Below, piece after piece: positions 1-64,000 of a DNA stretch of 64,000 nt. The DNA comes from a virus: positions 1 through 64,000 of the IMG/VR virus record IMGVR_UViG_3300042352_001346. One strand, given 5' to 3'. Below the pieces are notes generated by a model that saw only the letters and a program-made list of their open reading frames with translations, did no database searches and was not told where the DNA came from. The position numbers were made by a program, and so were the translations under genes. Every line of letters begins with the position of its first letter. Position 1 is the first letter of the stretch.

Positions 1-2865
1 GATGATGTTATTGAAGTTGCTAATTATGCTGCATTACCAAGTATAGGAGAAGTAGGTAAAATATATGTTACTTTAAATGATAATAAAATATATAGATGGT
101 CAGGTAGTACATATGTTAATATAGCTACTTCTCCAGGTACAACAGATGATGTAGTAGAAGGTTCTGTAAATTTATACTATACAGATACTCGTGTAGCTGC
201 TTATTGTAATACTAATCATTATACAAAAACACAAATTAATAATTTTTTTTCTGGAGGAACTACTATAACAGGTTATAATAAATCAAATTGGGACTCAGCA
301 TACGGTTGGGGTAATCATGCTTCTGCTGGTTATGCTTTAGCCGCTTCTTTAGATGATTATGTTACTTTAGGAGGTAATGAAGAAATTTATGGTAATAAGA
401 ATATCACTGGTTTCTTTTCTTTTAAATCTTATAGTGCGATTATAAAAAATTCTGCTGAGTTAGGTAGTGTACAATTATTATACACTGGAGAAGATGATAA
501 TTTTGGAGTAGTAGAATTTCCAGCAGTAACAGACACAGAAACAGAGCAAATAGCTTATAGAAGTTGGATAGAATCACAAGGATATTTAAATTATATTCCA
601 AATTTGTATGCTGTTCTTGGTCAAGATAATCATACTGGAGGTATATCTATACGATTAGATGGTACAGACCAAATTCTAACAGATAACGGTTCTTATTTAA
701 GTAGGGGTAGTTTTGATAATGGTGGTGGTACAGAAGGAATTAGCTTAATGTGTAGTGTAGGATTTGAATTAAATTGGCAAAGTGGTTGGTTAAGTAGTTG
801 GAATGGTAGTACTTATGTACCAATTAAATTTAGTTCCGCTATTGAAGCAAATAATGTTTCAGGTATTATAGTTAATACTCTAGGAAATTACAATGTGGTT
901 TTAAAAGGTGATAATACAGATGCTTTAGGTCAAGATGGAGGAGACTATATACTTAAAACTGATGCAAGATATTACGGTATTATAATTACAGATTCCTGGT
1001 TAAATAGTGGTGATGCTGTAGCTAATTTTAGTCTTTTAACAATAGCTAGTGAAGATGTAGCTACGCAAAATTGGATAACAACAAGTTTAGGCAATCAAAC
1101 ATTAAGTGCAGATTTTAATGACTTATATGTTCAAGGCAATACGGTTGCAACTCAAGATTGGGTAGGTAATAATTATCTAGGAATAATAGCTACGGCTTCT
1201 AACTCAACCAAATGGAATGGTTACGATAACTGTTTAGCTTGTGGTGTTCAAGGTGCTGATGGCAGCATGTTGCCAATAGGTATAAGAGGTGATGGCTTAG
1301 TTTTAAGATATTCTGCCGCAGCTTTTCAATCTATGCTAGGCTTAGGTTCTAATGCTTATACTTCAACAGCTTATTTACCTATTAGTGGAGGAGAATTAAC
1401 TGGTGATTTAATAAGTAAAAGAATAAGGTCTATTACTACTACAGGAGAAGTTGGCGGTAATTTTACAATGTGGAAAGATGCTACACCGACCAAAGCTTTC
1501 GCTATTGGTTTTAACAACGAAGGGAGTGGTGCTACAAATGATTTTAATATCTCAAGATATACAGGCTCTGGATGGTTTAAAACTTTAGTAATAGATAATG
1601 CTACTGGTATAGTAAGTTTTGAAAATGGATTAACTTCTAAAGGTAAATTAGAAATAAACCAAGATGCTTTAAACTCTCTTGACATTAAGACTACGAATCT
1701 AAGTGCTGCGATAAGAATATCGAATAATCATGCTGGTACTCCTAACTATTGGAATTTGGCAGCAGGTATCAGCGGGGGTACAGCAAATGATTTTGGATTA
1801 ACGAGGGGTGCAGGTTATACTCCAGTATTTGTTGTTAATGGTACGACAGGTAATGTTACGTTTAGCGGAAGTATAAACGGTACGTCTGCTACTTTTACAT
1901 CTGGAATAAATGTTAATAACGACGCTTTTTTTAGAGGTAAAACTACGGGTGGCGTAGAGGTGCCCCTTTTAGGAGTGGCGGGTGATGACAATATTTATGT
2001 AGGAGATATTTTCGCGGGCGTACCTAGTGCGAATTTAAGTTTCAGAACGAACGGTGCAACACGACTTACTTTGTCTTCAACGGGCTTAGCCACATTTAGC
2101 GGTGAAATTCAAGGCACTTCTCAAAGACTATCTTCTTTTTTAGAGGTATCGGGCATTATATACCAACGTGACCATATTAATGTCAGGAATAAAGCGAATA
2201 ATGGTTGGCTAACATGGGCTGAAAGAAATACTACTGGTAGTGAAGTAAAGATTGATTTAAGTAATATAAGAAATATTTCAGCAAGTGGAAATATTAATGC
2301 AACTTATTTAGGTGTTGGTACTATAGAAACAAATGCCATAGGCACAGATGCAATCTCTGGAGCAGGTAATTCTTTTGTAAATGTTGTACAAGAAATGTTA
2401 GTAGCTGGCAATGTTCAAGCTACAAGTTATTCTTTAAACACTAATGAGTATATAAATTGGGGAAGTTCTTATGCTGGTTCGAGTGGTTATGGTTTCAGAG
2501 ATAATTATGGAATCATGCAATATAAAAATAGCGGAGGTGTTTGGACTAATTTTGCAGATTATGCTATTTCTGTAAATATAAGTAATTCTGATTATGAAAT
2601 AGTTGGTTCGGAAGAATACGTAGAATTTAGCGGTTTTACAAATAACAGAAATTGTACATTACCTTCTCCAAGTAGTTTTGACGGCAAAAGATTAGTGATT
2701 TCTTTAGTAGGAATTGGAGGTTATCAATTAGATTTTGTAGGAGATTTTATTCCTGTAGATTTATCAACTAATGTAATATCTTCTTTAACTATGGCTAGGA
2801 CTATGATTATATATAGTAACGGAACTTTATGGAGAATAGTAAATGATTATAATGTACCTCTTTAA
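1..2865 (+). CDS. Tail fibre protein, 5' end outside the window
   Basis: The reading frame is open from base 1 and runs 955 codons to a TAA, so the gene starts upstream of the window. It has the look of a long trimeric tail fibre: low-complexity, Gly/Ser/Thr/Asn-rich, with repeated short beta units of the type 'G-x-ATFSG-x-I-x-GTS' (for example around codons 615-705) and the motif YGWGNHASAGY near codon 102, which recurs in fibres of Bacteroidota phages. The protein probably contacts the host surface. The stretch at about 1680-2230 is visibly richer in G+C and uses ACG, GCG, GGC and CGA codons that are rare in the neighbouring DNA, suggesting an exchanged receptor-binding segment. The C-terminal ~90 residues form a compact domain of unknown type. 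An ATG or TTG start inside the frame is possible but unnecessary. Confidence 0.8.
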   Translation, partial: DDVIEVANYAALPSIGEVGKIYVTLNDNKIYRWSGSTYVNIATSPGTTDDVVEGSVNLYYTDTRVAAYCNTNHYTKTQINNFFSGGTTITGYNKSNWDSAYGWGNHASAGYALAASLDDYVTLGGNEEIYGNKNITGFFSFKSYSAIIKNSAELGSVQLLYTGEDDNFGVVEFPAVTDTETEQIAYRSWIESQGYLNYIPNLYAVLGQDNHTGGISIRLDGTDQILTDNGSYLSRGSFDNGGGTEGISLMCSVGFELNWQSGWLSSWNGSTYVPIKFSSAIEANNVSGIIVNTLGNYNVVLKGDNTDALGQDGGDYILKTDARYYGIIITDSWLNSGDAVANFSLLTIASEDVATQNWITTSLGNQTLSADFNDLYVQGNTVATQDWVGNNYLGIIATASNSTKWNGYDNCLACGVQGADGSMLPIGIRGDGLVLRYSAAAFQSMLGLGSNAYTSTAYLPISGGELTGDLISKRIRSITTTGEVGGNFTMWKDATPTKAFAIGFNNEGSGATNDFNISRYTGSGWFKTLVIDNATGIVSFENGLTSKGKLEINQDALNSLDIKTTNLSAAIRISNNHAGTPNYWNLAAGISGGTANDFGLTRGAGYTPVFVVNGTTGNVTFSGSINGTSATFTSGINVNNDAFFRGKTTGGVEVPLLGVAGDDNIYVGDIFAGVPSANLSFRTNGATRLTLSSTGLATFSGEIQGTSQRLSSFLEVSGIIYQRDHINVRNKANNGWLTWAERNTTGSEVKIDLSNIRNISASGNINATYLGVGTIETNAIGTDAISGAGNSFVNVVQEMLVAGNVQATSYSLNTNEYINWGSSYAGSSGYGFRDNYGIMQYKNSGGVWTNFADYAISVNISNSDYEIVGSEEYVEFSGFTNNRNCTLPSPSSFDGKRLVISLVGIGGYQLDFVGDFIPVDLSTNVISSLTMARTMIIYSNGTLWRIVNDYNVPL

Positions 2866-2888
2866 TAAATAAAAATTAGAAATAAAAT

Positions 2889-3494
2889 ATGGATTTAAGT
2901 AAAGCACTAGACCATTTTGAAAAAATATTAGAATTATTTAGTATTGGTTATGGAAGTGTTTGGTTTAATAGATATTTAGAAAAAAAATCTATTGAAAGAA
3001 AAAAACCTTCTTTAGAAGATATAGACCATTATGAAAGAATACAAGAAGCATTAGAAACAATTAGAGATACATTAAATCCTAATATAGTAGCTTTTTGGGA
3101 AGGAAGTAACGGAGAAACTACATTATCTGGTTTTCATAAGAAAAAATTATCATTAGTTGCAGAAAGTGTATCTGATGATAAATATTCTGGTATAGGAGAA
3201 CTTGATAATATTCCAGCAATTAATTTTAAAAGAAATATTGATTTACTTCGTACAAGTGACTATGGATATATAGTAAGTTATGAATTTGAAAAATTTGATG
3301 AACTTGCTGCTCTTCATCAATCTTATGAAATAGGTACTTTGGTAGCTTTAAAAATAATTACAGGTAGAGATATAAAAAAATGGACAGGTATTTTAGTTGT
3401 AGGATTTAAAGAAAAACCAAAATTATTAACAGATGCAGACCTTGCTTGGTTAAATATACAAGCTGGAAGAATAGGGAATAAATTAACTATTTAA
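2889..3494 (+). CDS. Hypothetical protein, possible GAF-like domain
   Basis: 201 residues, ATG start 23 nt after the fibre gene. The N-terminal 70 residues are predicted helical; after that the motif NIVAFWEGSNGET and the later alternating strands (GTLVALKIITG, TGILVVGF) resemble the small GAF-like proteins often seen in tailed phages, but this is a weak impression from pattern alone. There is no signal peptide or membrane segment. It follows the tail fibre directly and precedes the head module, so it may belong to either. Function unknown. Confidence 0.7.
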   Translation: MDLSKALDHFEKILELFSIGYGSVWFNRYLEKKSIERKKPSLEDIDHYERIQEALETIRDTLNPNIVAFWEGSNGETTLSGFHKKKLSLVAESVSDDKYSGIGELDNIPAINFKRNIDLLRTSDYGYIVSYEFEKFDELAALHQSYEIGTLVALKIITGRDIKKWTGILVVGFKEKPKLLTDADLAWLNIQAGRIGNKLTI

Positions 3495-3525
3495 AATAAT
3501 TAAAAAAAATTTCTAAATTTTTCTT

Positions 3526-3533
3526 ACCTTCAC
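3526..3533 (+). promoter_or_regulatory. Weak promoter candidate (TACCTTCA)
   Basis: A TAnnTTTG-like element preceded by the same A/T-rich spacer ending in TTTTTCT seen at the other promoters, 28 nt upstream of the ATG at 3561. It lacks the TTTGG upstream box, so it is less certain. It would start the head operon. Confidence 0.35.
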
Positions 3534-3560
3534 ATTTTATTAATAATAAAACTTTATTTT

Positions 3561-3887
3561 ATGTTCGCTATTAAAAATTTTACTAATTCAAGTAAATTAG
3601 GTACTTTACCTCCTTTAAGTTCTGTATTAGGTCTTATAACTTCTTGTTCAATTCAAAAAGTAAAAGGAGGAATTTCTGCTCCATCATCTATTAATTCTGT
3701 TAATAAAGGAGAATATAGTGTTAATTTAAGATTTTCTATTTATATTAGTGATTCTGCATATAAAGAAGGTAAAGAGTCTTTAGATGAATTAAATTTTAAT
3801 ACTTCTTTTGATACATTCCCTACAGAAAATATGTTGGAAGATTTTATTAAAAGTAAAATTCCTAATGAAACTTCTGCTGTAAAATAA
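3561..3887 (+). CDS. Hypothetical protein, head module
   Basis: 108 residues; first gene after a possible promoter. No family recognised. The centre is predicted beta (GEYSVNLRFSIYIS) and the C-terminus is acidic and helical. It is the first of three small or medium genes that lead to the Mu F-like morphogenesis gene, so a head or connector accessory role is likely by position only. Confidence 0.65.
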   Translation: MFAIKNFTNSSKLGTLPPLSSVLGLITSCSIQKVKGGISAPSSINSVNKGEYSVNLRFSIYISDSAYKEGKESLDELNFNTSFDTFPTENMLEDFIKSKIPNETSAVK

Positions 3888-3914
3888 TTTAATAACTTTC
3901 TTAAATAAAGAATA

Positions 3915-4364
3915 ATGTCTGTACAAATTTCAAATAGTAATTTATTAAAATTTAATCAAATAATAGGTAATTTATTATCAACAGAAAAATATAAAAAAAC
4001 AAAAGTAGAAGTATTTTTTACTAATTTGCTAAAAAATAGATTAACTCAATTTATTGACCAGTATAATCTAGATTTAGAAGATTTAGAACTTGAAAATGCA
4101 AATACTGATAAAGATGGTAGTGTTTTATTTGTAGATACTAAATTTGGTAGAAAATATCAATTTAATAAAGAAGGTTTAAAAAAGAAAGATAAAGGAGTTA
4201 TAGAACTTCTTAAAAAAACTTTTGAATTTGAGCCAATTCATTGTTCTATAGAAGAAGTAGGTAATTTAATGATTATCGAAGAAGGAGATAATGATGTAGT
4301 TAAAGAAATAAAAGAAATTTATGCTTCATTTATTCTTTATACACCATCTAAGGAAATAGTTTAA
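3915..4364 (+). CDS. Hypothetical protein, head module
   Basis: 149 residues, charged and mostly helical (Lys/Glu/Asp/Leu-rich), no cysteine cluster, signal peptide or membrane segment. The stop codon is followed after one base by the ATG of the head-morphogenesis gene, which implies translational coupling. No family recognised; a structural or chaperone role in head assembly is inferred from position. Confidence 0.65.
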   Translation: MSVQISNSNLLKFNQIIGNLLSTEKYKKTKVEVFFTNLLKNRLTQFIDQYNLDLEDLELENANTDKDGSVLFVDTKFGRKYQFNKEGLKKKDKGVIELLKKTFEFEPIHCSIEEVGNLMIIEEGDNDVVKEIKEIYASFILYTPSKEIV

Positions 4365-4365
4365 A

Positions 4366-5259
4366 ATGTTATTTTCAAATAATGAATTAGAAGATTTTTT
4401 TAAATTAATAGATTCTTATCATTTAATATATATAGGTCAAAATGTTGATTCTAAATTATTTACTAATGATGATAAGAATTTATTAAAATCTTTTGGTATA
4501 GATATAAATCAATTTCCAAAAGAAACTTTAATAAATAGTAATTTTAAATTTGGAGTATTAGCTGAGTATTTAGGTAATAAAGATACAAAAAATATTTCTT
4601 ATATTGATTTTAAAAATTATGTTAAAAAAGGTAAATTTATACCATTAACAAATTTAGAAGAAAAAGTATTAGAAAATATAAAACATCAAGCTTATCATGA
4701 TATTAAAGGTGTAAGTAATAAAATACAAAAAACCTTAATACAAAAAAATATTGAATTATCAACTACTGAAAATGTTAAAAATCGTGAATCAATACGTAAT
4801 TTAGTATTAGATTTAGGACATAAAACAGGAGAATGGAATAGAGATTTTGGACGTATTGCTGATTATGTTATGCATTCTAGCTATGAAAGCGGAAGAGCAG
4901 CAATGATGGAAGAAAGAAATAAAGGTAAAGATGTTAAAGTTTATAAAGATGTTAAAATAGAAGGTGCTTGTAAACATTGTATTAAACTTTATTTAGATTA
5001 CGATTTAAAACCAAAAATATTTTTACTAAGTGAATTACGAGCAAATGGTACAAATATTGGTGTTAAAGCAGACAATTGGAAACCAACATTAGGTAGTTTG
5101 CATCCACATTGTAGATGTACTTTACAATATTATGAAGAAGGTACAACTTGGAATGAAAAAACTAGAATGTTTGAATTTTTAGAAAGTAATTTTGTTAGAA
5201 AAGTAGCTACAAAATCTAAAATAAAAATTACTATTGGTGATAAAGTTTACGAAAGATAA
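4366..5259 (+). CDS. Mu gpF-like head morphogenesis protein
   Basis: 297 residues. The C-terminal part carries the signature of the Mu F / SPP1 gp7 minor head family: a Cys pair (ACKHC, about residues 201-204), a central acidic and basic stretch, and the diagnostic SLHPHCRC motif at about residues 244-251. The N-terminal 180 residues are mainly helical. In characterised phages these proteins bind the portal region and are packaged in the head. It overlaps no neighbour and sits between two small genes. The portal gene that usually precedes it is not found here and may lie upstream of the window. Confidence 0.75.
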   Translation: MLFSNNELEDFFKLIDSYHLIYIGQNVDSKLFTNDDKNLLKSFGIDINQFPKETLINSNFKFGVLAEYLGNKDTKNISYIDFKNYVKKGKFIPLTNLEEKVLENIKHQAYHDIKGVSNKIQKTLIQKNIELSTTENVKNRESIRNLVLDLGHKTGEWNRDFGRIADYVMHSSYESGRAAMMEERNKGKDVKVYKDVKIEGACKHCIKLYLDYDLKPKIFLLSELRANGTNIGVKADNWKPTLGSLHPHCRCTLQYYEEGTTWNEKTRMFEFLESNFVRKVATKSKIKITIGDKVYER

Positions 5260-5275
5260 ATTAAATAATATTTTT

Positions 5276-5503
5276 ATGACACAAATAAAATCTGGTACTC
5301 ATTTTGTTGAAGTAGATAATGCTACATATCCATTAAATACTTTAGTAGGTAGATTTGATGGAGATTTTTTAGAAATAGTAATTTGGGGTTCTAATCAAAT
5401 TATATCACAAAGAAAAAAATATACAGAATATTCAGTTGATGGTGTTATACCTGCTAATGCTGCAGCTTTAAAAACATCTTTTACTTCAATAGTTTATATT
5501 TAA
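5276..5503 (+). CDS. Hypothetical small beta-rich protein
   Basis: 75 residues from the ATG at 5276. A longer in-frame start at 5234 would overlap the end of the preceding gene by 26 nt and add 14 residues whose DNA is already coding in another frame, so the later ATG is preferred. The protein is predicted as beta strands with no recognised motif. Head accessory role by position only. Confidence 0.6.
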   Translation: MTQIKSGTHFVEVDNATYPLNTLVGRFDGDFLEIVIWGSNQIISQRKKYTEYSVDGVIPANAAALKTSFTSIVYI

Positions 5504-5508
5504 TAAAA

Positions 5509-7200
5509 ATGAATAGTATAGTAGATATTTTAATAGCACAAAATAAATTAGATTCTAAATTACAGAATTTAATTGGTGAATATCTTGGTTATAAACGTTC
5601 AGTTAATTTTAATTTAGAAAATTGTCCAGAAAAAAGTACAAATTTAATTAAAGGTAAACTTCAAAACTATGAAGCTATTTTTATAAAAGAAGGTGATACT
5701 TTAAAAAGTGAAATTAATGATTTAGATGTTTTAAAAAATTTTTACCATTCTGCTAATATGAGTAGTAAAAAACATTGTGTTGCTACCATTATTCGTGATA
5801 TAGAAGATTATAATAATATAATGTTATTATTAAGAAGTGGAGAAGATTCTTTTCATCCAAATACATGGTGTTTACCAGGTGGAGGTGTAGATTTTGGAGA
5901 AAATATATTTGAAGCAGCAAGACGTGAAATAAAAGAAGAAACAAATTTAAAAATATTTGATATTCAATTTAAAGAATTAATTTCATTACCGGAAGTTAAT
6001 ATTTATTATTTTGAAGCTTATATTAATAAAAATAGTCAAAATATAGTTCTTGATAATAAAGAACATAAAAATTATATTTTTTCTTCTTTTGAAGAATGGA
6101 AGAATTTGCCATTAATATTAGATTTAAAATCTCATTTATGCCAATTAATGAATATTAATTGGCAACCTACATTAGAAGAATTTCTTGGTGAAAATGGTGA
6201 TATAAAGAAAGGTGGTTATCCAATTGGTACAGTTAGAAATGGTTTTAAAAAAGTAGCTGATACCGGTGGTAAAGGTGATTGGATTGCTGTTAATCATCAA
6301 GAAAAACCTGCAGTAAGAGAAAGTAAGAAAAAAGATGATAGTGAAGATATTTCTGCAGAAGTAAAAGAATATGAAGAAAAATTACCTCCAAAACCAACAT
6401 CAGAACAAACTTGGAAAGCTTATGGTTTATTTTGTAATATGGTTGTAGATGGTACTACTAAAAGTTTAGTAGCCTTTGGAACTGGAGGAGTAGGTAAAAC
6501 ATTTACTTTAGAATCAGTTCTACAGAAAAAAGGAATGGTTGGTTATGATGAAGAACAAGGTCATAATATAAATGAACCACACAACTATGATTATATAAAA
6601 ATAACAGGTTCTGCAAATGGTAGTTCTGTATATCAAGCTTTATTTGAACACAACGGTAAATTAATTATATTTGACGATTGTGATAGTGCTTTAAAAGATG
6701 AAAACGCTGTTAATTTCTTTAAAGGTGCATTAGATAGTTCTGGTGATGGTACTATTAGTTATAAACCATCTTCTCCTTTAAGAACAGATAAATTAGAAGG
6801 TAGTGTAACAACTCCCACTGGATTAAATAATGTTCCAAGTAGATTTAAATTTAAAGGTCAAGTAATATTTATTTCTAACTTAGCACCTGATAAAATTCCT
6901 CAACCATTAATTGATAGTAGATGTTTATCAGTTGATTTATCAATGTCTAAAGATGAAACTATAAAAAGAATACAAAATATTCTACCTAAAATGGATATTA
7001 AAGATGCAAGAGGTAATTCATTAGGAGCAACTTTAGAAGAAAAACAAATGGCACTTGATTTCTTAAATGAACATAGAAATGATATTCGTATAGGTAAACT
7101 TAATGCAAGAACCTTAGGTAATATTATTAAAGTAATTCACTCAAGTAAAGGTGAAGGTGAAGATTGGAAAGATGCTGCTGAAACATTATTATTTAATTAA
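5509..7200 (+). CDS. Nudix hydrolase fused to an AAA ATPase
   Basis: 563 residues with two enzymatic domains. Residues about 80-220 form a Nudix domain with a complete Nudix box (G-x5-E-x7-REIKEE, about residues 124-146), expected to hydrolyse a nucleoside-diphosphate-linked compound. Residues about 228-265 form a short linker element (GGYPIGTVRNGFKKV, then W-I-A-V) like tags seen in phage head-morphogenesis proteins. Residues about 300-560 form a P-loop ATPase with Walker A GTGGVGKT (about 324-331) and Walker B KLIIFDDCD (about 384-392), followed by FISN sensor-like and arginine-finger-like segments. It lies inside the head module between the Mu F-like protein and the prohead protease. The domain pair is unusual, and the substrate and ATPase client are unknown. 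Confidence 0.8.
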   Translation: MNSIVDILIAQNKLDSKLQNLIGEYLGYKRSVNFNLENCPEKSTNLIKGKLQNYEAIFIKEGDTLKSEINDLDVLKNFYHSANMSSKKHCVATIIRDIEDYNNIMLLLRSGEDSFHPNTWCLPGGGVDFGENIFEAARREIKEETNLKIFDIQFKELISLPEVNIYYFEAYINKNSQNIVLDNKEHKNYIFSSFEEWKNLPLILDLKSHLCQLMNINWQPTLEEFLGENGDIKKGGYPIGTVRNGFKKVADTGGKGDWIAVNHQEKPAVRESKKKDDSEDISAEVKEYEEKLPPKPTSEQTWKAYGLFCNMVVDGTTKSLVAFGTGGVGKTFTLESVLQKKGMVGYDEEQGHNINEPHNYDYIKITGSANGSSVYQALFEHNGKLIIFDDCDSALKDENAVNFFKGALDSSGDGTISYKPSSPLRTDKLEGSVTTPTGLNNVPSRFKFKGQVIFISNLAPDKIPQPLIDSRCLSVDLSMSKDETIKRIQNILPKMDIKDARGNSLGATLEEKQMALDFLNEHRNDIRIGKLNARTLGNIIKVIHSSKGEGEDWKDAAETLLFN

Positions 7201-7214
7201 AATTGTTAGAATAT

Positions 7215-7409
7215 ATGAAAAATTTAGATTTATCTAAATATTCAACAAAAGATTTAGAAAATATGGCACAAGGTATGACTGCTAATGCTATGCGTACAGA
7301 GATATGTACAGAAATTGTTAAAAGACAAAAAAAGGACAAAGATAAGAATAGTGATAGTAATAAAAAATCATCACAATCAAGTAATTCTAATCCATTTTTA
7401 AAAAAATAA
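7215..7409 (+). CDS. Small basic protein, head module
   Basis: 64 residues from the ATG at 7215; a TTG at 7203 in the same frame would add four residues. The second half is a hydrophilic Lys/Ser/Asn-rich tail (KKDKDKNSDSNKK...). It sits immediately before the prohead protease. No family recognised; possibly an internal or scaffold-like component cleaved during maturation. Confidence 0.55.
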   Translation: MKNLDLSKYSTKDLENMAQGMTANAMRTEICTEIVKRQKKDKDKNSDSNKKSSQSSNSNPFLKK

Positions 7410-7412
7410 CTT

Positions 7413-8165
7413 ATGTCTGATAAATTTAGATTTTTTATACCTGACATTGATATATCTAAAGGAAAAGATAAAGAAGGTAATGAAACAATGATAGTTGAAG
7501 GTGTTGCTTCAACTATGACAGAAGATACTGATGGTGAAATTGTTGACCCTAATGGATTTGATTTAAATTATCTTTTAGACCAAGGTTTTATTAATTGGCA
7601 TCATGCAACTAAAGATAATCCAGGTACTATTATTGGAGAGCCTGTAAAAGCTTGGGTACAAGATTCAAAATTGCATGTAAGAGCAGAATTATATTCTTGG
7701 CAACCAATTGCTAGAGATGTTTATGATATAATTAATCAATTACAAAAGGGGAAAAGTAAAAGAAAACTTGGTTGGTCAATTGAAGGTAAGAAAATGGAAG
7801 TTGACCCTATGAATAAAAAATTTATTCGTAAATCAAGAGTAACAGGTATTGCAATTACACCTATGCCTAAAAATAAAGGTACTTATGTTGATATTTCTAA
7901 GGGTGAAAATTATGATTATGATACATATGATTTAAATGGTGAAAGTATAATTTTAGATATTAAAAAAGGTGAAGATAGTATTATTATAGATAAATTTTTT
8001 AATATTAAAAGATTTATAAAAGGTGTAGAACGTAAACCATTTTTATCTTTAGAAAATGCTGCAAATATTACAATTATTGAAAAAGGTTTTAAATTAGGTT
8101 TTATTCCAAAAGATGAATATTTAAAAGTACTTAAACGTATAAAGGGGCTTTTGGAAAATTCTTAA
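7413..8165 (+). CDS. Prohead (capsid maturation) protease
   Basis: 250 residues. Residues about 25-170 match the caudoviral prohead protease fold (herpesvirus-assemblin-like): the early GVASTMTEDTDGEIVDP strand, a catalytic-type histidine pair NWHHATK (H63/H64), and the serine motif LGWSIEGK (S122), followed by TGIAITPMPKN. The order protease - scaffold - major capsid protein downstream is the standard one. The remaining ~80 residues are a Lys/Asp-rich extension. It is expected to cleave scaffold and capsid N-termini after prohead assembly. Confidence 0.85.
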   Translation: MSDKFRFFIPDIDISKGKDKEGNETMIVEGVASTMTEDTDGEIVDPNGFDLNYLLDQGFINWHHATKDNPGTIIGEPVKAWVQDSKLHVRAELYSWQPIARDVYDIINQLQKGKSKRKLGWSIEGKKMEVDPMNKKFIRKSRVTGIAITPMPKNKGTYVDISKGENYDYDTYDLNGESIILDIKKGEDSIIIDKFFNIKRFIKGVERKPFLSLENAANITIIEKGFKLGFIPKDEYLKVLKRIKGLLENS

Positions 8166-8181
8166 ATTTTATTTAATTTTG
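8150..8181 (+). promoter_or_regulatory. Bacteroidota-type promoter for scaffold and capsid genes
   Basis: TTTGG at 8150-8154, a 19-nt A/T-rich spacer and a perfect TAnnTTTG box (TAATTTTG, 8174-8181). It overlaps the end of the protease gene and precedes the scaffold ATG at 8198 by 16 nt, so the scaffold and major capsid genes can be transcribed separately at a high level. Confidence 0.65.
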
Positions 8182-8197
8182 TTAAAGATTATAAATT

Positions 8198-8836
8198 ATG
8201 GATAATAAAATTTTTGTAGAAATAAATCCTGCTACTATTAAAAGAGCATTAGGTAATATGGGAATTACAGATGTTGTAGTTGCTAATAAACCTAATCCAT
8301 TTAATGGTAATATAACAGATGAATTATCTAAAGGAATAGAAGATGATTTAAATGGAAGTAATACTAAAAAAAATGATTTAAATCTACCTACACCAAATGG
8401 TGTAGATATGCTTTTAAAAGGTTTTACTGATTTTCAAACAAATGTTGCTAATCAACTTGCTATTAATAAGAAAGAAACTGATACACTTATTAAAGGATTA
8501 CAAGAAAAAGTTGAATTATTAGGAAAAACAGCTGGACCTAGAAAATCAGTTATGTCTAATGCAATGGAAAAAGGATTTAATGGTGGTGAAGGATTAAGTG
8601 ATAATGAAATTCCTGCAGATGTTAAAGCTGTTTTATCTAAGTCAAAACAAAAAAGAGCAATTATTAAAATATTAGAAGCTAAAGCTAATTTTGGTGAAAA
8701 TGATGAAAATATTGCTAAAGGATTACATAATAAAGAAATATCAAAAGCTTTAGTAAGTTTTGAAACATCTAATATTTTACCTGCAGCTATTTTAAAACAA
8801 TTAAGAGAAGAAGATAAAATTATGATTGTAGAATAA
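8198..8836 (+). CDS. Probable capsid scaffolding protein
   Basis: 212 residues, hydrophilic, rich in Lys, Asn and Glu, with a helical coiled-coil-like centre (about residues 68-110) and no enzymatic motif. This composition and its position between the prohead protease and the major capsid protein fit a scaffold. It has its own promoter immediately upstream. The assignment rests on gene order and composition, not on a sequence motif. Confidence 0.6.
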   Translation: MDNKIFVEINPATIKRALGNMGITDVVVANKPNPFNGNITDELSKGIEDDLNGSNTKKNDLNLPTPNGVDMLLKGFTDFQTNVANQLAINKKETDTLIKGLQEKVELLGKTAGPRKSVMSNAMEKGFNGGEGLSDNEIPADVKAVLSKSKQKRAIIKILEAKANFGENDENIAKGLHNKEISKALVSFETSNILPAAILKQLREEDKIMIVE

Positions 8837-8906
8837 CAATTATAATTTCTAAAAATATAAATTGTAGAATTAATAAAGTAGTAAATAAAAATTAATTTTA
8901 ACTAAA

Positions 8907-10382
8907 ATGTTAAGTGTAAGTTTAAATGATTATGCCTTATCAGGCTTATCAGGCTTTGGTGAATCTACACAGGGCGATGTTGACCAACTAATGAAAGCGT
9001 TGGAAGCAGGTGCTATGACTGGTGGAGATTTAAGAGATACAGGCTCTACTCAAAGTGGTGCTGTTTTAAAGGTTGAGAGTTTAGAAAATACCTTAAGAGT
9101 TATGTCGTTCCATGAAAATGACATTGTTCTTTGGAAACAAATTCCTAAATCTCCTGCTTTTAACACAGTTGAAGAATACGATTTGTTAGAAGATTATGGT
9201 ACTGATGGTTTCTCTTTCACTTTGGAAGGTGAATTACCTGAGGAAGACCAAGCAACTTACAGACGTGCTAGCCAATTGGTTAAATTCATGGGTACTGTAG
9301 GTTCTGTTTCTCATCCTATGCAGTTAGTAAATGTTATTTCTGGTATCGGTAATATTACTCAACAAAAGATTGAAGAATCAACTATGAAATTGTTGCGTGA
9401 TATTAACAGAGCAGTAGCTTGGGCTGATTCAAATTTATTGCCAATTGAATTTAATGGTCTTTATGCTCAGCATAGACAAGGTTTAATGGTTCCTGGTAAT
9501 TTAAGTTCTTATTATGGTGGTAATAACGTTAACGTTATTGACTGTAGAGGTAAAGCTATGAAAGATAGTTTTGTGCAAGATGGTACATTAGCAATTGTGG
9601 AAGCAAATGGTAATGCTACTGATTTAATTGCTCCTCCTGCAGTATGGAAAAACTATGTATCACGTTGGGATAATAGTGATGTACAAAGAACTACTCCAGG
9701 TGCAACTATTACAGGTGGTCAGGTAATTGATGGTATTGCTACTCAATATGGCAAAATTAATCCAGTTACTGATAAATTTTTAGCCCATAAATATAAACCA
9801 AAAACTGCATTAACAAATGCTACAAGTGGTAAAACACCTGCTGCACCTGCTAGTGTTAGTGTAGCTGCTGTAGCTTCTGTTGGTATGTATTCAGGTTTTA
9901 ATGGTGATTATAAATTTGCAGTTACTGCAATGAATCGTTACGGCGAATCAGTAATTACCCAATCAGCTTCTGTTACAATTGGTGCTAATGAATCAGCTGA
10001 TATTACTTTAACTTTACAAGGTGGTACTTATGCTGCACAAGCATATAATATCTATAAAGGTGAAGTAAATAAAGTTACTGGTACAGTTACTTATTACTAC
10101 TTGTTCTCTGTTACTCCTGCACAAATTTCAGCAGGTTATGATGGAGCAGCTGCTGGTGTAATAAGAGAAAGAAACTATATCATTCCAAATACCAACATGT
10201 GTTTCTTGTTAGAAAAAACAAAAGAAATTTTTAATTTTAAACAATTAGCACCGTTGATGAAAATGGATTTAGCTTTAATTGCACCTTCTTCTAGATTTAT
10301 GCTTTTAGCTTATGGTACTCCAGTACTTAATCAGCCTAAAAAGATGATTGTGTATATTAACGTTGGCTCTAGTGTAAGTTAA
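8907..10382 (+). CDS. Major capsid protein with Ig/Fn3-like insertion
   Basis: 491 residues. The early and late parts read as an HK97-fold capsid protein of the larger myovirus type: an N-terminal ~55-residue leader, an E-loop-like region (ENDIVLWKQIPKSPAFNTVEEY), and a C-terminal beta segment. Residues about 305-415 form an inserted beta-sandwich module (PAAPASVSVAAV..., YKFAVTAMNRYGES, YNIYKGEV) resembling Ig/fibronectin-III folds displayed on capsid surfaces. Codon choice includes more C/G-ending codons than the neighbours, as is common for the most abundant phage protein. A strong terminator follows directly. Confidence 0.85.
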   Translation: MLSVSLNDYALSGLSGFGESTQGDVDQLMKALEAGAMTGGDLRDTGSTQSGAVLKVESLENTLRVMSFHENDIVLWKQIPKSPAFNTVEEYDLLEDYGTDGFSFTLEGELPEEDQATYRRASQLVKFMGTVGSVSHPMQLVNVISGIGNITQQKIEESTMKLLRDINRAVAWADSNLLPIEFNGLYAQHRQGLMVPGNLSSYYGGNNVNVIDCRGKAMKDSFVQDGTLAIVEANGNATDLIAPPAVWKNYVSRWDNSDVQRTTPGATITGGQVIDGIATQYGKINPVTDKFLAHKYKPKTALTNATSGKTPAAPASVSVAAVASVGMYSGFNGDYKFAVTAMNRYGESVITQSASVTIGANESADITLTLQGGTYAAQAYNIYKGEVNKVTGTVTYYYLFSVTPAQISAGYDGAAAGVIRERNYIIPNTNMCFLLEKTKEIFNFKQLAPLMKMDLALIAPSSRFMLLAYGTPVLNQPKKMIVYINVGSSVS

Positions 10383-10393
10383 GTTAAATATTT

Positions 10394-10436
10394 AGGAATC
10401 CGATTTCATTTTAATGAATCGGATTCCTATTTTTTT
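10394..10436 (+). terminator. Rho-independent terminator after the capsid gene
   Basis: Arms AGGAATCCGATTTCATT and AATGAATCGGATTCCT pair over about 16 bp with one bulged T and a 2-nt loop (10394-10428), followed by a run of T at 10430-10436. It separates the capsid transcript from the neck genes. Confidence 0.9.
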
Positions 10437-10458
10437 GTAAAATTATTAAAGTATTTGT

Positions 10459-10929
10459 ATGCAAGTTACTCTTCAAACAACTGCTCAACATAGAGCAAAT
10501 CAAATTATTAAAAATTCAGTTTGTTCTATTGAGTGGAATTCAGAATGTATATCTATTGTAAACTTAAGTGAAGATGAATTAGAAAAATTAAAAATCACTG
10601 ACCCTACTATAATAGTTTTAAATACTTCTAATCATGAAAGTGTTGGTAATGAAGTTAAAAAAGAAGAAAAGACAACAGTTATAATTCCTCCTACACCACC
10701 TACACCTCCATCTAAAGATGAAGTTATTGGTAATGAAGTTAAAAAAGAAGAAGGTGAAAAAGTAATAATTACAGAAGCTGAAAAAGAAGCTGTAATTACA
10801 GAAATGAAAAAAATGACTTTAGGACAAATGGCTGATTTAGCTAAATCTAAAGAATTTCCAGAAACGGAATGGATTGGATTTAAAGAGAAAAAACCATTTA
10901 TTGAATACTTATTAGCAAAAGAAAACTAA
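10459..10929 (+). CDS. Hypothetical head-neck protein, HeH/LEM-like C-terminus
   Basis: 156 residues. A small N-terminal beta part is followed by a low-complexity centre with a proline stretch (IIPPTPPTPPS) and a duplicated VGNEVKKEE / IGNEVKKEE unit. The C-terminal ~38 residues (MTLGQMADLAKSKEFPETEW...) look like the short HeH/LEM-like helical module found at the ends of some phage head proteins. It follows the capsid terminator and begins the neck operon. Function unknown. Confidence 0.6.
   Translation: MQVTLQTTAQHRANQIIKNSVCSIEWNSECISIVNLSEDELEKLKITDPTIIVLNTSNHESVGNEVKKEEKTTVIIPPTPPTPPSKDEVIGNEVKKEEGEKVIITEAEKEAVITEMKKMTLGQMADLAKSKEFPETEWIGFKEKKPFIEYLLAKEN
10643..10752. repeat. Direct repeat of 26 bp inside a head-neck gene
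   Basis: The 26-bp unit beginning TTGGTAATGAAG occurs at 10643-10668 and 10727-10752. The 84-bp period is a whole number of codons, so gain or loss of one unit keeps the frame. It encodes the duplicated GNEVKKEE segment. Confidence 0.85.
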
Positions 10930-10938
10930 TAAAATAAA

Positions 10939-11733
10939 ATGCCTAGTTTAACTTTTAGCATTAAAACAGAAATTAAAGAGGGGCTTATTATAAGCCCCTC
11001 TGATTTTGTATTAGAATATTTACAAGGAGTACCTTTAACAGGTACTTTTGGAGGTACTATTTCTTTAAATAAAATTGAGAATGTATTAAGTATGTCTCAA
11101 GAATTATTTGAAAAATTACTTGGTATTAAAGTAAAAAAACAAATTATTCAAGAAACTAAAAGTTATAATCTAGATGATTGGAGTAATTTTCTTTATTTGA
11201 GAACTGCTTTTCCAGTTATAGAAGCATTTGGAATGAAAGGATACTATGGAAATATTCCTCGTATTCAATTACCTAAAGAATGGATGATTGTTAAACAAAC
11301 AAATACAGGTAGTTATCATAGAAAAATATCATTAATACCAAATTCAAATGGTAATTTAGGTAATATAATTGTAACTATAAATAGTGCATCTTCATACTAT
11401 TATAGATTTGTAGGTTTTGATAAAATTCCTGAATATTGGCATATAGAATATTTAACAGGTGTTGATGTCAATAGTATTGCTATTTTAAATAGTGCAATTG
11501 CTAAATTAGCTGCAATTGAAATATTAGGTATTGCAAGTAATAATATTCTTGGACCAGGTGTTATAGGTTCATCACTTAGTTTAGATGGATTAAGTCAAAG
11601 CATACAAACTGCAAAAAGTTCATCTACAGGTGCTTTCTCAGCAATTACAAAACAATATGCTGATGATTTAAAAGATACATTAATACCTGCTTTAAAAAGT
11701 TATTATAAAGGTGTATTATTTTCAGTTCTATAA
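10939..11733 (+). CDS. Neck/connector protein (putative)
   Basis: 264 residues, no catalytic motif or signal peptide. The pattern is a mixed structural protein with a tryptophan-containing region (KEWMIVKQ, EYWHIEYLTGVDVN) and a helical C-terminus (YADDLKDTLIPALKSYYKGVLFSVL). Proteins of this type and size lie between capsid and tail genes as head-completion or adaptor proteins in Bacteroidota myoviruses. A perfect G+C-rich hairpin lies 39 nt into the coding sequence. Confidence 0.6.
   Translation: MPSLTFSIKTEIKEGLIISPSDFVLEYLQGVPLTGTFGGTISLNKIENVLSMSQELFEKLLGIKVKKQIIQETKSYNLDDWSNFLYLRTAFPVIEAFGMKGYYGNIPRIQLPKEWMIVKQTNTGSYHRKISLIPNSNGNLGNIIVTINSASSYYYRFVGFDKIPEYWHIEYLTGVDVNSIAILNSAIAKLAAIEILGIASNNILGPGVIGSSLSLDGLSQSIQTAKSSSTGAFSAITKQYADDLKDTLIPALKSYYKGVLFSVL
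10977..11001 (+). other. Perfect 11-bp hairpin in the start of a neck gene
   Basis: AGAGGGGCTTA and TAAGCCCCTCT flank a TTA loop. Five consecutive G-C pairs in a stem are rare in this AT-rich DNA. The stem encodes EGLIISPS. No T-run follows, so it is not a standard terminator; it may affect translation, attenuation or RNA processing. Confidence 0.7.
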
Positions 11734-11742
11734 AGTAATTGA

Positions 11743-12525
11743 ATGACACAAGTTAAAGTACAACCGACTCCTATAAATTATGTAGATGCTCCTCAGGCTC
11801 ATTGGGTAAAATCTGAATTTGACTCTTTAGTAGAAAATAAAGGATATGAAATTTATCATGATAAAATGATGGATTGTCCTTGTAAAGGACCAAATGTAGC
11901 ACCATTATCTACATGTAAAAGTTGTAGAGGTAGTGGTTTCTTTTTAGCTGAAAGAGTTGAATCTAAAGCTGTTATTCAAAATATGAATTTTGATAGTAAG
12001 TTTAAAGATTGGTCCTTTGAAAAAATGGGAACAGCTAAAATAACTGCTACAGATGAATTAGATATAACTTGGATGGATAGAATTATTTTAATTAAAGCAG
12101 AAAGTACATTTACTGAAAGATTATATCCTGTACTATATAGTGAAAATGATAATGAACAATTGTTTAGTTTTTTATTTTATGAAGCAATTAGACCTTTAAA
12201 TGCTTTTTTATTTTCATCTGCATCTGAAAAACATATTTCTTTACAAGAAGGTGAAGATTATCAATTAAATGGTAATTTGTTTCTTTTAAATAAAGTTAAA
12301 TTTTCAAATGTAGAAAAACCTAGAGTATCTTTGAGATATGCACATAGACCTCAATTTCATGTAATTGATATACTTAGAGATTTAATATATCAAGATACTG
12401 TTGAAAACTCAATTCAAATAAAAAATCAACCTTATCCTTGTTCATTTGTTGGTAGAAGGTCACATTTAGTATTAAATAAAGAAAATTATGCTAAAAATTT
12501 TTATGTAGATAATACAACTCCTTAA
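11743..12525 (+). CDS. Neck protein with zinc-ribbon-like cysteines
   Basis: 260 residues. Residues 45-61 hold C45-x-C47 and C58-x2-C61 (DCPCKGP ... STCKSCRGSG), a likely zinc site near the N-terminus. The rest is beta-rich with conserved-looking YLYPV- and SLRYAHRPQFHVIDILRD-type segments. It lies in the head-tail joining region between the connector-like protein and the tail-completion proteins, so a head-completion role is inferred. Confidence 0.6.
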   Translation: MTQVKVQPTPINYVDAPQAHWVKSEFDSLVENKGYEIYHDKMMDCPCKGPNVAPLSTCKSCRGSGFFLAERVESKAVIQNMNFDSKFKDWSFEKMGTAKITATDELDITWMDRIILIKAESTFTERLYPVLYSENDNEQLFSFLFYEAIRPLNAFLFSSASEKHISLQEGEDYQLNGNLFLLNKVKFSNVEKPRVSLRYAHRPQFHVIDILRDLIYQDTVENSIQIKNQPYPCSFVGRRSHLVLNKENYAKNFYVDNTTP

Positions 12526-12529
12526 TTAT

Positions 12530-12560
12530 TTTGGAAATTTTTAAATTTTTCGTAAATTTG
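12530..12560 (+). promoter_or_regulatory. Bacteroidota-type promoter for tail-completion genes
   Basis: TTTGG at 12530-12534, an 18-nt spacer ending in TTTTTCG, and a perfect TAAATTTG box at 12553-12560. It lies between the zinc-ribbon neck gene and the gene at 12584 and so drives the tail operon. Confidence 0.7.
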
Positions 12561-12583
12561 TATAAATGTAAAAGTTTGATACT

Positions 12584-13342
12584 TTGATACCCATAGTAAT
12601 AGATTTAAGTGAAAAAGTTCTTGAATTTAGGTTATTAGAGAAAAATTCTCAAAACTTGATGGAGTATGTAACTAAAACCATGATACAAAAAATATCTGAT
12701 GGTTGGAAGTTAGAAGCTAATAGAAGTTTGACAAAAAGTAAAGATGATTACATTAGGTCTTTGATAGTAGTTGATAAAGGTAGATTTGAAGGTTTAATTA
12801 TATTACAAGGTGCATTACCTAATATGATTGAAAGTGGAGTTGGTGCTTTTGATATGAAAATAGGATTTGAAAAATCTGAAAAAAAACATCTTAAAGAAGA
12901 TGGTGGTTGGTATATGAATATACCTTTCAGATTTGCAACACCTGGTTCAGAAGGAACAAGTTCTATATTTTCAGGCATATTACCTAATGAAGTTTATTCA
13001 GCAGTTAAAAAAGAAGGTACTTTAAAACAAAGTACTGTACCTTCACCTTTTAATGCAACTTCTAAAAGACCCGAAGTAGCAACTGAATCTAATTTATTTA
13101 AAGAATATAAGCATAAAAATTCAATTTATGCAGGATTAAGTAGAAATTCTAAAGAGTATAGTAAAGCTACACAAAGTCAATATAATACATTTAGAAGAGT
13201 ATCAGATAAATCAGACGCAGAAGCATTTATACATAGTGGGATAATAGCACATAATTTAGCTGAGAAAACAATTGAAAGAATTAATATACCTTTACAAGTA
13301 GATATGTTAGTTGATAATTTTTTAAATGATTTATTTAATTAA
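12584..13342 (+). CDS. Tail-completion protein, HK97 gp10-like (putative)
   Basis: 252 residues. No ATG fits: the only upstream ATG (12566) is followed at once by TAA, so translation probably begins at the TTG at 12584, about 20 nt after the promoter. The segment GALPNMIESGVGAFDMK...GGWYMNIPFR resembles the virion protein family that includes HK97 gp10 (tail completion). Position before the sheath supports this. The stop is directly followed by the next ATG. Confidence 0.6.
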   Translation: MIPIVIDLSEKVLEFRLLEKNSQNLMEYVTKTMIQKISDGWKLEANRSLTKSKDDYIRSLIVVDKGRFEGLIILQGALPNMIESGVGAFDMKIGFEKSEKKHLKEDGGWYMNIPFRFATPGSEGTSSIFSGILPNEVYSAVKKEGTLKQSTVPSPFNATSKRPEVATESNLFKEYKHKNSIYAGLSRNSKEYSKATQSQYNTFRRVSDKSDAEAFIHSGIIAHNLAEKTIERINIPLQVDMLVDNFLNDLFN

Positions 13343-14053
13343 ATGACAATAATTCCTGAGCAAATATTATATGCACTTATAAGAGATATACTTAAGTTTG
13401 TTAAAGATGATTTTAATAATGCTCCAAGTAATAATAAAACAGATACTATATTATATGATTTATTTCATGGTGTAGTTATTGATGATTATAATTATTATGA
13501 ACAAGCACAAGAATTAATATTAGCTAATGAAGGTAATCCTAGATTAATAAATGTAAGATTATTTTTTGATTTAAATTGTGCTAATTTACCAACTATACAT
13601 ATTACTTTACCTGCTGAAAGTCCAGGTATAGGATATATAGGGCAAAAAGGTAGTAATTCTGATGATGATAATTTTGGAGATAAAGAAGATAGTTTAGGAG
13701 AAAATTATGCTGAACGTTTTGCAACTAATTTTGAAAGTAATTATAATATAATTGTAACATCTTCTAATACATTTGAAGTTCTTATTATATATAGTTTATT
13801 AAAATATTTAATGTTATCATTTTCAATTTGTTTTAGTCTTAATGGCTTACAAAATATGAAAATTTCAGGACAAGATATTATGAATAGACCAGATTATATA
13901 CCTGCAACTATTTTTATGAGAGGTGTTAATGTAAATATGTTTTATGAATTTGTAGCTAAAGAATCATTTACTAAAAAAATAATAAATCATTTATTTTTAG
14001 AAGATAGTGAAATTAATGGTGTGGTAAAACATTTAAATCAACAAATCGTTTAA
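13343..14053 (+). CDS. Tail terminator-like protein (putative)
   Basis: 236 residues, starting with no gap after the previous stop. Mixed alpha/beta; the hydrophobic stretch LIIYSLLKYLMLSFSICFSL (about residues 148-167) is more likely a buried helix than a membrane span. Its position between a gp10-like protein and the sheath matches the tail-terminator or neck slot in other myoviruses. There is no decisive motif. Confidence 0.5.
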   Translation: MTIIPEQILYALIRDILKFVKDDFNNAPSNNKTDTILYDLFHGVVIDDYNYYEQAQELILANEGNPRLINVRLFFDLNCANLPTIHITLPAESPGIGYIGQKGSNSDDDNFGDKEDSLGENYAERFATNFESNYNIIVTSSNTFEVLIIYSLLKYLMLSFSICFSLNGLQNMKISGQDIMNRPDYIPATIFMRGVNVNMFYEFVAKESFTKKIINHLFLEDSEINGVVKHLNQQIV

Positions 14054-14055
14054 TA

Positions 14056-14280
14056 ATGGCAACTCAAGCAACAAAAGTAGAAGAAAAAATATATACTTGT
14101 TCAGAATTAGTTAATTCTTTACATGTATCAGAACGTATTGCTTTTTTAATTAATAAAAAATATTCAACTTTAACTAAAACATTAAGTGAATGGAAAGCAC
14201 TTTTAATAAGTGGTAATGTATTTACTAAGGAAAATTATCCTTCTATTGTTATAGAACAACCTAAAGAAGAAGTTAAATAA
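14056..14280 (+). CDS. Small hypothetical tail protein
   Basis: 74 residues, ATG two bases after the previous stop. Helical, with a pattern (ELVNSLHVSERIAFLINKKY, TLSEWKALL) often found in short C-terminal modules of phage proteins. It directly precedes the sheath gene. Function unknown. Confidence 0.55.
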   Translation: MATQATKVEEKIYTCSELVNSLHVSERIAFLINKKYSTLTKTLSEWKALLISGNVFTKENYPSIVIEQPKEEVK

Positions 14281-14315
14281 TAAAAATAATTTGTCTTATT
14301 TTAAATATCTAAAAA

Positions 14316-16409
14316 ATGATTACTCAAACTTTTAATGGAAAAATAATATCAGAACCTGGTTTTTATACTGCCAAAAAAGCAGCTAATACAACTCCAGTAT
14401 TAAATACTGATTATGGTGTTGCACTTATTGCTAATGTAGGTGTTAATCATACTTTTGACCAAACACCTGGTTTTCCTTTTAAATGTGAAGGTGAAATTGT
14501 AGATGTATCACCTGCTTTTTTTGATAGTCTTGATGATTTTCAAGAAGATGTTTTTGCAGGTCCTTTTGCTCAATTATCTAATTTTTTATTCAAACCTTCT
14601 AAAGATAAAACTTTACCTGGTGTATCTAGTTTAGGTTATATAAAAGTTTGTGATGCTTCTCCAGCTAGAGCAATTTTTAAAGTTGGTAGTGGTGGTAGTG
14701 CATTTGGTTTACAATTTTTCTTAAATAAAAAATATGCTGGTAGTTGGGGAAATACTTTAATGACTACTGACCCAGTTACAAATACTTCCAAACTTAAAAA
14801 AGGCTTTTTAGCTAAAATGAGAGCAGGAAAAACTGCAAATACTTATATTGTTGATTTCTTTAAAAGTGCTTATGGTGGTGATGATAAATTAAATCAATAT
14901 GGTACAGCTACTGTAGAAGTTATAAATACAGCTGAAACAAAAGCTACTCAAGTTAATTCTATAGCTGGTACATTAACTACTATGTATAATAGTCATGGTT
15001 CAACAGGATTTATTTGGACTGTTAGTATATCTTATTATGGTGGATTGTATAAATATCCTATAATAAGATATACTCAATTATCAGGTGATACAACACCTAC
15101 TATTTTATGGACTTCAATTGCTGCTGCTATTAATGCAGGTACAACTGGATTTACAGCTGCAGTAGCTGCAGGTAATTTTACATTAACTATGCCTGCTGGT
15201 TATGGTAGTACATATAATTATAATTATGTAGGTTTAGATGGACAAGGTACAGCTGGTGGTTTTGGTCTTTGGTTAGGTTATTTTAATGGAGGTATTAATG
15301 TTGATAAAACAATTACACAAGTAATTTTAAATCATGCTTATATTGGACCAGATTATAGAGATGTTGAAGTAAAAAGATTAATTACTTCAACTCCAGAAAT
15401 AACTACTGTTCGTCAATTAGTTGATTTTTTTATAGAAAATAATGAACTTGCTCAATTCTTTGACCAAGAAAAAATGAAGCAATATAAACTTGACCATTTA
15501 ACAAATACTCAACTTAATACTACTTTAGTATCTGGTGACCAAACACAAAATGAAACAATAACTTTTGGTAGTGGTAGTGAAGTTACCTCTAATGAAGTAT
15601 TTGAAGATTTTCTTGATTATATTAAAGAATTAAAATATAATTATATTTTTACAGATGATTCTGTTGAAGGAAATTATAATACATTATTATTTAATCATGT
15701 AACAACAGAAGCTAAATTTGATAAAGTATTAGGTGTAGGTAGTGCTAATGTAATTAGTGATGCTATTGCTACTTCTCAATATTATGATTCTGAAAAAGTA
15801 TTAAATACATTTGGTACTTTTGGAAAAGTATTTAATGATGGTAAAAAAATATATTCTAATCTTGCTAAATTAGCAATTATATTAGGTAGAATATGTGGTT
15901 TACCTCCAGAAGTTCCAGGTACTTTTAAAGATTTAGATTATGATTATGAAGTATATCCTTTAACTTCTGAAAGAGATAGAAAAAAATTATTATCTGCAGG
16001 TGTATTACATACTAAATTAGATACTGATTTTAATGAATTTATTATTAATCAAAGTATTAGTACTTTACAAAATAATAAACAATTTATAGCTAGTGATGGA
16101 CAAAGTTATGAACATTCTATATCTAGAATTGGTTTTCAATTAAATAGAATTTTATATGCTAAATCAAAAGCACAATTTCAAAAACAAGTTAATGGTGTAA
16201 CATCATTTACAGCTTCTCCTGAAACTGTAGAAGCATTTACTAATAAAGTTTTATATAATGAAGTAGCTAAAGATAATCAAAGTGGTTTAATACTTTATTA
16301 TCAAGAAGTTAAATCAGTTATTAAACAAGATGGTATTTGGACAAGTTATGCTTATAAACCAAATACACCAATTAATAAATTCTTCTTTATTGGTTATCAA
16401 ATAGATTAA
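14316..16409 (+). CDS. Contractile tail sheath protein
   Basis: 697 residues, the second-largest protein of the tail module. The order sheath - tube - chaperones - tape measure is characteristic, and the C-terminal half has sheath-like features: a long helical and beta domain ending in segments such as ISRIGFQLNRILYAKSKAQFQK and a final extended strand (INKFFFIGYQID) of the kind used for strand exchange between sheath subunits. The central part (about residues 150-330) is an insertion rich in Gly/Thr. It shows that the tail is contractile. Confidence 0.8.
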   Translation: MITQTFNGKIISEPGFYTAKKAANTTPVLNTDYGVALIANVGVNHTFDQTPGFPFKCEGEIVDVSPAFFDSLDDFQEDVFAGPFAQLSNFLFKPSKDKTLPGVSSLGYIKVCDASPARAIFKVGSGGSAFGLQFFLNKKYAGSWGNTLMTTDPVTNTSKLKKGFLAKMRAGKTANTYIVDFFKSAYGGDDKLNQYGTATVEVINTAETKATQVNSIAGTLTTMYNSHGSTGFIWTVSISYYGGLYKYPIIRYTQLSGDTTPTILWTSIAAAINAGTTGFTAAVAAGNFTLTMPAGYGSTYNYNYVGLDGQGTAGGFGLWLGYFNGGINVDKTITQVILNHAYIGPDYRDVEVKRLITSTPEITTVRQLVDFFIENNELAQFFDQEKMKQYKLDHLTNTQLNTTLVSGDQTQNETITFGSGSEVTSNEVFEDFLDYIKELKYNYIFTDDSVEGNYNTLLFNHVTTEAKFDKVLGVGSANVISDAIATSQYYDSEKVLNTFGTFGKVFNDGKKIYSNLAKLAIILGRICGLPPEVPGTFKDLDYDYEVYPLTSERDRKKLLSAGVLHTKLDTDFNEFIINQSISTLQNNKQFIASDGQSYEHSISRIGFQLNRILYAKSKAQFQKQVNGVTSFTASPETVEAFTNKVLYNEVAKDNQSGLILYYQEVKSVIKQDGIWTSYAYKPNTPINKFFFIGYQID

Positions 16410-16443
16410 AATAAAAATATTTAATTAATTAAATTTAAATAAA

Positions 16444-16923
16444 ATGGCAGAAGGAGTATATACAGCACCGTTAGCTATTGTTAAAGTAGGTGGTGTTGCT
16501 ATTGGAAAAATGAAAACTATCCAAGTTAATGAAAATATTCAACGTGGAACAGTGCAAGGTTTAGGTGAATTAACACCTCAAGAAAAACCTGCTTTAGTAT
16601 GGGCTGGTACTTTATCTTGTGGTTTTTACACTATTACTTGGCAAAAAAGTTCAATTCCTAATGCTATTACAAGAAATGTAAATACTTTAAAAGAATTTGT
16701 AGATAGTTTATTATTACAAGAACAAGGTGTTACAGTTGAATTGTATAAAAAAATTAGAGCAAATGGTGCACCTACAATTGGTTTAATTCCAAGTAGTTTA
16801 GTATTATTTTGTACTATTTCTGGTTTATTTTTAGAAGGTGATAATTTTGATATTTCAGAAGGTAGTATTAGTGGTAAAAATCAATCTTTTAGTTATTTAG
16901 ACCCAGTTATATTTCCTAGATAA
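16444..16923 (+). CDS. Tail tube protein
   Basis: 159 residues, right after the sheath. Start AEGVYTAPLAIVKVGGVAIGKMKTI and the later beta segments (TIQVNENIQRGTVQGLGEL, VTVELYKKI, GNFDISEGSISGKN-like ending) fit the single-beta-barrel tube proteins of contractile tails. The size is typical. It stacks as hexamers inside the sheath. Confidence 0.75.
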   Translation: MAEGVYTAPLAIVKVGGVAIGKMKTIQVNENIQRGTVQGLGELTPQEKPALVWAGTLSCGFYTITWQKSSIPNAITRNVNTLKEFVDSLLLQEQGVTVELYKKIRANGAPTIGLIPSSLVLFCTISGLFLEGDNFDISEGSISGKNQSFSYLDPVIFPR

Positions 16924-16952
16924 TAAATTTGTAAAGATAAAATTTGTAAAAT

Positions 16953-17318
16953 ATGCAAAAAGAAATAGTATTAAAAATACAAGAAAATAATTATGTTATT
17001 AAACCTATAACAGCAGGTAATATAATTGATATTGAAAGTGCTAAAGTACTTTATAGCAATAATACTTATACTCAATTATTAAGTAGTAATACATATAGTA
17101 ATAAATTAGCACAAGAAATAACAGAATGTTTTGCAGTTCTAGATAATATAACTCCAAAAGAGTTTAAAAAAGATTTAAATGTTGAAACTCTTTTTGAACT
17201 TGATTTAGAAAATACTTTGTTATTAATTAAAGCTTATAAAGAACAAATTGCTCCTTATTATAATGGATTAATTGCTCTTTACAAAGAAGCATTTAAGGAA
17301 TCAGAGGAAAAAGCTTAA
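16953..17318 (+). CDS. Tail assembly chaperone (putative)
   Basis: 121 residues, acidic, helical, between the tube and the tape-measure genes, the usual place for tail-assembly chaperones. It ends EESEEKA-like and stops at 17316-17318. There is no clear -1 fusion with the next frame, because that frame has a TGA at 17321-17323 before its own gene begins. The leader repeats the motif AATTTGTAAAAT just before the ATG. Confidence 0.55.
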   Translation: MQKEIVLKIQENNYVIKPITAGNIIDIESAKVLYSNNTYTQLLSSNTYSNKLAQEITECFAVLDNITPKEFKKDLNVETLFELDLENTLLLIKAYKEQIAPYYNGLIALYKEAFKESEEKA

Positions 17319-17335
17319 AATGAAAGTTATTGTGA

Positions 17336-17713
17336 ATGCCAAATTTATTAAAAAAACTTTCATTAAAGGAGGTTAAAAATTTCATTATTGATTGGAATGT
17401 TAAATTTCCAATTGATAGATGGTATCGTCAAAAATATGGTATAGCTTTTAATTCTTCGCAACATAGAAAAGTAAGTCTTCTTGATATTCTAATAGATTAT
17501 GAAGAAGACTTTCTATTTAATACTATGCATAGTCGTATATCTGAAAAAGATAAAAGAAAAAAAGAATATTTAAGTACTGGTATATTTTTACAAAAACAAA
17601 AAGAAGTAAAAGAAAATTTATCAGAACAAGAAGTTGATGATATTTTTGACAATATTGATTTAGATTCTTTAAATAGAAATATAATATCAGAAGAAAAAGA
17701 TAATGAGCAATAA
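17336..17713 (+). CDS. Tail assembly chaperone-like second protein
   Basis: 125 residues. The centre FPIDRWYRQKYGIAFNSSQHRK is a strongly patterned motif typical of a conserved protein placed between chaperone and tape measure in myoviruses of Bacteroidota; the C-terminal part is acidic. An ATG at 17320 in another frame opens an 18-codon reading frame and a GGAGG lies at 17368-17372 inside this gene; neither looks required. It overlaps the tape-measure start by 11 nt. Confidence 0.6.
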   Translation: MPNLLKKLSLKEVKNFIIDWNVKFPIDRWYRQKYGIAFNSSQHRKVSLLDILIDYEEDFLFNTMHSRISEKDKRKKEYLSTGIFLQKQKEVKENLSEQEVDDIFDNIDLDSLNRNIISEEKDNEQ

Positions 17714-19604
17714 AATAGAAAAAACGTTATCATTTAAAGCCGAAGATGGTGGAGTTTCTCAATTAATGAGTAAACTTACCAATCAGGCTGAGACTTATAG
17801 TAAACAAATTATTCAATCTGCTCAAAATCAATCTAAAAGTTCTAAGGAATTAATTTCTAATATTGAAAAACAACTTCAATTATTAGAAAGAAAACAAAAG
17901 CTTGAAAGAGATGCTTCTATAAAAAGAATACAAAATGAAGCTAATGAAGCTATAATAGCTTCTAGACAAGAATTTACTGATTTTAAAAATGGTAATATAC
18001 CTTTACCAAAAGGTAAAAGACCATATTTAGAAGGTCATGCAATGAATGACCCTGAATATAGGAATCATTTAATTTCTCAAGAAGAGAAAAAAATGACTAG
18101 TTCTGTTGCAGGTATTAGAGATGAAGCTAACGAAGAAATTAAATCTCTTAATGAACAAGCTGAATTACAAACAGATTTATTACGTAAATTATTAGAAGAA
18201 AGTAAAAAAGAATTTGCACATAAGTTAGAAGAAGCAAATGATTCTAATTCTGAAAAAAATTTTAATGCTGCTATTATTAATGGAAGTGGTATAAGAAATA
18301 CTCATAAACCAATTCCTAATGGTGATGATTCTAATAGTCAAGTAGGTGGTGGAACTGATAAAGGAAAAGGATGGAAAGATGTAATGAAAGGCGTTTTAGG
18401 TGCAGAAGCAATTAAAGAAATAGGAAGAAGTTTACAAAGAGGATTTGGAGCCTTTCAACAAACTCAATCAGGTACAGAATTTGTTGAAGCAGAAATGTTT
18501 ACAGCTATACCATTTGTAGGGCAAGGGTTAGCTGCAGGTAAAAAACGTTATTTAGAACAAAGACAAGCAAGAGAAGTATCATTAAATAAATTAAGAGCAA
18601 CTAGTGGATATAGTGGAGATAATATAAGAGATATTGGAATAGGTGTTGATGGTGTTGAAGGTACTAATTTTGCTAGTCAAATGGTATCAGCTAGAGGTTA
18701 TGATGGAAATACTTCTAATGCTACTAAAAATTATATGCGTTTTGGTAAAGCTTATAATATTAGTGACCAAAATTTATTAAGTAGAGCAAATTCAGATGCA
18801 TATACTAAAAATGTAGGTGCAAGTGGTATGATTGAACTTGTAAATCAATTAAAATCCAATAAATCAATGGGTGGAGATACAAGTAGATTAGAAAAACTAC
18901 TTGAATTACAAAATCAATTAATTGAAGAACAAGGTTCATATTCTAATACAGTTGATGATAGTCAAATAGCTAAAACAATTGCTGCATTTAGTAGATTAAG
19001 TGGTGGTTTTAGTGATAATAGAGCAAGTGGATTAATTAAACAAGTTTCTAGTGGTTTAAGAGCACCTTCTAATGATTATCAACAAGCACAAAATTATGCT
19101 GTTTTATCTCAATTAAATCCAAATGCAGATTTTTTTGAAATGCAAAAAATGCAAGAAGGTGGATTCCAAACACCTGGATTTATGAAAAAAACACTTGATT
19201 TATATAAACAACAATATAAAGGTCAAGATGGAATTGGTAAATATGCATTAATGAAGAGATTTGGATTAAATACTGGTGCTGCAGAAAGTATGTGGGATGG
19301 TAATTTTGATGATACATTTGCTACTAAACGTTCTGAAAATTTAGGTACTGTATCATATAGAGCACAAGGAAATACTTCAAAAATAGAGCAAGAAAGAGCC
19401 AATATAAATGAAGAATTTGCTAAAGGTATGTTACCAGGTTTAAAAGAAGCAGGTAAACAAATAGCTTCAGATATTGCAGAAGCTATTAGAGGATTAACTA
19501 AAGATAGTATGTTATTTGAAGGAATGGGTAAGAAAATGGCTAAAGGTATTGAAGAATATTTAGGTAGTGATGCTAGTGGGTTACATAATTCAACACGTAG
19601 ATAA
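17703..19604 (+). CDS. Tape measure protein
   Basis: 633 residues. Residues about 1-185 are long charged helices and coiled coil; the middle holds a small hydrophobic Gly/Ala-rich stretch (FTAIPFVGQGLAAGKK, about residues 265-280); the C-terminal part is again helical. Together with its place between chaperones and baseplate genes this fits the tail-length ruler. At the usual ~1.5 angstrom per residue the tail would be about 95 nm. The stop codon overlaps the next start by one base (TAATG). Confidence 0.75.
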   Translation: MSNKIEKTLSFKAEDGGVSQLMSKLTNQAETYSKQIIQSAQNQSKSSKELISNIEKQLQLLERKQKLERDASIKRIQNEANEAIIASRQEFTDFKNGNIPLPKGKRPYLEGHAMNDPEYRNHLISQEEKKMTSSVAGIRDEANEEIKSLNEQAELQTDLLRKLLEESKKEFAHKLEEANDSNSEKNFNAAIINGSGIRNTHKPIPNGDDSNSQVGGGTDKGKGWKDVMKGVLGAEAIKEIGRSLQRGFGAFQQTQSGTEFVEAEMFTAIPFVGQGLAAGKKRYLEQRQAREVSLNKLRATSGYSGDNIRDIGIGVDGVEGTNFASQMVSARGYDGNTSNATKNYMRFGKAYNISDQNLLSRANSDAYTKNVGASGMIELVNQLKSNKSMGGDTSRLEKLLELQNQLIEEQGSYSNTVDDSQIAKTIAAFSRLSGGFSDNRASGLIKQVSSGLRAPSNDYQQAQNYAVLSQLNPNADFFEMQKMQEGGFQTPGFMKKTLDLYKQQYKGQDGIGKYALMKRFGLNTGAAESMWDGNFDDTFATKRSENLGTVSYRAQGNTSKIEQERANINEEFAKGMLPGLKEAGKQIASDIAEAIRGLTKDSMLFEGMGKKMAKGIEEYLGSDASGLHNSTRR

Positions 19605-22600
19605 TGCAAGATAATTATTTATATATACATAAAGATATTACTATAACTGATGCTAAAGAATTAGTAGAAGGTAATAATATTTTTTCATTAGTTAAAACAT
19701 GGAATTTAAGAGGTTTATTAGATTATGAAATATATAATAAAAAAAATATTACACGTATTTATGAAACTTTATTAGAATCATTACAAAATTCAGAATTTAG
19801 AAAAAATTCTCCTGCTCAAAATTTATTAACTACTAATTATTTAAAAGATTTAGAAAAACTTGAAGATAAACAATTTATTGGACCTTTTAATACAACTTCC
19901 TTAGTAAAAGGTACAAAATTATATTTTCCTAGAATATTTTGGAATCATGAAGTGATGATTAGTGAATCTAATTTTGTAGAAACTAAAGATTATGAAGATT
20001 TTCTAACAGTAGAATTAAAAAAATTATTAAATGATGCCAAATATTTTCCAGTATCTAAAATGGATATTGGTAATAATTTTGGTAAAATACAAGAATTATC
20101 TCCTAAAATAACAGTTTGGGCTTGGGTTAGAAGTCTAAATAAAGTACCTCATACAGATATTGAATCTAATAATGAATTACCTGGTCAAATAATTAATTTA
20201 ACTCCTTATATAAGAAAAATACAAACTTTTAGTGGGGCTGGAGGAGGAAATTTTACTATTAATTTAGCACCGATAAGTGGTTATTGGGATAATGATAATG
20301 GTTGGCAAATAGATAAAGATTCAATTTTAAGATATAATCAAAATAATGAATTAAATATATTTGCACATAGTAATATTGAACAAAAAGTATTTGATAAAAA
20401 TGAACAATCTATTACTAATAAAGAAAATTTATTTTATTTTGAGCAAATAATGCAAGAAAATGATTTTATTTGGATTAGATATGAATCATTAAATAATGAA
20501 TTACCTTATAGATTAAGAGATTCTTCCAAAGAAGAAATATTTTCTGATGATATACCAGGTAAGATTTATGATATAATGGGATTAGTAGATAATTGTAATA
20601 ATATTAAAAATTATGAAGGTGTAAGTGTTGATATTAATATTAGTGGTAGAGATTTAATTAAAATAGTAATAGAAGATGGTTGTTATTTTTATCCAACTCA
20701 ATTTATAAATGAAGGAATTTTTGCTAATGATACAAAAAGTAATTATTTACAAAGGGTAGAAGGTCAATTAGCATCTTTAACACAAGCATCTCAAAAAACA
20801 ATTGAAAATACATTAAAATTTATTTTTAATGCTTTATCTAATTCTGAAATTGTACCTGATTATTTATTTAGTCAATATCCAGATGCAGATAAAACTAAAA
20901 GATTTGAATTTAATGAAAATTTTTACAAAGTTCATAAAACAAATTATTTAGAAGATAATAGAGATGAAAAAAATATTAAAATAATTTTACAAAAGAAATA
21001 TAATTTACCTAATAGTGATGTAGATTATATTTATAAAATAATTTATAATTTTGTAAATACAGCTTATAAAAAGAAAAAAATAACAACAGCAGGTATTTTT
21101 ACTAAAGATTATGAAAATATAGAAGATAATCCATATCAAAATATAACAGGTTGGAAGAATTTTGATTATTTTGAAGGTTTAATTGCTATTTTTGTAAGAA
21201 ATGGAGAAACTCCTGAGTATTTTATAAATCAAGGAATATCTTTTTATGAAGACCCCACTATAGATATATCTAGTTCTGAGGAAGAAGATTATGGTTTAGA
21301 AGGAGGTGTTCAAAATTATATAAATTTAATTTATAGATTAATTAGAAAAAAAGAAGAAAAAATACCTAAAAATGAAAGTAATTTAATTAATCAAAAAGAT
21401 TTTGTTGATGCTAAAGGAATATGGAAAATAATTAAATTATCAATTGATGATGATGTTAGAAATAGAATGTTGGTAGATAATACAATTGGTAATGAAATGG
21501 GAAGTATTTTAAATTATATACAAAAAGTATGTCAAGAACCTTTTGTGCAATTTGATTGTGATACTTATGGTGATAAATTTGTATTTTATGTAAGAAAACC
21601 ACCATTTGATAAGAAAAAAATACAAGAATATGTTAAAACATACATTGATAATATTGATGCTTTAAGAATATCATCTGAGGATGTTTCAGGTACTCAATTA
21701 GTTAATACTACAGGTATGGCATATTCTTGGTATAGAATTATACCTCAAGGAGCATTGAGTGGTATGGGAGGAAATGATATTACTTTTGCTTATATAAAAG
21801 CATTACACTTTCCTGAATATGCAAAAATATGGGGTGAAAAACCATTAGAAATTTATTCAAATTATATTTCTAATTATTTTCCAGCAGGTGGTAAAGAAAA
21901 TTTATACATGAGTAATGTATTAAGGTCTGTAATTGAAGATTTAAAATATTTAGTAGAAAGTAATGCTTATTTACCTTTTACTAGAAATGGAACAATTACA
22001 CTTAAAGGAGATAGACGTATAAAAAAAGGAATTTGGATATTATATAAACCAACTAATGAAATATTTTATGTTGATAGTGTAACAAATATTGCTGAATTTA
22101 ATGATGGTCAAATTGTTAGAAAAACTATATTAAATGTATCTAGAGGAATGGTTTATGATTTTGTAAAAGGTAAAGAAATTGATGGAAAACTATATAGTTA
22201 TTTTAATATTATAGATACTGATTATAAATTTGAATACAAAGAAATTGAAAATACTACTATTCAAAAAGAAGAAGTACCTATTATTGATAATAATAAAGTA
22301 TCAATAACTCCTATTAAAACATCTAATTCTGTTTTGATAGGTAAATGTATTACCAAACAAGTTATGAGGTATCATGACTCCCATGGTTTTGGATTTTTTG
22401 GTGCAGTTAGAAATAGAGAAAAAAATGGAATTAAATATAAAGGTACTCATCAAGGTGTAGATATTATTTCAATTCCAAATGAAAATGTATTTGCTCCTAT
22501 AGATGGTGTTATAAGAGTAGCTTTGCCTGGACATCATAATTTACCAGGAATTTCTATATTAGGAAAGAATCAATATGATGGTTATGAAATAAAAATATTT

Positions 22601-23473
22601 TATTGTAGTTCAATTATTCCAGAAGGAACTAGTGTTAAAAAAGGAGATATTATTGCTCGTGCTAGTAATATGGCTGTTTTATATAGTCAAGGTATGACTA
22701 ATCATTTACATTTTGAAAAACATTTTAGAGGTAAATTAGAAAATCCTACTAATGATTTATTTAGAGATTTTTCTAATGATGATAAAATAATTAATAATAA
22801 AATATATTGTCGTAATTTATCTATTTCTAATGAAGGAAGAAATTATATAAAAGAACAAGAATTATTTCATGAATTTATATATCAAAAAGAAAATGATTAT
22901 TATATAGGATATGGTCATTTACTTAATAGTCAAGAAAGTATTGATACTTATAATAAATTAAAAAGTTTTAATAAACCAATTACTGAAATAGAAGCCGAAG
23001 GTTTATTTGAAAATGATTTAAAAATTAAAGGTGAAGATAAAGTAAAAAGTATATTTGGTAATATATTAATGATGCAAAATCAATATGATGCTCTTGTAGA
23101 TTTTGGTTATACATCAGATAATTTTGATAATTATCCTTTATTTATTATTAAAATAAAAGATTATTTAAATAGTCCTACTTTAGTTAAAGAAAAAGATATA
23201 AGAAATTTTTGGAAAGACCAATCAGTACAAGATTCAAAATTATTTATTAGTACTGATTTAATATCTAGAAGGGTAAAAGAAATAGAATTGTTTTTTGAAG
23301 GAATTACAGAGTATTATAATAATGAAGAAAAACAAAAAACTTTTATCAAAACTACTACTAAAAAAACTAAAGAAATACAAACAAATGCAGGTAATATTTT
23401 ATCTTCTTTTAAAGTAAATAAAAATGTATTTAATTTCTTTTTAAGAAAACAAGATAAATCATTTAGATATTAA
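19604..23473 (+). CDS. Baseplate hub protein with M23 peptidase and GH24 muramidase domains
   Basis: 1289 residues. Residues 1-900 are a large structural part of hub type (beta-rich, e.g. TVWAWVRSL, FTINLAPISGYWD, GRDLIKIVIEDG). Residues about 910-1050 form an M23/LytM endopeptidase domain with GTHQGVD (H948, D952) and HLHFE (H1033, H1035). Residues about 1065-1235 form a GH24 phage-lysozyme-like domain with an ELFHEFIY segment containing a candidate catalytic Glu and the IGYGHLL motif (about 1099-1105). The protein should open peptidoglycan by cutting both peptide and glycan bonds during DNA injection. It is the largest protein of the window. Confidence 0.8.
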   Translation: MQDNYLYIHKDITITDAKELVEGNNIFSLVKTWNLRGLLDYEIYNKKNITRIYETLLESLQNSEFRKNSPAQNLLTTNYLKDLEKLEDKQFIGPFNTTSLVKGTKLYFPRIFWNHEVMISESNFVETKDYEDFLTVELKKLLNDAKYFPVSKMDIGNNFGKIQELSPKITVWAWVRSLNKVPHTDIESNNELPGQIINLTPYIRKIQTFSGAGGGNFTINLAPISGYWDNDNGWQIDKDSILRYNQNNELNIFAHSNIEQKVFDKNEQSITNKENLFYFEQIMQENDFIWIRYESLNNELPYRLRDSSKEEIFSDDIPGKIYDIMGLVDNCNNIKNYEGVSVDINISGRDLIKIVIEDGCYFYPTQFINEGIFANDTKSNYLQRVEGQLASLTQASQKTIENTLKFIFNALSNSEIVPDYLFSQYPDADKTKRFEFNENFYKVHKTNYLEDNRDEKNIKIILQKKYNLPNSDVDYIYKIIYNFVNTAYKKKKITTAGIFTKDYENIEDNPYQNITGWKNFDYFEGLIAIFVRNGETPEYFINQGISFYEDPTIDISSSEEEDYGLEGGVQNYINLIYRLIRKKEEKIPKNESNLINQKDFVDAKGIWKIIKLSIDDDVRNRMLVDNTIGNEMGSILNYIQKVCQEPFVQFDCDTYGDKFVFYVRKPPFDKKKIQEYVKTYIDNIDALRISSEDVSGTQLVNTTGMAYSWYRIIPQGALSGMGGNDITFAYIKALHFPEYAKIWGEKPLEIYSNYISNYFPAGGKENLYMSNVLRSVIEDLKYLVESNAYLPFTRNGTITLKGDRRIKKGIWILYKPTNEIFYVDSVTNIAEFNDGQIVRKTILNVSRGMVYDFVKGKEIDGKLYSYFNIIDTDYKFEYKEIENTTIQKEEVPIIDNNKVSITPIKTSNSVLIGKCITKQVMRYHDSHGFGFFGAVRNREKNGIKYKGTHQGVDIISIPNENVFAPIDGVIRVALPGHHNLPGISILGKNQYDGYEIKIFYCSSIIPEGTSVKKGDIIARASNMAVLYSQGMTNHLHFEKHFRGKLENPTNDLFRDFSNDDKIINNKIYCRNLSISNEGRNYIKEQELFHEFIYQKENDYYIGYGHLLNSQESIDTYNKLKSFNKPITEIEAEGLFENDLKIKGEDKVKSIFGNILMMQNQYDALVDFGYTSDNFDNYPLFIIKIKDYLNSPTLVKEKDIRNFWKDQSVQDSKLFISTDLISRRVKEIELFFEGITEYYNNEEKQKTFIKTTTKKTKEIQTNAGNILSSFKVNKNVFNFFLRKQDKSFRY

Positions 23474-23478
23474 ATTAA

Positions 23479-24402
23479 ATGAATAATAAAAATAATTTTT
23501 TTAAAGAACAAAGTGAGAGAGTTAGTAAATTCCCAATACCAGGTAAAAGAAATTCATCTGGAGGGGGGTATATTATTATACCGGAAGATATAGATAGAGA
23601 AAAATTTATAAATAGTTGTAAATTAAATAATAGTGTTAGTATTGTTACAGAAAATTCTGAAAGAATTGATAATGTTAATGTATCTATAAATTTATGGAAT
23701 TATTTAACTTTTCCTTTAAGTTCAAAAGAAGTTGGTAGTCATATTATTTGGGTTAATATAGAAGTACAAAATTGTCCAATTATTATTGGTATTATTACAG
23801 ATAAAAATGAATTGATAAGAGGTGAAGAAAATGAAATTAGATTAGAAAGAGATACACAAGATGCACATATTATACTTTCAGGTAATTCTAAAGATGGTAG
23901 TTTTTTATTAGAAGTAGAAAGTAAAGATGATAATCATGATGCTGAAATAGTATTTAAAATAAATAGCAAAAATAAAAAATCTAAATTTAAAATTATATCA
24001 GATAATAGTATAATTTTAAATTCTAAAAATATACAAATTATTAATGAGGAAGAATTAAGATTTACATTTCAAAATCCTAATTCAGAATTATATACTACTT
24101 TATATTATAAAGTAGGTAGTGGTTTACATTATAAAGATGAATTTGGTAATGAATTTATTATTGATAAAAACGGTATAAAAGTATTAACTAATAAATATCA
24201 AATTAATGAAAAAAATGTACAACCTATAGCTTTAGGAAATTCTACTCAAGAATTATTAAAACAATTAATTAATTTAATAGGAAATACTACTGTTACTACT
24301 GAATTTGGAGCAATGCCTTTAAATAATAAAGATAAAATATTAAAGTTATTATCTTCAAAAGAATTTAAAAGTATATTAAGTTCATCAACTCATTCAAATT
24401 AA
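23479..24402 (+). CDS. Baseplate spike protein (gpV/gp5-like, putative)
   Basis: 307 residues. The N-terminal ~110 residues look like an OB-fold (IWVNIEVQNCPIIIGIITD) and the following part is a repetitive beta region (DAHIILSGNSKDGSFLLEVESKDD, KKSKFKIISDNSIILNSKNIQI) resembling the triangular beta-helix of membrane-piercing spikes. It follows the hub gene after 5 nt. No lysozyme domain is in this protein; that function is moved to the hub. Confidence 0.6.
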   Translation: MNNKNNFFKEQSERVSKFPIPGKRNSSGGGYIIIPEDIDREKFINSCKLNNSVSIVTENSERIDNVNVSINLWNYLTFPLSSKEVGSHIIWVNIEVQNCPIIIGIITDKNELIRGEENEIRLERDTQDAHIILSGNSKDGSFLLEVESKDDNHDAEIVFKINSKNKKSKFKIISDNSIILNSKNIQIINEEELRFTFQNPNSELYTTLYYKVGSGLHYKDEFGNEFIIDKNGIKVLTNKYQINEKNVQPIALGNSTQELLKQLINLIGNTTVTTEFGAMPLNNKDKILKLLSSKEFKSILSSSTHSN

Positions 24403-24413
24403 ATATAAAATTT

Positions 24414-24653
24414 ATGTTAGTAGAAGGAGAATTAAATGATAATTTATATAATTTTTTAATATCTATTAAAGATAAAGAAGAAGCTGAACAAGTTAATGCA
24501 ATAAGGAATTATACAAAAAATTTTGAAAAAATAATTTATCAATGTTTAAAAAATATAACTATAAAAATACCTGTAGGAGCAATTCAAGTTCAAGGTACAC
24601 CTAGTAATCAATCAAATATAAGTGAATTGATATTAGAAAATGTAGTTAATTAG
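24414..24653 (+). CDS. Small baseplate-region protein
   Basis: 79 residues, ATG 11 nt after the spike gene. Helical N-terminus and a C-terminal part with KIPVGAIQVQGTPSNQSNISE. No family recognised. Such small proteins between spike and wedge genes can be spike tips or linkers, but there are no His/PAAR signatures here. Confidence 0.55.
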   Translation: MLVEGELNDNLYNFLISIKDKEEAEQVNAIRNYTKNFEKIIYQCLKNITIKIPVGAIQVQGTPSNQSNISELILENVVN

Positions 24654-24673
24654 TAAAATTTTAAAATTTTTCG

Positions 24674-24681
24674 TACATTTG
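24674..24681 (+). promoter_or_regulatory. Promoter candidate (TACATTTG), nearly leaderless
   Basis: A perfect TAnnTTTG box preceded by the standard TTTTTCG; the upstream box is only TTAGT (24650-24654), at the same 19-nt distance. The ATG at 24691 lies 10 nt after the box, leaving a 5' leader of a few bases. Confidence 0.5.
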
Positions 24682-24690
24682 TAAAGTATT

Positions 24691-25461
24691 ATGGCTGACT
24701 CTACAACATCACAAATTATAAATAATGCTGTTACCTTAACAAATAATTTAGGTAAAGCAGTTTTGCATAATTTATATCCAGTTGATTTTGAATTTTATAT
24801 GATTGCTTTTGAATTAGTAGATGCAGATAATAAAACTGTTGACTATTTAATTTTTCCAGTTAATCCTAAAAATGTAAGAGAAGAACACACTAATTTAGAA
24901 AATATAGAAAGAACTGCTGGAGGAATGGTTTCACTAAATTCTTCTTTATTTCAACCTGTAAATATTAATATTAATGGTGATTTTGGTAGAAGATTTAAAT
25001 TTTTAGTAGGTAGAGAAAATTTAAATATGATTGCAATGTCTTATAATGGTGAAAGAATAAATGAATTTTCAAAACAAATAAAAACTGGTTATGGTGTTAT
25101 AAAAATATTAGAAAATATGGTTTCAATGTCAAAAACAATTGATGTTAAAAGCAGACCTTATAAAATGTATTTTTATAATCATATTACAGGTAATTCATAT
25201 TTGGTTAAAAAAATTGTATTTAGTTGTGAACAATCATTTCCTAGTTCAAATATGATTCATAACTATTCTATATCTATGGTTGGAGTTGCACCAGTTAATT
25301 CATTTACTAAAAAAGATAGTGCTAAAGCATTATCTAATATGACTATTCAATCAGTTTTAATGAATGGAGTAAATAAATTATCTAGAACTATTTCTAATAA
25401 TATTAATTCCTATGAACAAGGAAGAAAAATAAATAATCTACCTAGTTATGGTGGCAGTTAA
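24691..25461 (+). CDS. Baseplate/tube-initiator protein (putative)
   Basis: 256 residues. The segment DYLIFPVNPKNVREEHTNLENIERTAGGMVSL followed by INGDFGRRFKFL resembles baseplate or tail-tube-proximal proteins with a LysM-less first domain found in Bacteroidota phages. The C-terminal part is Ser/Asn-rich. It begins a baseplate operon with its own promoter. The next gene overlaps its end by 14 nt. Confidence 0.55.
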   Translation: MADSTTSQIINNAVTLTNNLGKAVLHNLYPVDFEFYMIAFELVDADNKTVDYLIFPVNPKNVREEHTNLENIERTAGGMVSLNSSLFQPVNININGDFGRRFKFLVGRENLNMIAMSYNGERINEFSKQIKTGYGVIKILENMVSMSKTIDVKSRPYKMYFYNHITGNSYLVKKIVFSCEQSFPSSNMIHNYSISMVGVAPVNSFTKKDSAKALSNMTIQSVLMNGVNKLSRTISNNINSYEQGRKINNLPSYGGS

Positions 25462-26386
25462 TAAAAATGATACATATTTATATTTTAAAAAAATAACTAA
25501 ATTTGATATACAAAAGTTATTTGGAGATTTTTTATATTTTATAAATAATCACTCACCTAATATAGTAGGGTATTACAGTTTATCTTCGGATTTTAATGCA
25601 AATAGTTTTAATGCAATGTTTACTCTTATAAAAGATACAAAACATTGTTTAGAATGTTTTCATATTAGTAAAAAGTATTTTGGTACTTATGAATATTGGG
25701 AGTTATTAGATAATGTTGAAAGTATTTTTTCTAAAATTTCAATAATTTCAAATATTGGATTTTTTCTTAGGTCTCCTTTAGGTAGTAATAATTATAGTGG
25801 TGGTAATATTGAAAAAGAATTTTTAATAAAATCTACATTAGAAAAATTTACATTAGAAGAATTACGCAATTCTAATAATGAAAATGATTGGTTTAAAGTT
25901 GCTTTATATAATAATTTAAATGAAGAAGATTATAAAGCAAATGAAAAATTTATACTTAAATATGTAGTACCTTCTGATTTAAATAAAACTTTTTTAAATG
26001 TAGTATTAGGATTAAATAGTGGAGAGTATTTAAAAGGTATAGATATAAGTAAAATTATTAAATTTAATTCTGATATTAATGATATTATAATTTTAACTCC
26101 GGAAGAAACTCTTCAACAATCAACCGATATTAAATTAAATTTAAAAAGAGGACAAATACCTGAATTTCCAAATGATGGTGTACAAAAAGAATTATTTGTA
26201 GGTACAAATGTAGCTAGTTTAAATTTTCCAATATTATTTAGGCAAATAACCAATTTATTTATTAAAGATGATACCTTTTCAAGTATTAGTATTATTAATG
26301 CTAAATATGAAAAAGATGCTTTATATATTGAATTTGGTATAACTACTACTTATGGTGATAGTATAAAAAGAAAAGTAAAAGTTTAA
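25448..26386 (+). CDS. Baseplate protein, possible gp25-like C-terminus
   Basis: 312 residues. The C-terminal ~85 residues (LKRGQIPEFPNDGVQKELFVG..., then SIINAKYEKDALYIEFGI) resemble the small gp25/W-type wedge protein in layout. The N-terminal 220 residues are not recognised. It stands directly before the baseplate-J gene, where gp25 normally lies, which supports a wedge role. The first codons overlap the previous gene. Confidence 0.5.
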   Translation: MVAVNKNDTYLYFKKITKFDIQKLFGDFLYFINNHSPNIVGYYSLSSDFNANSFNAMFTLIKDTKHCLECFHISKKYFGTYEYWELLDNVESIFSKISIISNIGFFLRSPLGSNNYSGGNIEKEFLIKSTLEKFTLEELRNSNNENDWFKVALYNNLNEEDYKANEKFILKYVVPSDLNKTFLNVVLGLNSGEYLKGIDISKIIKFNSDINDIIILTPEETLQQSTDIKLNLKRGQIPEFPNDGVQKELFVGTNVASLNFPILFRQITNLFIKDDTFSSISIINAKYEKDALYIEFGITTTYGDSIKRKVKV

Positions 26387-26388
26387 TT

Positions 26389-27591
26389 ATGTTTACTGAA
26401 ATAACTACAACAGAAGAATTAAAACAATTAATTTCAGAAGGATTTTTTTTAAAAACAGATAAAATAACAAAAATATCTGATGATAGTGTATTAAATGGTT
26501 TATTATATAGTAATGCGAAAATAGGACAAAAAGCTTTAAAAGAAATTGCATTAGTAGAAACTTATATTTATCCTGATTTAGCTAAAGGTGAAAAGTTAGA
26601 TAAAATAGCTTCTGATGTAGGTATTTCTAAAAGATTTAATGCTTCAAAAAGTTCAACTTATATTAGATTAGTAGGTAATCCTGGTACTTTTTATGATTCA
26701 AATATTATAACTTTTAGTAGTACTGATGGTATTAATTTTGAATTAGAAAGTTCAATTTCTATACCTGATGCAGGTTTTATTTATGCTAAGGTTCGTTCTA
26801 AAGAAACAGGTGAAAAAACAAATTCTGCTCCTTTATCAATTACTAAAATATCTCCTATACCTAATGGTCATTTATATTGTATAAATGAATATCAAGCAAG
26901 TAATGGTAGAGATATTGAAAGTGATTTTTCTTTATTACAAAGAATTAAAACTGGTCCTAATAAATTAGCTAAAAATACTTTAGAATATATTAAACAAGTA
27001 TTATTGAATGTAGATACTGATATTTTAAGAGTTATTTATCAAGGGAGAAATGCTCAAGGTAAAAATGTTTTAAAATTATTATCTCAAAATGGTGTAGCTT
27101 ATAATAATTCTCAATTAAGAAATTTTGAACAATATGTTAGTGATTATTTAGGTATATCTGATTTAAAAAGATATGATAATTCTGTTATTGGTATTACTTT
27201 TGAAAATGCTGCTATTTATCCAATTGATATTTCTGCAAGAGTTGAATTATATAATGGTGTAGATGCAGATGAAGTTAGAATTGAAGCACAAATAAGGAGT
27301 AGTAAAATACTTGATTTAAGAACATGGTCAAATGATAAAATAATTGATTGGGAAGATTTTTTAATAGCTATAAAAACAATTGAAAAAGTAAAATCTGTAA
27401 AAGACCAATACTTTACTCCTAAGACAGATATTAAAATACCAAAAAATACATTTCCAAGAATAAGAGGATTTTTATTATTAGATATGGATGGAAATATATT
27501 ATCTGATTCTAATAATGCTTTAAATTCAATTTATTATCCTACAGAATTAGATTTTAATTTTCAATATACTATAATGGGTAGAAATACTTAA
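26389..27591 (+). CDS. Baseplate wedge protein, gpJ/gp6-like
   Basis: 400 residues. The layout matches the baseplate-J family: an early LDKIASDVGISKRFNASKSS segment, a beta domain (TYIRLVGNPGTFY..., SISIPDAGFIYAKVRSKETGEKTN), the conserved EYQASNGRDIESDFSLLQRI region, and a DVDTDILRVIYQGRNAQG core. It should form the wedge dimers that trigger sheath contraction. It follows the gp25-like gene with a 2-base gap. Confidence 0.75.
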   Translation: MFTEITTTEELKQLISEGFFLKTDKITKISDDSVLNGLLYSNAKIGQKALKEIALVETYIYPDLAKGEKLDKIASDVGISKRFNASKSSTYIRLVGNPGTFYDSNIITFSSTDGINFELESSISIPDAGFIYAKVRSKETGEKTNSAPLSITKISPIPNGHLYCINEYQASNGRDIESDFSLLQRIKTGPNKLAKNTLEYIKQVLLNVDTDILRVIYQGRNAQGKNVLKLLSQNGVAYNNSQLRNFEQYVSDYLGISDLKRYDNSVIGITFENAAIYPIDISARVELYNGVDADEVRIEAQIRSSKILDLRTWSNDKIIDWEDFLIAIKTIEKVKSVKDQYFTPKTDIKIPKNTFPRIRGFLLLDMDGNILSDSNNALNSIYYPTELDFNFQYTIMGRNT

Positions 27592-27622
27592 TTTGGAAAG
27601 TTTAAAATTTTTTATATCTTTG
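27592..27622 (+). promoter_or_regulatory. Bacteroidota-type promoter for the lysis genes
   Basis: TTTGG at 27592-27596, an 18-nt spacer and TATCTTTG at 27615-27622, overlapping the end of the baseplate-J gene by no bases and followed by the holin candidate ATG at 27645. It gives the lysis cassette its own transcript. Confidence 0.7.
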
Positions 27623-27644
27623 TATCTATAAATAATTATAATTT

Positions 27645-28052
27645 ATGAATAAAAAATTAATAAATAACTGGAAAAAAATAAAATATTTTTTAGAAAAATA
27701 TGATGGTATTTGGAGTATTCCATTATCAATATCTATTTTTTATTTTTCTGGTTATATTTTATCAGAAGTATTTGGTACTCAAACAGGAACTTATGACCCT
27801 GGTTTTATACAACCTTTATTTTTATCTGCTACAATTGTAATTGGTGCAGTTAATGTAGGTGTTATTGGTCTTTATTTTACTATAAGAGGTTTTCACAATT
27901 TTATTTATGGTAAAAAAGATAAAAATTCAGTTACTAATCAAGCTAAAGTTGATTGGGTTAAATTAACACCTTGGGAAAGATTTAAAATAACTTTATTTTC
28001 ATTGGCTTTTTTAATTGCATTAGTTATTATTGTTTATTTAAAACTTATTTAA
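27645..28052 (+). CDS. Holin candidate, three membrane spans
   Basis: 135 residues with three hydrophobic stretches at about 22-42, 56-80 and 112-133, separated by charged loops. Its size, three spans, charged ends and position directly before an endolysin-type gene fit a class I holin. There is no sequence signature that proves it; an unrelated inner-membrane protein is possible. Confidence 0.6.
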   Translation: MNKKLINNWKKIKYFLEKYDGIWSIPLSISIFYFSGYILSEVFGTQTGTYDPGFIQPLFLSATIVIGAVNVGVIGLYFTIRGFHNFIYGKKDKNSVTNQAKVDWVKLTPWERFKITLFSLAFLIALVIIVYLKLI

Positions 28053-28058
28053 TAAAAG

Positions 28059-28781
28059 ATGAAAAAGAATATTTTTCTTTTACTATTTACTTTAACATTA
28101 CTTTTTATCTCTTGTATTCGTAAAGAAAAAAAAGAAGTAGAAAGTATTGTTGTAGGTGATTCAATACAAAATATAGTTAATAGTAAAAGTAAAGATACTT
28201 TACAAATAAATACTAAGACTATATTAATTAAAACTGATTCTTTTTCTGAAAATAAAGATACTGTAAAAGTAATAGTGAAAGATACTATTATAAAAACTTA
28301 TCGTCCAATTTTTATTGAGAAGAAAAAATTATCTTTAAAAGAAATTTACTCTTCTCAATTAGGTGTTAGAGAAGCAACTGGGAAAAATGATGGTAAAATT
28401 GTTGAAATGTACCTCCATTCAGTTGGTTTAAATAAAGGTAATCCTTGGTGTGCTGCATTTGTTCATTGGAGTTTAGATTCTGCAGGTTATAAAAATAATA
28501 TAACTGGTTGGAGTCCAACAACATTTAATCCAAATAACCTTATTTATTTTAAAAATAAGTTTAAAAAAGAACCTAGAGAAGGTGATGTATTTTCATTGTA
28601 TTTTCCTTCATTAAAAAGAATTGCACATACAGGATTTTTTGATTATAAACAAAATTCATCTATATACTCTACTGTAGAAGGAAATACAAATGATGCTAAT
28701 AGTAGAGAAGGTGATGGTGTTTATAGACGTTATCGTTCTTTTAATTCTACTTATAGTATATCAAGATGGACAGGTAATTAA
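28059..28781 (+). CDS. Lipoprotein CHAP-type endolysin
   Basis: 240 residues. Residues 1-19 form a lipoprotein signal peptide with lipobox LFISC (C19). After a Lys/Asp/Thr-rich spacer (20-90) comes a CHAP/amidase-like domain with NPWCAAFVHWS (C131), RIAHTGFF (H190) and VEGNTND (N209), a plausible Cys-His-Asn catalytic set. It should cut the peptide part of peptidoglycan from a membrane-anchored position. A lipid-anchored endolysin is unusual; the anchor could also make it part of outer-membrane disruption. It stands between holin and spanin candidates. Confidence 0.7.
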   Translation: MKKNIFLLLFTLTLLFISCIRKEKKEVESIVVGDSIQNIVNSKSKDTLQINTKTILIKTDSFSENKDTVKVIVKDTIIKTYRPIFIEKKKLSLKEIYSSQLGVREATGKNDGKIVEMYLHSVGLNKGNPWCAAFVHWSLDSAGYKNNITGWSPTTFNPNNLIYFKNKFKKEPREGDVFSLYFPSLKRIAHTGFFDYKQNSSIYSTVEGNTNDANSREGDGVYRRYRSFNSTYSISRWTGN

Positions 28782-28806
28782 ATCTTAAATATAAATATTA
28801 GTTTTT

Positions 28807-29445
28807 ATGAAAATTGTAAATGTTATTGAATTTGTAAAAAAGAATTTTCTTCAAAGTTTAATTTTATTTATTGCTTGTTTTTTACTTTTTAGAGAATGCA
28901 CTAGACCAAATAATACACCTTTTCCACAACCAACTATAGTGGTAAAAATTGATTCTAGTTGGATAAATAAAAAAGCAGATAATATTACAATTAATCCTGT
29001 AATACAACAAACTATACCTTACAAATTAACAGGTAAAGATACTCAATATATACCAAGTCCAAATTATGATATTTTAAAAAAACAATATGAGGATTTAAGA
29101 GATTCTTTATTATCTATTAATATTTATAAAGATAGTTTAAAAATTGATAGTTTAGGCTATGTTATTTTAAATGAATCTGTTTTTAAAAATAAATTATTAG
29201 AAAGAAAATATTCTTATAATTTAAAATATCCAAGAATTAAAGAAACAATAACAATTACACAACCTTATTTACCTAAAACTCAAATTTATATTGGTGGTGA
29301 ATTATATGGTAATCAATTATCATTAATTAAAGGTGTAGGTATAAATTTATCTTTAAAAAGTAAAAAAGATAAAATTTATGAAATTGGTACTATGTATTTA
29401 GGTAATGAATTAATTTATAAAGGTGGTTATAAAATTAAATTATAA
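28807..29445 (+). CDS. Spanin candidate
   Basis: 212 residues. One N-terminal membrane span (about 14-30, LQSLILFIACFLLF), a periplasmic helical part (about 80-125) and a C-terminal beta region with repeated amphipathic strands (KTQIYIGGELYGNQ, GINLSLKSKKDKI, YKGGYKIKL). The inner-membrane anchor plus periplasmic coiled region and lysis-cassette position fit an i-spanin or single-gene spanin; the beta C-terminus could contact the outer membrane. No lipobox is seen. Confidence 0.55.
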   Translation: MKIVNVIEFVKKNFLQSLILFIACFLLFRECTRPNNTPFPQPTIVVKIDSSWINKKADNITINPVIQQTIPYKLTGKDTQYIPSPNYDILKKQYEDLRDSLLSINIYKDSLKIDSLGYVILNESVFKNKLLERKYSYNLKYPRIKETITITQPYLPKTQIYIGGELYGNQLSLIKGVGINLSLKSKKDKIYEIGTMYLGNELIYKGGYKIKL

Positions 29446-29450
29446 AAAAA

Positions 29451-31997
29451 TTGTCTGCTATAATTTTTAATAAAGTTTTTAAACCTGGTGAAAGTCATAC
29501 ATTTGACTATTATCCTCAATTACAAGTCCTATCTATAATAGGATTTACTGATGTTGTATTACATAGTAATATTGATTGTTATTTTTATAAATCATTCAAA
29601 TATTCATTAGATGGTGTTAATTTTACAGATGTACCTTTAGAATTAACTGATATTAATTTACAAAATATTCCATTTCAATTAAAATCTATTTTAGTATTAA
29701 GAATAACTTATGAGAGGAGAGGAATAGATAATTCATCTTTATTAACTTTAAGTAGTTTTGTATTAGATAATACAGTTGAATTATTAGATAATGGATTTTA
29801 TTTCACTAATTCATTATTTAGTACATTTTTTAATCAAAATGATGAAAAAGTATTATCTTGGGCAGTAAATGTATTACAAAAATTATATGCTCCTGGTATT
29901 GTTCCTGAATATATTGAAAGAGGAAAAGAAAAAAATGAAAATGGTGAAGATGAAGATTATATAGCTTATTGGTTTTCAATTACTCATTTCTTTGCTTTAT
30001 TTGTTATTTATTCTAGAATATTTAAAGATATAAAATTATATTTCTCTACTTTAAAAGAGTATTTGTTAGAAAAAGGAATTTTATTAAATGAAGATTCTTC
30101 ATTAGAACAATTACAAGAACTAATGAAAAATTTTTATAATGAAATTTCTCGTAGAGGTACTAATTTAATGCTTTTTAAAAAACCTTATGCAGAAGATGGA
30201 GTTCATGGAGAAATATTAAGATTAATTTCATTTAAGTATGGTGATGAATTTATATTTAGTTTAACTCCAAAACATAGAATTGGTTGGAATTTAGGAAAAT
30301 CAAGTCCTATTTATAAAGGAGTATCTGATGCAAATAATGTTATTAAAGGATATGAATTAGATTCAACAAAAGATTTAATTCCTCAATATCCAATACCTAT
30401 AGATAGTAATATAATAGAAGAATTAGATGGTGATAATAAAGTATTAAATTTATCTAGTGGTGATGTAATTGGAAATATTAATATATTAGATATTGATAAT
30501 CCTTATTTATTAACTTATGATTCTAATTTAGATTATTCTATTGAATTTTATTATAGACCTAAAGATACTTCCAATGATTTAAATATCAAATTAAAATTTT
30601 TTGATAGTGATTTAATACCTTTTTCTAATGCAACTAGAAAAACTAAAAAAGCAGTATTAATTACTACTGATTCATTTGCACATTCTCCTATTGTATTATC
30701 AAGAACAGATATTTATTATAAAATAAAATGTATTATTTATAATAAAAGTGAATTAAATTTTAAAGAAAAATTAAATGTTAGTTCTGGAAATAATTTAAAA
30801 ATTAATGATATTAATCCTAAATACTTTATTCCTCTTATATCAGGTAATGGATATTTATATGGATTAAAAATAAAACCTTTAAGGTCAAATTATAGTTTAG
30901 GATTTATTCATTCAAATCATTTAATTCAATGTTGGATAAAAAATAATTCAAAACAATTATCTAAAAATAATATTAAAATTATTTTAGAAGATTTATTTAG
31001 ACCATATAATTCTTGGATAAAAGTTAATTTAATTGGTGATAATTTTTATCAAGAAGAACCATTTAAAAATTATTGGGTAGCAGGTGAACAAGAATGTGAA
31101 ATAGTAGATGTTTTTTGGATTGGGGATGAAAGTACTACTAAATGTGAATTATCTGGAGAAAATAATACAGGTATTAAAATATATACATTACTTAGTCAAG
31201 TTTATTATTTGGATGGTGTATTGTATTATACTGGAGTTACTAAAGATAATGATTATTTAGATAGTGATTATGTACCTCCTATTGAAGATTTAACTGTATG
31301 TCCATTAAGAAGAAGTACTTTATGGATACCTGATGAAAGTACAGCTATTTGTATTGAAGATGATACTCCACCACCACCAGAAGAATATAATCCTATATTA
31401 ACATCTGTAACTTACTCTGATTTAGATGATAGTTTTACAGCTGTTTTTAATTTAAATACTCCCCCTCTTTCACCTGTATCTGTAATTTTACAATATAGTT
31501 ATGATGAAATTACTTGGATTTCTGATAATGGTAGTGTAATATCTCCTAAAGTAATTTTTATTTCTGGAGCAACTTTTCCAATTTATTTTAGAATAATAGT
31601 TGTATTTGCAGGAGGTGTTTATTCTAATGAATCAAATACTATTGAAGTAAATTATACAGAAATTGCAGGTACTATAAGATTAGAAAATAATTTAAATTTA
31701 TCTACATTAAGTATAAATAGATTTTTTAAATCAGGAATAAATATTTATACTGGACCTGCTATTAATAATGGTGAATTTAAAGATATTCCTATACCAAATA
31801 TAAATTCTAATTCTTTATATGGTATAAGAATAGTTGGTAATACTTTACCAGTTGCTCCATTATGTGCTATAAATTTAATTAGAGCATCATCTATTATAAA
31901 AACTACATATATAGATGGTTCAAATGGAGATAAATTTTTTGATTCAAATGTAGTTTTAAATGATGGTGATATAATTTCAATTGATTACGATTTATAA
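29451..31997 (+). CDS. Large distal tail/baseplate protein with Fn3-like C-terminus
   Basis: 848 residues, starting at a TTG (29451), since no in-frame ATG occurs for more than 200 codons; the TTG sits 5 nt after the previous stop in the sequence AAATTGTC. N-terminal beta domain, a helical centre around 130-240 and a long beta-rich rest. Near residues 600-625 lies DSDYVPPIEDLTVCPL, related to motifs in the two following genes; residues about 645-715 (PILTSVTYSDLDDSFTAVF...) resemble a fibronectin-III module. Likely a baseplate-peripheral or fibre-attachment protein. Confidence 0.65.
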   Translation: MSAIIFNKVFKPGESHTFDYYPQLQVLSIIGFTDVVLHSNIDCYFYKSFKYSLDGVNFTDVPLELTDINLQNIPFQLKSILVLRITYERRGIDNSSLLTLSSFVLDNTVELLDNGFYFTNSLFSTFFNQNDEKVLSWAVNVLQKLYAPGIVPEYIERGKEKNENGEDEDYIAYWFSITHFFALFVIYSRIFKDIKLYFSTLKEYLLEKGILLNEDSSLEQLQELMKNFYNEISRRGTNLMLFKKPYAEDGVHGEILRLISFKYGDEFIFSLTPKHRIGWNLGKSSPIYKGVSDANNVIKGYELDSTKDLIPQYPIPIDSNIIEELDGDNKVLNLSSGDVIGNINILDIDNPYLLTYDSNLDYSIEFYYRPKDTSNDLNIKLKFFDSDLIPFSNATRKTKKAVLITTDSFAHSPIVLSRTDIYYKIKCIIYNKSELNFKEKLNVSSGNNLKINDINPKYFIPLISGNGYLYGLKIKPLRSNYSLGFIHSNHLIQCWIKNNSKQLSKNNIKIILEDLFRPYNSWIKVNLIGDNFYQEEPFKNYWVAGEQECEIVDVFWIGDESTTKCELSGENNTGIKIYTLLSQVYYLDGVLYYTGVTKDNDYLDSDYVPPIEDLTVCPLRRSTLWIPDESTAICIEDDTPPPPEEYNPILTSVTYSDLDDSFTAVFNLNTPPLSPVSVILQYSYDEITWISDNGSVISPKVIFISGATFPIYFRIIVVFAGGVYSNESNTIEVNYTEIAGTIRLENNLNLSTLSINRFFKSGINIYTGPAINNGEFKDIPIPNINSNSLYGIRIVGNTLPVAPLCAINLIRASSIIKTTYIDGSNGDKFFDSNVVLNDGDIISIDYDL

Positions 31998-32004
31998 AAA
32001 ATTT

Positions 32005-32214
32005 ATGCCAACTAGAATACAAACAGGTATATTAAAAGTAACAACTTTAATAGAAATTAGTGGAAAAACTGGTTTACCTACTGGAGTAGAAAAACCAAAT
32101 ATTCCTTCTGACCCTGATTTTATACCTCCTACTGTAGATGCTATATCTTGTCCAGTAGGTACAATTGATATAGGAGATTTTAATGAAGATTTTAATGAAG
32201 ATTATGATATTTAA
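32005..32214 (+). CDS. Small tail-fibre accessory with the DPD-PP-CP motif
   Basis: 69 residues from the ATG at 32005, 8 nt after the previous stop; an in-frame TTG at 31981 would overlap it. It contains KPNIPSDPDFIPPTVDAISCPVG, a version of the motif that is also in the genes on both sides, and ends in a duplicated acidic tail (DFNEDFNEDYDI). It reads like a detached fibre module. Confidence 0.6.
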   Translation: MPTRIQTGILKVTTLIEISGKTGLPTGVEKPNIPSDPDFIPPTVDAISCPVGTIDIGDFNEDFNEDYDI

Positions 32215-32222
32215 ATAAAAAT

Positions 32223-33107
32223 ATGTCTAATACAGGTTATAAAAAATATTTGAATTTAATTGAAGTATATGTTGATAATAATCAACCTACTGGAAATGTT
32301 AAACCTAACATACCTTCTGACCCAGATTATGTAGCACCTGTTACAGATTTAACGTTATGTCCATTAACTACAACAACTACTACAACAACTACTACAACAA
32401 CTACTACAATTAATCCTTTAAATACTTGTGGTGGTCCATCTAAAACAAATTCAGTATTAAATGGTGCTCCATTAGTTGAAGAATATTATTTAGGTGATGT
32501 AGCAGGTATTGCTTATATTCAATATAATATAATAGGATTATATGGATTAGAAGAAAAAGTAAAATTAGAAGTTAAATATAATGGAATTACTATTGCAACA
32601 AAAGATAATTTAATTTTAGGAGATAATGGTAATTTATATTTTAATTATAATCCAATAGTATTTGGATTATATAAAATTGAATTAGTATATACTGTATATT
32701 TAATTGATGTAACAACAACTACTACAACAACTACAACTGAAATATTAAATAAATTTGATTTTAATATTTTAATTGGTATGATGGACGTTAGTGGTCCTTT
32801 TGATGGATGGTTAGGTTCATTTAGTATTGTTGATGAAGTTACTTCTACAGTATTAAAAACTTTTAATTTTGTTACTTTACAAAAAGTAGATATAAGTTTA
32901 AATACTTCTGATATAAATTTTATTACAGGTAGAGATTACTCTATAAATTGGAATTTTGAAGTTAGAGATAATGGTACTTCTGTAGATTGTAGTGGTAGAT
33001 TGTTTTTAAATTCAATTTTAACTCCAATACCTATTAGTAATTCAGGAAGTCAAACTTTTACATTTATAGCAGGTTTAAATTCAGCTGATTTATTTATTGA
33101 TTCTTAA
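32223..33107 (+). CDS. Poly-threonine tail protein
   Basis: 294 residues. The N-terminus repeats the module PNIPSDPDYVAPVTDLTLCPL and is followed by an uninterrupted run of 14 Thr (about residues 49-62); a second run of 9 Thr lies at about 165-173. The runs separate three beta-rich domains. The threonine runs look like extended, possibly O-glycosylated, stalks. A glycosyltransferase-like gene is two genes downstream. It is probably a virion surface or fibre protein. No enzyme motif. Confidence 0.65.
   Translation: MSNTGYKKYLNLIEVYVDNNQPTGNVKPNIPSDPDYVAPVTDLTLCPLTTTTTTTTTTTTTTINPLNTCGGPSKTNSVLNGAPLVEEYYLGDVAGIAYIQYNIIGLYGLEEKVKLEVKYNGITIATKDNLILGDNGNLYFNYNPIVFGLYKIELVYTVYLIDVTTTTTTTTTEILNKFDFNILIGMMDVSGPFDGWLGSFSIVDEVTSTVLKTFNFVTLQKVDISLNTSDINFITGRDYSINWNFEVRDNGTSVDCSGRLFLNSILTPIPISNSGSQTFTFIAGLNSADLFIDS
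32367..32409. repeat. Microsatellite-like 9-bp tandem repeat encoding poly-Thr
   Basis: The unit ACTACAACA repeats in tandem with a few phase variants and encodes only threonine. Because the unit is 9 bp, slippage changes the stalk length by three residues without shifting the frame. Confidence 0.85.
32709..32737. repeat. Second ACA/ACT repeat encoding poly-Thr
   Basis: A shorter ACAACTACT-type repeat in the same gene, encoding nine threonines between the second and third domains. Confidence 0.8.
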
Positions 33108-33115
33108 TTTTATAT

Positions 33116-33496
33116 ATGGCAGATATAACAACAAAAGTATTTTGTCCTAAACCAGGAGTTAATTTTCAATTTGAAAGAGAATTATTTAGTGAAACTATAT
33201 CTTTTAATGTACAATTATCAGAATCTTTTACAGATATTAATTATATTAATGAAATAAATATTGATGAAGATTCTAAATCTTTTAATAAAAATTATTTGGG
33301 AAGTGACAACCCTAGTGTTTTAACTATAATTAAAGAAAGTGGAACATTTATAAATGCAACTATAAGAGTTATAGTTAATGGAATAATAATTAGAGATGAT
33401 GTAGATATTACAATAGAAATGAATGAAGGTATTTATATTGTAAAAGGAATTGATGCTAAATCTGAAATATCTGTAAAAATATTTAATGGTTTGTAA
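33116..33496 (+). CDS. Hypothetical beta-rich tail protein
   Basis: 126 residues, predicted beta throughout (ISFNVQLSESFTDINYIN, FINATIRVIVNGIIIRDDVDITIEM). It resembles a single Ig-like or fibre-tip module by pattern, with no sure family. It lies between the poly-Thr protein and the glycosyltransferase-like gene, and its stop shares one base with the next start. Confidence 0.55.
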   Translation: MADITTKVFCPKPGVNFQFERELFSETISFNVQLSESFTDINYINEINIDEDSKSFNKNYLGSDNPSVLTIIKESGTFINATIRVIVNGIIIRDDVDITIEMNEGIYIVKGIDAKSEISVKIFNGL

Positions 33497-34467
33497 TGAA
33501 TGATAATGATTTATTTTATATATCTGCTCAACCAGATGAATTTTATTTTTATTGGCAATTAGATATACAAATATTTAATTTTTTAAGAATAGGTGTATCT
33601 TGTGATAATATACATATTTTAATAGGTTATAAAGATAAAATTAGTATAGATGGTCATAATTTTAAAAATAAATATTATAATAAAGTAAATATTTATTTTT
33701 ATGAAGATGAAAGAAAATATAAACCTAGTTATATACCATCTATAAGACCTTATTTATTACAAAAACATTTTAAATTAAATAAATATTTAGAAAATAAAAT
33801 AATATTTTATCATGATTGTGATATTATTTTAAAGAAAAAATTAGATATTAATAAATATTTAAATGATGATATTTGTTACCTTAGTGATACTAGAAGTTAT
33901 TTAAAAGTTAGTTATATTCAAGAAAAAGGTTTTGGTTTGTTAGAAAATATGTGTAAAATAGTTGGTGTAGGTACTGAACAAGTTAAAAATATTGATAATA
34001 ATTGTGGAGGTGCTCAATATTTATTAAAAAATATAAGTAGTAAATTTTGGGGTAAAGTAGAAAGAAATTCTAATCAATTATATACATATTTAGAAAATTC
34101 TAAAGAATTATATGGTAAATCATATAAAGGTTTTTATAATCCAATTCAAAGTTGGTGTTCTGATATGTGGGCTTTATTATGGAATTTAATTATATTAAAT
34201 AAAGAAGTAAAAATTATTAGTGAATTGAATTTTGTACATGCAACAGATAATATAGAACAATGGAAATATGCAGATATATTTCATAATGCAGGAGTTACAA
34301 ATAAAGATAAAAAATTTTTATTTAATAAAAATGATTATAGAAATTCATTACCTAAAAGTAAAGAAATTATTGTAGATAATAATTTTTGTTCATCTATTTA
34401 TGTTAATGAAATTAAAAATTTTGAAAATTCTGAGATTTTTTTTAACTTTACTAAAAGAGAATTATGA
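33496..34467 (+). CDS. Glycosyltransferase-like protein
   Basis: 323 residues. The layout is that of a GT-A glycosyltransferase: an N-terminal alpha/beta part, a DxD motif in FYHDCDIIL (D107, D109) that would bind a metal-nucleotide-sugar, a donor/acceptor loop with NNCGGAQYLLKN (about 168-179), and a C-terminal aromatic segment with WCSDMWALLWNL. The next gene overlaps it by 4 nt. In the middle of the fibre genes the obvious target is a virion protein, for example the neighbouring poly-Thr stalk; modification of host surface glycans is another possibility. Confidence 0.65.
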   Translation: MNDNDLFYISAQPDEFYFYWQLDIQIFNFLRIGVSCDNIHILIGYKDKISIDGHNFKNKYYNKVNIYFYEDERKYKPSYIPSIRPYLLQKHFKLNKYLENKIIFYHDCDIILKKKLDINKYLNDDICYLSDTRSYLKVSYIQEKGFGLLENMCKIVGVGTEQVKNIDNNCGGAQYLLKNISSKFWGKVERNSNQLYTYLENSKELYGKSYKGFYNPIQSWCSDMWALLWNLIILNKEVKIISELNFVHATDNIEQWKYADIFHNAGVTNKDKKFLFNKNDYRNSLPKSKEIIVDNNFCSSIYVNEIKNFENSEIFFNFTKREL

Positions 34468-36779
34468 TTAACATATCTCCAAATATATTTTTAGAAGTAC
34501 AAGAATTATCTAAATTAATATCTTTTCTTACAGTAGATAAAGGAAGTGCTTTATCAATTATTAAAGATGTAACTTATTCACCTGGTATTATACGTTTAAA
34601 ATCAGATACTTCTTTATCTAATTTTAAAATTGAAGCAGGTACTAATCAAAGAACTATAAAAATTTTAGATTCTTATGCTTTTGATAGTAATTTAAATTTA
34701 ATTTATAAAAAAGCAGAAGATAATATATCAATTCCTAATGATGGAAATTGGTACTGGTTGAAAATAGGTCATTTAAAAACTCATAAAGAAATAGGTGTAG
34801 TATCTATTGATGAACAAGGTAATTTAACTGGTGTTGATACTGCCTTTTTAGATGTATTAAGAGGTGGAGAATTTCCTGTTAAAGTTAAATTTTATAATAC
34901 TTATCATAATTATGAAGATTATGAAGTATTAGAAGTTACAGATGATAATCATGCTATAATAACTGGTGACTTTATTGCAGAAACTAATTTAAATTATTCA
35001 GTTGTAGGTCAATTTACTGATGGTGTAGTTATAAATGATAATTTAAAAGAAATATATAGTTATGATAGTTGTTATAATTTTCAAATTGGTCAAGGGTTAG
35101 TACTTGAAACATCTATAAATCAAGAACCTAATAAATTATCAACTGAATTTTATATAGCTAGAGTTAGAGTTAATGGAAACTCAGTATTAATTGAAGATAA
35201 ACGTACAGAATTTTGGCAATTAAAATCTGATTATGATTTATCATTTTTAAATCGTAATTTTACAAATAATTTAATTGGTGTAGAACAAATAACTTGGGAT
35301 TTAGTTACAGCCCCTAAAAATGAAAATATTATAAGAATTGGTTGGGGATTTAGAACTTCAAATTGGACAATAGATTCTTCATTAAGAAAAATGTCATTTT
35401 CAGGTGGTATTGGTGGTAAATTTAAAAGTACTTTAGATTTTTCAGATGGTGATTTTACAGGTTATAGATTATATGCTGTAGATGGTTCTTATGTAAAAAT
35501 AATAGATAGTTTTAAATCAGGTTCTCAAATTAATGTTATAACAGATGTATTAAATCCAATTAATTATACATCTGGAGATATGTTAATAATTGTTCCTGAT
35601 ATTGAAGAAATTGGTATTAAAGTAAATTCATTTTCAGATTCTAATCAAGCAATATTTAATCAAATAGATTTAATTAAATATTTTCCAGTAAGAGAAGGTT
35701 ATGTTGATTTACCTGTTAAACACCCATTGAAAGAAATTAATTCTGTATATAAAGTAAAAATAACTTATTCTTATAAGGTATTTAAAAATCATACTAATTG
35801 GATTAATTTATCTGATGATAATACTAATGGATTTTATGCTGAAAATTCTTTTGATGATAAAGGTACTTTAAAACCTGACCCAGTTAATAGATTTAAAAAA
35901 ACATATACTAATAGTTTAATTGAATTATTAGTAAATCCATCTAATTATGGTTTATTCTCATATACAATTGATAAAGGTGATTTACTTGATGTAAAAAATA
36001 CTAATATTGCAACAGTTTCATCTAATAAAATAGATTTAGTTGTTGGAGTAGATAAACAATATCAACGTTTTTTTGGTAATATGGATTTATCTGATGATTT
36101 AGTTATAAATTTAACTAAAGGAAAAAGAGAAGGCAATAAATTTACTATTCAAATAGATTTAAGTTCATTTAATCCAACTAGTAATTATAAAATTTCTATT
36201 ATTGATGATTATCAAAGTACAGTTTCATTTACTTTATTAAAAACTATTAGTAATGGAGATTTATTTACTATGTTAAATATTGATAAAGGTGGTTTAAGAT
36301 TTGATTGTATTTATGATGGTTCAAATTGGTTATTAACTCAAAATTATTGTATTGATAAACATTTTGAATTTGTTGACTTTGAAGGTGATTTAAATACTTT
36401 ATTTGATAATAATGGTTTAGGAAAAGTAAAAGGATGGTTTGGCTATGCTTTATGTAATAAAGCATATACTATATATGGTATATCTGTACCTAATTTAAGT
36501 GGTAAATTTAAATTAAGTCAAGGAATTAATGGTTTAGATACTTATGTATTAGGTACATCAGGTGGTAAAAAAGACCATACTTTAATTGTTGATGAATTAC
36601 CACCTCATGGTCATACTGTACCAACTGGATTAGCAGGACAATCTTATTCTGCTGGTTCAGGTAGTTCTAGAAATTCAATTGATTCTGGAAATCCAGCTAC
36701 TAGTCTTACTGGAGGTGGATTACCACACAATAATATGCCACCTTATTATGTTATAGGAACAGCTAAAAAATTATTTTAA
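34464..36779 (+). CDS. Tail fibre with phage tail-collar domain
   Basis: 771 residues. N-terminal attachment part, a long beta-rich shaft, and a C-terminal ~110-residue domain of the tail-collar type: NLSGKFKLSQGINGLDTY, GGKKDHTLIVDELPPHGH, then a Ser/Gly loop and the signature HNNMPPYYVIGTAKK. The His-rich PHGH and the NMPPY end are typical of adhesin tips. It is a strong candidate for a second receptor-binding protein besides the one at the left edge. ATGA overlap with the glycosyltransferase-like gene. Confidence 0.75.
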   Translation: MINISPNIFLEVQELSKLISFLTVDKGSALSIIKDVTYSPGIIRLKSDTSLSNFKIEAGTNQRTIKILDSYAFDSNLNLIYKKAEDNISIPNDGNWYWLKIGHLKTHKEIGVVSIDEQGNLTGVDTAFLDVLRGGEFPVKVKFYNTYHNYEDYEVLEVTDDNHAIITGDFIAETNLNYSVVGQFTDGVVINDNLKEIYSYDSCYNFQIGQGLVLETSINQEPNKLSTEFYIARVRVNGNSVLIEDKRTEFWQLKSDYDLSFLNRNFTNNLIGVEQITWDLVTAPKNENIIRIGWGFRTSNWTIDSSLRKMSFSGGIGGKFKSTLDFSDGDFTGYRLYAVDGSYVKIIDSFKSGSQINVITDVLNPINYTSGDMLIIVPDIEEIGIKVNSFSDSNQAIFNQIDLIKYFPVREGYVDLPVKHPLKEINSVYKVKITYSYKVFKNHTNWINLSDDNTNGFYAENSFDDKGTLKPDPVNRFKKTYTNSLIELLVNPSNYGLFSYTIDKGDLLDVKNTNIATVSSNKIDLVVGVDKQYQRFFGNMDLSDDLVINLTKGKREGNKFTIQIDLSSFNPTSNYKISIIDDYQSTVSFTLLKTISNGDLFTMLNIDKGGLRFDCIYDGSNWLLTQNYCIDKHFEFVDFEGDLNTLFDNNGLGKVKGWFGYALCNKAYTIYGISVPNLSGKFKLSQGINGLDTYVLGTSGGKKDHTLIVDELPPHGHTVPTGLAGQSYSAGSGSSRNSIDSGNPATSLTGGGLPHNNMPPYYVIGTAKKLF

Positions 36780-37343
36780 ATGTTAAAATTTTATTATACA
36801 GGTGGTTCTTCTAATTATTTAGCTTCTAAATCTCTTGGAGGTGTTATGAGTCCCACTGTAATACCAAATTCAAGTTTAGGTAATTTATTTGAATCATTTT
36901 CAGTTAATAATATTAAAAATTTAAAATTAAAACCTATATTAGGTTTTATTCTTAAAAATGAAGATAATGAAAAAACATTATCTAATTTAAAACTTTGGTT
37001 TGAATATGATGAAAATATACAAAAAAGATTTTCAAAATATAAAATAGGTTTTGTATCACCATCAATTAATGGGAATGTTGTAAGTATGGAGATTATACAA
37101 CCATACTCTACTCCTTATTATGTTAGTGATTTTTATGAATCAGATGGTGAAGATAATGCTCTTTCTCTTCCAAATATTGAACCTTCTGGAGTATTAGGGA
37201 TATGGTTACAAAAAGAATTTATTAAATCTAATATAGATGATTATTATAGTAATCAAAATATTTATGATAGATTTACAAATAAAACAGAAGATTATCTTGA
37301 AGAATTAGTTAATATGAAATTAACTTGGGATGAATCTGTTTAG
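36780..37343 (+). CDS. Hypothetical protein next to the fibre gene
   Basis: 187 residues, ATG immediately after the fibre stop. Beta-rich N-terminus (FYYTGGSSNYLASKSLGGVMS) and an acidic helical C-terminus. Such placement is typical of tail-fibre assembly or capping proteins, but no known chaperone motif is seen. Confidence 0.55.
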   Translation: MLKFYYTGGSSNYLASKSLGGVMSPTVIPNSSLGNLFESFSVNNIKNLKLKPILGFILKNEDNEKTLSNLKLWFEYDENIQKRFSKYKIGFVSPSINGNVVSMEIIQPYSTPYYVSDFYESDGEDNALSLPNIEPSGVLGIWLQKEFIKSNIDDYYSNQNIYDRFTNKTEDYLEELVNMKLTWDESV

Positions 37344-37360
37344 TATATATTAAAAAAAGA

Positions 37361-37392
37361 TTTGGTAATTGTAAAATTCTTTAATATCTTTG
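37361..37392 (+). promoter_or_regulatory. Bacteroidota-type promoter for the packaging operon
   Basis: TTTGG at 37361-37365, 19-nt spacer, TATCTTTG at 37385-37392. The ATG at 37400 is 8 nt after the box, so the mRNA has almost no 5' leader. It marks the change from tail to packaging genes. Confidence 0.7.
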
Positions 37393-37399
37393 TAAAGAT

Positions 37400-37984
37400 A
37401 TGAATGTTGTAGAAAAAATTAAAAAAACGTATGAGTTTTTTAGTAGAATTGTAATATCTGATGAAAGCTTTAAATTTAAACAAGATTATACAGAATATTT
37501 GACTTTGGAGTCATTTGTTAAGAGAATTAATAAAGATTATTCTTCTTATGGTAATACATTTTTATTTAATTATTTTTGTTTTCAATTTTCTTACTGGAAT
37601 AGTAAAAATTTTACTAAATCCAAATTACCTAAATTACCCAATCTTACATGGATTATTGGTAAAAAAGCTTATGATAGATGGAATAATAAAAATGAAAATT
37701 GGAAATTTTTTATTGATAGAGATTTTTTAAGTAAAAATAAAAAAATTACAAGAAATAGATTAATTATTGCTTTATTAGAAGATAAAGTTGAAATAAATGT
37801 TGAAGTAATTAATATTTTAGAAAATCAAAATAAGAAAAAATATTATAATACTCCAATGGGATTAGCTTATTGTTTGGAAACTACAACATTATTTAATGAA
37901 AAAAGTAATTTGTGTTTAGAATGTAATAGTAAAAATGCTTGTAAAGCATTATTAGATAATTTAACTAATAAAAATGTATGTTAA
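37400..37984 (+). CDS. Hypothetical protein with C-terminal cysteine cluster
   Basis: 194 residues. Helical N-terminus; aromatic Trp/Tyr/Phe-rich centre; the C-terminus holds CLECNSKNAC (about residues 175-184), which together with nearby C163 and the final Cys could bind zinc or an iron-sulfur group. No family recognised. First gene of the operon that ends in the large terminase. Confidence 0.6.
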   Translation: MNVVEKIKKTYEFFSRIVISDESFKFKQDYTEYLTLESFVKRINKDYSSYGNTFLFNYFCFQFSYWNSKNFTKSKLPKLPNLTWIIGKKAYDRWNNKNENWKFFIDRDFLSKNKKITRNRLIIALLEDKVEINVEVINILENQNKKKYYNTPMGLAYCLETTTLFNEKSNLCLECNSKNACKALLDNLTNKNVC

Positions 37985-38274
37985 ATATTTATTATAAAGC
38001 CTATCAAGTTGAAAGTATTTATGATGGAAAAGGTCAATTTATAACTAGATTAGGTGAACCTATTTTAGATGAAGAGTTTAAATATAAAGAAGATTTATAT
38101 TTAAAATTAGATAAACATTTTAAAAGTTTAGATATTGAAGAGAAATTTGAAATAGCTATTATTGAACTTGTAAATTATAAAAATGATGTCAGTAAACAAG
38201 GAACCTTGCAAGGGCAAGGAGGGAATGTGCAACAATACTCTAATAGTCAACAAGAGATACCATTTGTGTCCTAA
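37978..38274 (+). CDS. Hypothetical small protein overlapping the HNH gene
   Basis: 98 residues, starting 7 nt inside the previous gene and ending 92 nt inside the next. The first ~70 residues (acidic, helical) look like a normal protein; the last ~28 (QGQGGNVQQYSNSQQ...) are low-complexity and read over the zinc-motif codons of the HNH gene. Either a true overlapping gene or one with a dispensable tail. Confidence 0.5.
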   Translation: MLNIYYKAYQVESIYDGKGQFITRLGEPILDEEFKYKEDLYLKLDKHFKSLDIEEKFEIAIIELVNYKNDVSKQGTLQGQGGNVQQYSNSQQEIPFVS

Positions 38275-38689
38275 TTGTAATGCTGATAGATTAAATAAAA
38301 ATGCTTCTGCAATAATAAAAAAAGAAGAAAATGATGAAAAAGAAAGATTATTAAAAGAAGCTTATAAAATAGTTGATGCAAGAGAACAAATTTGTTCTGG
38401 TTGTGGACAAGTACAACATTTAAGTAGGTCGCATATTATCAGACGTAGTAAAAATAGTGATTTAATAGCAGAACCTGATAATATTGTTTTAGATTGTTTA
38501 TTTAGAATAAATCCTGATAAATTTGGTAATGAAGGTTGTCATTCTAGATGGGAATCTAATAATATTGAGAAAATGTTAACTTTAAACAATTTTCAAGAAA
38601 GAATGAATTATTTAAAGTATAATGATAAAAGTATATATAATACTCTTTTAGATAAATATAATTTATGGCGGAACAAACAGCAACAATAA
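38183..38689 (+). CDS. HNH-type zinc-binding endonuclease-like protein
   Basis: 168 residues. It contains an N-terminal Cys set (CKGKEGMC ... CPNC), then ICSGCGQVQHLSRSHIIRRSKN, NIVLDC and EGCHSRWE, which is the layout of an HNH nuclease (H in SHII, later C-x-x-C and the CHSRW end). HNH proteins next to the terminase assist cleavage in several HK97-like phages. Its start, inside the previous gene, is fixed by the first Cys pair. It overlaps the next gene by 25 nt. Confidence 0.7.
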   Translation: MMSVNKEPCKGKEGMCNNTLIVNKRYHLCPNCNADRLNKNASAIIKKEENDEKERLLKEAYKIVDAREQICSGCGQVQHLSRSHIIRRSKNSDLIAEPDNIVLDCLFRINPDKFGNEGCHSRWESNNIEKMLTLNNFQERMNYLKYNDKSIYNTLLDKYNLWRNKQQQ

Positions 38690-39108
38690 TAAAAATATTT
38701 AGAGAATTATCTACAATAGCACACATGTTAGAAGATGATTATCTTAAAAGTATTTTAGATAAAGTTGAATTAATTTCAGAAGAAGATTTATTAAAAGCAT
38801 TAAAAACTTATATTATTGATTTTGATTCATCAATAGATGATGAAGAAGAAGATAAATATAAACGTAAATGGATTAGAATTGGAATGAATTTATTTGAAAC
38901 CAAATTTTTAAATGAGGTTGGTATTAGAGATGAATTTCCACAATTTGGTGAAGAAATGTTATATTATATTATTATTAATGAAACAACTAATGTTGATTTT
39001 TCAATACAAAATAAAAAAATATTATTTCCATCCAAAGAAGAACGTGATACTGAATTTGAAAAAATAGCATCAAGATTAGATAAATTAAATATTGTAGTAA
39101 AATCTTAA
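38665..39108 (+). CDS. Hypothetical acidic protein in the packaging operon
   Basis: 147 residues, acidic, helical (IFRELSTIAHMLEDDYLKSILDKVEL...), with a centre rich in Asp/Glu (SSIDDEEEDKYKRK). It sits between the HNH gene and the DnaQ-like gene, so a small-terminase-like role is conceivable, but no helix-turn-helix is evident. Unknown function. Confidence 0.55.
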   Translation: MAEQTATIIKIFRELSTIAHMLEDDYLKSILDKVELISEEDLLKALKTYIIDFDSSIDDEEEDKYKRKWIRIGMNLFETKFLNEVGIRDEFPQFGEEMLYYIIINETTNVDFSIQNKKILFPSKEERDTEFEKIASRLDKLNIVVKS

Positions 39109-39118
39109 ATTGTAAAAT

Positions 39119-39823
39119 ATGGCAGCAAAACATAATCATGACTTTATTGTTATGGATTTAGAAACAGGTGGTATGAATCCTAGAAAGCATCCTATCTGTT
39201 CAATTGCTTTAATAGTTTTAAATAATGATTTAGAAGAGCAAGAAAAATATTCAGCTTTTATAAAACCTTATAATTCTGAATTAATTTATACAGAAGAAGC
39301 TTATGAAGTTCATGGTTTAACTAAAGAATTTTTAGAAAAAGATGGTAAAGATATTAAAGTAGTATTTAAAGAAATATGTGCTATATTTAAAAAATATAAA
39401 CATTATTTTTATAAACCAATTTTAGTAGGTCATAATTTATCTAAATTTGATATTGGTGGAGGTATTAATAATATGATACCTGGTAAAAATGATTTTTTAG
39501 GTGGTTTTTTATCTTATATGTGGGAAGAAATGTTTAAAGATAATATTTATAACTATGTTGAAAATTTTATTTTTGATACATTATTTTATGCTAAATTTTG
39601 TTTAAAAGATGCTCAAGAAAATGATATTGATGTATCAGATATTAAACTTGTTACGTTATGTGAATTATTTGGTATTCAAGCATCTGATGCTCATGATGCT
39701 AGTAATGATGTTGAAATGAATAAAGAATTATTTAAATTTTTTATGAATTATTTGAAAGGTAATAAAGATATTATTAATAAAGAACAAAAAACAAAAGCAA
39801 GGATTAATTTTCATATAGGTTAA
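39119..39823 (+). CDS. DnaQ-like 3'-5' exonuclease (DEDDh)
   Basis: 234 residues. The ribonuclease T / DnaQ fold is visible: VMDLETGG (D13, E15), VGHNLSKFD (N106, D111) and SDAHDASNDVEM (H192, D197), the four acidic residues plus His of DEDDh exonucleases. It probably degrades ssDNA or RNA 3' ends. As the phage DNA polymerase at 56984 has lost its PHP-site ligands, this enzyme is a candidate proofreading partner, though it is encoded beside the terminase. The leader AATTGTAAAATATG precedes the start. Confidence 0.8.
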   Translation: MAAKHNHDFIVMDLETGGMNPRKHPICSIALIVLNNDLEEQEKYSAFIKPYNSELIYTEEAYEVHGLTKEFLEKDGKDIKVVFKEICAIFKKYKHYFYKPILVGHNLSKFDIGGGINNMIPGKNDFLGGFLSYMWEEMFKDNIYNYVENFIFDTLFYAKFCLKDAQENDIDVSDIKLVTLCELFGIQASDAHDASNDVEMNKELFKFFMNYLKGNKDIINKEQKTKARINFHIG

Positions 39824-39824
39824 T

Positions 39825-41492
39825 ATGTCTGCAATAGGTGGTTCAGTATATAATACATATAAATCTTTAAGTATAACTCAAGTTACTAATGTTTTTAAAC
39901 AAGTAGAAGAGATTATTAGCTTAATGGATGATTATGCTGTGAAAGAAATATTTTCCGGTAATGAAAAAGATATAGATAAACTTCTTGATGTAATGTTTGA
40001 AACTACAAAAGAAGCTTTATATTTTAATCAAGGTCCTATAAAATCACATTCATTTGGTTATTTAGATAAATTAACTGACCAATTTGATGAACAGTTAAAA
40101 ATACGTAGTTTTAATTATTTTATAACTTCTGTATTACCTACTTTTGAAATGTCTTTCCACCATTTAGAATGGGGAAATTTAGTTCAATTATATAGATTTC
40201 TATGTATAGAAGCTGCTCGTGACCATTCTAAAAGTTTTACATTTAGTTTTGCATATCCATTATGGAAACTTTATAGATATAGACGTGAAAATTTTGGAAT
40301 ACGTAATTATGAAAATTTATTAAATAAAAAAGGAATGATTATTACCAATGAACATTCATTGGCTAAAGATTTTCTTAAAATAATATCAGATGAAGTTGAA
40401 AGTAATCCAATATTAAGAGAAAAAATTTATTGTAAAAATACTTGGGGTAAAGAAGAAATTACTACTCAACAAGGTGCTGAATTAAAAGTAAAAGGTGCAG
40501 GTTCAGCGTTACGTGGACGTCACCCTGGTTGGATGGTTATAGATGATTTTTTAAATGATGAAGTATTATATTCTCCAATACAAAATACAAAATATAATAG
40601 TTTCTTTCAATCAGTAATTATGAATATGATTGTTCCAAAAGGACAAATCATAGTTGTAGGTACACCTTATACTGAAAATGACCTTTATTCTGTACTTAAA
40701 AAAGATAAACGTTGGAGAGTATTTGAATATCCTGCTATATTTCCTGATGGTAGATTACTCTGGCCTACACGTTATACATTACAAGAAATACTTGATAAAA
40801 AAGAATCACAAGGTAATATAATTTTTTCAAGAGAAATACTTGTTAGACCAATTGCTAGTGATAGTTCAATTTTTCCTTGGAAAATATTAGAAACAAGTTT
40901 CATAAATATGGGAGAAATAAAGTTAGTTGAAAACTTTTATTCTCATCCTATGAAATTTAAGAAAATAGTAATGGGTTGTGACTTTGCTATTAGTTCAGAA
41001 GTTGGAGCCGATTATTCTGTATTTACTACAATAGGTATTGATGATTTAGATAATTATTGGTTATTAAATCAATGGACAGGTAAAGGTGTTAGCTATAATG
41101 AACAAATAGCTAAAATGAAAGAATTATATAGAAACTTCAAACATAATTTAATTATGTGTGAAGATAATGCTTTTCAAAGTGTTATGTTGGGATTAGCTAA
41201 GGAAGCAGGTATAAAAGTAGTACCACATACAACAGGTGTTAATAAATATGATTTGAAAACAGGACTTCCTGGTCTTGCTACTTTATTTGAACAAGGACGT
41301 ATGAAGTTACCTCGTGGTGATGAATATAGTAAAAATGTAAGTAATGAAATTTGTACCCAATTAAATAGTTTTACTTTTATGGAAAATAAAATTAAATCTG
41401 TAGCACAACATGACGACCAAGCTATGAGTATCTGGATTGCAGTTAAAGCTGCTAGTTATGTTACAAAAAACTTCAATTATGGGTTCTTATAA
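39825..41492 (+). CDS. Terminase large subunit
   Basis: 555 residues. ATPase part: an atypical Walker A-like region around 125-135 (IEAARDHSKSFTF) and Walker B WMVIDDF (about 236-242), followed by VVGTPYTEND coupling motif. Nuclease part: an RNase-H-like core with VMGCDFAIS (about 382-391), MCEDNAF (about 445-451) and HDDQAMSIWIA near the C-terminus, supplying the three metal-binding acids. It is the motor that fills the prohead. It follows the exonuclease gene after one base. Confidence 0.85.
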   Translation: MSAIGGSVYNTYKSLSITQVTNVFKQVEEIISLMDDYAVKEIFSGNEKDIDKLLDVMFETTKEALYFNQGPIKSHSFGYLDKLTDQFDEQLKIRSFNYFITSVLPTFEMSFHHLEWGNLVQLYRFLCIEAARDHSKSFTFSFAYPLWKLYRYRRENFGIRNYENLLNKKGMIITNEHSLAKDFLKIISDEVESNPILREKIYCKNTWGKEEITTQQGAELKVKGAGSALRGRHPGWMVIDDFLNDEVLYSPIQNTKYNSFFQSVIMNMIVPKGQIIVVGTPYTENDLYSVLKKDKRWRVFEYPAIFPDGRLLWPTRYTLQEILDKKESQGNIIFSREILVRPIASDSSIFPWKILETSFINMGEIKLVENFYSHPMKFKKIVMGCDFAISSEVGADYSVFTTIGIDDLDNYWLLNQWTGKGVSYNEQIAKMKELYRNFKHNLIMCEDNAFQSVMLGLAKEAGIKVVPHTTGVNKYDLKTGLPGLATLFEQGRMKLPRGDEYSKNVSNEICTQLNSFTFMENKIKSVAQHDDQAMSIWIAVKAASYVTKNFNYGFL

Positions 41493-41511
41493 TACTAAAA
41501 TTAAAGAAAAA

Positions 41512-41544
41512 TTTGGAAATTTAAAATTTTCTTCGTACATTTTG
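41512..41544 (+). promoter_or_regulatory. Bacteroidota-type promoter for the secreted protein
   Basis: TTTGG at 41512-41516, a 19-nt spacer ending TTCG, and TACATTTTG (one base longer than TAnnTTTG) at 41536-41544. The 65-nt leader before the ATG at 41610 is the longest of the set. Confidence 0.65.
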
Positions 41545-41609
41545 TGTCGCAAAAGGTTAACGACCTTAAAAATCAAATCAAAAATTAATTAATCACAAAA
41601 ACAAAAAAC

Positions 41610-42059
41610 ATGAAAAAAACAATTGTTTTGATGTTTATGGCTGTATTCAGCCTAGTTGCCTATAATGGCATTGCTTCTTACAAACCTGATAAGTTTGAAG
41701 TGCAAAAAGAAGTAAGTAATGTTCAACTTGAACAAGTTTACTCTTTTGAAAATATAAATCAAGTAGTAGTTTTTGAAAGAACTTCTATTCAAGATGAAAG
41801 TTTTACAAAAGTAGAAAATTTTAGACCTGTAGAAGATGTAGGTTTAATTAAGTATCAAAATATTTATATTAATAAAGAAATAATTACTGCCGTTCATTTA
41901 TACTTAACCCAACTTAAATTTGCCTTTATAGACCCTGGACTAAATTTAACAGTTGTTAGTATATATAATGAAAATAAAACTACTGAAATTAATAAATTAC
42001 TTGATACACCCTACCCACCTGGCTTATTTTTAAAACAAAATTCTAAAAATAATATTTAA
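41610..42059 (+). CDS. Small secreted protein, moron-like unit
   Basis: 149 residues with a clean signal peptide (MKKTIVLMFMAVFSLVAYNGIA, cleavage expected near residue 22) and no later membrane span. The mature part is a beta/alpha mix of no known family. It has its own promoter upstream and a strong terminator downstream and is inserted between the terminase and helicase genes, the layout of a moron. A periplasmic or surface role such as superinfection exclusion is inferred only from this layout. Confidence 0.65.
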   Translation: MKKTIVLMFMAVFSLVAYNGIASYKPDKFEVQKEVSNVQLEQVYSFENINQVVVFERTSIQDESFTKVENFRPVEDVGLIKYQNIYINKEIITAVHLYLTQLKFAFIDPGLNLTVVSIYNENKTTEINKLLDTPYPPGLFLKQNSKNNI

Positions 42060-42083
42060 GTTGCCTGTTTAATAATAGATCTA

Positions 42084-42120
42084 AAAATGCTATCCATTTA
42101 TAATTATGGATAGCATTTTT
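42084..42120 (+). terminator. Rho-independent terminator
   Basis: AAAATGCTATCCAT and ATGGATAGCATTTT pair perfectly over 14 bp around the loop TTATAATT, ending in TTTTT. It closes the moron-like transcript before the helicase promoter. Confidence 0.9.
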
Positions 42121-42134
42121 GTATAAAAGAAAAA

Positions 42135-42166
42135 TTTGGAGATTTTCTCTTTTTTTCGTACCTTCG
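42135..42166 (+). promoter_or_regulatory. Bacteroidota-type promoter for the helicase gene
   Basis: TTTGG at 42135-42139, a 19-nt spacer and TACCTTCG at 42159-42166. The transcript leader ends in AATTGTAAAAAATG directly at the start codon. Confidence 0.7.
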
Positions 42167-42229
42167 CAGGAGAAATTAAGAATACAAATATATTAATTTC
42201 TAATTGTAAATTAACTAAAATTGTAAAAA

Positions 42230-43822
42230 ATGACTCCTTCTCCACTTCAACAAAACATTGCTAATTGTTTTTCAAATGAAAATTGTAATATTGTAATTGA
42301 TGCTTTAGCTGGTTCAGGTAAAACAACTTTACTTAAAATATTATCTAATTTAATTCCTGCTGATGAAAAAGCAGCATTTTCAGCTTTTAATAAATCAATT
42401 GCTGATGAATTAAAAGAAAAAATCTCAAAACCAAATGTTGAGATTGGAACTATGCATAGTTTTGGTTGGAAAGCAATTATTAGAACTTATCTTAAACCTG
42501 TTGTTAAAAATAACAAAATTGGAGATATTTGTTATAATTTTTTACCATCATGGTCTGCATCAGATGGTGTACAATTAGGTGCTGATTATTTACAAAAAAT
42601 TAAAAAAATAGTTGATTTAGCTAGATTAAGTTTAGCTGATACAGAAGTAGCTTTAGAAGCTATTGCTGAAAGACATGATATTGAATTAACAAATGGTGAA
42701 TGTAAAAGAGCATTAGAAGTGTTAAGAATATCTAATCAAGATAAAAAGAATTTTGATTTTACAGATATGATTTATATTGCAGCAACTGACCCAAGAGTTA
42801 AGTTGAATAAATATAATCATTTTTTTGTTGATGAATGTCAAGATTTGAGTCTTGCTCAACAATTAATGATTGAAAAATCATTATTGCCAGGTGGAAGATT
42901 TGTAGCTGTAGGTGATAAAAGACAAGCAATTTATGGTTTTGCAGGTGCTGATTCTGAAAGTTTTGAAACACTTTGCAATAAACCAAATACACTTGTTTTA
43001 CCTCTTTCTGTAAATTATCGTTGTGCTAAATCTATTATTAAACTTGCTCAAAGTTTAGTACCAAATATTCAAGCACATGATGGTGCTATAGAAGGTTTAA
43101 TTGATTTTACAGCTTCATATAGAAATATTAAGCAAGGTGATTTTGTACTTTGTAGAAATACTGCTCCATTAGTTAAATTATGTTTGCAATTTATTCGTGA
43201 AGGTAGAAAAGCTTATGTTAAAGGTGGTGATATAGGTACAAATTTATTAAATATTATTAAAAAATCAAAAGCTGATACTATTGAAGAATTAAAAAGTAAA
43301 TTAACTGATGAATTATTTAAAATATTTGATAAGTTAAAAAAGAAATTTCCATACCTTAGTGATGAAGATATTAAAGCTGAAAATGCATATTTTTTATTTT
43401 ATGAAAAAAGATTAGTTATTAATACTATAATTAATAGTGGTGTTAATATTAAATCTGTTCAAGATGTTAGTAATTGTATAGCAAGTATTTTTGCTGATGA
43501 AAAAGAAGGTATAATATTTTCAACTGTACATAAAGCAAAAGGTTTAGAATCAAATAATGTTTATATTATATGTCCGGAACTTATGCCATCTAAACGTGCT
43601 AAAAAACAATGGCAAAAAGAACAAGAGCAAAATTTAATATATGTAGCTTATACAAGAGCAAAACAATATTTAGGTTTTGTTACTGATTTTGAATTTCAAA
43701 AGAAGAAAAAAGTTGATTATAATACAGAAGATGTAACTGGTACTATGATGGAAGATGATAATAATATAGATGAACATTTAGTTATAAATAATAATGATTT
43801 TGGTTCTAAAAGTATATTATAA
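42230..43822 (+). CDS. UvrD/Rep-like superfamily 1 DNA helicase
   Basis: 530 residues with the SF1A motif series: Walker A DALAGSGKTTLLK (about 24-36), motif Ia-type TMHSFGW, Walker B FFVDECQDL (about 200-208), motif III VGDKRQAIYGFAGAD, motif IV VNYRCAKSI, motif V FSTVHKAKGLESNNVYI and motif VI YVAYTRAKQYLGFV. It should translocate 3'-5' on ssDNA and act in replication or repair. The acidic C-terminal tail is a likely protein-contact site. It carries its own promoter. Confidence 0.85.
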   Translation: MTPSPLQQNIANCFSNENCNIVIDALAGSGKTTLLKILSNLIPADEKAAFSAFNKSIADELKEKISKPNVEIGTMHSFGWKAIIRTYLKPVVKNNKIGDICYNFLPSWSASDGVQLGADYLQKIKKIVDLARLSLADTEVALEAIAERHDIELTNGECKRALEVLRISNQDKKNFDFTDMIYIAATDPRVKLNKYNHFFVDECQDLSLAQQLMIEKSLLPGGRFVAVGDKRQAIYGFAGADSESFETLCNKPNTLVLPLSVNYRCAKSIIKLAQSLVPNIQAHDGAIEGLIDFTASYRNIKQGDFVLCRNTAPLVKLCLQFIREGRKAYVKGGDIGTNLLNIIKKSKADTIEELKSKLTDELFKIFDKLKKKFPYLSDEDIKAENAYFLFYEKRLVINTIINSGVNIKSVQDVSNCIASIFADEKEGIIFSTVHKAKGLESNNVYIICPELMPSKRAKKQWQKEQEQNLIYVAYTRAKQYLGFVTDFEFQKKKKVDYNTEDVTGTMMEDDNNIDEHLVINNNDFGSKSIL

Positions 43823-43829
43823 AATAAAA

Positions 43830-43861
43830 TTTGGTTAATTTAAAAATTTTTCATATCTTTG
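43830..43861 (+). promoter_or_regulatory. Bacteroidota-type promoter for the UV endonuclease gene
   Basis: TTTGG at 43830-43834, 19-nt spacer, TATCTTTG at 43854-43861, with the ATG at 43880. Confidence 0.7.
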
Positions 43862-43879
43862 TATAAATAAAATTGTAAC

Positions 43880-44782
43880 ATGTTTTCATATTGTTGTATT
43901 AATACAGAATTGCAAAAGCAAGGAATAACTACAAATCGTACTATACGTAAAGACCGTTTTGAAAAAGAAGGTTTAAAATTATGCGGTGAATTAGCTTTAG
44001 CTAATTTAACTGATTTAGTAAAAATTTTAAGTTGGAATAATGAAAATAATATAAAATGTTTTCGTTTAAGTTCAACTATATTTCCTTGGTCTAGTCAATA
44101 TAATATAGAAGATTTACCTAATTATAATTGTATAAAAGAACAATTAATATTTATAGGTAAATTTATTCAAATACATGATATTCGTGTATCTTTTCATCCT
44201 GACCATTTTTGTGTTTTAGGTTCAGATAGAGAAAAAATTGCTTTGAAAGCTGCAAAAGATATTAATTTTCATAGTCAATTATTTGATTTAATGGGATTAG
44301 AACAATCTCATAAGTATCCCATTAATATACATGTAGGTACTACAAAAGGTGGTAAAGAAAAAGCTGCTCTTAGATTTTGTATTGCTTATGAATTATATTT
44401 ATCCGAAGGAGCAAAGAAAAGATTTGTAGTTGAAAATGACGACCATCCTACAGAGTTTACTCCGGAAGATTTATACAATATGATTTGGCGTAAAATACAA
44501 ATTCCTATAACATTTGATTATTATCATAATAAATTAAATCCAGGCAAATTAAATGAAATGTCTGCTTTTAAATTATGTTATATGACTTGGAAAAATGTTA
44601 AACCTTTATTTCATTACTCAAGTTCAATGAGAGAAGAATATAAAGATAATGCTATAAAAATAACTGCTCATAGTAATTATATTTTAGAAGAAATTAATAT
44701 TTATTTAGATGTAGATATTGATTTAGAAGCAAAAATGAAAGAACAAGCAGTATTAAGGTATTTAAATACTTTTAATAAATAA
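43880..44782 (+). CDS. uvsE: UV damage endonuclease (UVDE/UvsE family)
   Basis: 300 residues, the usual core length. TIM-barrel UVDE signatures are present: SYCCIN at the N-terminus, CFRLSSTIFPW, RVSFHPDHF (two His ligands), NIHVGTTKGGKEKAA, RFVVENDDHPTEF, ITFDYYHNKLNP and a late LFHYSSS. Enzymes of this family nick DNA 5' of UV photoproducts and other lesions, giving the phage a light-damage repair route. The last base of the stop overlaps the next ATG. Confidence 0.85.
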   Translation: MFSYCCINTELQKQGITTNRTIRKDRFEKEGLKLCGELALANLTDLVKILSWNNENNIKCFRLSSTIFPWSSQYNIEDLPNYNCIKEQLIFIGKFIQIHDIRVSFHPDHFCVLGSDREKIALKAAKDINFHSQLFDLMGLEQSHKYPINIHVGTTKGGKEKAALRFCIAYELYLSEGAKKRFVVENDDHPTEFTPEDLYNMIWRKIQIPITFDYYHNKLNPGKLNEMSAFKLCYMTWKNVKPLFHYSSSMREEYKDNAIKITAHSNYILEEINIYLDVDIDLEAKMKEQAVLRYLNTFNK

Positions 44783-45621
44783 TGAAAATTTATATAGAAT
44801 ATCAAGCACTTTCAGATAGAGAAAATATAATTGCTGAAATATCTCTAGATAAAAATTTTTATGAAAAACTTGATAAAGAAGATAGATTTGGTAAATATTT
44901 ACAAGATACTTATGATTTAGAAATTATACAAGGGTGGGAGGTTTTTAATGAATCATTTACTGAAAGATTATATTCTCTTTTAGTACAAACTTTTAAAGAT
45001 AAAAATAAAATTGCTGATTTTTTAAAAGTTTGTCAAGAATTAAAAGATTATTTATTTAAATTTCCATATAATGAAAGAATTGAATTTTTAACAAAAATGT
45101 TTTCTCTATTATATAAAGCTTATAATCAAGGAGGTAATTTTGTTTTAAATCAAATTAATTCTGCCATAGATAAAGAAAAATTTGGAGAGTTTGAAAAATC
45201 TTCGTACCTTTGCGGTAATAAAAAAATTGTAAAAATGTCTAAGAATTGTAAATTTGTAAGAACTGTAGGACTTCAAAATCTAGAAGGTTATCATATTAAA
45301 GTAAAATGTTCTACTTGTGGCATTGAAGCTATTTATTTTCAAGAAAATGAAAATGATATTCGTTTATTTAATCCAATTACAAACGAATATGATATTAAAG
45401 TTGACTCAACAACTGTATGTGAAGGACAAAAGTATCTTGATGATAAGAAAAAATCAGATGCTTTAAAATCAATTCAAATACGTAAAGGTAGTACTGTAAA
45501 AACAAACGATTTTATAGGTAAAATTATAAAATATAATTCAAATGTTGATATTTGGATTGAAGCACATAATGGTCCTCAACCTATTAAAAAAGAACAAATT
45601 ATTGAATTAATAGAGTATTAA
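44782..45621 (+). CDS. Two-part hypothetical protein with an internal promoter
   Basis: 279 residues if read from 44782. The first ~133 residues are helical (for example FTERLYSLLVQTFKDKNKIADFLKVCQELKDYL). Codons 134-151 are the bases of a canonical promoter (45181-45212), and from Met152 a second, different domain begins with a Cys pair (KVKCSTCG). The frame is uninterrupted through the promoter. Either a true fusion plus a nested product exists, or two ancestral genes became joined when the stop of the first was lost. No family recognised. Confidence 0.6.
   Translation: MKIYIEYQALSDRENIIAEISLDKNFYEKLDKEDRFGKYLQDTYDLEIIQGWEVFNESFTERLYSLLVQTFKDKNKIADFLKVCQELKDYLFKFPYNERIEFLTKMFSLLYKAYNQGGNFVLNQINSAIDKEKFGEFEKSSYLCGNKKIVKMSKNCKFVRTVGLQNLEGYHIKVKCSTCGIEAIYFQENENDIRLFNPITNEYDIKVDSTTVCEGQKYLDDKKKSDALKSIQIRKGSTVKTNDFIGKIIKYNSNVDIWIEAHNGPQPIKKEQIIELIEY
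45181..45212 (+). promoter_or_regulatory. Promoter inside an open reading frame
   Basis: TTTGG at 45181-45185, a 19-nt spacer containing GAAAAATCTTCG, and TACCTTTG at 45205-45212. The element is as good as those between genes. It is followed by AATTGTAAAAATG, the standard leader end, at 45226-45237, pointing to a start at 45235. Confidence 0.8.
45235..45621 (+). CDS. Nested product: hypothetical protein with Cys pair
   Basis: 128 residues from ATG 45235, in the same frame as the longer gene starting at 44782. It has its own promoter and the typical leader. KVKCSTCG near residue 25 and TTVCEG near residue 75 may bind zinc; the C-terminal 45 residues (TVKTNDFIGKIIKYN...) look like a small beta barrel. 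By regulatory signals this is the more certain start. Confidence 0.7.
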   Translation: MSKNCKFVRTVGLQNLEGYHIKVKCSTCGIEAIYFQENENDIRLFNPITNEYDIKVDSTTVCEGQKYLDDKKKSDALKSIQIRKGSTVKTNDFIGKIIKYNSNVDIWIEAHNGPQPIKKEQIIELIEY

Positions 45622-45622
45622 T

Positions 45623-45760
45623 ATGTTAAAGAATATATTAGATAAATTTATACTTTGTTGGGGGTGTAGAAAAAAATTAACTATTAATTTTAAAAAAGGT
45701 GATACACAAATAGAAATAATTTGTACTTATTGTGATAAAATTAATAAAGTAAAATTATGA
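45623..45760 (+). CDS. Small zinc-ribbon protein
   Basis: 45 residues with CWGC and CTYC (residues about 12-15 and 35-38), a four-Cys zinc ribbon of the Com/rubredoxin-like kind found in many small phage proteins. The ATGA overlap with the next gene and the ATG three bases from the previous stop support a real gene. It may bind nucleic acid or a host RNA polymerase part; unproven. Confidence 0.6.
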   Translation: MLKNILDKFILCWGCRKKLTINFKKGDTQIEIICTYCDKINKVKL

Positions 45761-45933
45761 CTGTAGGTGAAGCAACTAAAAAACTTTTAAAACTTGGTTA
45801 TATTCAACTAAATCAAGTAGGTTCACATATTAAATTTGGTAAAGATAATGATAGAATTACTTTATTAAAAAGAAAAAGTGATAAAGAACTCGTTAATCCT
45901 GCAATTGTTAAAAAAATAAATTCATTAATATGA
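45757..45933 (+). CDS. HicA-like small protein
   Basis: 58 residues. The pattern KKLLKLGYIQLNQVGSHIKF, ITLLKRK and NPAIVKKI matches the dsRBD-like HicA/YcfA fold, where the His in GSH is the catalytic residue of the mRNA-interferase toxins. The flanking genes show no HicB antitoxin, so it may be an RNA-binding remnant or a phage effector. It overlaps both neighbours by four or fewer bases. Confidence 0.55.
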   Translation: MTVGEATKKLLKLGYIQLNQVGSHIKFGKDNDRITLLKRKSDKELVNPAIVKKINSLI

Positions 45934-46238
45934 GTAAGTTATATTATAAATACATTATTGTTGATGGTGGTCCTATTTTATTTTCTGACAAAGTATCCCA
46001 TCTTCAAGTAGGTGAAGGTTTTTTAAAATCTAAAGCTACTATATATAGTGCAGGATTTTGTTGTATTGAATTTATAGAAGATGAAGAAGTACCTAAAGTA
46101 ATATGTAGTGGTAGAAGTGATTCTTTAAATATTGAATCTCACTCTCAAAATGATGCTATTGTTATTACAGATTTTTTTAAACAATTGAGTGCAGTTAAAT
46201 ATCATTTATTAGTGATAAAAGATTTATATGGAAAGTAA
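45930..46238 (+). CDS. Hypothetical small protein
   Basis: 102 residues, mixed beta/alpha (KYIIVDGGPILFSDKVSHLQVG, SAGFCCIEFIED). No family recognised; it does not resemble a HicB antitoxin (no Arc-like or RNase-H-like signature) although it follows the HicA-like gene. ATGA coupling to its predecessor, and an 11-nt overlap with the next gene. Confidence 0.55.
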   Translation: MSKLYYKYIIVDGGPILFSDKVSHLQVGEGFLKSKATIYSAGFCCIEFIEDEEVPKVICSGRSDSLNIESHSQNDAIVITDFFKQLSAVKYHLLVIKDLYGK

Positions 46239-46767
46239 AAAATATAAATTACCAGGTCATAAAGGTAAATTTATGAAAGGACAATCTTCTCAATACCAAA
46301 TTGCAATGGAGAAGTCTATAATTAAAAATTTAGAACGTAAACCTAAAAATAAAGAAATGAAAGTAGCAATTATAGGTAGTCGCACATTTCAAAATAAAAA
46401 TAGTTTGTTTTTAGCACTTAATGATTTTAGAAGAGTATTAAGAGCAACTAAACATACTGATATTACAGAAATAGTATCAGGTGGTGCACAAGGTGCTGAT
46501 TTTTTAGCAGAAGAATATGCTAATGAATCTAAAATTAAGAAAACTATATTTAAAGCTGATTGGAGTGATATGTCTTTACCATGTTCTAAAAAAACAAATG
46601 CACAAGGTAAAGAATATAATGCTTTAGCTGGTTTTAAAAGAAATACACAAATAATAGATTATTGTGACCAAGTAATTGCATTTTGGGATGGTAAAAGTCC
46701 AGGTACTCGTGATAGTATTGAAAAAGCTAAAGCACAAAATAAACCTGTTAAAATTGTAAAAATTTAA
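46228..46767 (+). CDS. SLOG-domain nucleotide-binding protein (YspA/DUF2493-like)
   Basis: 179 residues. From residue 44 the SLOG Rossmann-like fold is clear: MKVAIIGSRTF, IVSGGAQGADFLAEEYA, then AGFKRNTQIIDYCDQVIAFWDGKSPGTRDSIEKA. The GG-x-GAD and GT-R motifs bind a nucleotide or nucleotide derivative. The first 43 residues are a basic unstructured extension; an internal ATG at 46357 would give the bare domain. Possible roles are metabolism of, or sponging of, a nucleotide signal. It lies in a row of small genes between repair and replication. Confidence 0.75.
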   Translation: MESKKYKLPGHKGKFMKGQSSQYQIAMEKSIIKNLERKPKNKEMKVAIIGSRTFQNKNSLFLALNDFRRVLRATKHTDITEIVSGGAQGADFLAEEYANESKIKKTIFKADWSDMSLPCSKKTNAQGKEYNALAGFKRNTQIIDYCDQVIAFWDGKSPGTRDSIEKAKAQNKPVKIVKI

Positions 46768-46769
46768 AT

Positions 46770-47084
46770 ATGGTAGAAAATAAATTTATTGTTGGAGATA
46801 TTTTTAAATTAAAAGTTGAATGTTTATATAATCCTATTGGTACAATAGGAGTTTGTTATGCTCAATATGATAATGGAATTTCTGTTATTTTTGAAAATGG
46901 CAAATATGATGGTTTTAGTTTATCTAAAGATATAGTATTAGGAGGTAGAAGTGAAGTTGAGATGTATTTAGAAAAAATTAATCATAGTGAAGAATTATCT
47001 GATTATTATTTTAAAAATGTAATCAGATTAACAGAAGATTTTAGAAAAGGATATTTTCATAACGCATTTAATTCTTTGTATTAA
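46770..47084 (+). CDS. Hypothetical protein with SH3-like beta part
   Basis: 104 residues. The first 60 residues (YNPIGTIGVCYAQYDNGISVIFENGKYDGFS) look like a small SH3-type barrel, the rest is helical. It lies directly before the replicative helicase gene with two-base gaps on both sides. Function unknown. Confidence 0.55.
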   Translation: MVENKFIVGDIFKLKVECLYNPIGTIGVCYAQYDNGISVIFENGKYDGFSLSKDIVLGGRSEVEMYLEKINHSEELSDYYFKNVIRLTEDFRKGYFHNAFNSLY

Positions 47085-47086
47085 AG

Positions 47087-48457
47087 ATGAATTTAAGTAA
47101 AGACTTTTTATTAGAATTATTAAAAACTTGTTTTAGAAATAAGGAAATACTAGATATTGCTTATCATCATTTAGAGTATCATTATTTACCTTCTGAACCA
47201 TATAAAGATGTTTGGAAGGAAATTAGAGATTTTTATATTTTAAATGATAATTGTCCAAGTTTTGGTTATATTTCTCAAAGATTAACTGATTTAAAAAAAG
47301 AAGAAGCATTAAATTTACTTGTAAAAGTAAAAGAAGCATCTATACCTGATTTAAAATATTTAATCAATCAATTTGAAGAGTTTTTAATAAATATTATAAC
47401 AATTGATTCTTTGCAAGAAATTGTTACATTATTTAATACAAATAAAAAAGATGAAGCAAGAACAAAACTATTAGAAAAATCAAAGAAAATTGAAAATTTC
47501 ACTTTAGCCAAAGGTTCTAATTTTTTTGAATCATTATTTGGTGGATTTGTTCAAAGACAAGAATTAAGAAAGATAGAAGCAGGAGATTTGGGATTAAGGA
47601 AAAAAACACATAGAGGTATTGACCAAATAGATGATTTAACTTTTGGTGGATTACCTGAGACTGATATGGATTTATTTATCTTTCCTTCTGGTTATGGTAA
47701 AACAACTTATTTAAGATGGCGTTCTCAATATAATGCAAGATTAGGTTTTAAAGTATTATATGTTAATCTTGAAGGTTCAAAACAAGATAATGAAGAAGGT
47801 CATGATGCTGTTTTAACAGGTAGAACTTTATTTGATGTTGAAAGAGGTAATTTAAGTGATAAATTTGTAGATGAAATAAATAATAGTTTACAATATTTAT
47901 TAAATAATATTGGAGGTGATGTTATTTATACATCTGTAGAACAATTTGGTGAGTATTATTTACATGATTTAGAAAAAGATATTCAACGTTTTATTAAAGT
48001 ACATGGTCAATCACCAGATGAAATAGATTTAGATTATTTTGAAGCTTTAGAAATTAAAGGAAAATATGATAAAAATACCATTCAAGGTGAAAAAGCTAGA
48101 AGAACAGCACTAGCTAAAGGATTGAAAAATTTATGTGTAAAATATAAAACTAGATTAGCAACTTGTACACAAGCTTCTGATGTTAGTATAGATAAATTAA
48201 ATACAGCTGATAGTGTATTAACAAGAAATGATTTATCTGCTAATAAAGCATTATTGAATGAATTTTCATTTTTATTTAGCTTTAATCAAACATCAGATGA
48301 ATATGATGAAGGTAGAGCAAGAATTTTTTGTGATAAAGCAAGAAAATCTAAAAGAGGTTGGACTGTTCAAATATATCAAGATTTAGAACATTTGAAATTT
48401 TATGATAGATTTAAAACTCTTACCACCTTATACCAAAGAGGTGATTTTATAATATAA
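47087..48457 (+). CDS. DnaB-like replicative helicase
   Basis: 456 residues. The N-terminal ~150 residues are helical, as in DnaB N-domains; the RecA-like core begins near residue 180 with LTFGGLPETDMDLFIFPSGYGKTTYLRWR (Walker A PSGYGKTT about 199-206), VLYVNLEGSKQDNEEG, Walker B-like EIDLDYFEALE (about 320) and a glutamine-containing switch LATCTQASD. It should unwind the fork 5'-3' and load with the primase encoded next. No own promoter is seen; the primase has one. Confidence 0.8.
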   Translation: MNLSKDFLLELLKTCFRNKEILDIAYHHLEYHYLPSEPYKDVWKEIRDFYILNDNCPSFGYISQRLTDLKKEEALNLLVKVKEASIPDLKYLINQFEEFLINIITIDSLQEIVTLFNTNKKDEARTKLLEKSKKIENFTLAKGSNFFESLFGGFVQRQELRKIEAGDLGLRKKTHRGIDQIDDLTFGGLPETDMDLFIFPSGYGKTTYLRWRSQYNARLGFKVLYVNLEGSKQDNEEGHDAVLTGRTLFDVERGNLSDKFVDEINNSLQYLLNNIGGDVIYTSVEQFGEYYLHDLEKDIQRFIKVHGQSPDEIDLDYFEALEIKGKYDKNTIQGEKARRTALAKGLKNLCVKYKTRLATCTQASDVSIDKLNTADSVLTRNDLSANKALLNEFSFLFSFNQTSDEYDEGRARIFCDKARKSKRGWTVQIYQDLEHLKFYDRFKTLTTLYQRGDFII

Positions 48458-48473
48458 AATTTTAAGAGTTCTA

Positions 48474-48505
48474 TTTGGACTTTTAAAAAATTTTTATTAC
48501 TTTTG
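48474..48505 (+). promoter_or_regulatory. Bacteroidota-type promoter touching the primase start
   Basis: TTTGG at 48474-48478, a 19-nt spacer and TACTTTTG at 48498-48505. The primase ATG is at 48507, one base after the box, so the transcript would begin at or just inside the gene. This makes a leaderless mRNA or a downstream start likely. Confidence 0.65.
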
Positions 48506-48506
48506 T

Positions 48507-49520
48507 ATGAGATTCAAAGAAGATGAAATAAAGACAGAATTTAAATTAAAAAAAAGTGGTAATAAAGGATGGTTTTTATCATATAATAATTGTCCTTATT
48601 GTAATAAAACTGAACATTTATCTATTATATTTGGTGAAGTAAGTAGTTTTACTTGTAAAAGGTGTGGTGAACATGGTTCTTTGTATAAATTACTTGAAAA
48701 AGTAGATAGAAAAGATTTAATATTAGGTAATAAAGATTTTATTTCTACTAATAATAAAATTGAAGGTATAAATGAAAATATAATTTCAACAAAAGTATTT
48801 GATTTTAATCTTCCAATTAAACAAAAACCATTAGGATTTATACGAATTTTTGAAAATGATTATTTAGAATCAAGAAATTTTACTAAACAACATTTTGAAA
48901 TTTATACAATAGGAATAAGTACTTTTGACCCATTTGTAAATAAAGATTATATAATATTTGTATGTAATCAATTTAAAAATGAAGTTGGTTGGTTAGCTAG
49001 AAGTAAAAAATCAAAAGAAGAAATTGATGCAATAAATGTTATTCGTAAACAAAAAGAATTACCTAAGTATTTAAGATGGCAAAATAGTATTGATACTGAT
49101 TTTTCAAATATCTTATTTGGTTTTGATGAATTAGAAGAAAATACAAAAATTGTTATTGTAGTTGAAGGTGTTACAAGTAAAGCAAATGTTGATAAATTAT
49201 TAGGTCTTTTTAATCAAAAAACTGTTAAATGTGTAGCTTCATTTGGTAAAAAAATTACAGATTTTCAAATTGCTTTATTAAAAAGTAAAAATATTGAAAC
49301 AGTAATTTTACTTTATGACCCAGATGCAGTTAAAGAAATAAAAGAATATAGTTTTAGACTTGAAGATAATTTCGATAATGTATTAGTAGGCTTTATACCA
49401 TTTAAAAAATCAGATGGTAGTAATAAAGACCCAGGTGATTTAATTAATAGTGAATTAGATAAAGTTATGAATACATTACAAAGTCCAATAAACTTTTTTA
49501 CTGAAAAAATTAAATTTTAA
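48507..49520 (+). CDS. DNA primase (DnaG-type)
   Basis: 337 residues, shorter than cellular DnaG because it lacks a helicase-binding domain. Zinc ribbon at the N-terminus (C29-x2-C32 and C50-x2-C53), then an RNA-polymerase core with YLESRNFTKQHFEIYTIG and a TOPRIM part: VVEGVTSK (about 219-226) and LLYDPDAVKE (about 268-277), giving the E and D-x-D metal ligands. It makes primers for the DnaE-like polymerase. The start overlaps the promoter. Confidence 0.8.
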   Translation: MRFKEDEIKTEFKLKKSGNKGWFLSYNNCPYCNKTEHLSIIFGEVSSFTCKRCGEHGSLYKLLEKVDRKDLILGNKDFISTNNKIEGINENIISTKVFDFNLPIKQKPLGFIRIFENDYLESRNFTKQHFEIYTIGISTFDPFVNKDYIIFVCNQFKNEVGWLARSKKSKEEIDAINVIRKQKELPKYLRWQNSIDTDFSNILFGFDELEENTKIVIVVEGVTSKANVDKLLGLFNQKTVKCVASFGKKITDFQIALLKSKNIETVILLYDPDAVKEIKEYSFRLEDNFDNVLVGFIPFKKSDGSNKDPGDLINSELDKVMNTLQSPINFFTEKIKF

Positions 49521-49527
49521 TTATTGT

Positions 49528-50001
49528 ATGGCTTATAAAGATAGAAATATTAGTCCAGTTGAATTTTTAAAAAGATTACAATTAGAGTATATTTGTGCAG
49601 AAATTAGAAAGAAAATTTATATTACTGATTCAGATGTTTCATATTGGAATAAAGTAATGGAAGGTAAAAAAATTAAAATAATTGATTTATCTACTAAAAA
49701 TTTTTTACCAACTATTTTCAATAATGATGAAGAAAAAATAGCCTTATATAAAGAAGTTTATAATCAACAAGGATTGCCTAATTTTATTTATAAAAATCAA
49801 TCTACTGAATTAACTTTAAAACCAAATGATATTAAATTTTATTATTATCCAAATACATCAGTTAGAGTTTATCCAAAAAATGAACCTATGTTTTTAGGTA
49901 CTATAAAATTTACTAATTATGAAGCTGAATTATTAGAAATTCATAGTAATAGTGGTGAAGTTGGTGTATATCCAATGTCGCAAGTATCAAGAATATTGTA
50001 A
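49528..50001 (+). CDS. Hypothetical protein between primase and polyamine-like genes
   Basis: 157 residues, mixed fold; LRLEYICAEIRKKIYI-like helix at the N-terminus and beta segments later (KFYYYPNTSVRVYPKNEPMFLGTIKF). No family recognised. It lies 7 nt after the primase, so it is probably cotranscribed with it and with the ureohydrolase that follows. Confidence 0.6.
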   Translation: MAYKDRNISPVEFLKRLQLEYICAEIRKKIYITDSDVSYWNKVMEGKKIKIIDLSTKNFLPTIFNNDEEKIALYKEVYNQQGLPNFIYKNQSTELTLKPNDIKFYYYPNTSVRVYPKNEPMFLGTIKFTNYEAELLEIHSNSGEVGVYPMSQVSRIL

Positions 50002-50021
50002 ATGTTATAAATTGTAATATA

Positions 50022-51098
50022 ATGAATAATAAATTATTTTTAACTGATTTTTCTTTTGAAGAAAGTGAAATTGTTGTAACTCCTGTTAATTTTGATTTAA
50101 CATGTTCTTATGGTTTAGGAACGGCTAAAGGTCCAAATTCTTTAATAAAAGAATCAGTTCAAATTGATAATCACTTCCTTAATAGGAAACATAATTCAGT
50201 TGAAGAACCTGCTAAATTCTTTTTAAATAAAGGAGAAATTATTAATGAAATTGCTAAAGCTAATTCATCTTTACGCAAAAGTGTTAATTTATATTGGGAT
50301 ATGGTAGATGAAACTTCTAAAGGAGTTGAAGAAACTGACCAAATAAAAGAACGTAAAAAATTTATTATTAATAGTGTAAATCAATTGCAATCAAATATAT
50401 TTACTATTACAAATTTAATTACAGAAAATGTATTAGAAAATAATAAAATACCTTGTATAATTGGAGGAGACCATTCAATAATTGAAGGTGCTTTATTTGC
50501 TATTGATGAACAATATAAAGATAATTATAATATTTTACAAATTGATGCTCATTGTGATTTAAGAATAGGAGGATATGAAGGATTTGAAAAAAGTCATGCT
50601 TCAATTATGGCAAATATTCTTAGTAATAATATTAATGTAAAATCTTTGGTACAAGTTGGTATTAGAGATTTTTCTAAAAATGAATATAATTTAACTTCAA
50701 TAACTCCTAGACAAGAATTTACAAATAAATATTCACCTACACCTATTTATAAATTTTTAGATGAATATATAGCAGAAGCTGATTATTCATTTAATGGTGG
50801 TGGGTATTTACATAATATTGTTGAAAAAATAGCTTCTGTATTTAATGTAAATAAATGTAAGAATATTTATTTAACATTAGATGTTGATGGTTTAATTCCT
50901 TCTCTTTGTTCCAATACAGGTACACCTGTACCAGGTGGTTTAGATTTTAATAAAGTATTGTTTTTAATTAAAAAATTAAAAGAATGGGGTTTTAACTTTA
51001 TTGGTTTTGATATAGTTGAAATTGGAAATGATAAATTTGATGGTAATGTAGCAAGTCGTTTATTGCATCAAATTGGTAATATAATTACAAAATATTAA
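50022..51098 (+). CDS. Ureohydrolase, agmatinase/arginase family
   Basis: 358 residues. All binuclear-manganese ligands of the family are in place: H151 in GGDHS, D175/H177/D179 in QIDAHCDLR, and D287/D289 in LDVDG, followed by TGTPVPGGL. Members hydrolyse guanidino compounds (agmatine, arginine, guanidinobutyrate) to urea and an amine. Residues about 55-115 form a helical insertion similar to that of agmatinase-family proteins of Bacteroidota. The next gene, 12 nt downstream, encodes a deoxyhypusine-synthase-like enzyme. Agmatine to putrescine is the reaction I would test first; the exact substrate cannot be read from the sequence. Confidence 0.8.
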   Translation: MNNKLFLTDFSFEESEIVVTPVNFDLTCSYGLGTAKGPNSLIKESVQIDNHFLNRKHNSVEEPAKFFLNKGEIINEIAKANSSLRKSVNLYWDMVDETSKGVEETDQIKERKKFIINSVNQLQSNIFTITNLITENVLENNKIPCIIGGDHSIIEGALFAIDEQYKDNYNILQIDAHCDLRIGGYEGFEKSHASIMANILSNNINVKSLVQVGIRDFSKNEYNLTSITPRQEFTNKYSPTPIYKFLDEYIAEADYSFNGGGYLHNIVEKIASVFNVNKCKNIYLTLDVDGLIPSLCSNTGTPVPGGLDFNKVLFLIKKLKEWGFNFIGFDIVEIGNDKFDGNVASRLLHQIGNIITKY

Positions 51099-51109
51099 AA
51101 ATAAATTTT

Positions 51110-52132
51110 ATGATTATAATTAATGAAAAAAATGGTTTAGCTAAAATACAAAGTATATCAAATTTTATAGAAAAATATATGTTGCATTTTAATGGTGCAA
51201 ATATGGTTGCTTCTGCAAAATCATTGAAAAAACATTTAGATGGTGGTGGTAAATTAATTATTACATTAGCAGGTGCATTTTCTACAGGTGAATGTGGTAA
51301 ATTATTAGCCCAATTAATTAAAGAAGATAAAGTACATGCAATTTCATGTACAGGTGCTAATATTGAAGAAGATGTTTTTCGTTTATTAGGACAAAGTCAT
51401 TATGGATTTAATTTAAAATATAATGATTTAACACCTCAACAAGAACAAGAGATACTTGATAATGATGTTAATCGTGTTACAGATACAATTATACCTGAAA
51501 AACATGTAATTGATATTCTTTATAAAGGTCTTGATGAAGTTTGGTTTGGAGAGTATGAGCGTAGAAAAGCTAAAGGTAAAATGTGGCATGAATATTTTTA
51601 TGAATTATTTAGTAATAATTATATTCAAGAAAATTTAGATAAAGATGCAGTATTAGAAGATAGTTGGTTATATCAAGCTGCACTTAAAAATTTACCTTTA
51701 TGTGTACCTGGAAATTGTGATAGTACAATGGGTAATGTATTTGCTCAACTTGTAATGGAAGAAGATATTGAAAGTTGGATAATTAAACATGATAGTGAAT
51801 ATATGGTTAGAATGGCTAATTGGTATATTGAATGTTGTAATAATGGTCAAAAATTAGCTATGTTAACTTTAGGTGGTGGTATATCAGCTGATTTTCCACA
51901 AACTATTAGTCCTTTTGTTGTAAAAGATTTAAATCATCCAAATGGTGCTGTTTGGTCACATATGACAGTAGTAACAATGGATATGTCTGTAACTGCAGGA
52001 GGTTTTAGTGGTTGTGCATTAAATGAAAAAATAACATGGGCTAAATTAGGTGTTGATTCAGATAAATTTTTAATCAATAGTGATTTTAGTATTGTATTTC
52101 CTTTAATTGCAGCATATTTATTGGAATTATAA
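51110..52132 (+). CDS. Deoxyhypusine synthase-like enzyme
   Basis: 340 residues, full length. Conserved blocks of the family: ITLAGAFSTGECGK, VHAISCTGANIEEDVF (NAD-binding), DVNRVTDTIIPE, LCVPGNCDSTMGNVFA, LGGGISADFPQ and NEKITWAKLGVD. The lysine of the last block (K312) is the residue that carries the aminobutyl imine intermediate in characterised enzymes. These enzymes transfer an aminobutyl group from spermidine (NAD-dependent), to a protein lysine in archaea and eukaryotes, or to putrescine in bacterial homospermidine-synthase-like members. A phage copy is unusual. It shares an operon with the ureohydrolase. Confidence 0.85.
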   Translation: MIIINEKNGLAKIQSISNFIEKYMLHFNGANMVASAKSLKKHLDGGGKLIITLAGAFSTGECGKLLAQLIKEDKVHAISCTGANIEEDVFRLLGQSHYGFNLKYNDLTPQQEQEILDNDVNRVTDTIIPEKHVIDILYKGLDEVWFGEYERRKAKGKMWHEYFYELFSNNYIQENLDKDAVLEDSWLYQAALKNLPLCVPGNCDSTMGNVFAQLVMEEDIESWIIKHDSEYMVRMANWYIECCNNGQKLAMLTLGGGISADFPQTISPFVVKDLNHPNGAVWSHMTVVTMDMSVTAGGFSGCALNEKITWAKLGVDSDKFLINSDFSIVFPLIAAYLLEL

Positions 52133-52147
52133 ATAATTTAAAAGAGA

Positions 52148-52179
52148 TTTGGAAGTTTTAAAAAAGGTTTTTATTTTTG
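52148..52179 (+). promoter_or_regulatory. Bacteroidota-type promoter for the amidinotransferase-like gene
   Basis: TTTGG at 52148-52152, 19-nt spacer and TATTTTTG at 52172-52179, with the ATG at 52205. It lies between the deoxyhypusine-synthase-like gene and the amidinotransferase-like gene, so the cassette has at least two transcription starts. Confidence 0.65.
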
Positions 52180-52204
52180 TATAAGAAAATTAAATATTAA
52201 TAAA

Positions 52205-53176
52205 ATGCAAAGAAAAGTAAAGTCAATATTAACGACAGCTATTTTTGACGACCCTATAGTTAGTTTAGGCAAATTAGATATGCCAGTATATGCAATGGTT
52301 CCTCCTCTTGGATTTCATGCTAATAATGTAGAAAATAATTATATGAGGTCACTATCTGATGAAGATAGAAAAGTTGATAAAAGACTTTATTTGCAACAAT
52401 GGGGAGATATTTATAGTTATTTAGCTGCTAACTCTTTAGTTTATTTAATTCCAAATCCAAATGAAGATTTACCTGATTTAACTTATTGTTCAAATATTGG
52501 TGTTTGTCTTGATGATGTTGAAGATGGTAAAGTATTTATAGCAAGTAATTTTTCTGCTAAATCAAGAACAGGAGAAACTGCAGTTGGTTATAATTTCTTT
52601 AAATCTATGGGGTATGAAGTTCATGAATGCCCTTATAAATTTGAAGGTTCTGCTGATATGAAACAAATTAAACCTGGTGTTTGGGTTGGTGGATATGGAG
52701 TAAGAACTGAAAAAGAAGCTTATGATTGGATGGAAGAAAAATTTGGCATTAAAATTATAAAAGTAAAAATGCTTAATGATGATTTATATCATCTTGATTG
52801 CTGCTTTATGCCAATTACTAAATTATCTGCTTTATGTTGTAAAGAATGTTTTAGTAAAAAAGATATTGAAACAATTGAAGAAGAAACCGGTATTTATTTA
52901 TATAATATACCATTACAATATGCTGAATATGGTGGTACTAGTTGTATAAGAATGTATAATTCATTATTATTTGCATCTTCACTTGATTATGAAATACCAG
53001 GTACCGAAGAATATGAAATTGAAAAAGGTAAATGTGATTTAATTGAAGAAATTGCATCAGAAGAAGGTCTTGAAATTGTTTACTTTGATATGTCAGAAGG
53101 TTGGAAAGCGGGAGCGGACATGTCGTGCTCATTTTTGGAAATAAACCGTAATTCTTTTAAAATAGATTTACAATAG
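52205..53176 (+). CDS. Amidinotransferase/deiminase-superfamily enzyme (DDAH-like)
   Basis: 323 residues with the pentein-fold catalytic pattern: LPDLTYCSNIGV (guanidino-binding region), KFEGSADMK (E147, D151), VGGYGVRTEKEAYDW, LYHLDCC (H196) and a C-terminal KAGADMSCSFLEINR with the nucleophilic Cys (C308). Such enzymes act on arginine, methylarginine, agmatine or amidino donors by hydrolysis or transfer. The order in the cassette suggests arginine or agmatine as substrate. G+C rises noticeably in the last ~80 bases, a possible junction. The substrate is not resolvable from sequence. Confidence 0.75.
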   Translation: MQRKVKSILTTAIFDDPIVSLGKLDMPVYAMVPPLGFHANNVENNYMRSLSDEDRKVDKRLYLQQWGDIYSYLAANSLVYLIPNPNEDLPDLTYCSNIGVCLDDVEDGKVFIASNFSAKSRTGETAVGYNFFKSMGYEVHECPYKFEGSADMKQIKPGVWVGGYGVRTEKEAYDWMEEKFGIKIIKVKMLNDDLYHLDCCFMPITKLSALCCKECFSKKDIETIEEETGIYLYNIPLQYAEYGGTSCIRMYNSLLFASSLDYEIPGTEEYEIEKGKCDLIEEIASEEGLEIVYFDMSEGWKAGADMSCSFLEINRNSFKIDLQ

Positions 53177-53278
53177 CAGAGAAGAAACTGCCATGATTAG
53201 TGTTTTTTTAACCTACTTGGCACTTAAGAAAAACTTACAACCAGTTTTATAGCTAGTTGTTTAAAATTTAAATTTATT
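53177..53278. other. Intergenic stretch, weak hairpins only
   Basis: This 102-base gap holds a 4-bp GCAG/CTGC hairpin followed by a T7 run (53202-53208), possibly a weak terminator, and an imperfect ACAAC/GTTGT pair. It has no clear TTTGG/TAnnTTTG promoter for the decarboxylase gene after it. Confidence 0.4.
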
Positions 53279-54031
53279 ATGTCTTATTCAATAGAACATT
53301 TCGTAAGAACAATAGTTGAACCTGCAAAACGTAAAGGTAAAAAATATCTATCAGAAGAATTTTTTTACCGCAATCCCAATAGACCGCAAAAAATAAATTC
53401 CAATTATTTTTATGCACCATCAGATGGTATTATAATTGGAATGAAAGAAGTAATGCTTAAAGATAGTATTTGTGAAATAAAGGGAGAAGCATATACTTTA
53501 GATGATGCAATGGGTGGAAGATTATCTGATGAAGATTATGGTTTTCGTTCTAAAGATAAATTTTTAGTTGTTGAAGTATTTTTAACGATGTATCATGTGC
53601 ATTATACTCGTGTACCTTATGGTGGTATTATTAATACAGAATATTTACCTCCTATTTTAACTCAAAATCTTCCTATGTTAAGTATGGAAAATGACTTATT
53701 AAAAGGAATTGTAAATATGAATAATGCTGATTATTTATTTAATAATTATAGAGCATTTCAATCAATTTATAATCCAAAATTTCAAATTAATTATTTTGTA
53801 TTAAATATAGCTGATTATGATGTTAATGCTATAATTTCTCATCATCAAGACGGGGATTTAATTGGACAAAATGATATACTTGGTGCTATGCAATATGGTT
53901 CGCAAGTAACTTTAATAGTTCCAAAACCTAAAAAATATGATGATTATGATTTAATATTTAATTCTAATCTTAAAGTTGGTGATTGTATTGAAGGTGGATT
54001 AGATTATTTAATTGAATTTATAGATAAATAA
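53279..54031 (+). CDS. Phosphatidylserine decarboxylase-like pyruvoyl enzyme
   Basis: 250 residues. Key blocks of the PSD family are visible: YFYAPSDGII (catalytic D49), EIKGEAYTLDDAMG, FLTMYHVHYTRVPYGGII (H106, H108) and a C-terminal MQYGSQVTLIVP, where G207-S208 is the self-cleavage site that turns Ser into the pyruvoyl group. The usual GST motif is GSQ here. The enzyme should decarboxylate an amino-carboxylate, normally phosphatidylserine to phosphatidylethanolamine. Near the polyamine genes it might instead decarboxylate arginine, ornithine or a nucleotide-linked amino acid; this is a guess. No membrane helix is present. Confidence 0.75.
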   Translation: MSYSIEHFVRTIVEPAKRKGKKYLSEEFFYRNPNRPQKINSNYFYAPSDGIIIGMKEVMLKDSICEIKGEAYTLDDAMGGRLSDEDYGFRSKDKFLVVEVFLTMYHVHYTRVPYGGIINTEYLPPILTQNLPMLSMENDLLKGIVNMNNADYLFNNYRAFQSIYNPKFQINYFVLNIADYDVNAIISHHQDGDLIGQNDILGAMQYGSQVTLIVPKPKKYDDYDLIFNSNLKVGDCIEGGLDYLIEFIDK

Positions 54032-54080
54032 AAAATTTTTTGGTATTATAATTTTTTTTAACTTAACAAAAACATGTATT

Positions 54081-54476
54081 ATGTTACTAGTAGCAACACG
54101 TTTGGACGTATCTCCACTTATTCCAGCAGACCATAAGAAAAAAATTGGTTTGTTTGCAGATGAATTAATTCCTGCAGGTACTAAAATTTGGGAATTTACA
54201 AAAGGTATTGATAAAGAAGTATCAGAAACCAATGTAAATAAATTGCCTAAATTGCAAAAAGATTTTGCAAATAGTCAATATCCATGGACAGAAAAGTATT
54301 ATCTTATTTATGGAGATAATACAAGATTTATTAACCATTCAGAAGAACCAAATGTTGGTGAAGAAGGTGATTACCTTGTAGCCTTAAAAGATATTCAAGT
54401 TGGAGAAGAACTTGTATCTGATTATAGAACATTTGAAGAAAATTTTGAAGAATTTAAAGCAGAATATTTTAATTAA
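54081..54476 (+). CDS. SET-domain protein (lysine methyltransferase-like)
   Basis: 131 residues, a minimal SET domain. GLFADELIPAGTKIWEFTKGID forms the N-terminal strand pair; FINHSEEPN (N85-H86-S87) is the conserved SAM-binding knot motif and GEELVSDYR (Y115) the C-terminal catalytic part. There is no post-SET cysteine cluster. Such proteins methylate lysine side chains; in a phage the target may be a phage or host nucleic-acid-binding protein. It is followed by a terminator and so ends the transcript of this part. Confidence 0.8.
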   Translation: MLLVATRLDVSPLIPADHKKKIGLFADELIPAGTKIWEFTKGIDKEVSETNVNKLPKLQKDFANSQYPWTEKYYLIYGDNTRFINHSEEPNVGEEGDYLVALKDIQVGEELVSDYRTFEENFEEFKAEYFN

Positions 54477-54494
54477 TATTTATTGTTGTATTTT

Positions 54495-54535
54495 AAGCAA
54501 CAAGAATGTATTTATTGCATTCTTGTTGCTTTTTT
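54495..54535 (+). terminator. Rho-independent terminator after the SET gene
   Basis: AAGCAACAAGAATG (54495-54508) and CATTCTTGTTGCTT (54518-54531) pair perfectly over 14 bp with a 9-nt loop, followed by a run of T. It lies inside an apparent upstream extension of the next reading frame, so the extension is not coding. Confidence 0.9.
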
Positions 54536-54554
54536 AATTAAAAAATTAACTATA

Positions 54555-55061
54555 ATGATATTATCATCAGAAAAAATATTAGAAAGAGACCTTTTACAAA
54601 CTAATGGTAAAGGTGAAGCACAACAATGTGGTTATGATTTAACCCTTTGTAGAGTAACTCAAATACAAGGAAATAGTTTTATTGGAAAAGATAAATCTTT
54701 TATTCCTGAATATATTGAGATTGAAACTGATATATATGTATTTCCTGATGGTAGTAAAAGAGAAGGATGGCATTTATTACCTGGTATTTATAGTTTAACT
54801 TATGAACAAGGTTGTAAATTAGATGCTAGTCATAATGCAACAGTAAAAAATCGTAGTTCTATGCAAAGAAGTGGTACTTTGATAGAGTCTGGTAAGTTTG
54901 ACCCTGGTTTTTCATGTGATAAAACAGGTTCTACAATGTTTGTTTTTTTACCAATTACAATTGAATTTGGTGCTCGTATATCACAATTTGTAGTATCTGA
55001 AAATTATCCTACAGAAAATTTATATAATGGTCAGTATCAAGGTGAAAAAGATAGAAAATAA
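54555..55061 (+). CDS. dCTP deaminase/dUTPase-fold protein
   Basis: 168 residues from the ATG at 54555; an in-frame codon upstream (54483) would include the terminator, so it is rejected. Family features: QQCGYDLTLCRVTQI, TVKNRSSMQRSGTLI, ESGKFDPGFSC and a late beta segment VFLPITIEFGARISQFVV. The glutamate that serves as the catalytic base in dCTP deaminase (in the segment after DPG) is not obvious, and the FDPG Asp fits a dUTPase-like role. It would feed dUMP or guard against uracil in DNA. Confidence 0.7.
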   Translation: MILSSEKILERDLLQTNGKGEAQQCGYDLTLCRVTQIQGNSFIGKDKSFIPEYIEIETDIYVFPDGSKREGWHLLPGIYSLTYEQGCKLDASHNATVKNRSSMQRSGTLIESGKFDPGFSCDKTGSTMFVFLPITIEFGARISQFVVSENYPTENLYNGQYQGEKDRK

Positions 55062-55074
55062 ATAAATTTATTAT

Positions 55075-56025
55075 ATGGCAGTATTACTTAAAACATCATC
55101 ATTAAGTTATGATGATGTTACTTTATTAGCACAATTAGGAGTTGTAGATAGTAGAAAAGAAGTACCTATTGAAGGTAATCGTATAGTTGTTTCAGCTATG
55201 ACTAGTATAATTGGACCTGCTTTTATTAAAGCAGTTGCAAGTATTTCTCATAATTGGCAACCTACTCTTCATATTCCAAGGGATGAATATAAATTTGAAA
55301 ATGTAAATTTATGTAAAAAATATAATTTAAAAAATATATTTATAGGTGTTGGTTTGAAAGAAGATATTGGATTTGAAAATCATGTATTGTTTCTAACAAA
55401 TTACAGAGTAGCTTTTATAGATATTGCAAATGGTTATTTACCTCAAATAAAAGAACGTGTTAATCAGTTAAAAGCTAAAGGATTTGAAAAAGTAATTTGT
55501 GGTTCTGTACATACTAAAGAAGGTGTAGAATATTTATCTAATTGCGATGTTGATATAATTCGTACAGGTATAGGTACATCTTCATCTATATGTTCTACAC
55601 GTTATACAACAGGATTTTATAGAGCAACAATTTCTGAATTATTAGAATGTTGCCCTTATGCTTATAATGAAAGAAAGTTAATACTTGCAGATGGTGGTTT
55701 TAAATATGTAGGTGATTATGCAAAAGCATTCTTAGCTGGAGCATCTTATTGTATGGGTGGAAAATTATTTACTAATTGTAGAGAAGCAAGAATGCATGTT
55801 GATGGTACAGGTGAATATGTAGGTATGTCAAATCCAGTTAAAGGTGTATCAAATAGTGGTTTTGATGAAAGTTTTTCTGTTAAAATACCACCTCCTACTA
55901 AAGATTTACATGATGTGATAAGAGAAATATGGGATGGTTTACGTTCTGCAGTTTCTTATTCAGGATATAATACCTTAGAAAATGCTATTGGTAATGGTGT
56001 TTTTGAACAAAAAATAAAATTGTAA
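55075..56025 (+). CDS. GMP reductase/IMP dehydrogenase-like protein
   Basis: 316 residues with a TIM-barrel core: SYDDVTLLAQLG, VVSAMTSIIG, FIDIANGYLPQ (the GMP-reductase form of the loop), GIGTSSSICSTRYTTG with the catalytic Cys (C173), and LADGGFKYVGDYAKAFLAGA with MGGKLF phosphate-binding. These enzymes interconvert GMP and IMP with NADPH or NAD. With the dUTPase-fold protein it suggests that the phage adjusts purine and pyrimidine pools, or makes an unusual nucleotide. No CBS domains are present. Confidence 0.75.
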   Translation: MAVLLKTSSLSYDDVTLLAQLGVVDSRKEVPIEGNRIVVSAMTSIIGPAFIKAVASISHNWQPTLHIPRDEYKFENVNLCKKYNLKNIFIGVGLKEDIGFENHVLFLTNYRVAFIDIANGYLPQIKERVNQLKAKGFEKVICGSVHTKEGVEYLSNCDVDIIRTGIGTSSSICSTRYTTGFYRATISELLECCPYAYNERKLILADGGFKYVGDYAKAFLAGASYCMGGKLFTNCREARMHVDGTGEYVGMSNPVKGVSNSGFDESFSVKIPPPTKDLHDVIREIWDGLRSAVSYSGYNTLENAIGNGVFEQKIKL

Positions 56026-56030
56026 AGAAA

Positions 56031-56062
56031 TTTGGAAAGTTTAAAAATTTTTCGTACCTTTG
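56031..56062 (+). promoter_or_regulatory. Bacteroidota-type promoter for the polymerase operon
   Basis: TTTGG at 56031-56035, a 19-nt spacer ending TTTTTCG and TACCTTTG at 56055-56062. The leader ends in TATTGTAAAAATG at 56095. The frame happens to be open through this promoter, giving a false longer start at 56032. Confidence 0.75.
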
Positions 56063-56094
56063 CAGTATTAATTGTAAAATTAAATATTGTAAAA

Positions 56095-56682
56095 ATGGAA
56101 AATAATTTTGAAACTTCATTAACCAAAATAATTGGTTCAATTAAAAGGTATTCTATAACTCGCCAAATTTTTACTTATACATTTAAAACTAATCATCATT
56201 TTACAGAAAGTAAAAGAAAGAGAGTATTATCTTTAGAAGATGTACTTGAAGTAATTGATTTTGGTGGTTTTTCTTGGGATTTCAATAATTCAAAACTTTA
56301 TTATCAATTAACTGAAACTGAATATAAGTATTTAAATACTTTAAAAGGTAAAATATTATCATCTGATGAAATTAATTTTATAAATAATTTGATTGAAGGT
56401 GATAATTCTTTATTTATAGCTATTCAAGAAAAAGAATCATTATCAAAAGATAGTGCATTAGAAAAAATTGCTGAAATATTAGTAGGACGTACAGCAGAAG
56501 AATTAGAAATTGCAAAAGATATACTTTATAATGACAGAGATTATAAGTATAAATCTGATAAAGTAAAAGCTTATTTAAAAGGTTCTATTAGACCAGATTA
56601 TATTGTTAATATTCTTTCTTTAAGAAAAGAAACAGTAGTTAATTTAAGTTATGTTGAAAGTATTAAAAAACAATTAAATTAA
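56095..56682 (+). CDS. Hypothetical protein before the DNA polymerase
   Basis: 195 residues from the ATG at 56095, chosen because the promoter lies just upstream. Helical-rich in the second half (EKIAEILVGRTAEELEIAKDIL, DKVKAYLKGSIRPDYIVN). Charged, no Cys cluster, no recognised family. First gene of the polymerase operon; replication-associated role by position. Confidence 0.65.
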   Translation: MENNFETSLTKIIGSIKRYSITRQIFTYTFKTNHHFTESKRKRVLSLEDVLEVIDFGGFSWDFNNSKLYYQLTETEYKYLNTLKGKILSSDEINFINNLIEGDNSLFIAIQEKESLSKDSALEKIAEILVGRTAEELEIAKDILYNDRDYKYKSDKVKAYLKGSIRPDYIVNILSLRKETVVNLSYVESIKKQLN

Positions 56683-56688
56683 TTTATT

Positions 56689-56982
56689 ATGGATATTTAT
56701 AATAAATTAAATGATTTAATTAATAATCATGTATTTTTTACTATAAAAAAAATACGTTTAAGAAGAACTGTATTTATATCTCTTGTAAAAGAATTAGAAT
56801 TGAATTTATCTATACCAAATAAACCTGGATTTAAATATACTGATTTTAAATTATCGACTCCTAATGGTATTGTAATAAATATTGAAGAAATAGGTAATCG
56901 AGGTACTAATAAAGTAATAGGTATAGATAAAAAAGAAATTGAAATATTATCTTTTGATGATAATTTTAATATAATTAAGTAA
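56689..56982 (+). CDS. Small hypothetical protein before the DNA polymerase
   Basis: 97 residues, beta-rich C-terminal half (FKYTDFKLSTPNGIVINIEEI, NKVIGIDKKEIEILSFDDN). Six and one bases separate it from its neighbours, so it is cotranscribed with the polymerase. No family recognised. Confidence 0.55.
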   Translation: MDIYNKLNDLINNHVFFTIKKIRLRRTVFISLVKELELNLSIPNKPGFKYTDFKLSTPNGIVINIEEIGNRGTNKVIGIDKKEIEILSFDDNFNIIK

Positions 56983-56983
56983 T

Positions 56984-59900
56984 ATGGAATTAAAGCAATG
57001 GATTCAAAATAATAATTTAGATGTAAAATTTATAGATAGTTTTACATTAAAATGTGATGAAAAATTATTTAGAATAGTATTTCCTAATAATGAGGATATA
57101 TTATTTGATGATAATTTTTCATTAGTTTTGGATGATAGTGATAAGAATTTTGATTGTGATTTTTATTTATTTGAATTTGGAAATAAATGGTTTTATATAG
57201 ATAAAATTCAATGGAAAAAACCTAAGTTAAAATTATTTAAATATGTTGGTAAATCTATTAAAAATAGTTTATCTAATGCATTACCATTTGCTCATTTAGG
57301 TTTGAGAGGTAAATATGAAATTTTAAATGGTTCAGGTGATTATGAAAAATATTGCAAAAAATGTAATTTTATAAATGGATATGGTTTAGGTATTTGTGAA
57401 AAAAATACATTAGCAGGAGTAGTTGCTTTTCAACAAGCATGTGAAAAAAATAAAATTAAAGGTTGTATAGGTATGACCATTGATTGTAAATTTGATGATG
57501 AAACTGATTCATGTGAGTGTAAAGTATTTGTTGTAGATAAAATTGGATGGAAACATATTTTAAAACTTAGTGCTTTAATAAATATACATGAAAATAAATA
57601 TATAACTGAACAACAATTATTAGATAATTCATCAGGATTAATATTTATTTTTGGTAATAGAGCACCTTTAAATGAAAGACGTATAGAAGTTTTTAATATT
57701 GCTTTTTATGAAGTTTATTATCAATTTGATAGTGTTGTTTGGGAAAGTGATAGAATAGATATGATTCATCTTGCTAATATGAAAGATTATATTGAATTGT
57801 ATAGAAATAAATTAAAACCAATTTTATTAAATGATAGTTATTATATAGATGAAGAAGATTTTGAAGTAAAAAAAATATTAAATAAAATTGGTAATAGAAG
57901 ATTTCAAAACGATAGTAAGAATCAATATTATCAATCATTAGAAGATATTATTGCTTATTTAGACCCTTTGTTTAAAAATAAATCATTATTAGAAGATTTA
58001 TTTATTTCTTCATTATTAAATACTAAAACTTTATTAGATAATTGTGAATTTAAATTAGAATTAAATAAACAATTCTTTATACCAAAATTTAGCACTGCAC
58101 ATTTATCTAGTGAATATCCAAAAGATAATAATGCTTTATTCTTTTATTTAATTAATAAAGGAATGAAAGCTAAAGGTATTGAAAATAATATTAAATATTT
58201 ACAAAGACTTGATGAAGAATTAGAAGTAATAATGAAAGGAGGATTTGTAGAATATTTTTTAATTCTTTGGGACGTAATTAGATGGTGTGAAGAAGAAAAA
58301 GATATATTAACAGGTATTGGCAGAGGTTCAGCTGCAGGTAGTTTAATTGCATTTTTATTAAATATTACTAGAATAGACCCTTTACCTTATGATTTATTAT
58401 TTAGTAGATTTTTAAATGCTGGTCGTATAGGAAAATCATTACCAGATATAGATACAGATTTTGAAGGTGAAAGACGTGAAGAAGTAAAACAATATTTAGA
58501 ACAAATGTATGGTAAAAACTTTGTTTGTAGTATTGGAAGTTTTAATGCATTAAAATTAAAATCAGGTCTTAAAGATTTAGGACGTATAAGTGGAATTGAA
58601 TTTAATTATGTAAATGTAATAACTTCATCTTTAAATCCTAAAGAAGGTAGAGATGCTGAAATAGAAGAATTATTTATTTTAGCATTAGATATGGAGAAAA
58701 AAGGTAAACCTGGTGTTAAAGATTTTATTAAAAAATTTCCACGTATAGCTAATAATTTATATCTTTTATTAGACCAACCAAAATCACCTAAAGTGCATCC
58801 TTGTGCAACTATTATTTTACCAAATGCAAATGATGGTGAAGATATATTTGATAAAATACCTCTTAGAAAAGATGGCGAAGTATTAATTTCTATGTGGGAA
58901 GGTGAATATCTTGAAGCATTAGGTTATCTTAAAGAAGATATACTTGGAATTGCTCAACTTGATAAATTTGGCATGATTTTAAAATTAATCAAAAAACATA
59001 CAGGTAATAAAATTGATATTTATAATCTTCCAGTTGATGATATTAAAGTAATTGATTTTTTTCAAAAAGGATTAACAGGTGATGTTTTTCAATTTGGTAG
59101 TATAGGATTAACTAAATTTTGTAAAGAAGTTAAACCATATAATATAGAAGAATTAATTAATATGGTTGCTCTATACAGACCAGGTCCAATTGGTTCAGGA
59201 GCACATACCAAATATATTAAAGTAAAAGAAGGTAAAGAACAACCTGATTATGATTTTAATTTAAAGGAAGTAACAGAATCTACTTTTGGTTTGTATATAT
59301 TTCAAGAACAAGTAATGAAAGCTTGTGGTATATTAGGTGGATTTAATGGAATTGAAGTTGATGATATTCGTAAGGGAATGGGTAAAAAATTAATTAAAGT
59401 ACTAGAACCTTATAAAAAAAGATTTGTTGATAATGCAGTTAAATTAGGTTGTGAACAAATAGAAGCTGAAAAAATATGGGATAAGTTAGAATTATTTTCT
59501 GGATATGGTTTTAATAAATCACATGCTGCTTGTTATGCAATGATGGGGTATATTTCACAATGGTTGAAAGTATATTATCCTCTTGAATTTTGGACTAGTG
59601 CATTTCAATTTTGTAAAAATGATAAAGAAGGACAAATAACAGAAAGAAGATTTTTATCTGAAATTAAAAAAACAACTAATTTAAAAATTGTACCTCCTGA
59701 TATTAATAATAGTACATTAAATTTTGAAGCTGACCCTAAAAGATTTAAAATATATTGGTCTTTATCAAGAGTTAAATTTTTAGGTGAAGTAGGTCTTGAT
59801 GTTTTATTATTAGAACGTGAACAAAATGGTAAATTTTTCTCAATTGAAGAATTTACAAAAAGATTACCTAAAGCTTTTATTAATAAAAGAATTGTAATTT

Positions 59901-60445
59901 GTTTGATTTTATCAGGTGCATTTGATGATATGTATAATATTATGAATCCTTTAGATAGGAAAATAATATTAGATAAATTTTATGCAGTTTCAGGTAATGC
60001 ACAAGATGAAAAAATTATAGATTATTCTCTTATAAATAAAGAATGGTATTGGGTAATGAAACAAATGGAGTTTAGTGGTTTAGGTGATATTAATTATAGA
60101 AAATTAGCTGAGGAAAATGGTTTTGGTAATTTAGTAAATAATTATATTGATTCCTATGAATTACAAAGAGAAAGCAATGTAAAACAAAAGGTAACTATGG
60201 GTGGTATTTTAAAAAAAGTTACTACAAGGTCAAGTCAAAAAGGTCCTTGGGGTGTATTAGATTTAGATAGTAACAATGAACAAATACAAGTATATTGTTG
60301 GAATGCAGAATGGACAAGTTTAAAAGAAGAAATACTTAAATCTGTTGAAAAACCATTTATTTTTACAGGAGTAGTACAATTTAATGCTTATAGTCAAACT
60401 AATATTATACATTTACAAAATAATTCAGTAACTAAATTTTTATAA
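56984..60445 (+). CDS. dnaE: DNA polymerase III alpha-like (DnaE) replicative polymerase
   Basis: 1153 residues. Regions: an N-terminal PHP domain (about 95-170) with A103-H-L-G and C138-E-K-N-T in place of the metal-binding HLH and TDHGN motifs; the polymerase core with GIGRGSAAGSLIAFLL, the catalytic LPDIDTDFEGERREE (about 484-498), LALYRPGP-like MVALYRPGPIGSGAH, and GLYIFQEQVMK; a helix-hairpin-helix-like segment FLGEVGLDVLL; and a C-terminal OB-type part (VTMGGILKKVTTR). It should be the phage replicative polymerase. The PHP site appears inactive, so proofreading must come from elsewhere, for example the DnaQ-like protein. Confidence 0.85.
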   Translation: MELKQWIQNNNLDVKFIDSFTLKCDEKLFRIVFPNNEDILFDDNFSLVLDDSDKNFDCDFYLFEFGNKWFYIDKIQWKKPKLKLFKYVGKSIKNSLSNALPFAHLGLRGKYEILNGSGDYEKYCKKCNFINGYGLGICEKNTLAGVVAFQQACEKNKIKGCIGMTIDCKFDDETDSCECKVFVVDKIGWKHILKLSALINIHENKYITEQQLLDNSSGLIFIFGNRAPLNERRIEVFNIAFYEVYYQFDSVVWESDRIDMIHLANMKDYIELYRNKLKPILLNDSYYIDEEDFEVKKILNKIGNRRFQNDSKNQYYQSLEDIIAYLDPLFKNKSLLEDLFISSLLNTKTLLDNCEFKLELNKQFFIPKFSTAHLSSEYPKDNNALFFYLINKGMKAKGIENNIKYLQRLDEELEVIMKGGFVEYFLILWDVIRWCEEEKDILTGIGRGSAAGSLIAFLLNITRIDPLPYDLLFSRFLNAGRIGKSLPDIDTDFEGERREEVKQYLEQMYGKNFVCSIGSFNALKLKSGLKDLGRISGIEFNYVNVITSSLNPKEGRDAEIEELFILALDMEKKGKPGVKDFIKKFPRIANNLYLLLDQPKSPKVHPCATIILPNANDGEDIFDKIPLRKDGEVLISMWEGEYLEALGYLKEDILGIAQLDKFGMILKLIKKHTGNKIDIYNLPVDDIKVIDFFQKGLTGDVFQFGSIGLTKFCKEVKPYNIEELINMVALYRPGPIGSGAHTKYIKVKEGKEQPDYDFNLKEVTESTFGLYIFQEQVMKACGILGGFNGIEVDDIRKGMGKKLIKVLEPYKKRFVDNAVKLGCEQIEAEKIWDKLELFSGYGFNKSHAACYAMMGYISQWLKVYYPLEFWTSAFQFCKNDKEGQITERRFLSEIKKTTNLKIVPPDINNSTLNFEADPKRFKIYWSLSRVKFLGEVGLDVLLLEREQNGKFFSIEEFTKRLPKAFINKRIVICLILSGAFDDMYNIMNPLDRKIILDKFYAVSGNAQDEKIIDYSLINKEWYWVMKQMEFSGLGDINYRKLAEENGFGNLVNNYIDSYELQRESNVKQKVTMGGILKKVTTRSSQKGPWGVLDLDSNNEQIQVYCWNAEWTSLKEEILKSVEKPFIFTGVVQFNAYSQTNIIHLQNNSVTKFL

Positions 60446-60446
60446 A

Positions 60447-61019
60447 ATGGCTCAAAAAGTAATTCATTTAGAAAATAATGTAGTAGTAATTTTGCAATAT
60501 AGTGATTTTGCAAATGAAATTAATGTAGATGATTTAATGTCAATTGATTCTACTAATATTTTAGGAGAAGTATTAACATTTCCAGTTATATTAAATAGAT
60601 TTGGTTTAATATTAGCTGAAAAAGAAGATGATTTAAGACGTACAAATTTTTTGTATGAAACTAAATTAGATGAAGTTAAAAATGAATTAGCAAAAGCTTA
60701 TGGAAGAGCATTTAGTTATTTTCAATCAGAAGCTGGAGGTAGTGTAAAAAATCCAACTGGTGCTCAATGTGAGAATAGAGCTAAAGAAGATGAAATTGTA
60801 TTAGAAAAAAAGAAAGATGCAGATAATATAAGAAATATACTTTTAGATGTTCAAAAAGAAAGAGACTTAATGAATAGTCTTTATTGGTCAGCTAAAAGTA
60901 AAGATGAAAAATTAAATAAATTAACAGAAAAATTATCACCAAGAGAATTAGAAAGTGAACTTATAGATGGTTTAATAAATGGTGTTATGATTAAAAAAAC
61001 TAAATCTCTTATGGGGTAA
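60447..61019 (+). CDS. Hypothetical coiled-coil protein
   Basis: 190 residues, ATG one base after the polymerase stop. The middle and end are long charged helices (AEKEDDLRRTNFLYETKLDEV, KKKDADNIRNILLDVQKERDLMNSLYWSAKSKDEKL). The layout recalls phage recombination or loader accessories but no family is certain. Likely part of the polymerase transcript. Confidence 0.6.
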   Translation: MAQKVIHLENNVVVILQYSDFANEINVDDLMSIDSTNILGEVLTFPVILNRFGLILAEKEDDLRRTNFLYETKLDEVKNELAKAYGRAFSYFQSEAGGSVKNPTGAQCENRAKEDEIVLEKKKDADNIRNILLDVQKERDLMNSLYWSAKSKDEKLNKLTEKLSPRELESELIDGLINGVMIKKTKSLMG

Positions 61020-61029
61020 TGTTGTATGA

Positions 61030-61061
61030 GTTGGGAAAGTTTTAAATTTTATATACCTTTA
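61030..61061 (+). promoter_or_regulatory. Variant promoter for the small beta protein
   Basis: GTTGG (61030-61034) replaces TTTGG, the 19-nt spacer is kept, and the box is TACCTTTA (61054-61061). It precedes the ATG at 61087 by 25 nt. Confidence 0.55.
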
Positions 61062-61086
61062 CTTTATAAAATTAAAAAAAACTATC

Positions 61087-61542
61087 ATGACTAAATGGCA
61101 ACAATTTTTGGAAGTTATTAAAAAATATACTTTCAATACAACTACAGTAGATTTACAAACTAATGGTGCAGCAGATATAAAAACTGCTTTATCAGCTTTA
61201 GGTTTACCTCCTAAATTAGTTTTTAAATTATCACAAACAGGTACAGCTGTACCTACATTAACTGCAATTTTAAATACAATTGGTGCAACAGTTGGAACTC
61301 CAACAAGAACATCAGCAGGTTTTTACACAGTACCTATTACAGGAACTGGTTTGTTAACTACTGCATTAGCAAGTAAAATACCTATTAAAATTGCAAATGG
61401 TTGTACAGCAGGTCTTGTTACAGCTGAAGTTTTAGCAACAGATGTTTTAACTATTAAAACATATCAAGTTACAGATGGTGCAATTGCTGATGTAATGTTA
61501 GATAATTGTACATTTGAAATTGATTTTTATCCTCAAAGCTAA
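61087..61542 (+). CDS. Small beta-rich protein, separately transcribed
   Basis: 151 residues, rich in Thr, Ala, Leu and Ile with a predicted series of beta strands (KLVFKLSQTGTAVPTLTAIL, GFYTVPITGTGLLTT, AEVLATDVLTIKTYQV) and an Ala/Gly-rich neutral character that resembles small capsid-decoration or tail-accessory proteins. It has its own promoter and terminator, a sign of high or special expression. It is placed among replication genes. No family recognised. Confidence 0.65.
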   Translation: MTKWQQFLEVIKKYTFNTTTVDLQTNGAADIKTALSALGLPPKLVFKLSQTGTAVPTLTAILNTIGATVGTPTRTSAGFYTVPITGTGLLTTALASKIPIKIANGCTAGLVTAEVLATDVLTIKTYQVTDGAIADVMLDNCTFEIDFYPQS

Positions 61543-61566
61543 AATCTTTTCTAATTATTTAATTAT

Positions 61567-61607
61567 AGAGCAGTATGTTAATTAATATACTGCTCTTGCT
61601 TTTTTTT
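61567..61607 (+). terminator. Rho-independent terminator
   Basis: AGAGCAGTAT (61567-61576) and ATACTGCTCT (61587-61596) pair perfectly around a 10-nt loop; a T-run follows at 61600-61607. It ends the transcript of the small beta protein. Confidence 0.9.
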
Positions 61608-61622
61608 AAAAAAAAAGAAAAA

Positions 61623-61654
61623 TTTGGAGATTTCGAAAAATCTTCGTACCTTCG
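61623..61654 (+). promoter_or_regulatory. Bacteroidota-type promoter for the DUF932-like gene
   Basis: TTTGG at 61623-61627, 19-nt spacer, TACCTTCG at 61647-61654. The leader ends in AATTGTAAAAAATG at 61705, the same leader end as at the helicase gene. Confidence 0.7.
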
Positions 61655-61704
61655 CAAGAGAATTAAGGATACGAATAAATTGTAAACAAATAAAATTGTA
61701 AAAA

Positions 61705-62538
61705 ATGAAAAATTTCTCAACACTTGTACCTGCCGAGTTTTATGCTCCAACTGAAAAAGTTGATACCATAAGTTTAATGCCAGGTTTTTTAGCTATGCCT
61801 TATAATGAAGCAGCAGTTGTTATGCATTTGCCAGTTGAAGGTCAATTAGAAGCTAATAAAACAACTGTAAATTTTTGTTCTAAAGGTTATGCATTAATTC
61901 CAAATGCTACTATTTTTCCAATTATTGAAGAAAAATTAAAAGCAAGTAATTTAGCTTATCAAGTGTATTATAAAATACATAATACAGCAATTTTCTTTAT
62001 TACTTATGTATTAACAGGTTCTGAAATAGAAGTTGATGGTATTACTTACAATCCATCTATTTCAATTCAGCACAGTTATAATTCACAAGTATTGTATGGT
62101 ATTACACCAGGTTTGAAAGAAAAAGATGGTGAAAATGTATTATTTGGTCTTTCAGAAGATTATATTGTTTCTCATTGTACAGGTAATACTGAAAAAATTA
62201 TCACTACTACTTTAGATACAATTATTAACTATGTAGAGAAATATAAATCATCAGTTTCTGAAAGTATAGCATTGCTTACAGAATATGATATTAATATTTC
62301 TGAATTAGAAGCTACTGTTGAAGAAGCAATTGATGAAGTTAAGTTTTTAAAACTTAAAGATAAAGTAGTTGAAAATGTATTGGCTTTAAATAAAGCAGGT
62401 TCTACAAAAGTTAACTATTGGACAATTTATAAAGGTTTTGTTCAAGAGTTAAATGAAAATAATACAATGCAACACGATAAAAGAGTGAAGCTTGAACAAT
62501 ATTTATTTGATTACTTCACTAGTGATGAAGAAGAATAG
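61705..62538 (+). CDS. DUF932-like phage/plasmid protein (putative)
   Basis: 277 residues. The order of a first beta domain, the strand ISIQHSYNSQVLYGITPG, the following VSHCTGNTEKI and a helical C-terminus with TLDTIINYVEKYKSSVSESIALL resembles the DUF932 family seen in phages and plasmids, whose function is unknown; the match is by layout and is not certain. It starts its own transcript and is followed by a hairpin terminator. Codon choice is slightly richer in G/C than in the neighbours, suggesting good expression. Confidence 0.5.
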   Translation: MKNFSTLVPAEFYAPTEKVDTISLMPGFLAMPYNEAAVVMHLPVEGQLEANKTTVNFCSKGYALIPNATIFPIIEEKLKASNLAYQVYYKIHNTAIFFITYVLTGSEIEVDGITYNPSISIQHSYNSQVLYGITPGLKEKDGENVLFGLSEDYIVSHCTGNTEKIITTTLDTIINYVEKYKSSVSESIALLTEYDINISELEATVEEAIDEVKFLKLKDKVVENVLALNKAGSTKVNYWTIYKGFVQELNENNTMQHDKRVKLEQYLFDYFTSDEEE

Positions 62539-62561
62539 TTTTTACAATTGTTAGTTAGTAA

Positions 62562-62605
62562 GGCGAGTTGTTTCTACAACTTGCCTATTTTAGTCTGTAT
62601 TTTTT
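62562..62605 (+). terminator. Probable terminator after the DUF932-like gene
   Basis: GGCGAGTTGT (62562-62571) and ACAACTTGCC (62576-62585) pair over 10 bp including one G-T, around the loop TTCT. A run of T comes only after 13 bases (62599-62605), so the terminator may be partial. Confidence 0.65.
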
Positions 62606-62625
62606 AATCTTTAAATATATAAATC

Positions 62626-64000
62626 ATGGGTACTTTTGACCGCAGTATTATTCCGGAAGTAACAACGGAAGATTTAGTTGCACAGCAACAGGAAAATGAA
62701 GCCTTAGTAGGTAGAAAAAAAAGTGTTGATTATTTAGCCTTTAAATCAGGTCTAAATATTAGAAGAATTATGCCACCACATCCAGGTACAAAAACTTGGA
62801 TTGCATGTAAAGGTGTGCACTGGTTACCTATTCAAGTTGTAGTTAAAAAAGACGACAAAAAAGAAGTAAGAGGTGCTAAACCTGAGGAAATTGAATTAGG
62901 TTTAAAAAATGGTACCTACATTTATGAAATTAAAAGAAAACCAATTTTTAATTCTCGTATTCATGGTGGTATTACAAAATCATTATCAGAAGAATATAAA
63001 AAATTCGCTGAAAAATGCTTTACAGAAGAATATGAAGGAGACCCAAAAAGTAAACAAGGTAAAACTGATATTGCTAAAAAAATGATGCCTATTACTGATT
63101 GGAAAGAAGGTATTAATTTAGGTATTTCATGGGTTGCTTATTGTCTTGATATTGTAGGAGAAAAAAGAGTTTTTGGTCGTCAAGAATTTTCAGATGGTTT
63201 GAAAAAATCAATGGATGCATTTTGTATTTCTGAAAGTGGTGGGCAAGCTATACAAACAGATGTTTTTTCTCATATTGATAAAGGTAAAGCATTAGGTATT
63301 ACTTATGACCCTACAAATGAAGATAAAAAGAAAATTTATATTCCTGTACTATATTGGCAAAAAGACTGGCCAATTACAGATGATGAACTTGAACTTTGGA
63401 ATAGTTGTGCTTCTTTAGAAGAAATGTTTAAAAATTGTTACAAACGTAGAGACTTTTTGCAAGAATTAGAAGGATTAAGAAGATTTGATGAAACTAAAAA
63501 ATTAAACTTTTTTGCTTATTCAGATTTTCAAAAAATCATTGCTGAAATTGCTGCTTATTTTCCTGAGGAAGAAACAACAAACTCTTCAAATGATGTTGCT
63601 CCACAACAAACTTCAACAACTTCTCCTTCAACATCTGCTGCTCCAAATAATCTAGATGCTATAAGTTCAGGTACTTTTGAAACAGCATTATCTAACGATA
63701 AATATGATAAAGCATTTTTGCTTAAATTCATAGAAGTTGGTAAAATTAATGTAACTCCAAGAGAATCACATAACAAAGAAAGAATTTGTAGTGATATTAT
63801 TGATGCCTTATTAGAAGCTAATGGCAATAATAAAAATAAAGTTACCAAACTTGTTGAAGATTTAATTGAAGATACAAGTGCAATTCTTATTCCTGCTGCT
63901 AATCAAGCACCAGAAAGTGTTGTAAACACTAATATTGTAGAAGAAAAACAACCTGAACCTACAAGTCCAGTTAGTTCTACTTTAGCAGATTTACAAAATA
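62626..64000 (+). CDS. Probable single-stranded DNA-binding protein, 3' end outside the window
   Basis: The ATG at 62626 opens a frame of at least 458 codons with no stop before the window end. Residues about 25-45 have the pattern DYLAFKSGLNIRRIMPPHPG seen in gp32-type phage ssDNA-binding proteins (K-x-G-x-N-x-R-I-x-P), followed by an HWLPIQ beta part. Later are a Cys-containing segment (EKCFTEEY, DAFCISES), a Ser/Thr/Ala/Pro linker (about 325-345) and an acidic C-terminal tail with PEP-TSP repeats. It would coat replicating ssDNA and bind partner enzymes through the tail. No promoter is obvious. Confidence 0.6.
   Translation, partial: MGTFDRSIIPEVTTEDLVAQQQENEALVGRKKSVDYLAFKSGLNIRRIMPPHPGTKTWIACKGVHWLPIQVVVKKDDKKEVRGAKPEEIELGLKNGTYIYEIKRKPIFNSRIHGGITKSLSEEYKKFAEKCFTEEYEGDPKSKQGKTDIAKKMMPITDWKEGINLGISWVAYCLDIVGEKRVFGRQEFSDGLKKSMDAFCISESGGQAIQTDVFSHIDKGKALGITYDPTNEDKKKIYIPVLYWQKDWPITDDELELWNSCASLEEMFKNCYKRRDFLQELEGLRRFDETKKLNFFAYSDFQKIIAEIAAYFPEEETTNSSNDVAPQQTSTTSPSTSAAPNNLDAISSGTFETALSNDKYDKAFLLKFIEVGKINVTPRESHNKERICSDIIDALLEANGNNKNKVTKLVEDLIEDTSAILIPAANQAPESVVNTNIVEEKQPEPTSPVSSTLADLQN

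Follow-up and report, generated by a model that had tools for sequence, protein, structure and literature searches.

Introduction

Phage polyamine enzymes are already known, some phages need spermidine (PMC9992855), and proteins of phage JBD44 raise putrescine during infection (PMC11898732). In the main survey covering polyamine enzymes of viruses, phages have neither SpeY nor arginase and a single agmatinase, and phosphatidylserine decarboxylase (PSD) and arginine dihydrolase go unmentioned (PMC9992855). Among giant viruses, the arginase-ODC-HSS pathways of Klosneuvirus, Tupanvirus and Fadolivirus convert arginine to homospermidine by way of ornithine and putrescine (PMC9992855). Clusters of speDA, speB and speY, in which a pyruvoyl decarboxylase, a ureohydrolase and the deoxyhypusine-synthase (DHS) homolog SpeY are neighbors, have been described as homospermidine clusters (PMC10407285); in the caldomycin pathway, a Thermus DHS homolog joins two agmatines and a ureohydrolase then yields homospermidine (PMC10981699).

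In this article, I describe four adjacent genes within the first 64 kb (the window) of an 80.9 kb viral contig, whose products recall these systems and depart from each of them. Compared with the speDA-speB-speY clusters, the decarboxylase belongs to the PSD rather than the AdoMetDC family, an arginine-dihydrolase-like gene is added and the set is borne by a phage; compared with the giant-virus pathways, the decarboxylase and the coupling enzyme are non-homologous and a dihydrolase is proposed in place of arginase. The Bacteroidota speA-agmatinase-DHS operon shares with the phage genes the order of ureohydrolase then DHS and a DHS-like protein up to 46% identical, whereas the phage cassette has no speA.

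Genome context

The window, with a G+C content of about 21-34%, belongs to a phage of Bacteroidota-type bacteria. A preliminary description had reported four enzyme genes with no unrelated gene between them, set in a replication region and retaining catalytic or metal-binding residues throughout, and all of this holds. The four frames are intact and co-directional, with spacings of 11, 72 and 102 bases; helicase, primase and a small conserved gene precede them, and they are followed by a SET-domain gene, a dCTP-deaminase/dUTPase-like gene (DCD), a GMP-reductase-like gene (GMPR-like), two short genes and DNA polymerase III alpha (Table 1). The residues in question are GGDHS, DAHCD and DVD in gene 1, K312 in gene 2, E147, H196, D198 and C308 in gene 3, and D49, H108 and GS208 in gene 4; none of the four proteins reaches a curated NCBIfam equivalog cut-off. 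The small protein encoded directly upstream of gene 1 has no family match in Pfam or NCBIfam. Between 46.5 and 57 kb there are 7 terminator-like sites where 1.3 would be expected, and the hairpin that lies after the SET gene and before DCD probably terminates the transcription unit. The slot occupied by the SET gene differs among relatives.

Table 1. Features of the cassette and its borders, in window coordinates.
Feature	Coordinates	Strand	Remarks
Small conserved protein directly upstream of gene 1	49528-50001	+	homolog precedes the dihydrolase gene in contig L088
Gene 1, ureohydrolase (arginase/agmatinase family), 358 aa	50022-51098	+	Pfam Arginase 6e-40
Gene 2, deoxyhypusine-synthase-like / SpeY-like protein, 340 aa	51110-52132	+	Pfam DS 2e-33 (PF01916)
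Gene 3, arginine-dihydrolase-like, guanidino-group-modifying superfamily, 323 aa	52205-53176	+	Pfam DDAH_eukar 3e-5
Gene 4, soluble phosphatidylserine-decarboxylase-family pyruvoyl enzyme, 250 aa	53279-54031	+	Pfam PS_Dcarbxylase 2e-16
SET-domain protein, 131 aa, final gene ahead of the terminator	54081-54476	+	Pfam SET 2e-13
Terminator-like stem-loop, 16 pairs, then T-run	54495-54531	+	longest of 7 such sites

Two modules of different origin

The four genes had been taken as one system, with their joint occurrence in related phages as one of its tests, and here the outcome is partly unfavorable. They are indeed adjacent, but the quartet is made of two modules of different origin, genes 1 and 2 on the one hand and genes 3 and 4 on the other. 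The nearest relatives (Bacteroides phage DAC16 and the contigs L088 and L095, the last with gene 4 on the opposite strand) keep helicase, primase, genes 3 and 4, DCD and the GMPR-like gene and are without genes 1 and 2, which were therefore probably added in the lineage of the window phage; what does recur among viruses is the gene 3-gene 4 pair. Only the window contig and one other, which matches it at 99.98% identity over 18 kb, were found to contain all four genes; the full quartet is thus known from one phage species only.

Judged by their sequences, genes 1 and 2 are a putative homospermidine module of Bacteroidota type. The gene 1 motifs, aligned with Bacteroidota relatives, are the binuclear metal motifs of the ureohydrolase fold, and the protein, which shares 39% identity with a ureohydrolase of Bacteroidota (345-365 aa), reaches 110 bits with the agmatinase model TIGR01230 (cut-off 174) and 84 bits with the arginase model (cut-off 228), under the cut-off in both cases. 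The catalytic lysine of gene 2 stands in the conserved motif NEKITWAKL of the DHS domain; against the curated homospermidine biosynthesis protein model, the score is 92 bits where 450 is the cut-off. Of 297 Bacteroidota genomes sampled, about 108 have full-length relatives of gene 2 (39-46% identity), and these often adjoin an agmatinase gene and, if the locus extends far enough, the end of speA as well; the order seen in the phage, ureohydrolase then DHS, is that of 11 of 16 host loci. However, the Bacteroidota ureohydrolase family nearest to gene 1 is distinct from that of the agmatinase adjoining DHS in host genomes, so that genes 1 and 2 were not simply copied jointly from the speA-agmatinase-DHS operon. 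Searches of the phage collection with the DHS-like protein and the ureohydrolase gave nothing or weak partial matches. In two other viral contigs, a DHS-like gene lies near an AdoMetDC-family pyruvoyl decarboxylase, a family (PF02675) with no match in the contig of the window phage.

The dihydrolase-like and pyruvoyl enzymes

Of the structure comparison and phylogeny that the preliminary description had called for across the four proteins, folds were modeled for genes 3 and 4 and a tree was built for gene 4. The AlphaFold2 model of gene 3 is confident (pLDDT 90.4), and the closest solved structures are the cyanobacterial arginine dihydrolases AgrE/ArgZ, both by sequence (1e-24) and in a fold search with the model (E 3e-23, TM 0.76-0.78), with DDAH and then the amidinotransferases ranking well behind. 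Arginine dihydrolase is also the nearest NCBIfam model (1.5e-23), at 83 bits against a cut-off of 450. The earlier assignment to an amidinotransferase/deiminase family thus stands for the guanidino-modifying superfamily and falls for the amidinotransferase, which was considered and rejected on the fold ranking; by fold and residues the protein is of dihydrolase type. It differs from ArgZ/AgrE in having no fused ornithine cyclodeaminase domain, in an identity of about 20% and in a score far under the curated cut-off.

Across 67 viral sequences and a varied set of 22 in which bacteria are represented, N44, D91, N97, R121, E147, R167, H196, D198 and C308 are invariant, and these take in the residues aligned to AgrE N22, D65, N71, R90, E118, R139, H168 and C264. 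E147, H196 and C308 are the equivalents of the AgrE catalytic residues E118, H168 and C264, and sequence alignment places N44 and N97 at the dihydrolase asparagines N22 and N71. Arginine deiminases and amidinotransferases have Asp at the position of N71, and structure 6juz, in which N71 is substituted, contains a covalent intermediate according to its title. R121 and R167 correspond to AgrE R90 and R139, an arginine pair that I take to hold the carboxylate of the substrate, and their conservation suggests that gene 3 would act on a substrate that still bears its alpha-carboxylate, and so at a step ahead of decarboxylation. Inteins are present within gene 3 in two phages.

The gene 4 model is likewise confident (pLDDT 90.1), and its first fold match is E. 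coli PSD, followed by PsiD, an L-tryptophan decarboxylase of the PSD family that acts on the free amino acid. With this family gene 4 shares the fold, PxDG, the histidine and the GS pyruvoyl motif; D49, K68, H108, E137, Q197, G207 and S208 are invariant, and S208, as the pyruvoyl precursor, together with D49 and H108 gives the serine, aspartate and histidine of a PSD-family enzyme. What sets it apart is solubility, its pairing with gene 3 and its place in the tree. The N-terminal hydrophobic segment of Bacteroidales PSDs is absent from every gene 4 family member tested, the highest 19-residue hydropathy being 0.11-0.86 in the family against 2.7-3.2 in ordinary Bacteroidales PSDs with correctly called starts, and the best score against true PSD equivalog models is 53 bits (cut-off of that model 183), with all PSD cut-offs unreached. 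In a quick tree with SH-aLRT support only and several placements on long branches, the whole group is split from ordinary Bacteroidales PSDs by a long, fully supported branch, and the window sequence falls with a Bacteroides-phage group with moderate support (89) and a long end branch of its own. The natural reading of the model and these comparisons is that gene 4 would be a soluble amino-acid decarboxylase.

A recurrent pair in viruses and bacteria

Profile searches of viral contigs returned 141 relatives of gene 4, of which 80 were kept, and 25 of gene 3; the genome scan used a five-sequence alignment as query. Genes 3 and 4 are neighbors in 96 viral loci, which are mostly marine and related and may stand for six to eight independent lineages; gene 3 comes first in 95 of them, usually with an overlap of about 1 base. 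The carriers are marine T4-like phages, where the pair lies between the major capsid gene gp23 and PhoH, Bacteroides phages and phages of thermophiles, and in one other phage it lies between the portal and the prohead protease/capsid genes. Campylobacter phages have both genes in the same genomes, tens of kilobases apart. Bacterial chromosomes provide 29 loci with the genes side by side, gene 4 leading in every one (an assembly gap interrupts a thirtieth), and these are spread over Verrucomicrobiota, Latescibacterota, Actinomycetota, Campylobacterota, Pseudomonadota and others. The same search caught 26 ordinary Bacteroidales PSD loci, none with a gene 3 partner, and the adjacency in 96 viral and 29 cellular loci means that the pairing is not due to chance. 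GMPR-like and DCD, candidates for the cassette core as they are conserved with the pair in the relatives of the window phage, were set aside, with no match to them in Campylobacter phages. The PHROG families of both genes are listed as of unknown function, and I found no literature linking the two types of gene in phages.

Proposed pathway and its alternatives

The arginine-to-polyamine reading of the preliminary description is partly supported overall, by the gene contexts in unrelated phages and bacteria, the Bacteroidota operon and the speDA-speB-speY clusters, and these same contexts would favor raised putrescine or homospermidine among the roles that it listed. Polyamine synthesis as the output of the cassette is well supported; every substrate and product, the order of the steps and the benefit to the phage are what I infer, substrates being read from fold, conserved residues and neighbors. 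The account that I favor, with moderate confidence, is phage polyamine synthesis in which arginine yields ornithine, then putrescine and finally homospermidine, agmatine being a second input. Gene 3 would hydrolyze arginine to ornithine; gene 4 would decarboxylate ornithine to putrescine, or might take arginine as its substrate; gene 1 would turn agmatine from the host arginine decarboxylase into extra putrescine, or might remove the guanidino group from a coupled product; and gene 2 would couple two putrescines, or two agmatines, to homospermidine in an NAD-dependent manner, homospermidine being the end product with either. The product would neutralize packaged DNA and aid translation. Counting against this account, gene 1 could encode an arginase and so repeat the step assigned to the dihydrolase, the four scores lie below the equivalog cut-offs, and the complete quartet comes from a single phage species. 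More tentatively, with the case for and against it nearly in balance, the gene 3-gene 4 pair may be an unrecognized two-enzyme route that makes putrescine from arginine; the PSD fold would then have become a basic amino-acid decarboxylase independently.

An agmatine-deiminase-family gene is clustered with the pair in six loci, five of them viral and one on a contig labeled Syntrophaceae, and this suggests that agmatine is made. Gene 4 would then be an arginine decarboxylase, the ureohydrolase would form putrescine from its agmatine and the SpeY-like enzyme homospermidine, or else two agmatines would be coupled and the ureohydrolase would remove their guanidino groups as in the caldomycin pathway (PMC10981699), which together with the published speDA-speB-speY clusters (PMC10407285) offers a precedent. 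I nevertheless consider this unlikely, as it leaves the tightly conserved gene 3, relegated to a side role, without a function and fits poorly with R121 and R167, which point to a step before decarboxylation.

The bacterial neighborhoods bear on whether the pair makes a polyamine at all. A MATE pump lies directly downstream of it in 20 of the 27 bacterial loci with enough sequence (an ABC exporter in one), and a PotD/PotF-like polyamine-binding protein (PotD model 2e-53) accompanies it in 10 Verrucomicrobiales loci, in one of which, L119, a Cache-domain histidine kinase follows the PotD-like gene; in high-G+C loci, where open reading frames were called by a simple rule, such neighbor counts are lower bounds. 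In six Verrucomicrobiales genomes that contain the pair, SpeA, a full PF01276 decarboxylase, pyruvoyl ADC, agmatinase and agmatine deiminase are all missing, and the PF02784 matches (one each, two in one genome) are probably diaminopimelate decarboxylase. This gap concerns one clade of related organisms, and several other pair-bearing genomes encode SpeA and agmatine deiminase and have no need of the pair for putrescine, so that the gap is suggestive rather than decisive. A Latescibacterota genome with AdoMetDC and spermidine-synthase genes and without ODC or SpeA was considered as a clean gap and rejected when PvlArgDC was found beside agmatinase. The exporters, the coexistence with full polyamine pathways and the more distant likeness of gene 3 in fold to the polyamine amidinotransferase HsvA would also suit another arginine-derived amine or guanidino compound, exported by MATE pumps in bacteria, with genes 1 and 2 alone serving polyamines; the PotD-like neighbors, the agmatine-deiminase-like partners and the joining to genes 1 and 2 all indicate polyamines, and I regard this alternative as rather improbable.

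The preliminary description had also raised an aminoalkyl group for a base. DCD, the GMP-reductase-like gene and ThyX, nucleotide enzymes near the cassette in the window phage and its relatives, would fit the making of such a hypermodified DNA base, but in marine phages, Campylobacter phages and bacterial chromosomes the pair occurs without these enzymes, and in the chromosomes its company is MATE exporters and polyamine-binding proteins rather than DNA-modifying genes, and the terminator separates the cassette from DCD and GMPR-like, all of which makes this option very unlikely. Least credible is the generic annotation given in Campylobacter phage records and in line with Pfam membership, namely phosphatidylserine decarboxylase for phosphatidylethanolamine and amidinotransferase for creatine-like products, since the PSD-like family has no membrane helix and scores below every PSD equivalog cut-off, and gene 3 has the dihydrolase asparagine at N97 and, in the fold search, matches amidinotransferases far less well than ArgZ/AgrE.

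Discussion

If the arginine-to-homospermidine account is right, the cassette may be the first such path encoded by a phage, and a polyamine function may lie behind viral genes now labeled phosphatidylserine decarboxylase or amidinotransferase. Pair-bearing Campylobacter and Bacteroides phages are in culture, which makes the idea testable. Were the two-enzyme route true, marine T4-like phages and several bacterial phyla would share it under genes that are unassigned or annotated as lipid or amidinotransferase functions, and a PSD-type decarboxylase of this kind would be new enzymology and possibly a new origin of basic amino-acid decarboxylation. It would also give a function to a pair of genes common to many viral contigs and several bacterial phyla.

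The neighborhood of the viral cassette

The loci compared with the window, and the window itself, contain several further features (table below). The position of the SET-domain gene is occupied by a homing-endonuclease-like gene in the near relative, Bacteroides phage DAC16, and by a methyltransferase-like gene in the related contig L088. Bacteroides phages and L088 also conserve the dCTP-deaminase-like/GMP-reductase-like pair; the window's GMP-reductase-like protein scores far under curated cut-offs. The intein-like insertions of contigs L109 and L111 lie near conserved motifs of the dihydrolase-like gene. Viral contigs L200 and L202 have a SpeY/DHS-like gene; the main survey of viral polyamine enzymes, published in 2023, reported that it did not find phage SpeY (PMC9992855).

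Features of the window and of compared contigs
Feature	Location	Remark
UV-endonuclease UvdE gene	window 43880-44782	Pfam 2e-48
SET-domain gene	window 54081-54476	protein lysine methyltransferase type; phage-borne
dCTP-deaminase-like and GMP-reductase-like gene pair	window 54534-56025	
Large intein-like insertion (one) within dihydrolase-like gene	L109 5088-7139	
Large intein-like insertions (two) within dihydrolase-like gene	L111 7679-10507	
SpeY/DHS-like gene near AdoMetDC-family gene	L200 2753-7005	viral contig
SpeY/DHS-like gene near AdoMetDC-family gene	L202 1735-3145	viral contig

The dihydrolase-PSD pair elsewhere

L112, filed under a Flavobacteriales genome, is probably of phage origin and was binned with bacterial sequence; it has the phage gene order, dihydrolase first, and a PSD-like gene that is 84% identical. 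In the phages collection, a single Xanthomonas phage record matches the dihydrolase-like gene 3, with no match to the PSD-like gene 4. A divergent agmatine-deiminase-family gene adjoins the pair in L096, L097, L098, L100, L102 and L142. In Verrucomicrobiales (loci L119, L120, L122, L127, L128, L129, L131, L133, L134 and L139), the cluster comprises PSD-like and dihydrolase-like genes, a MATE pump and a PotD-like protein; loci of sufficient length also encode a large sensor protein, which in L119 is a Cache-domain hybrid histidine kinase. The cluster looks like a system to make, export and sense a polyamine.
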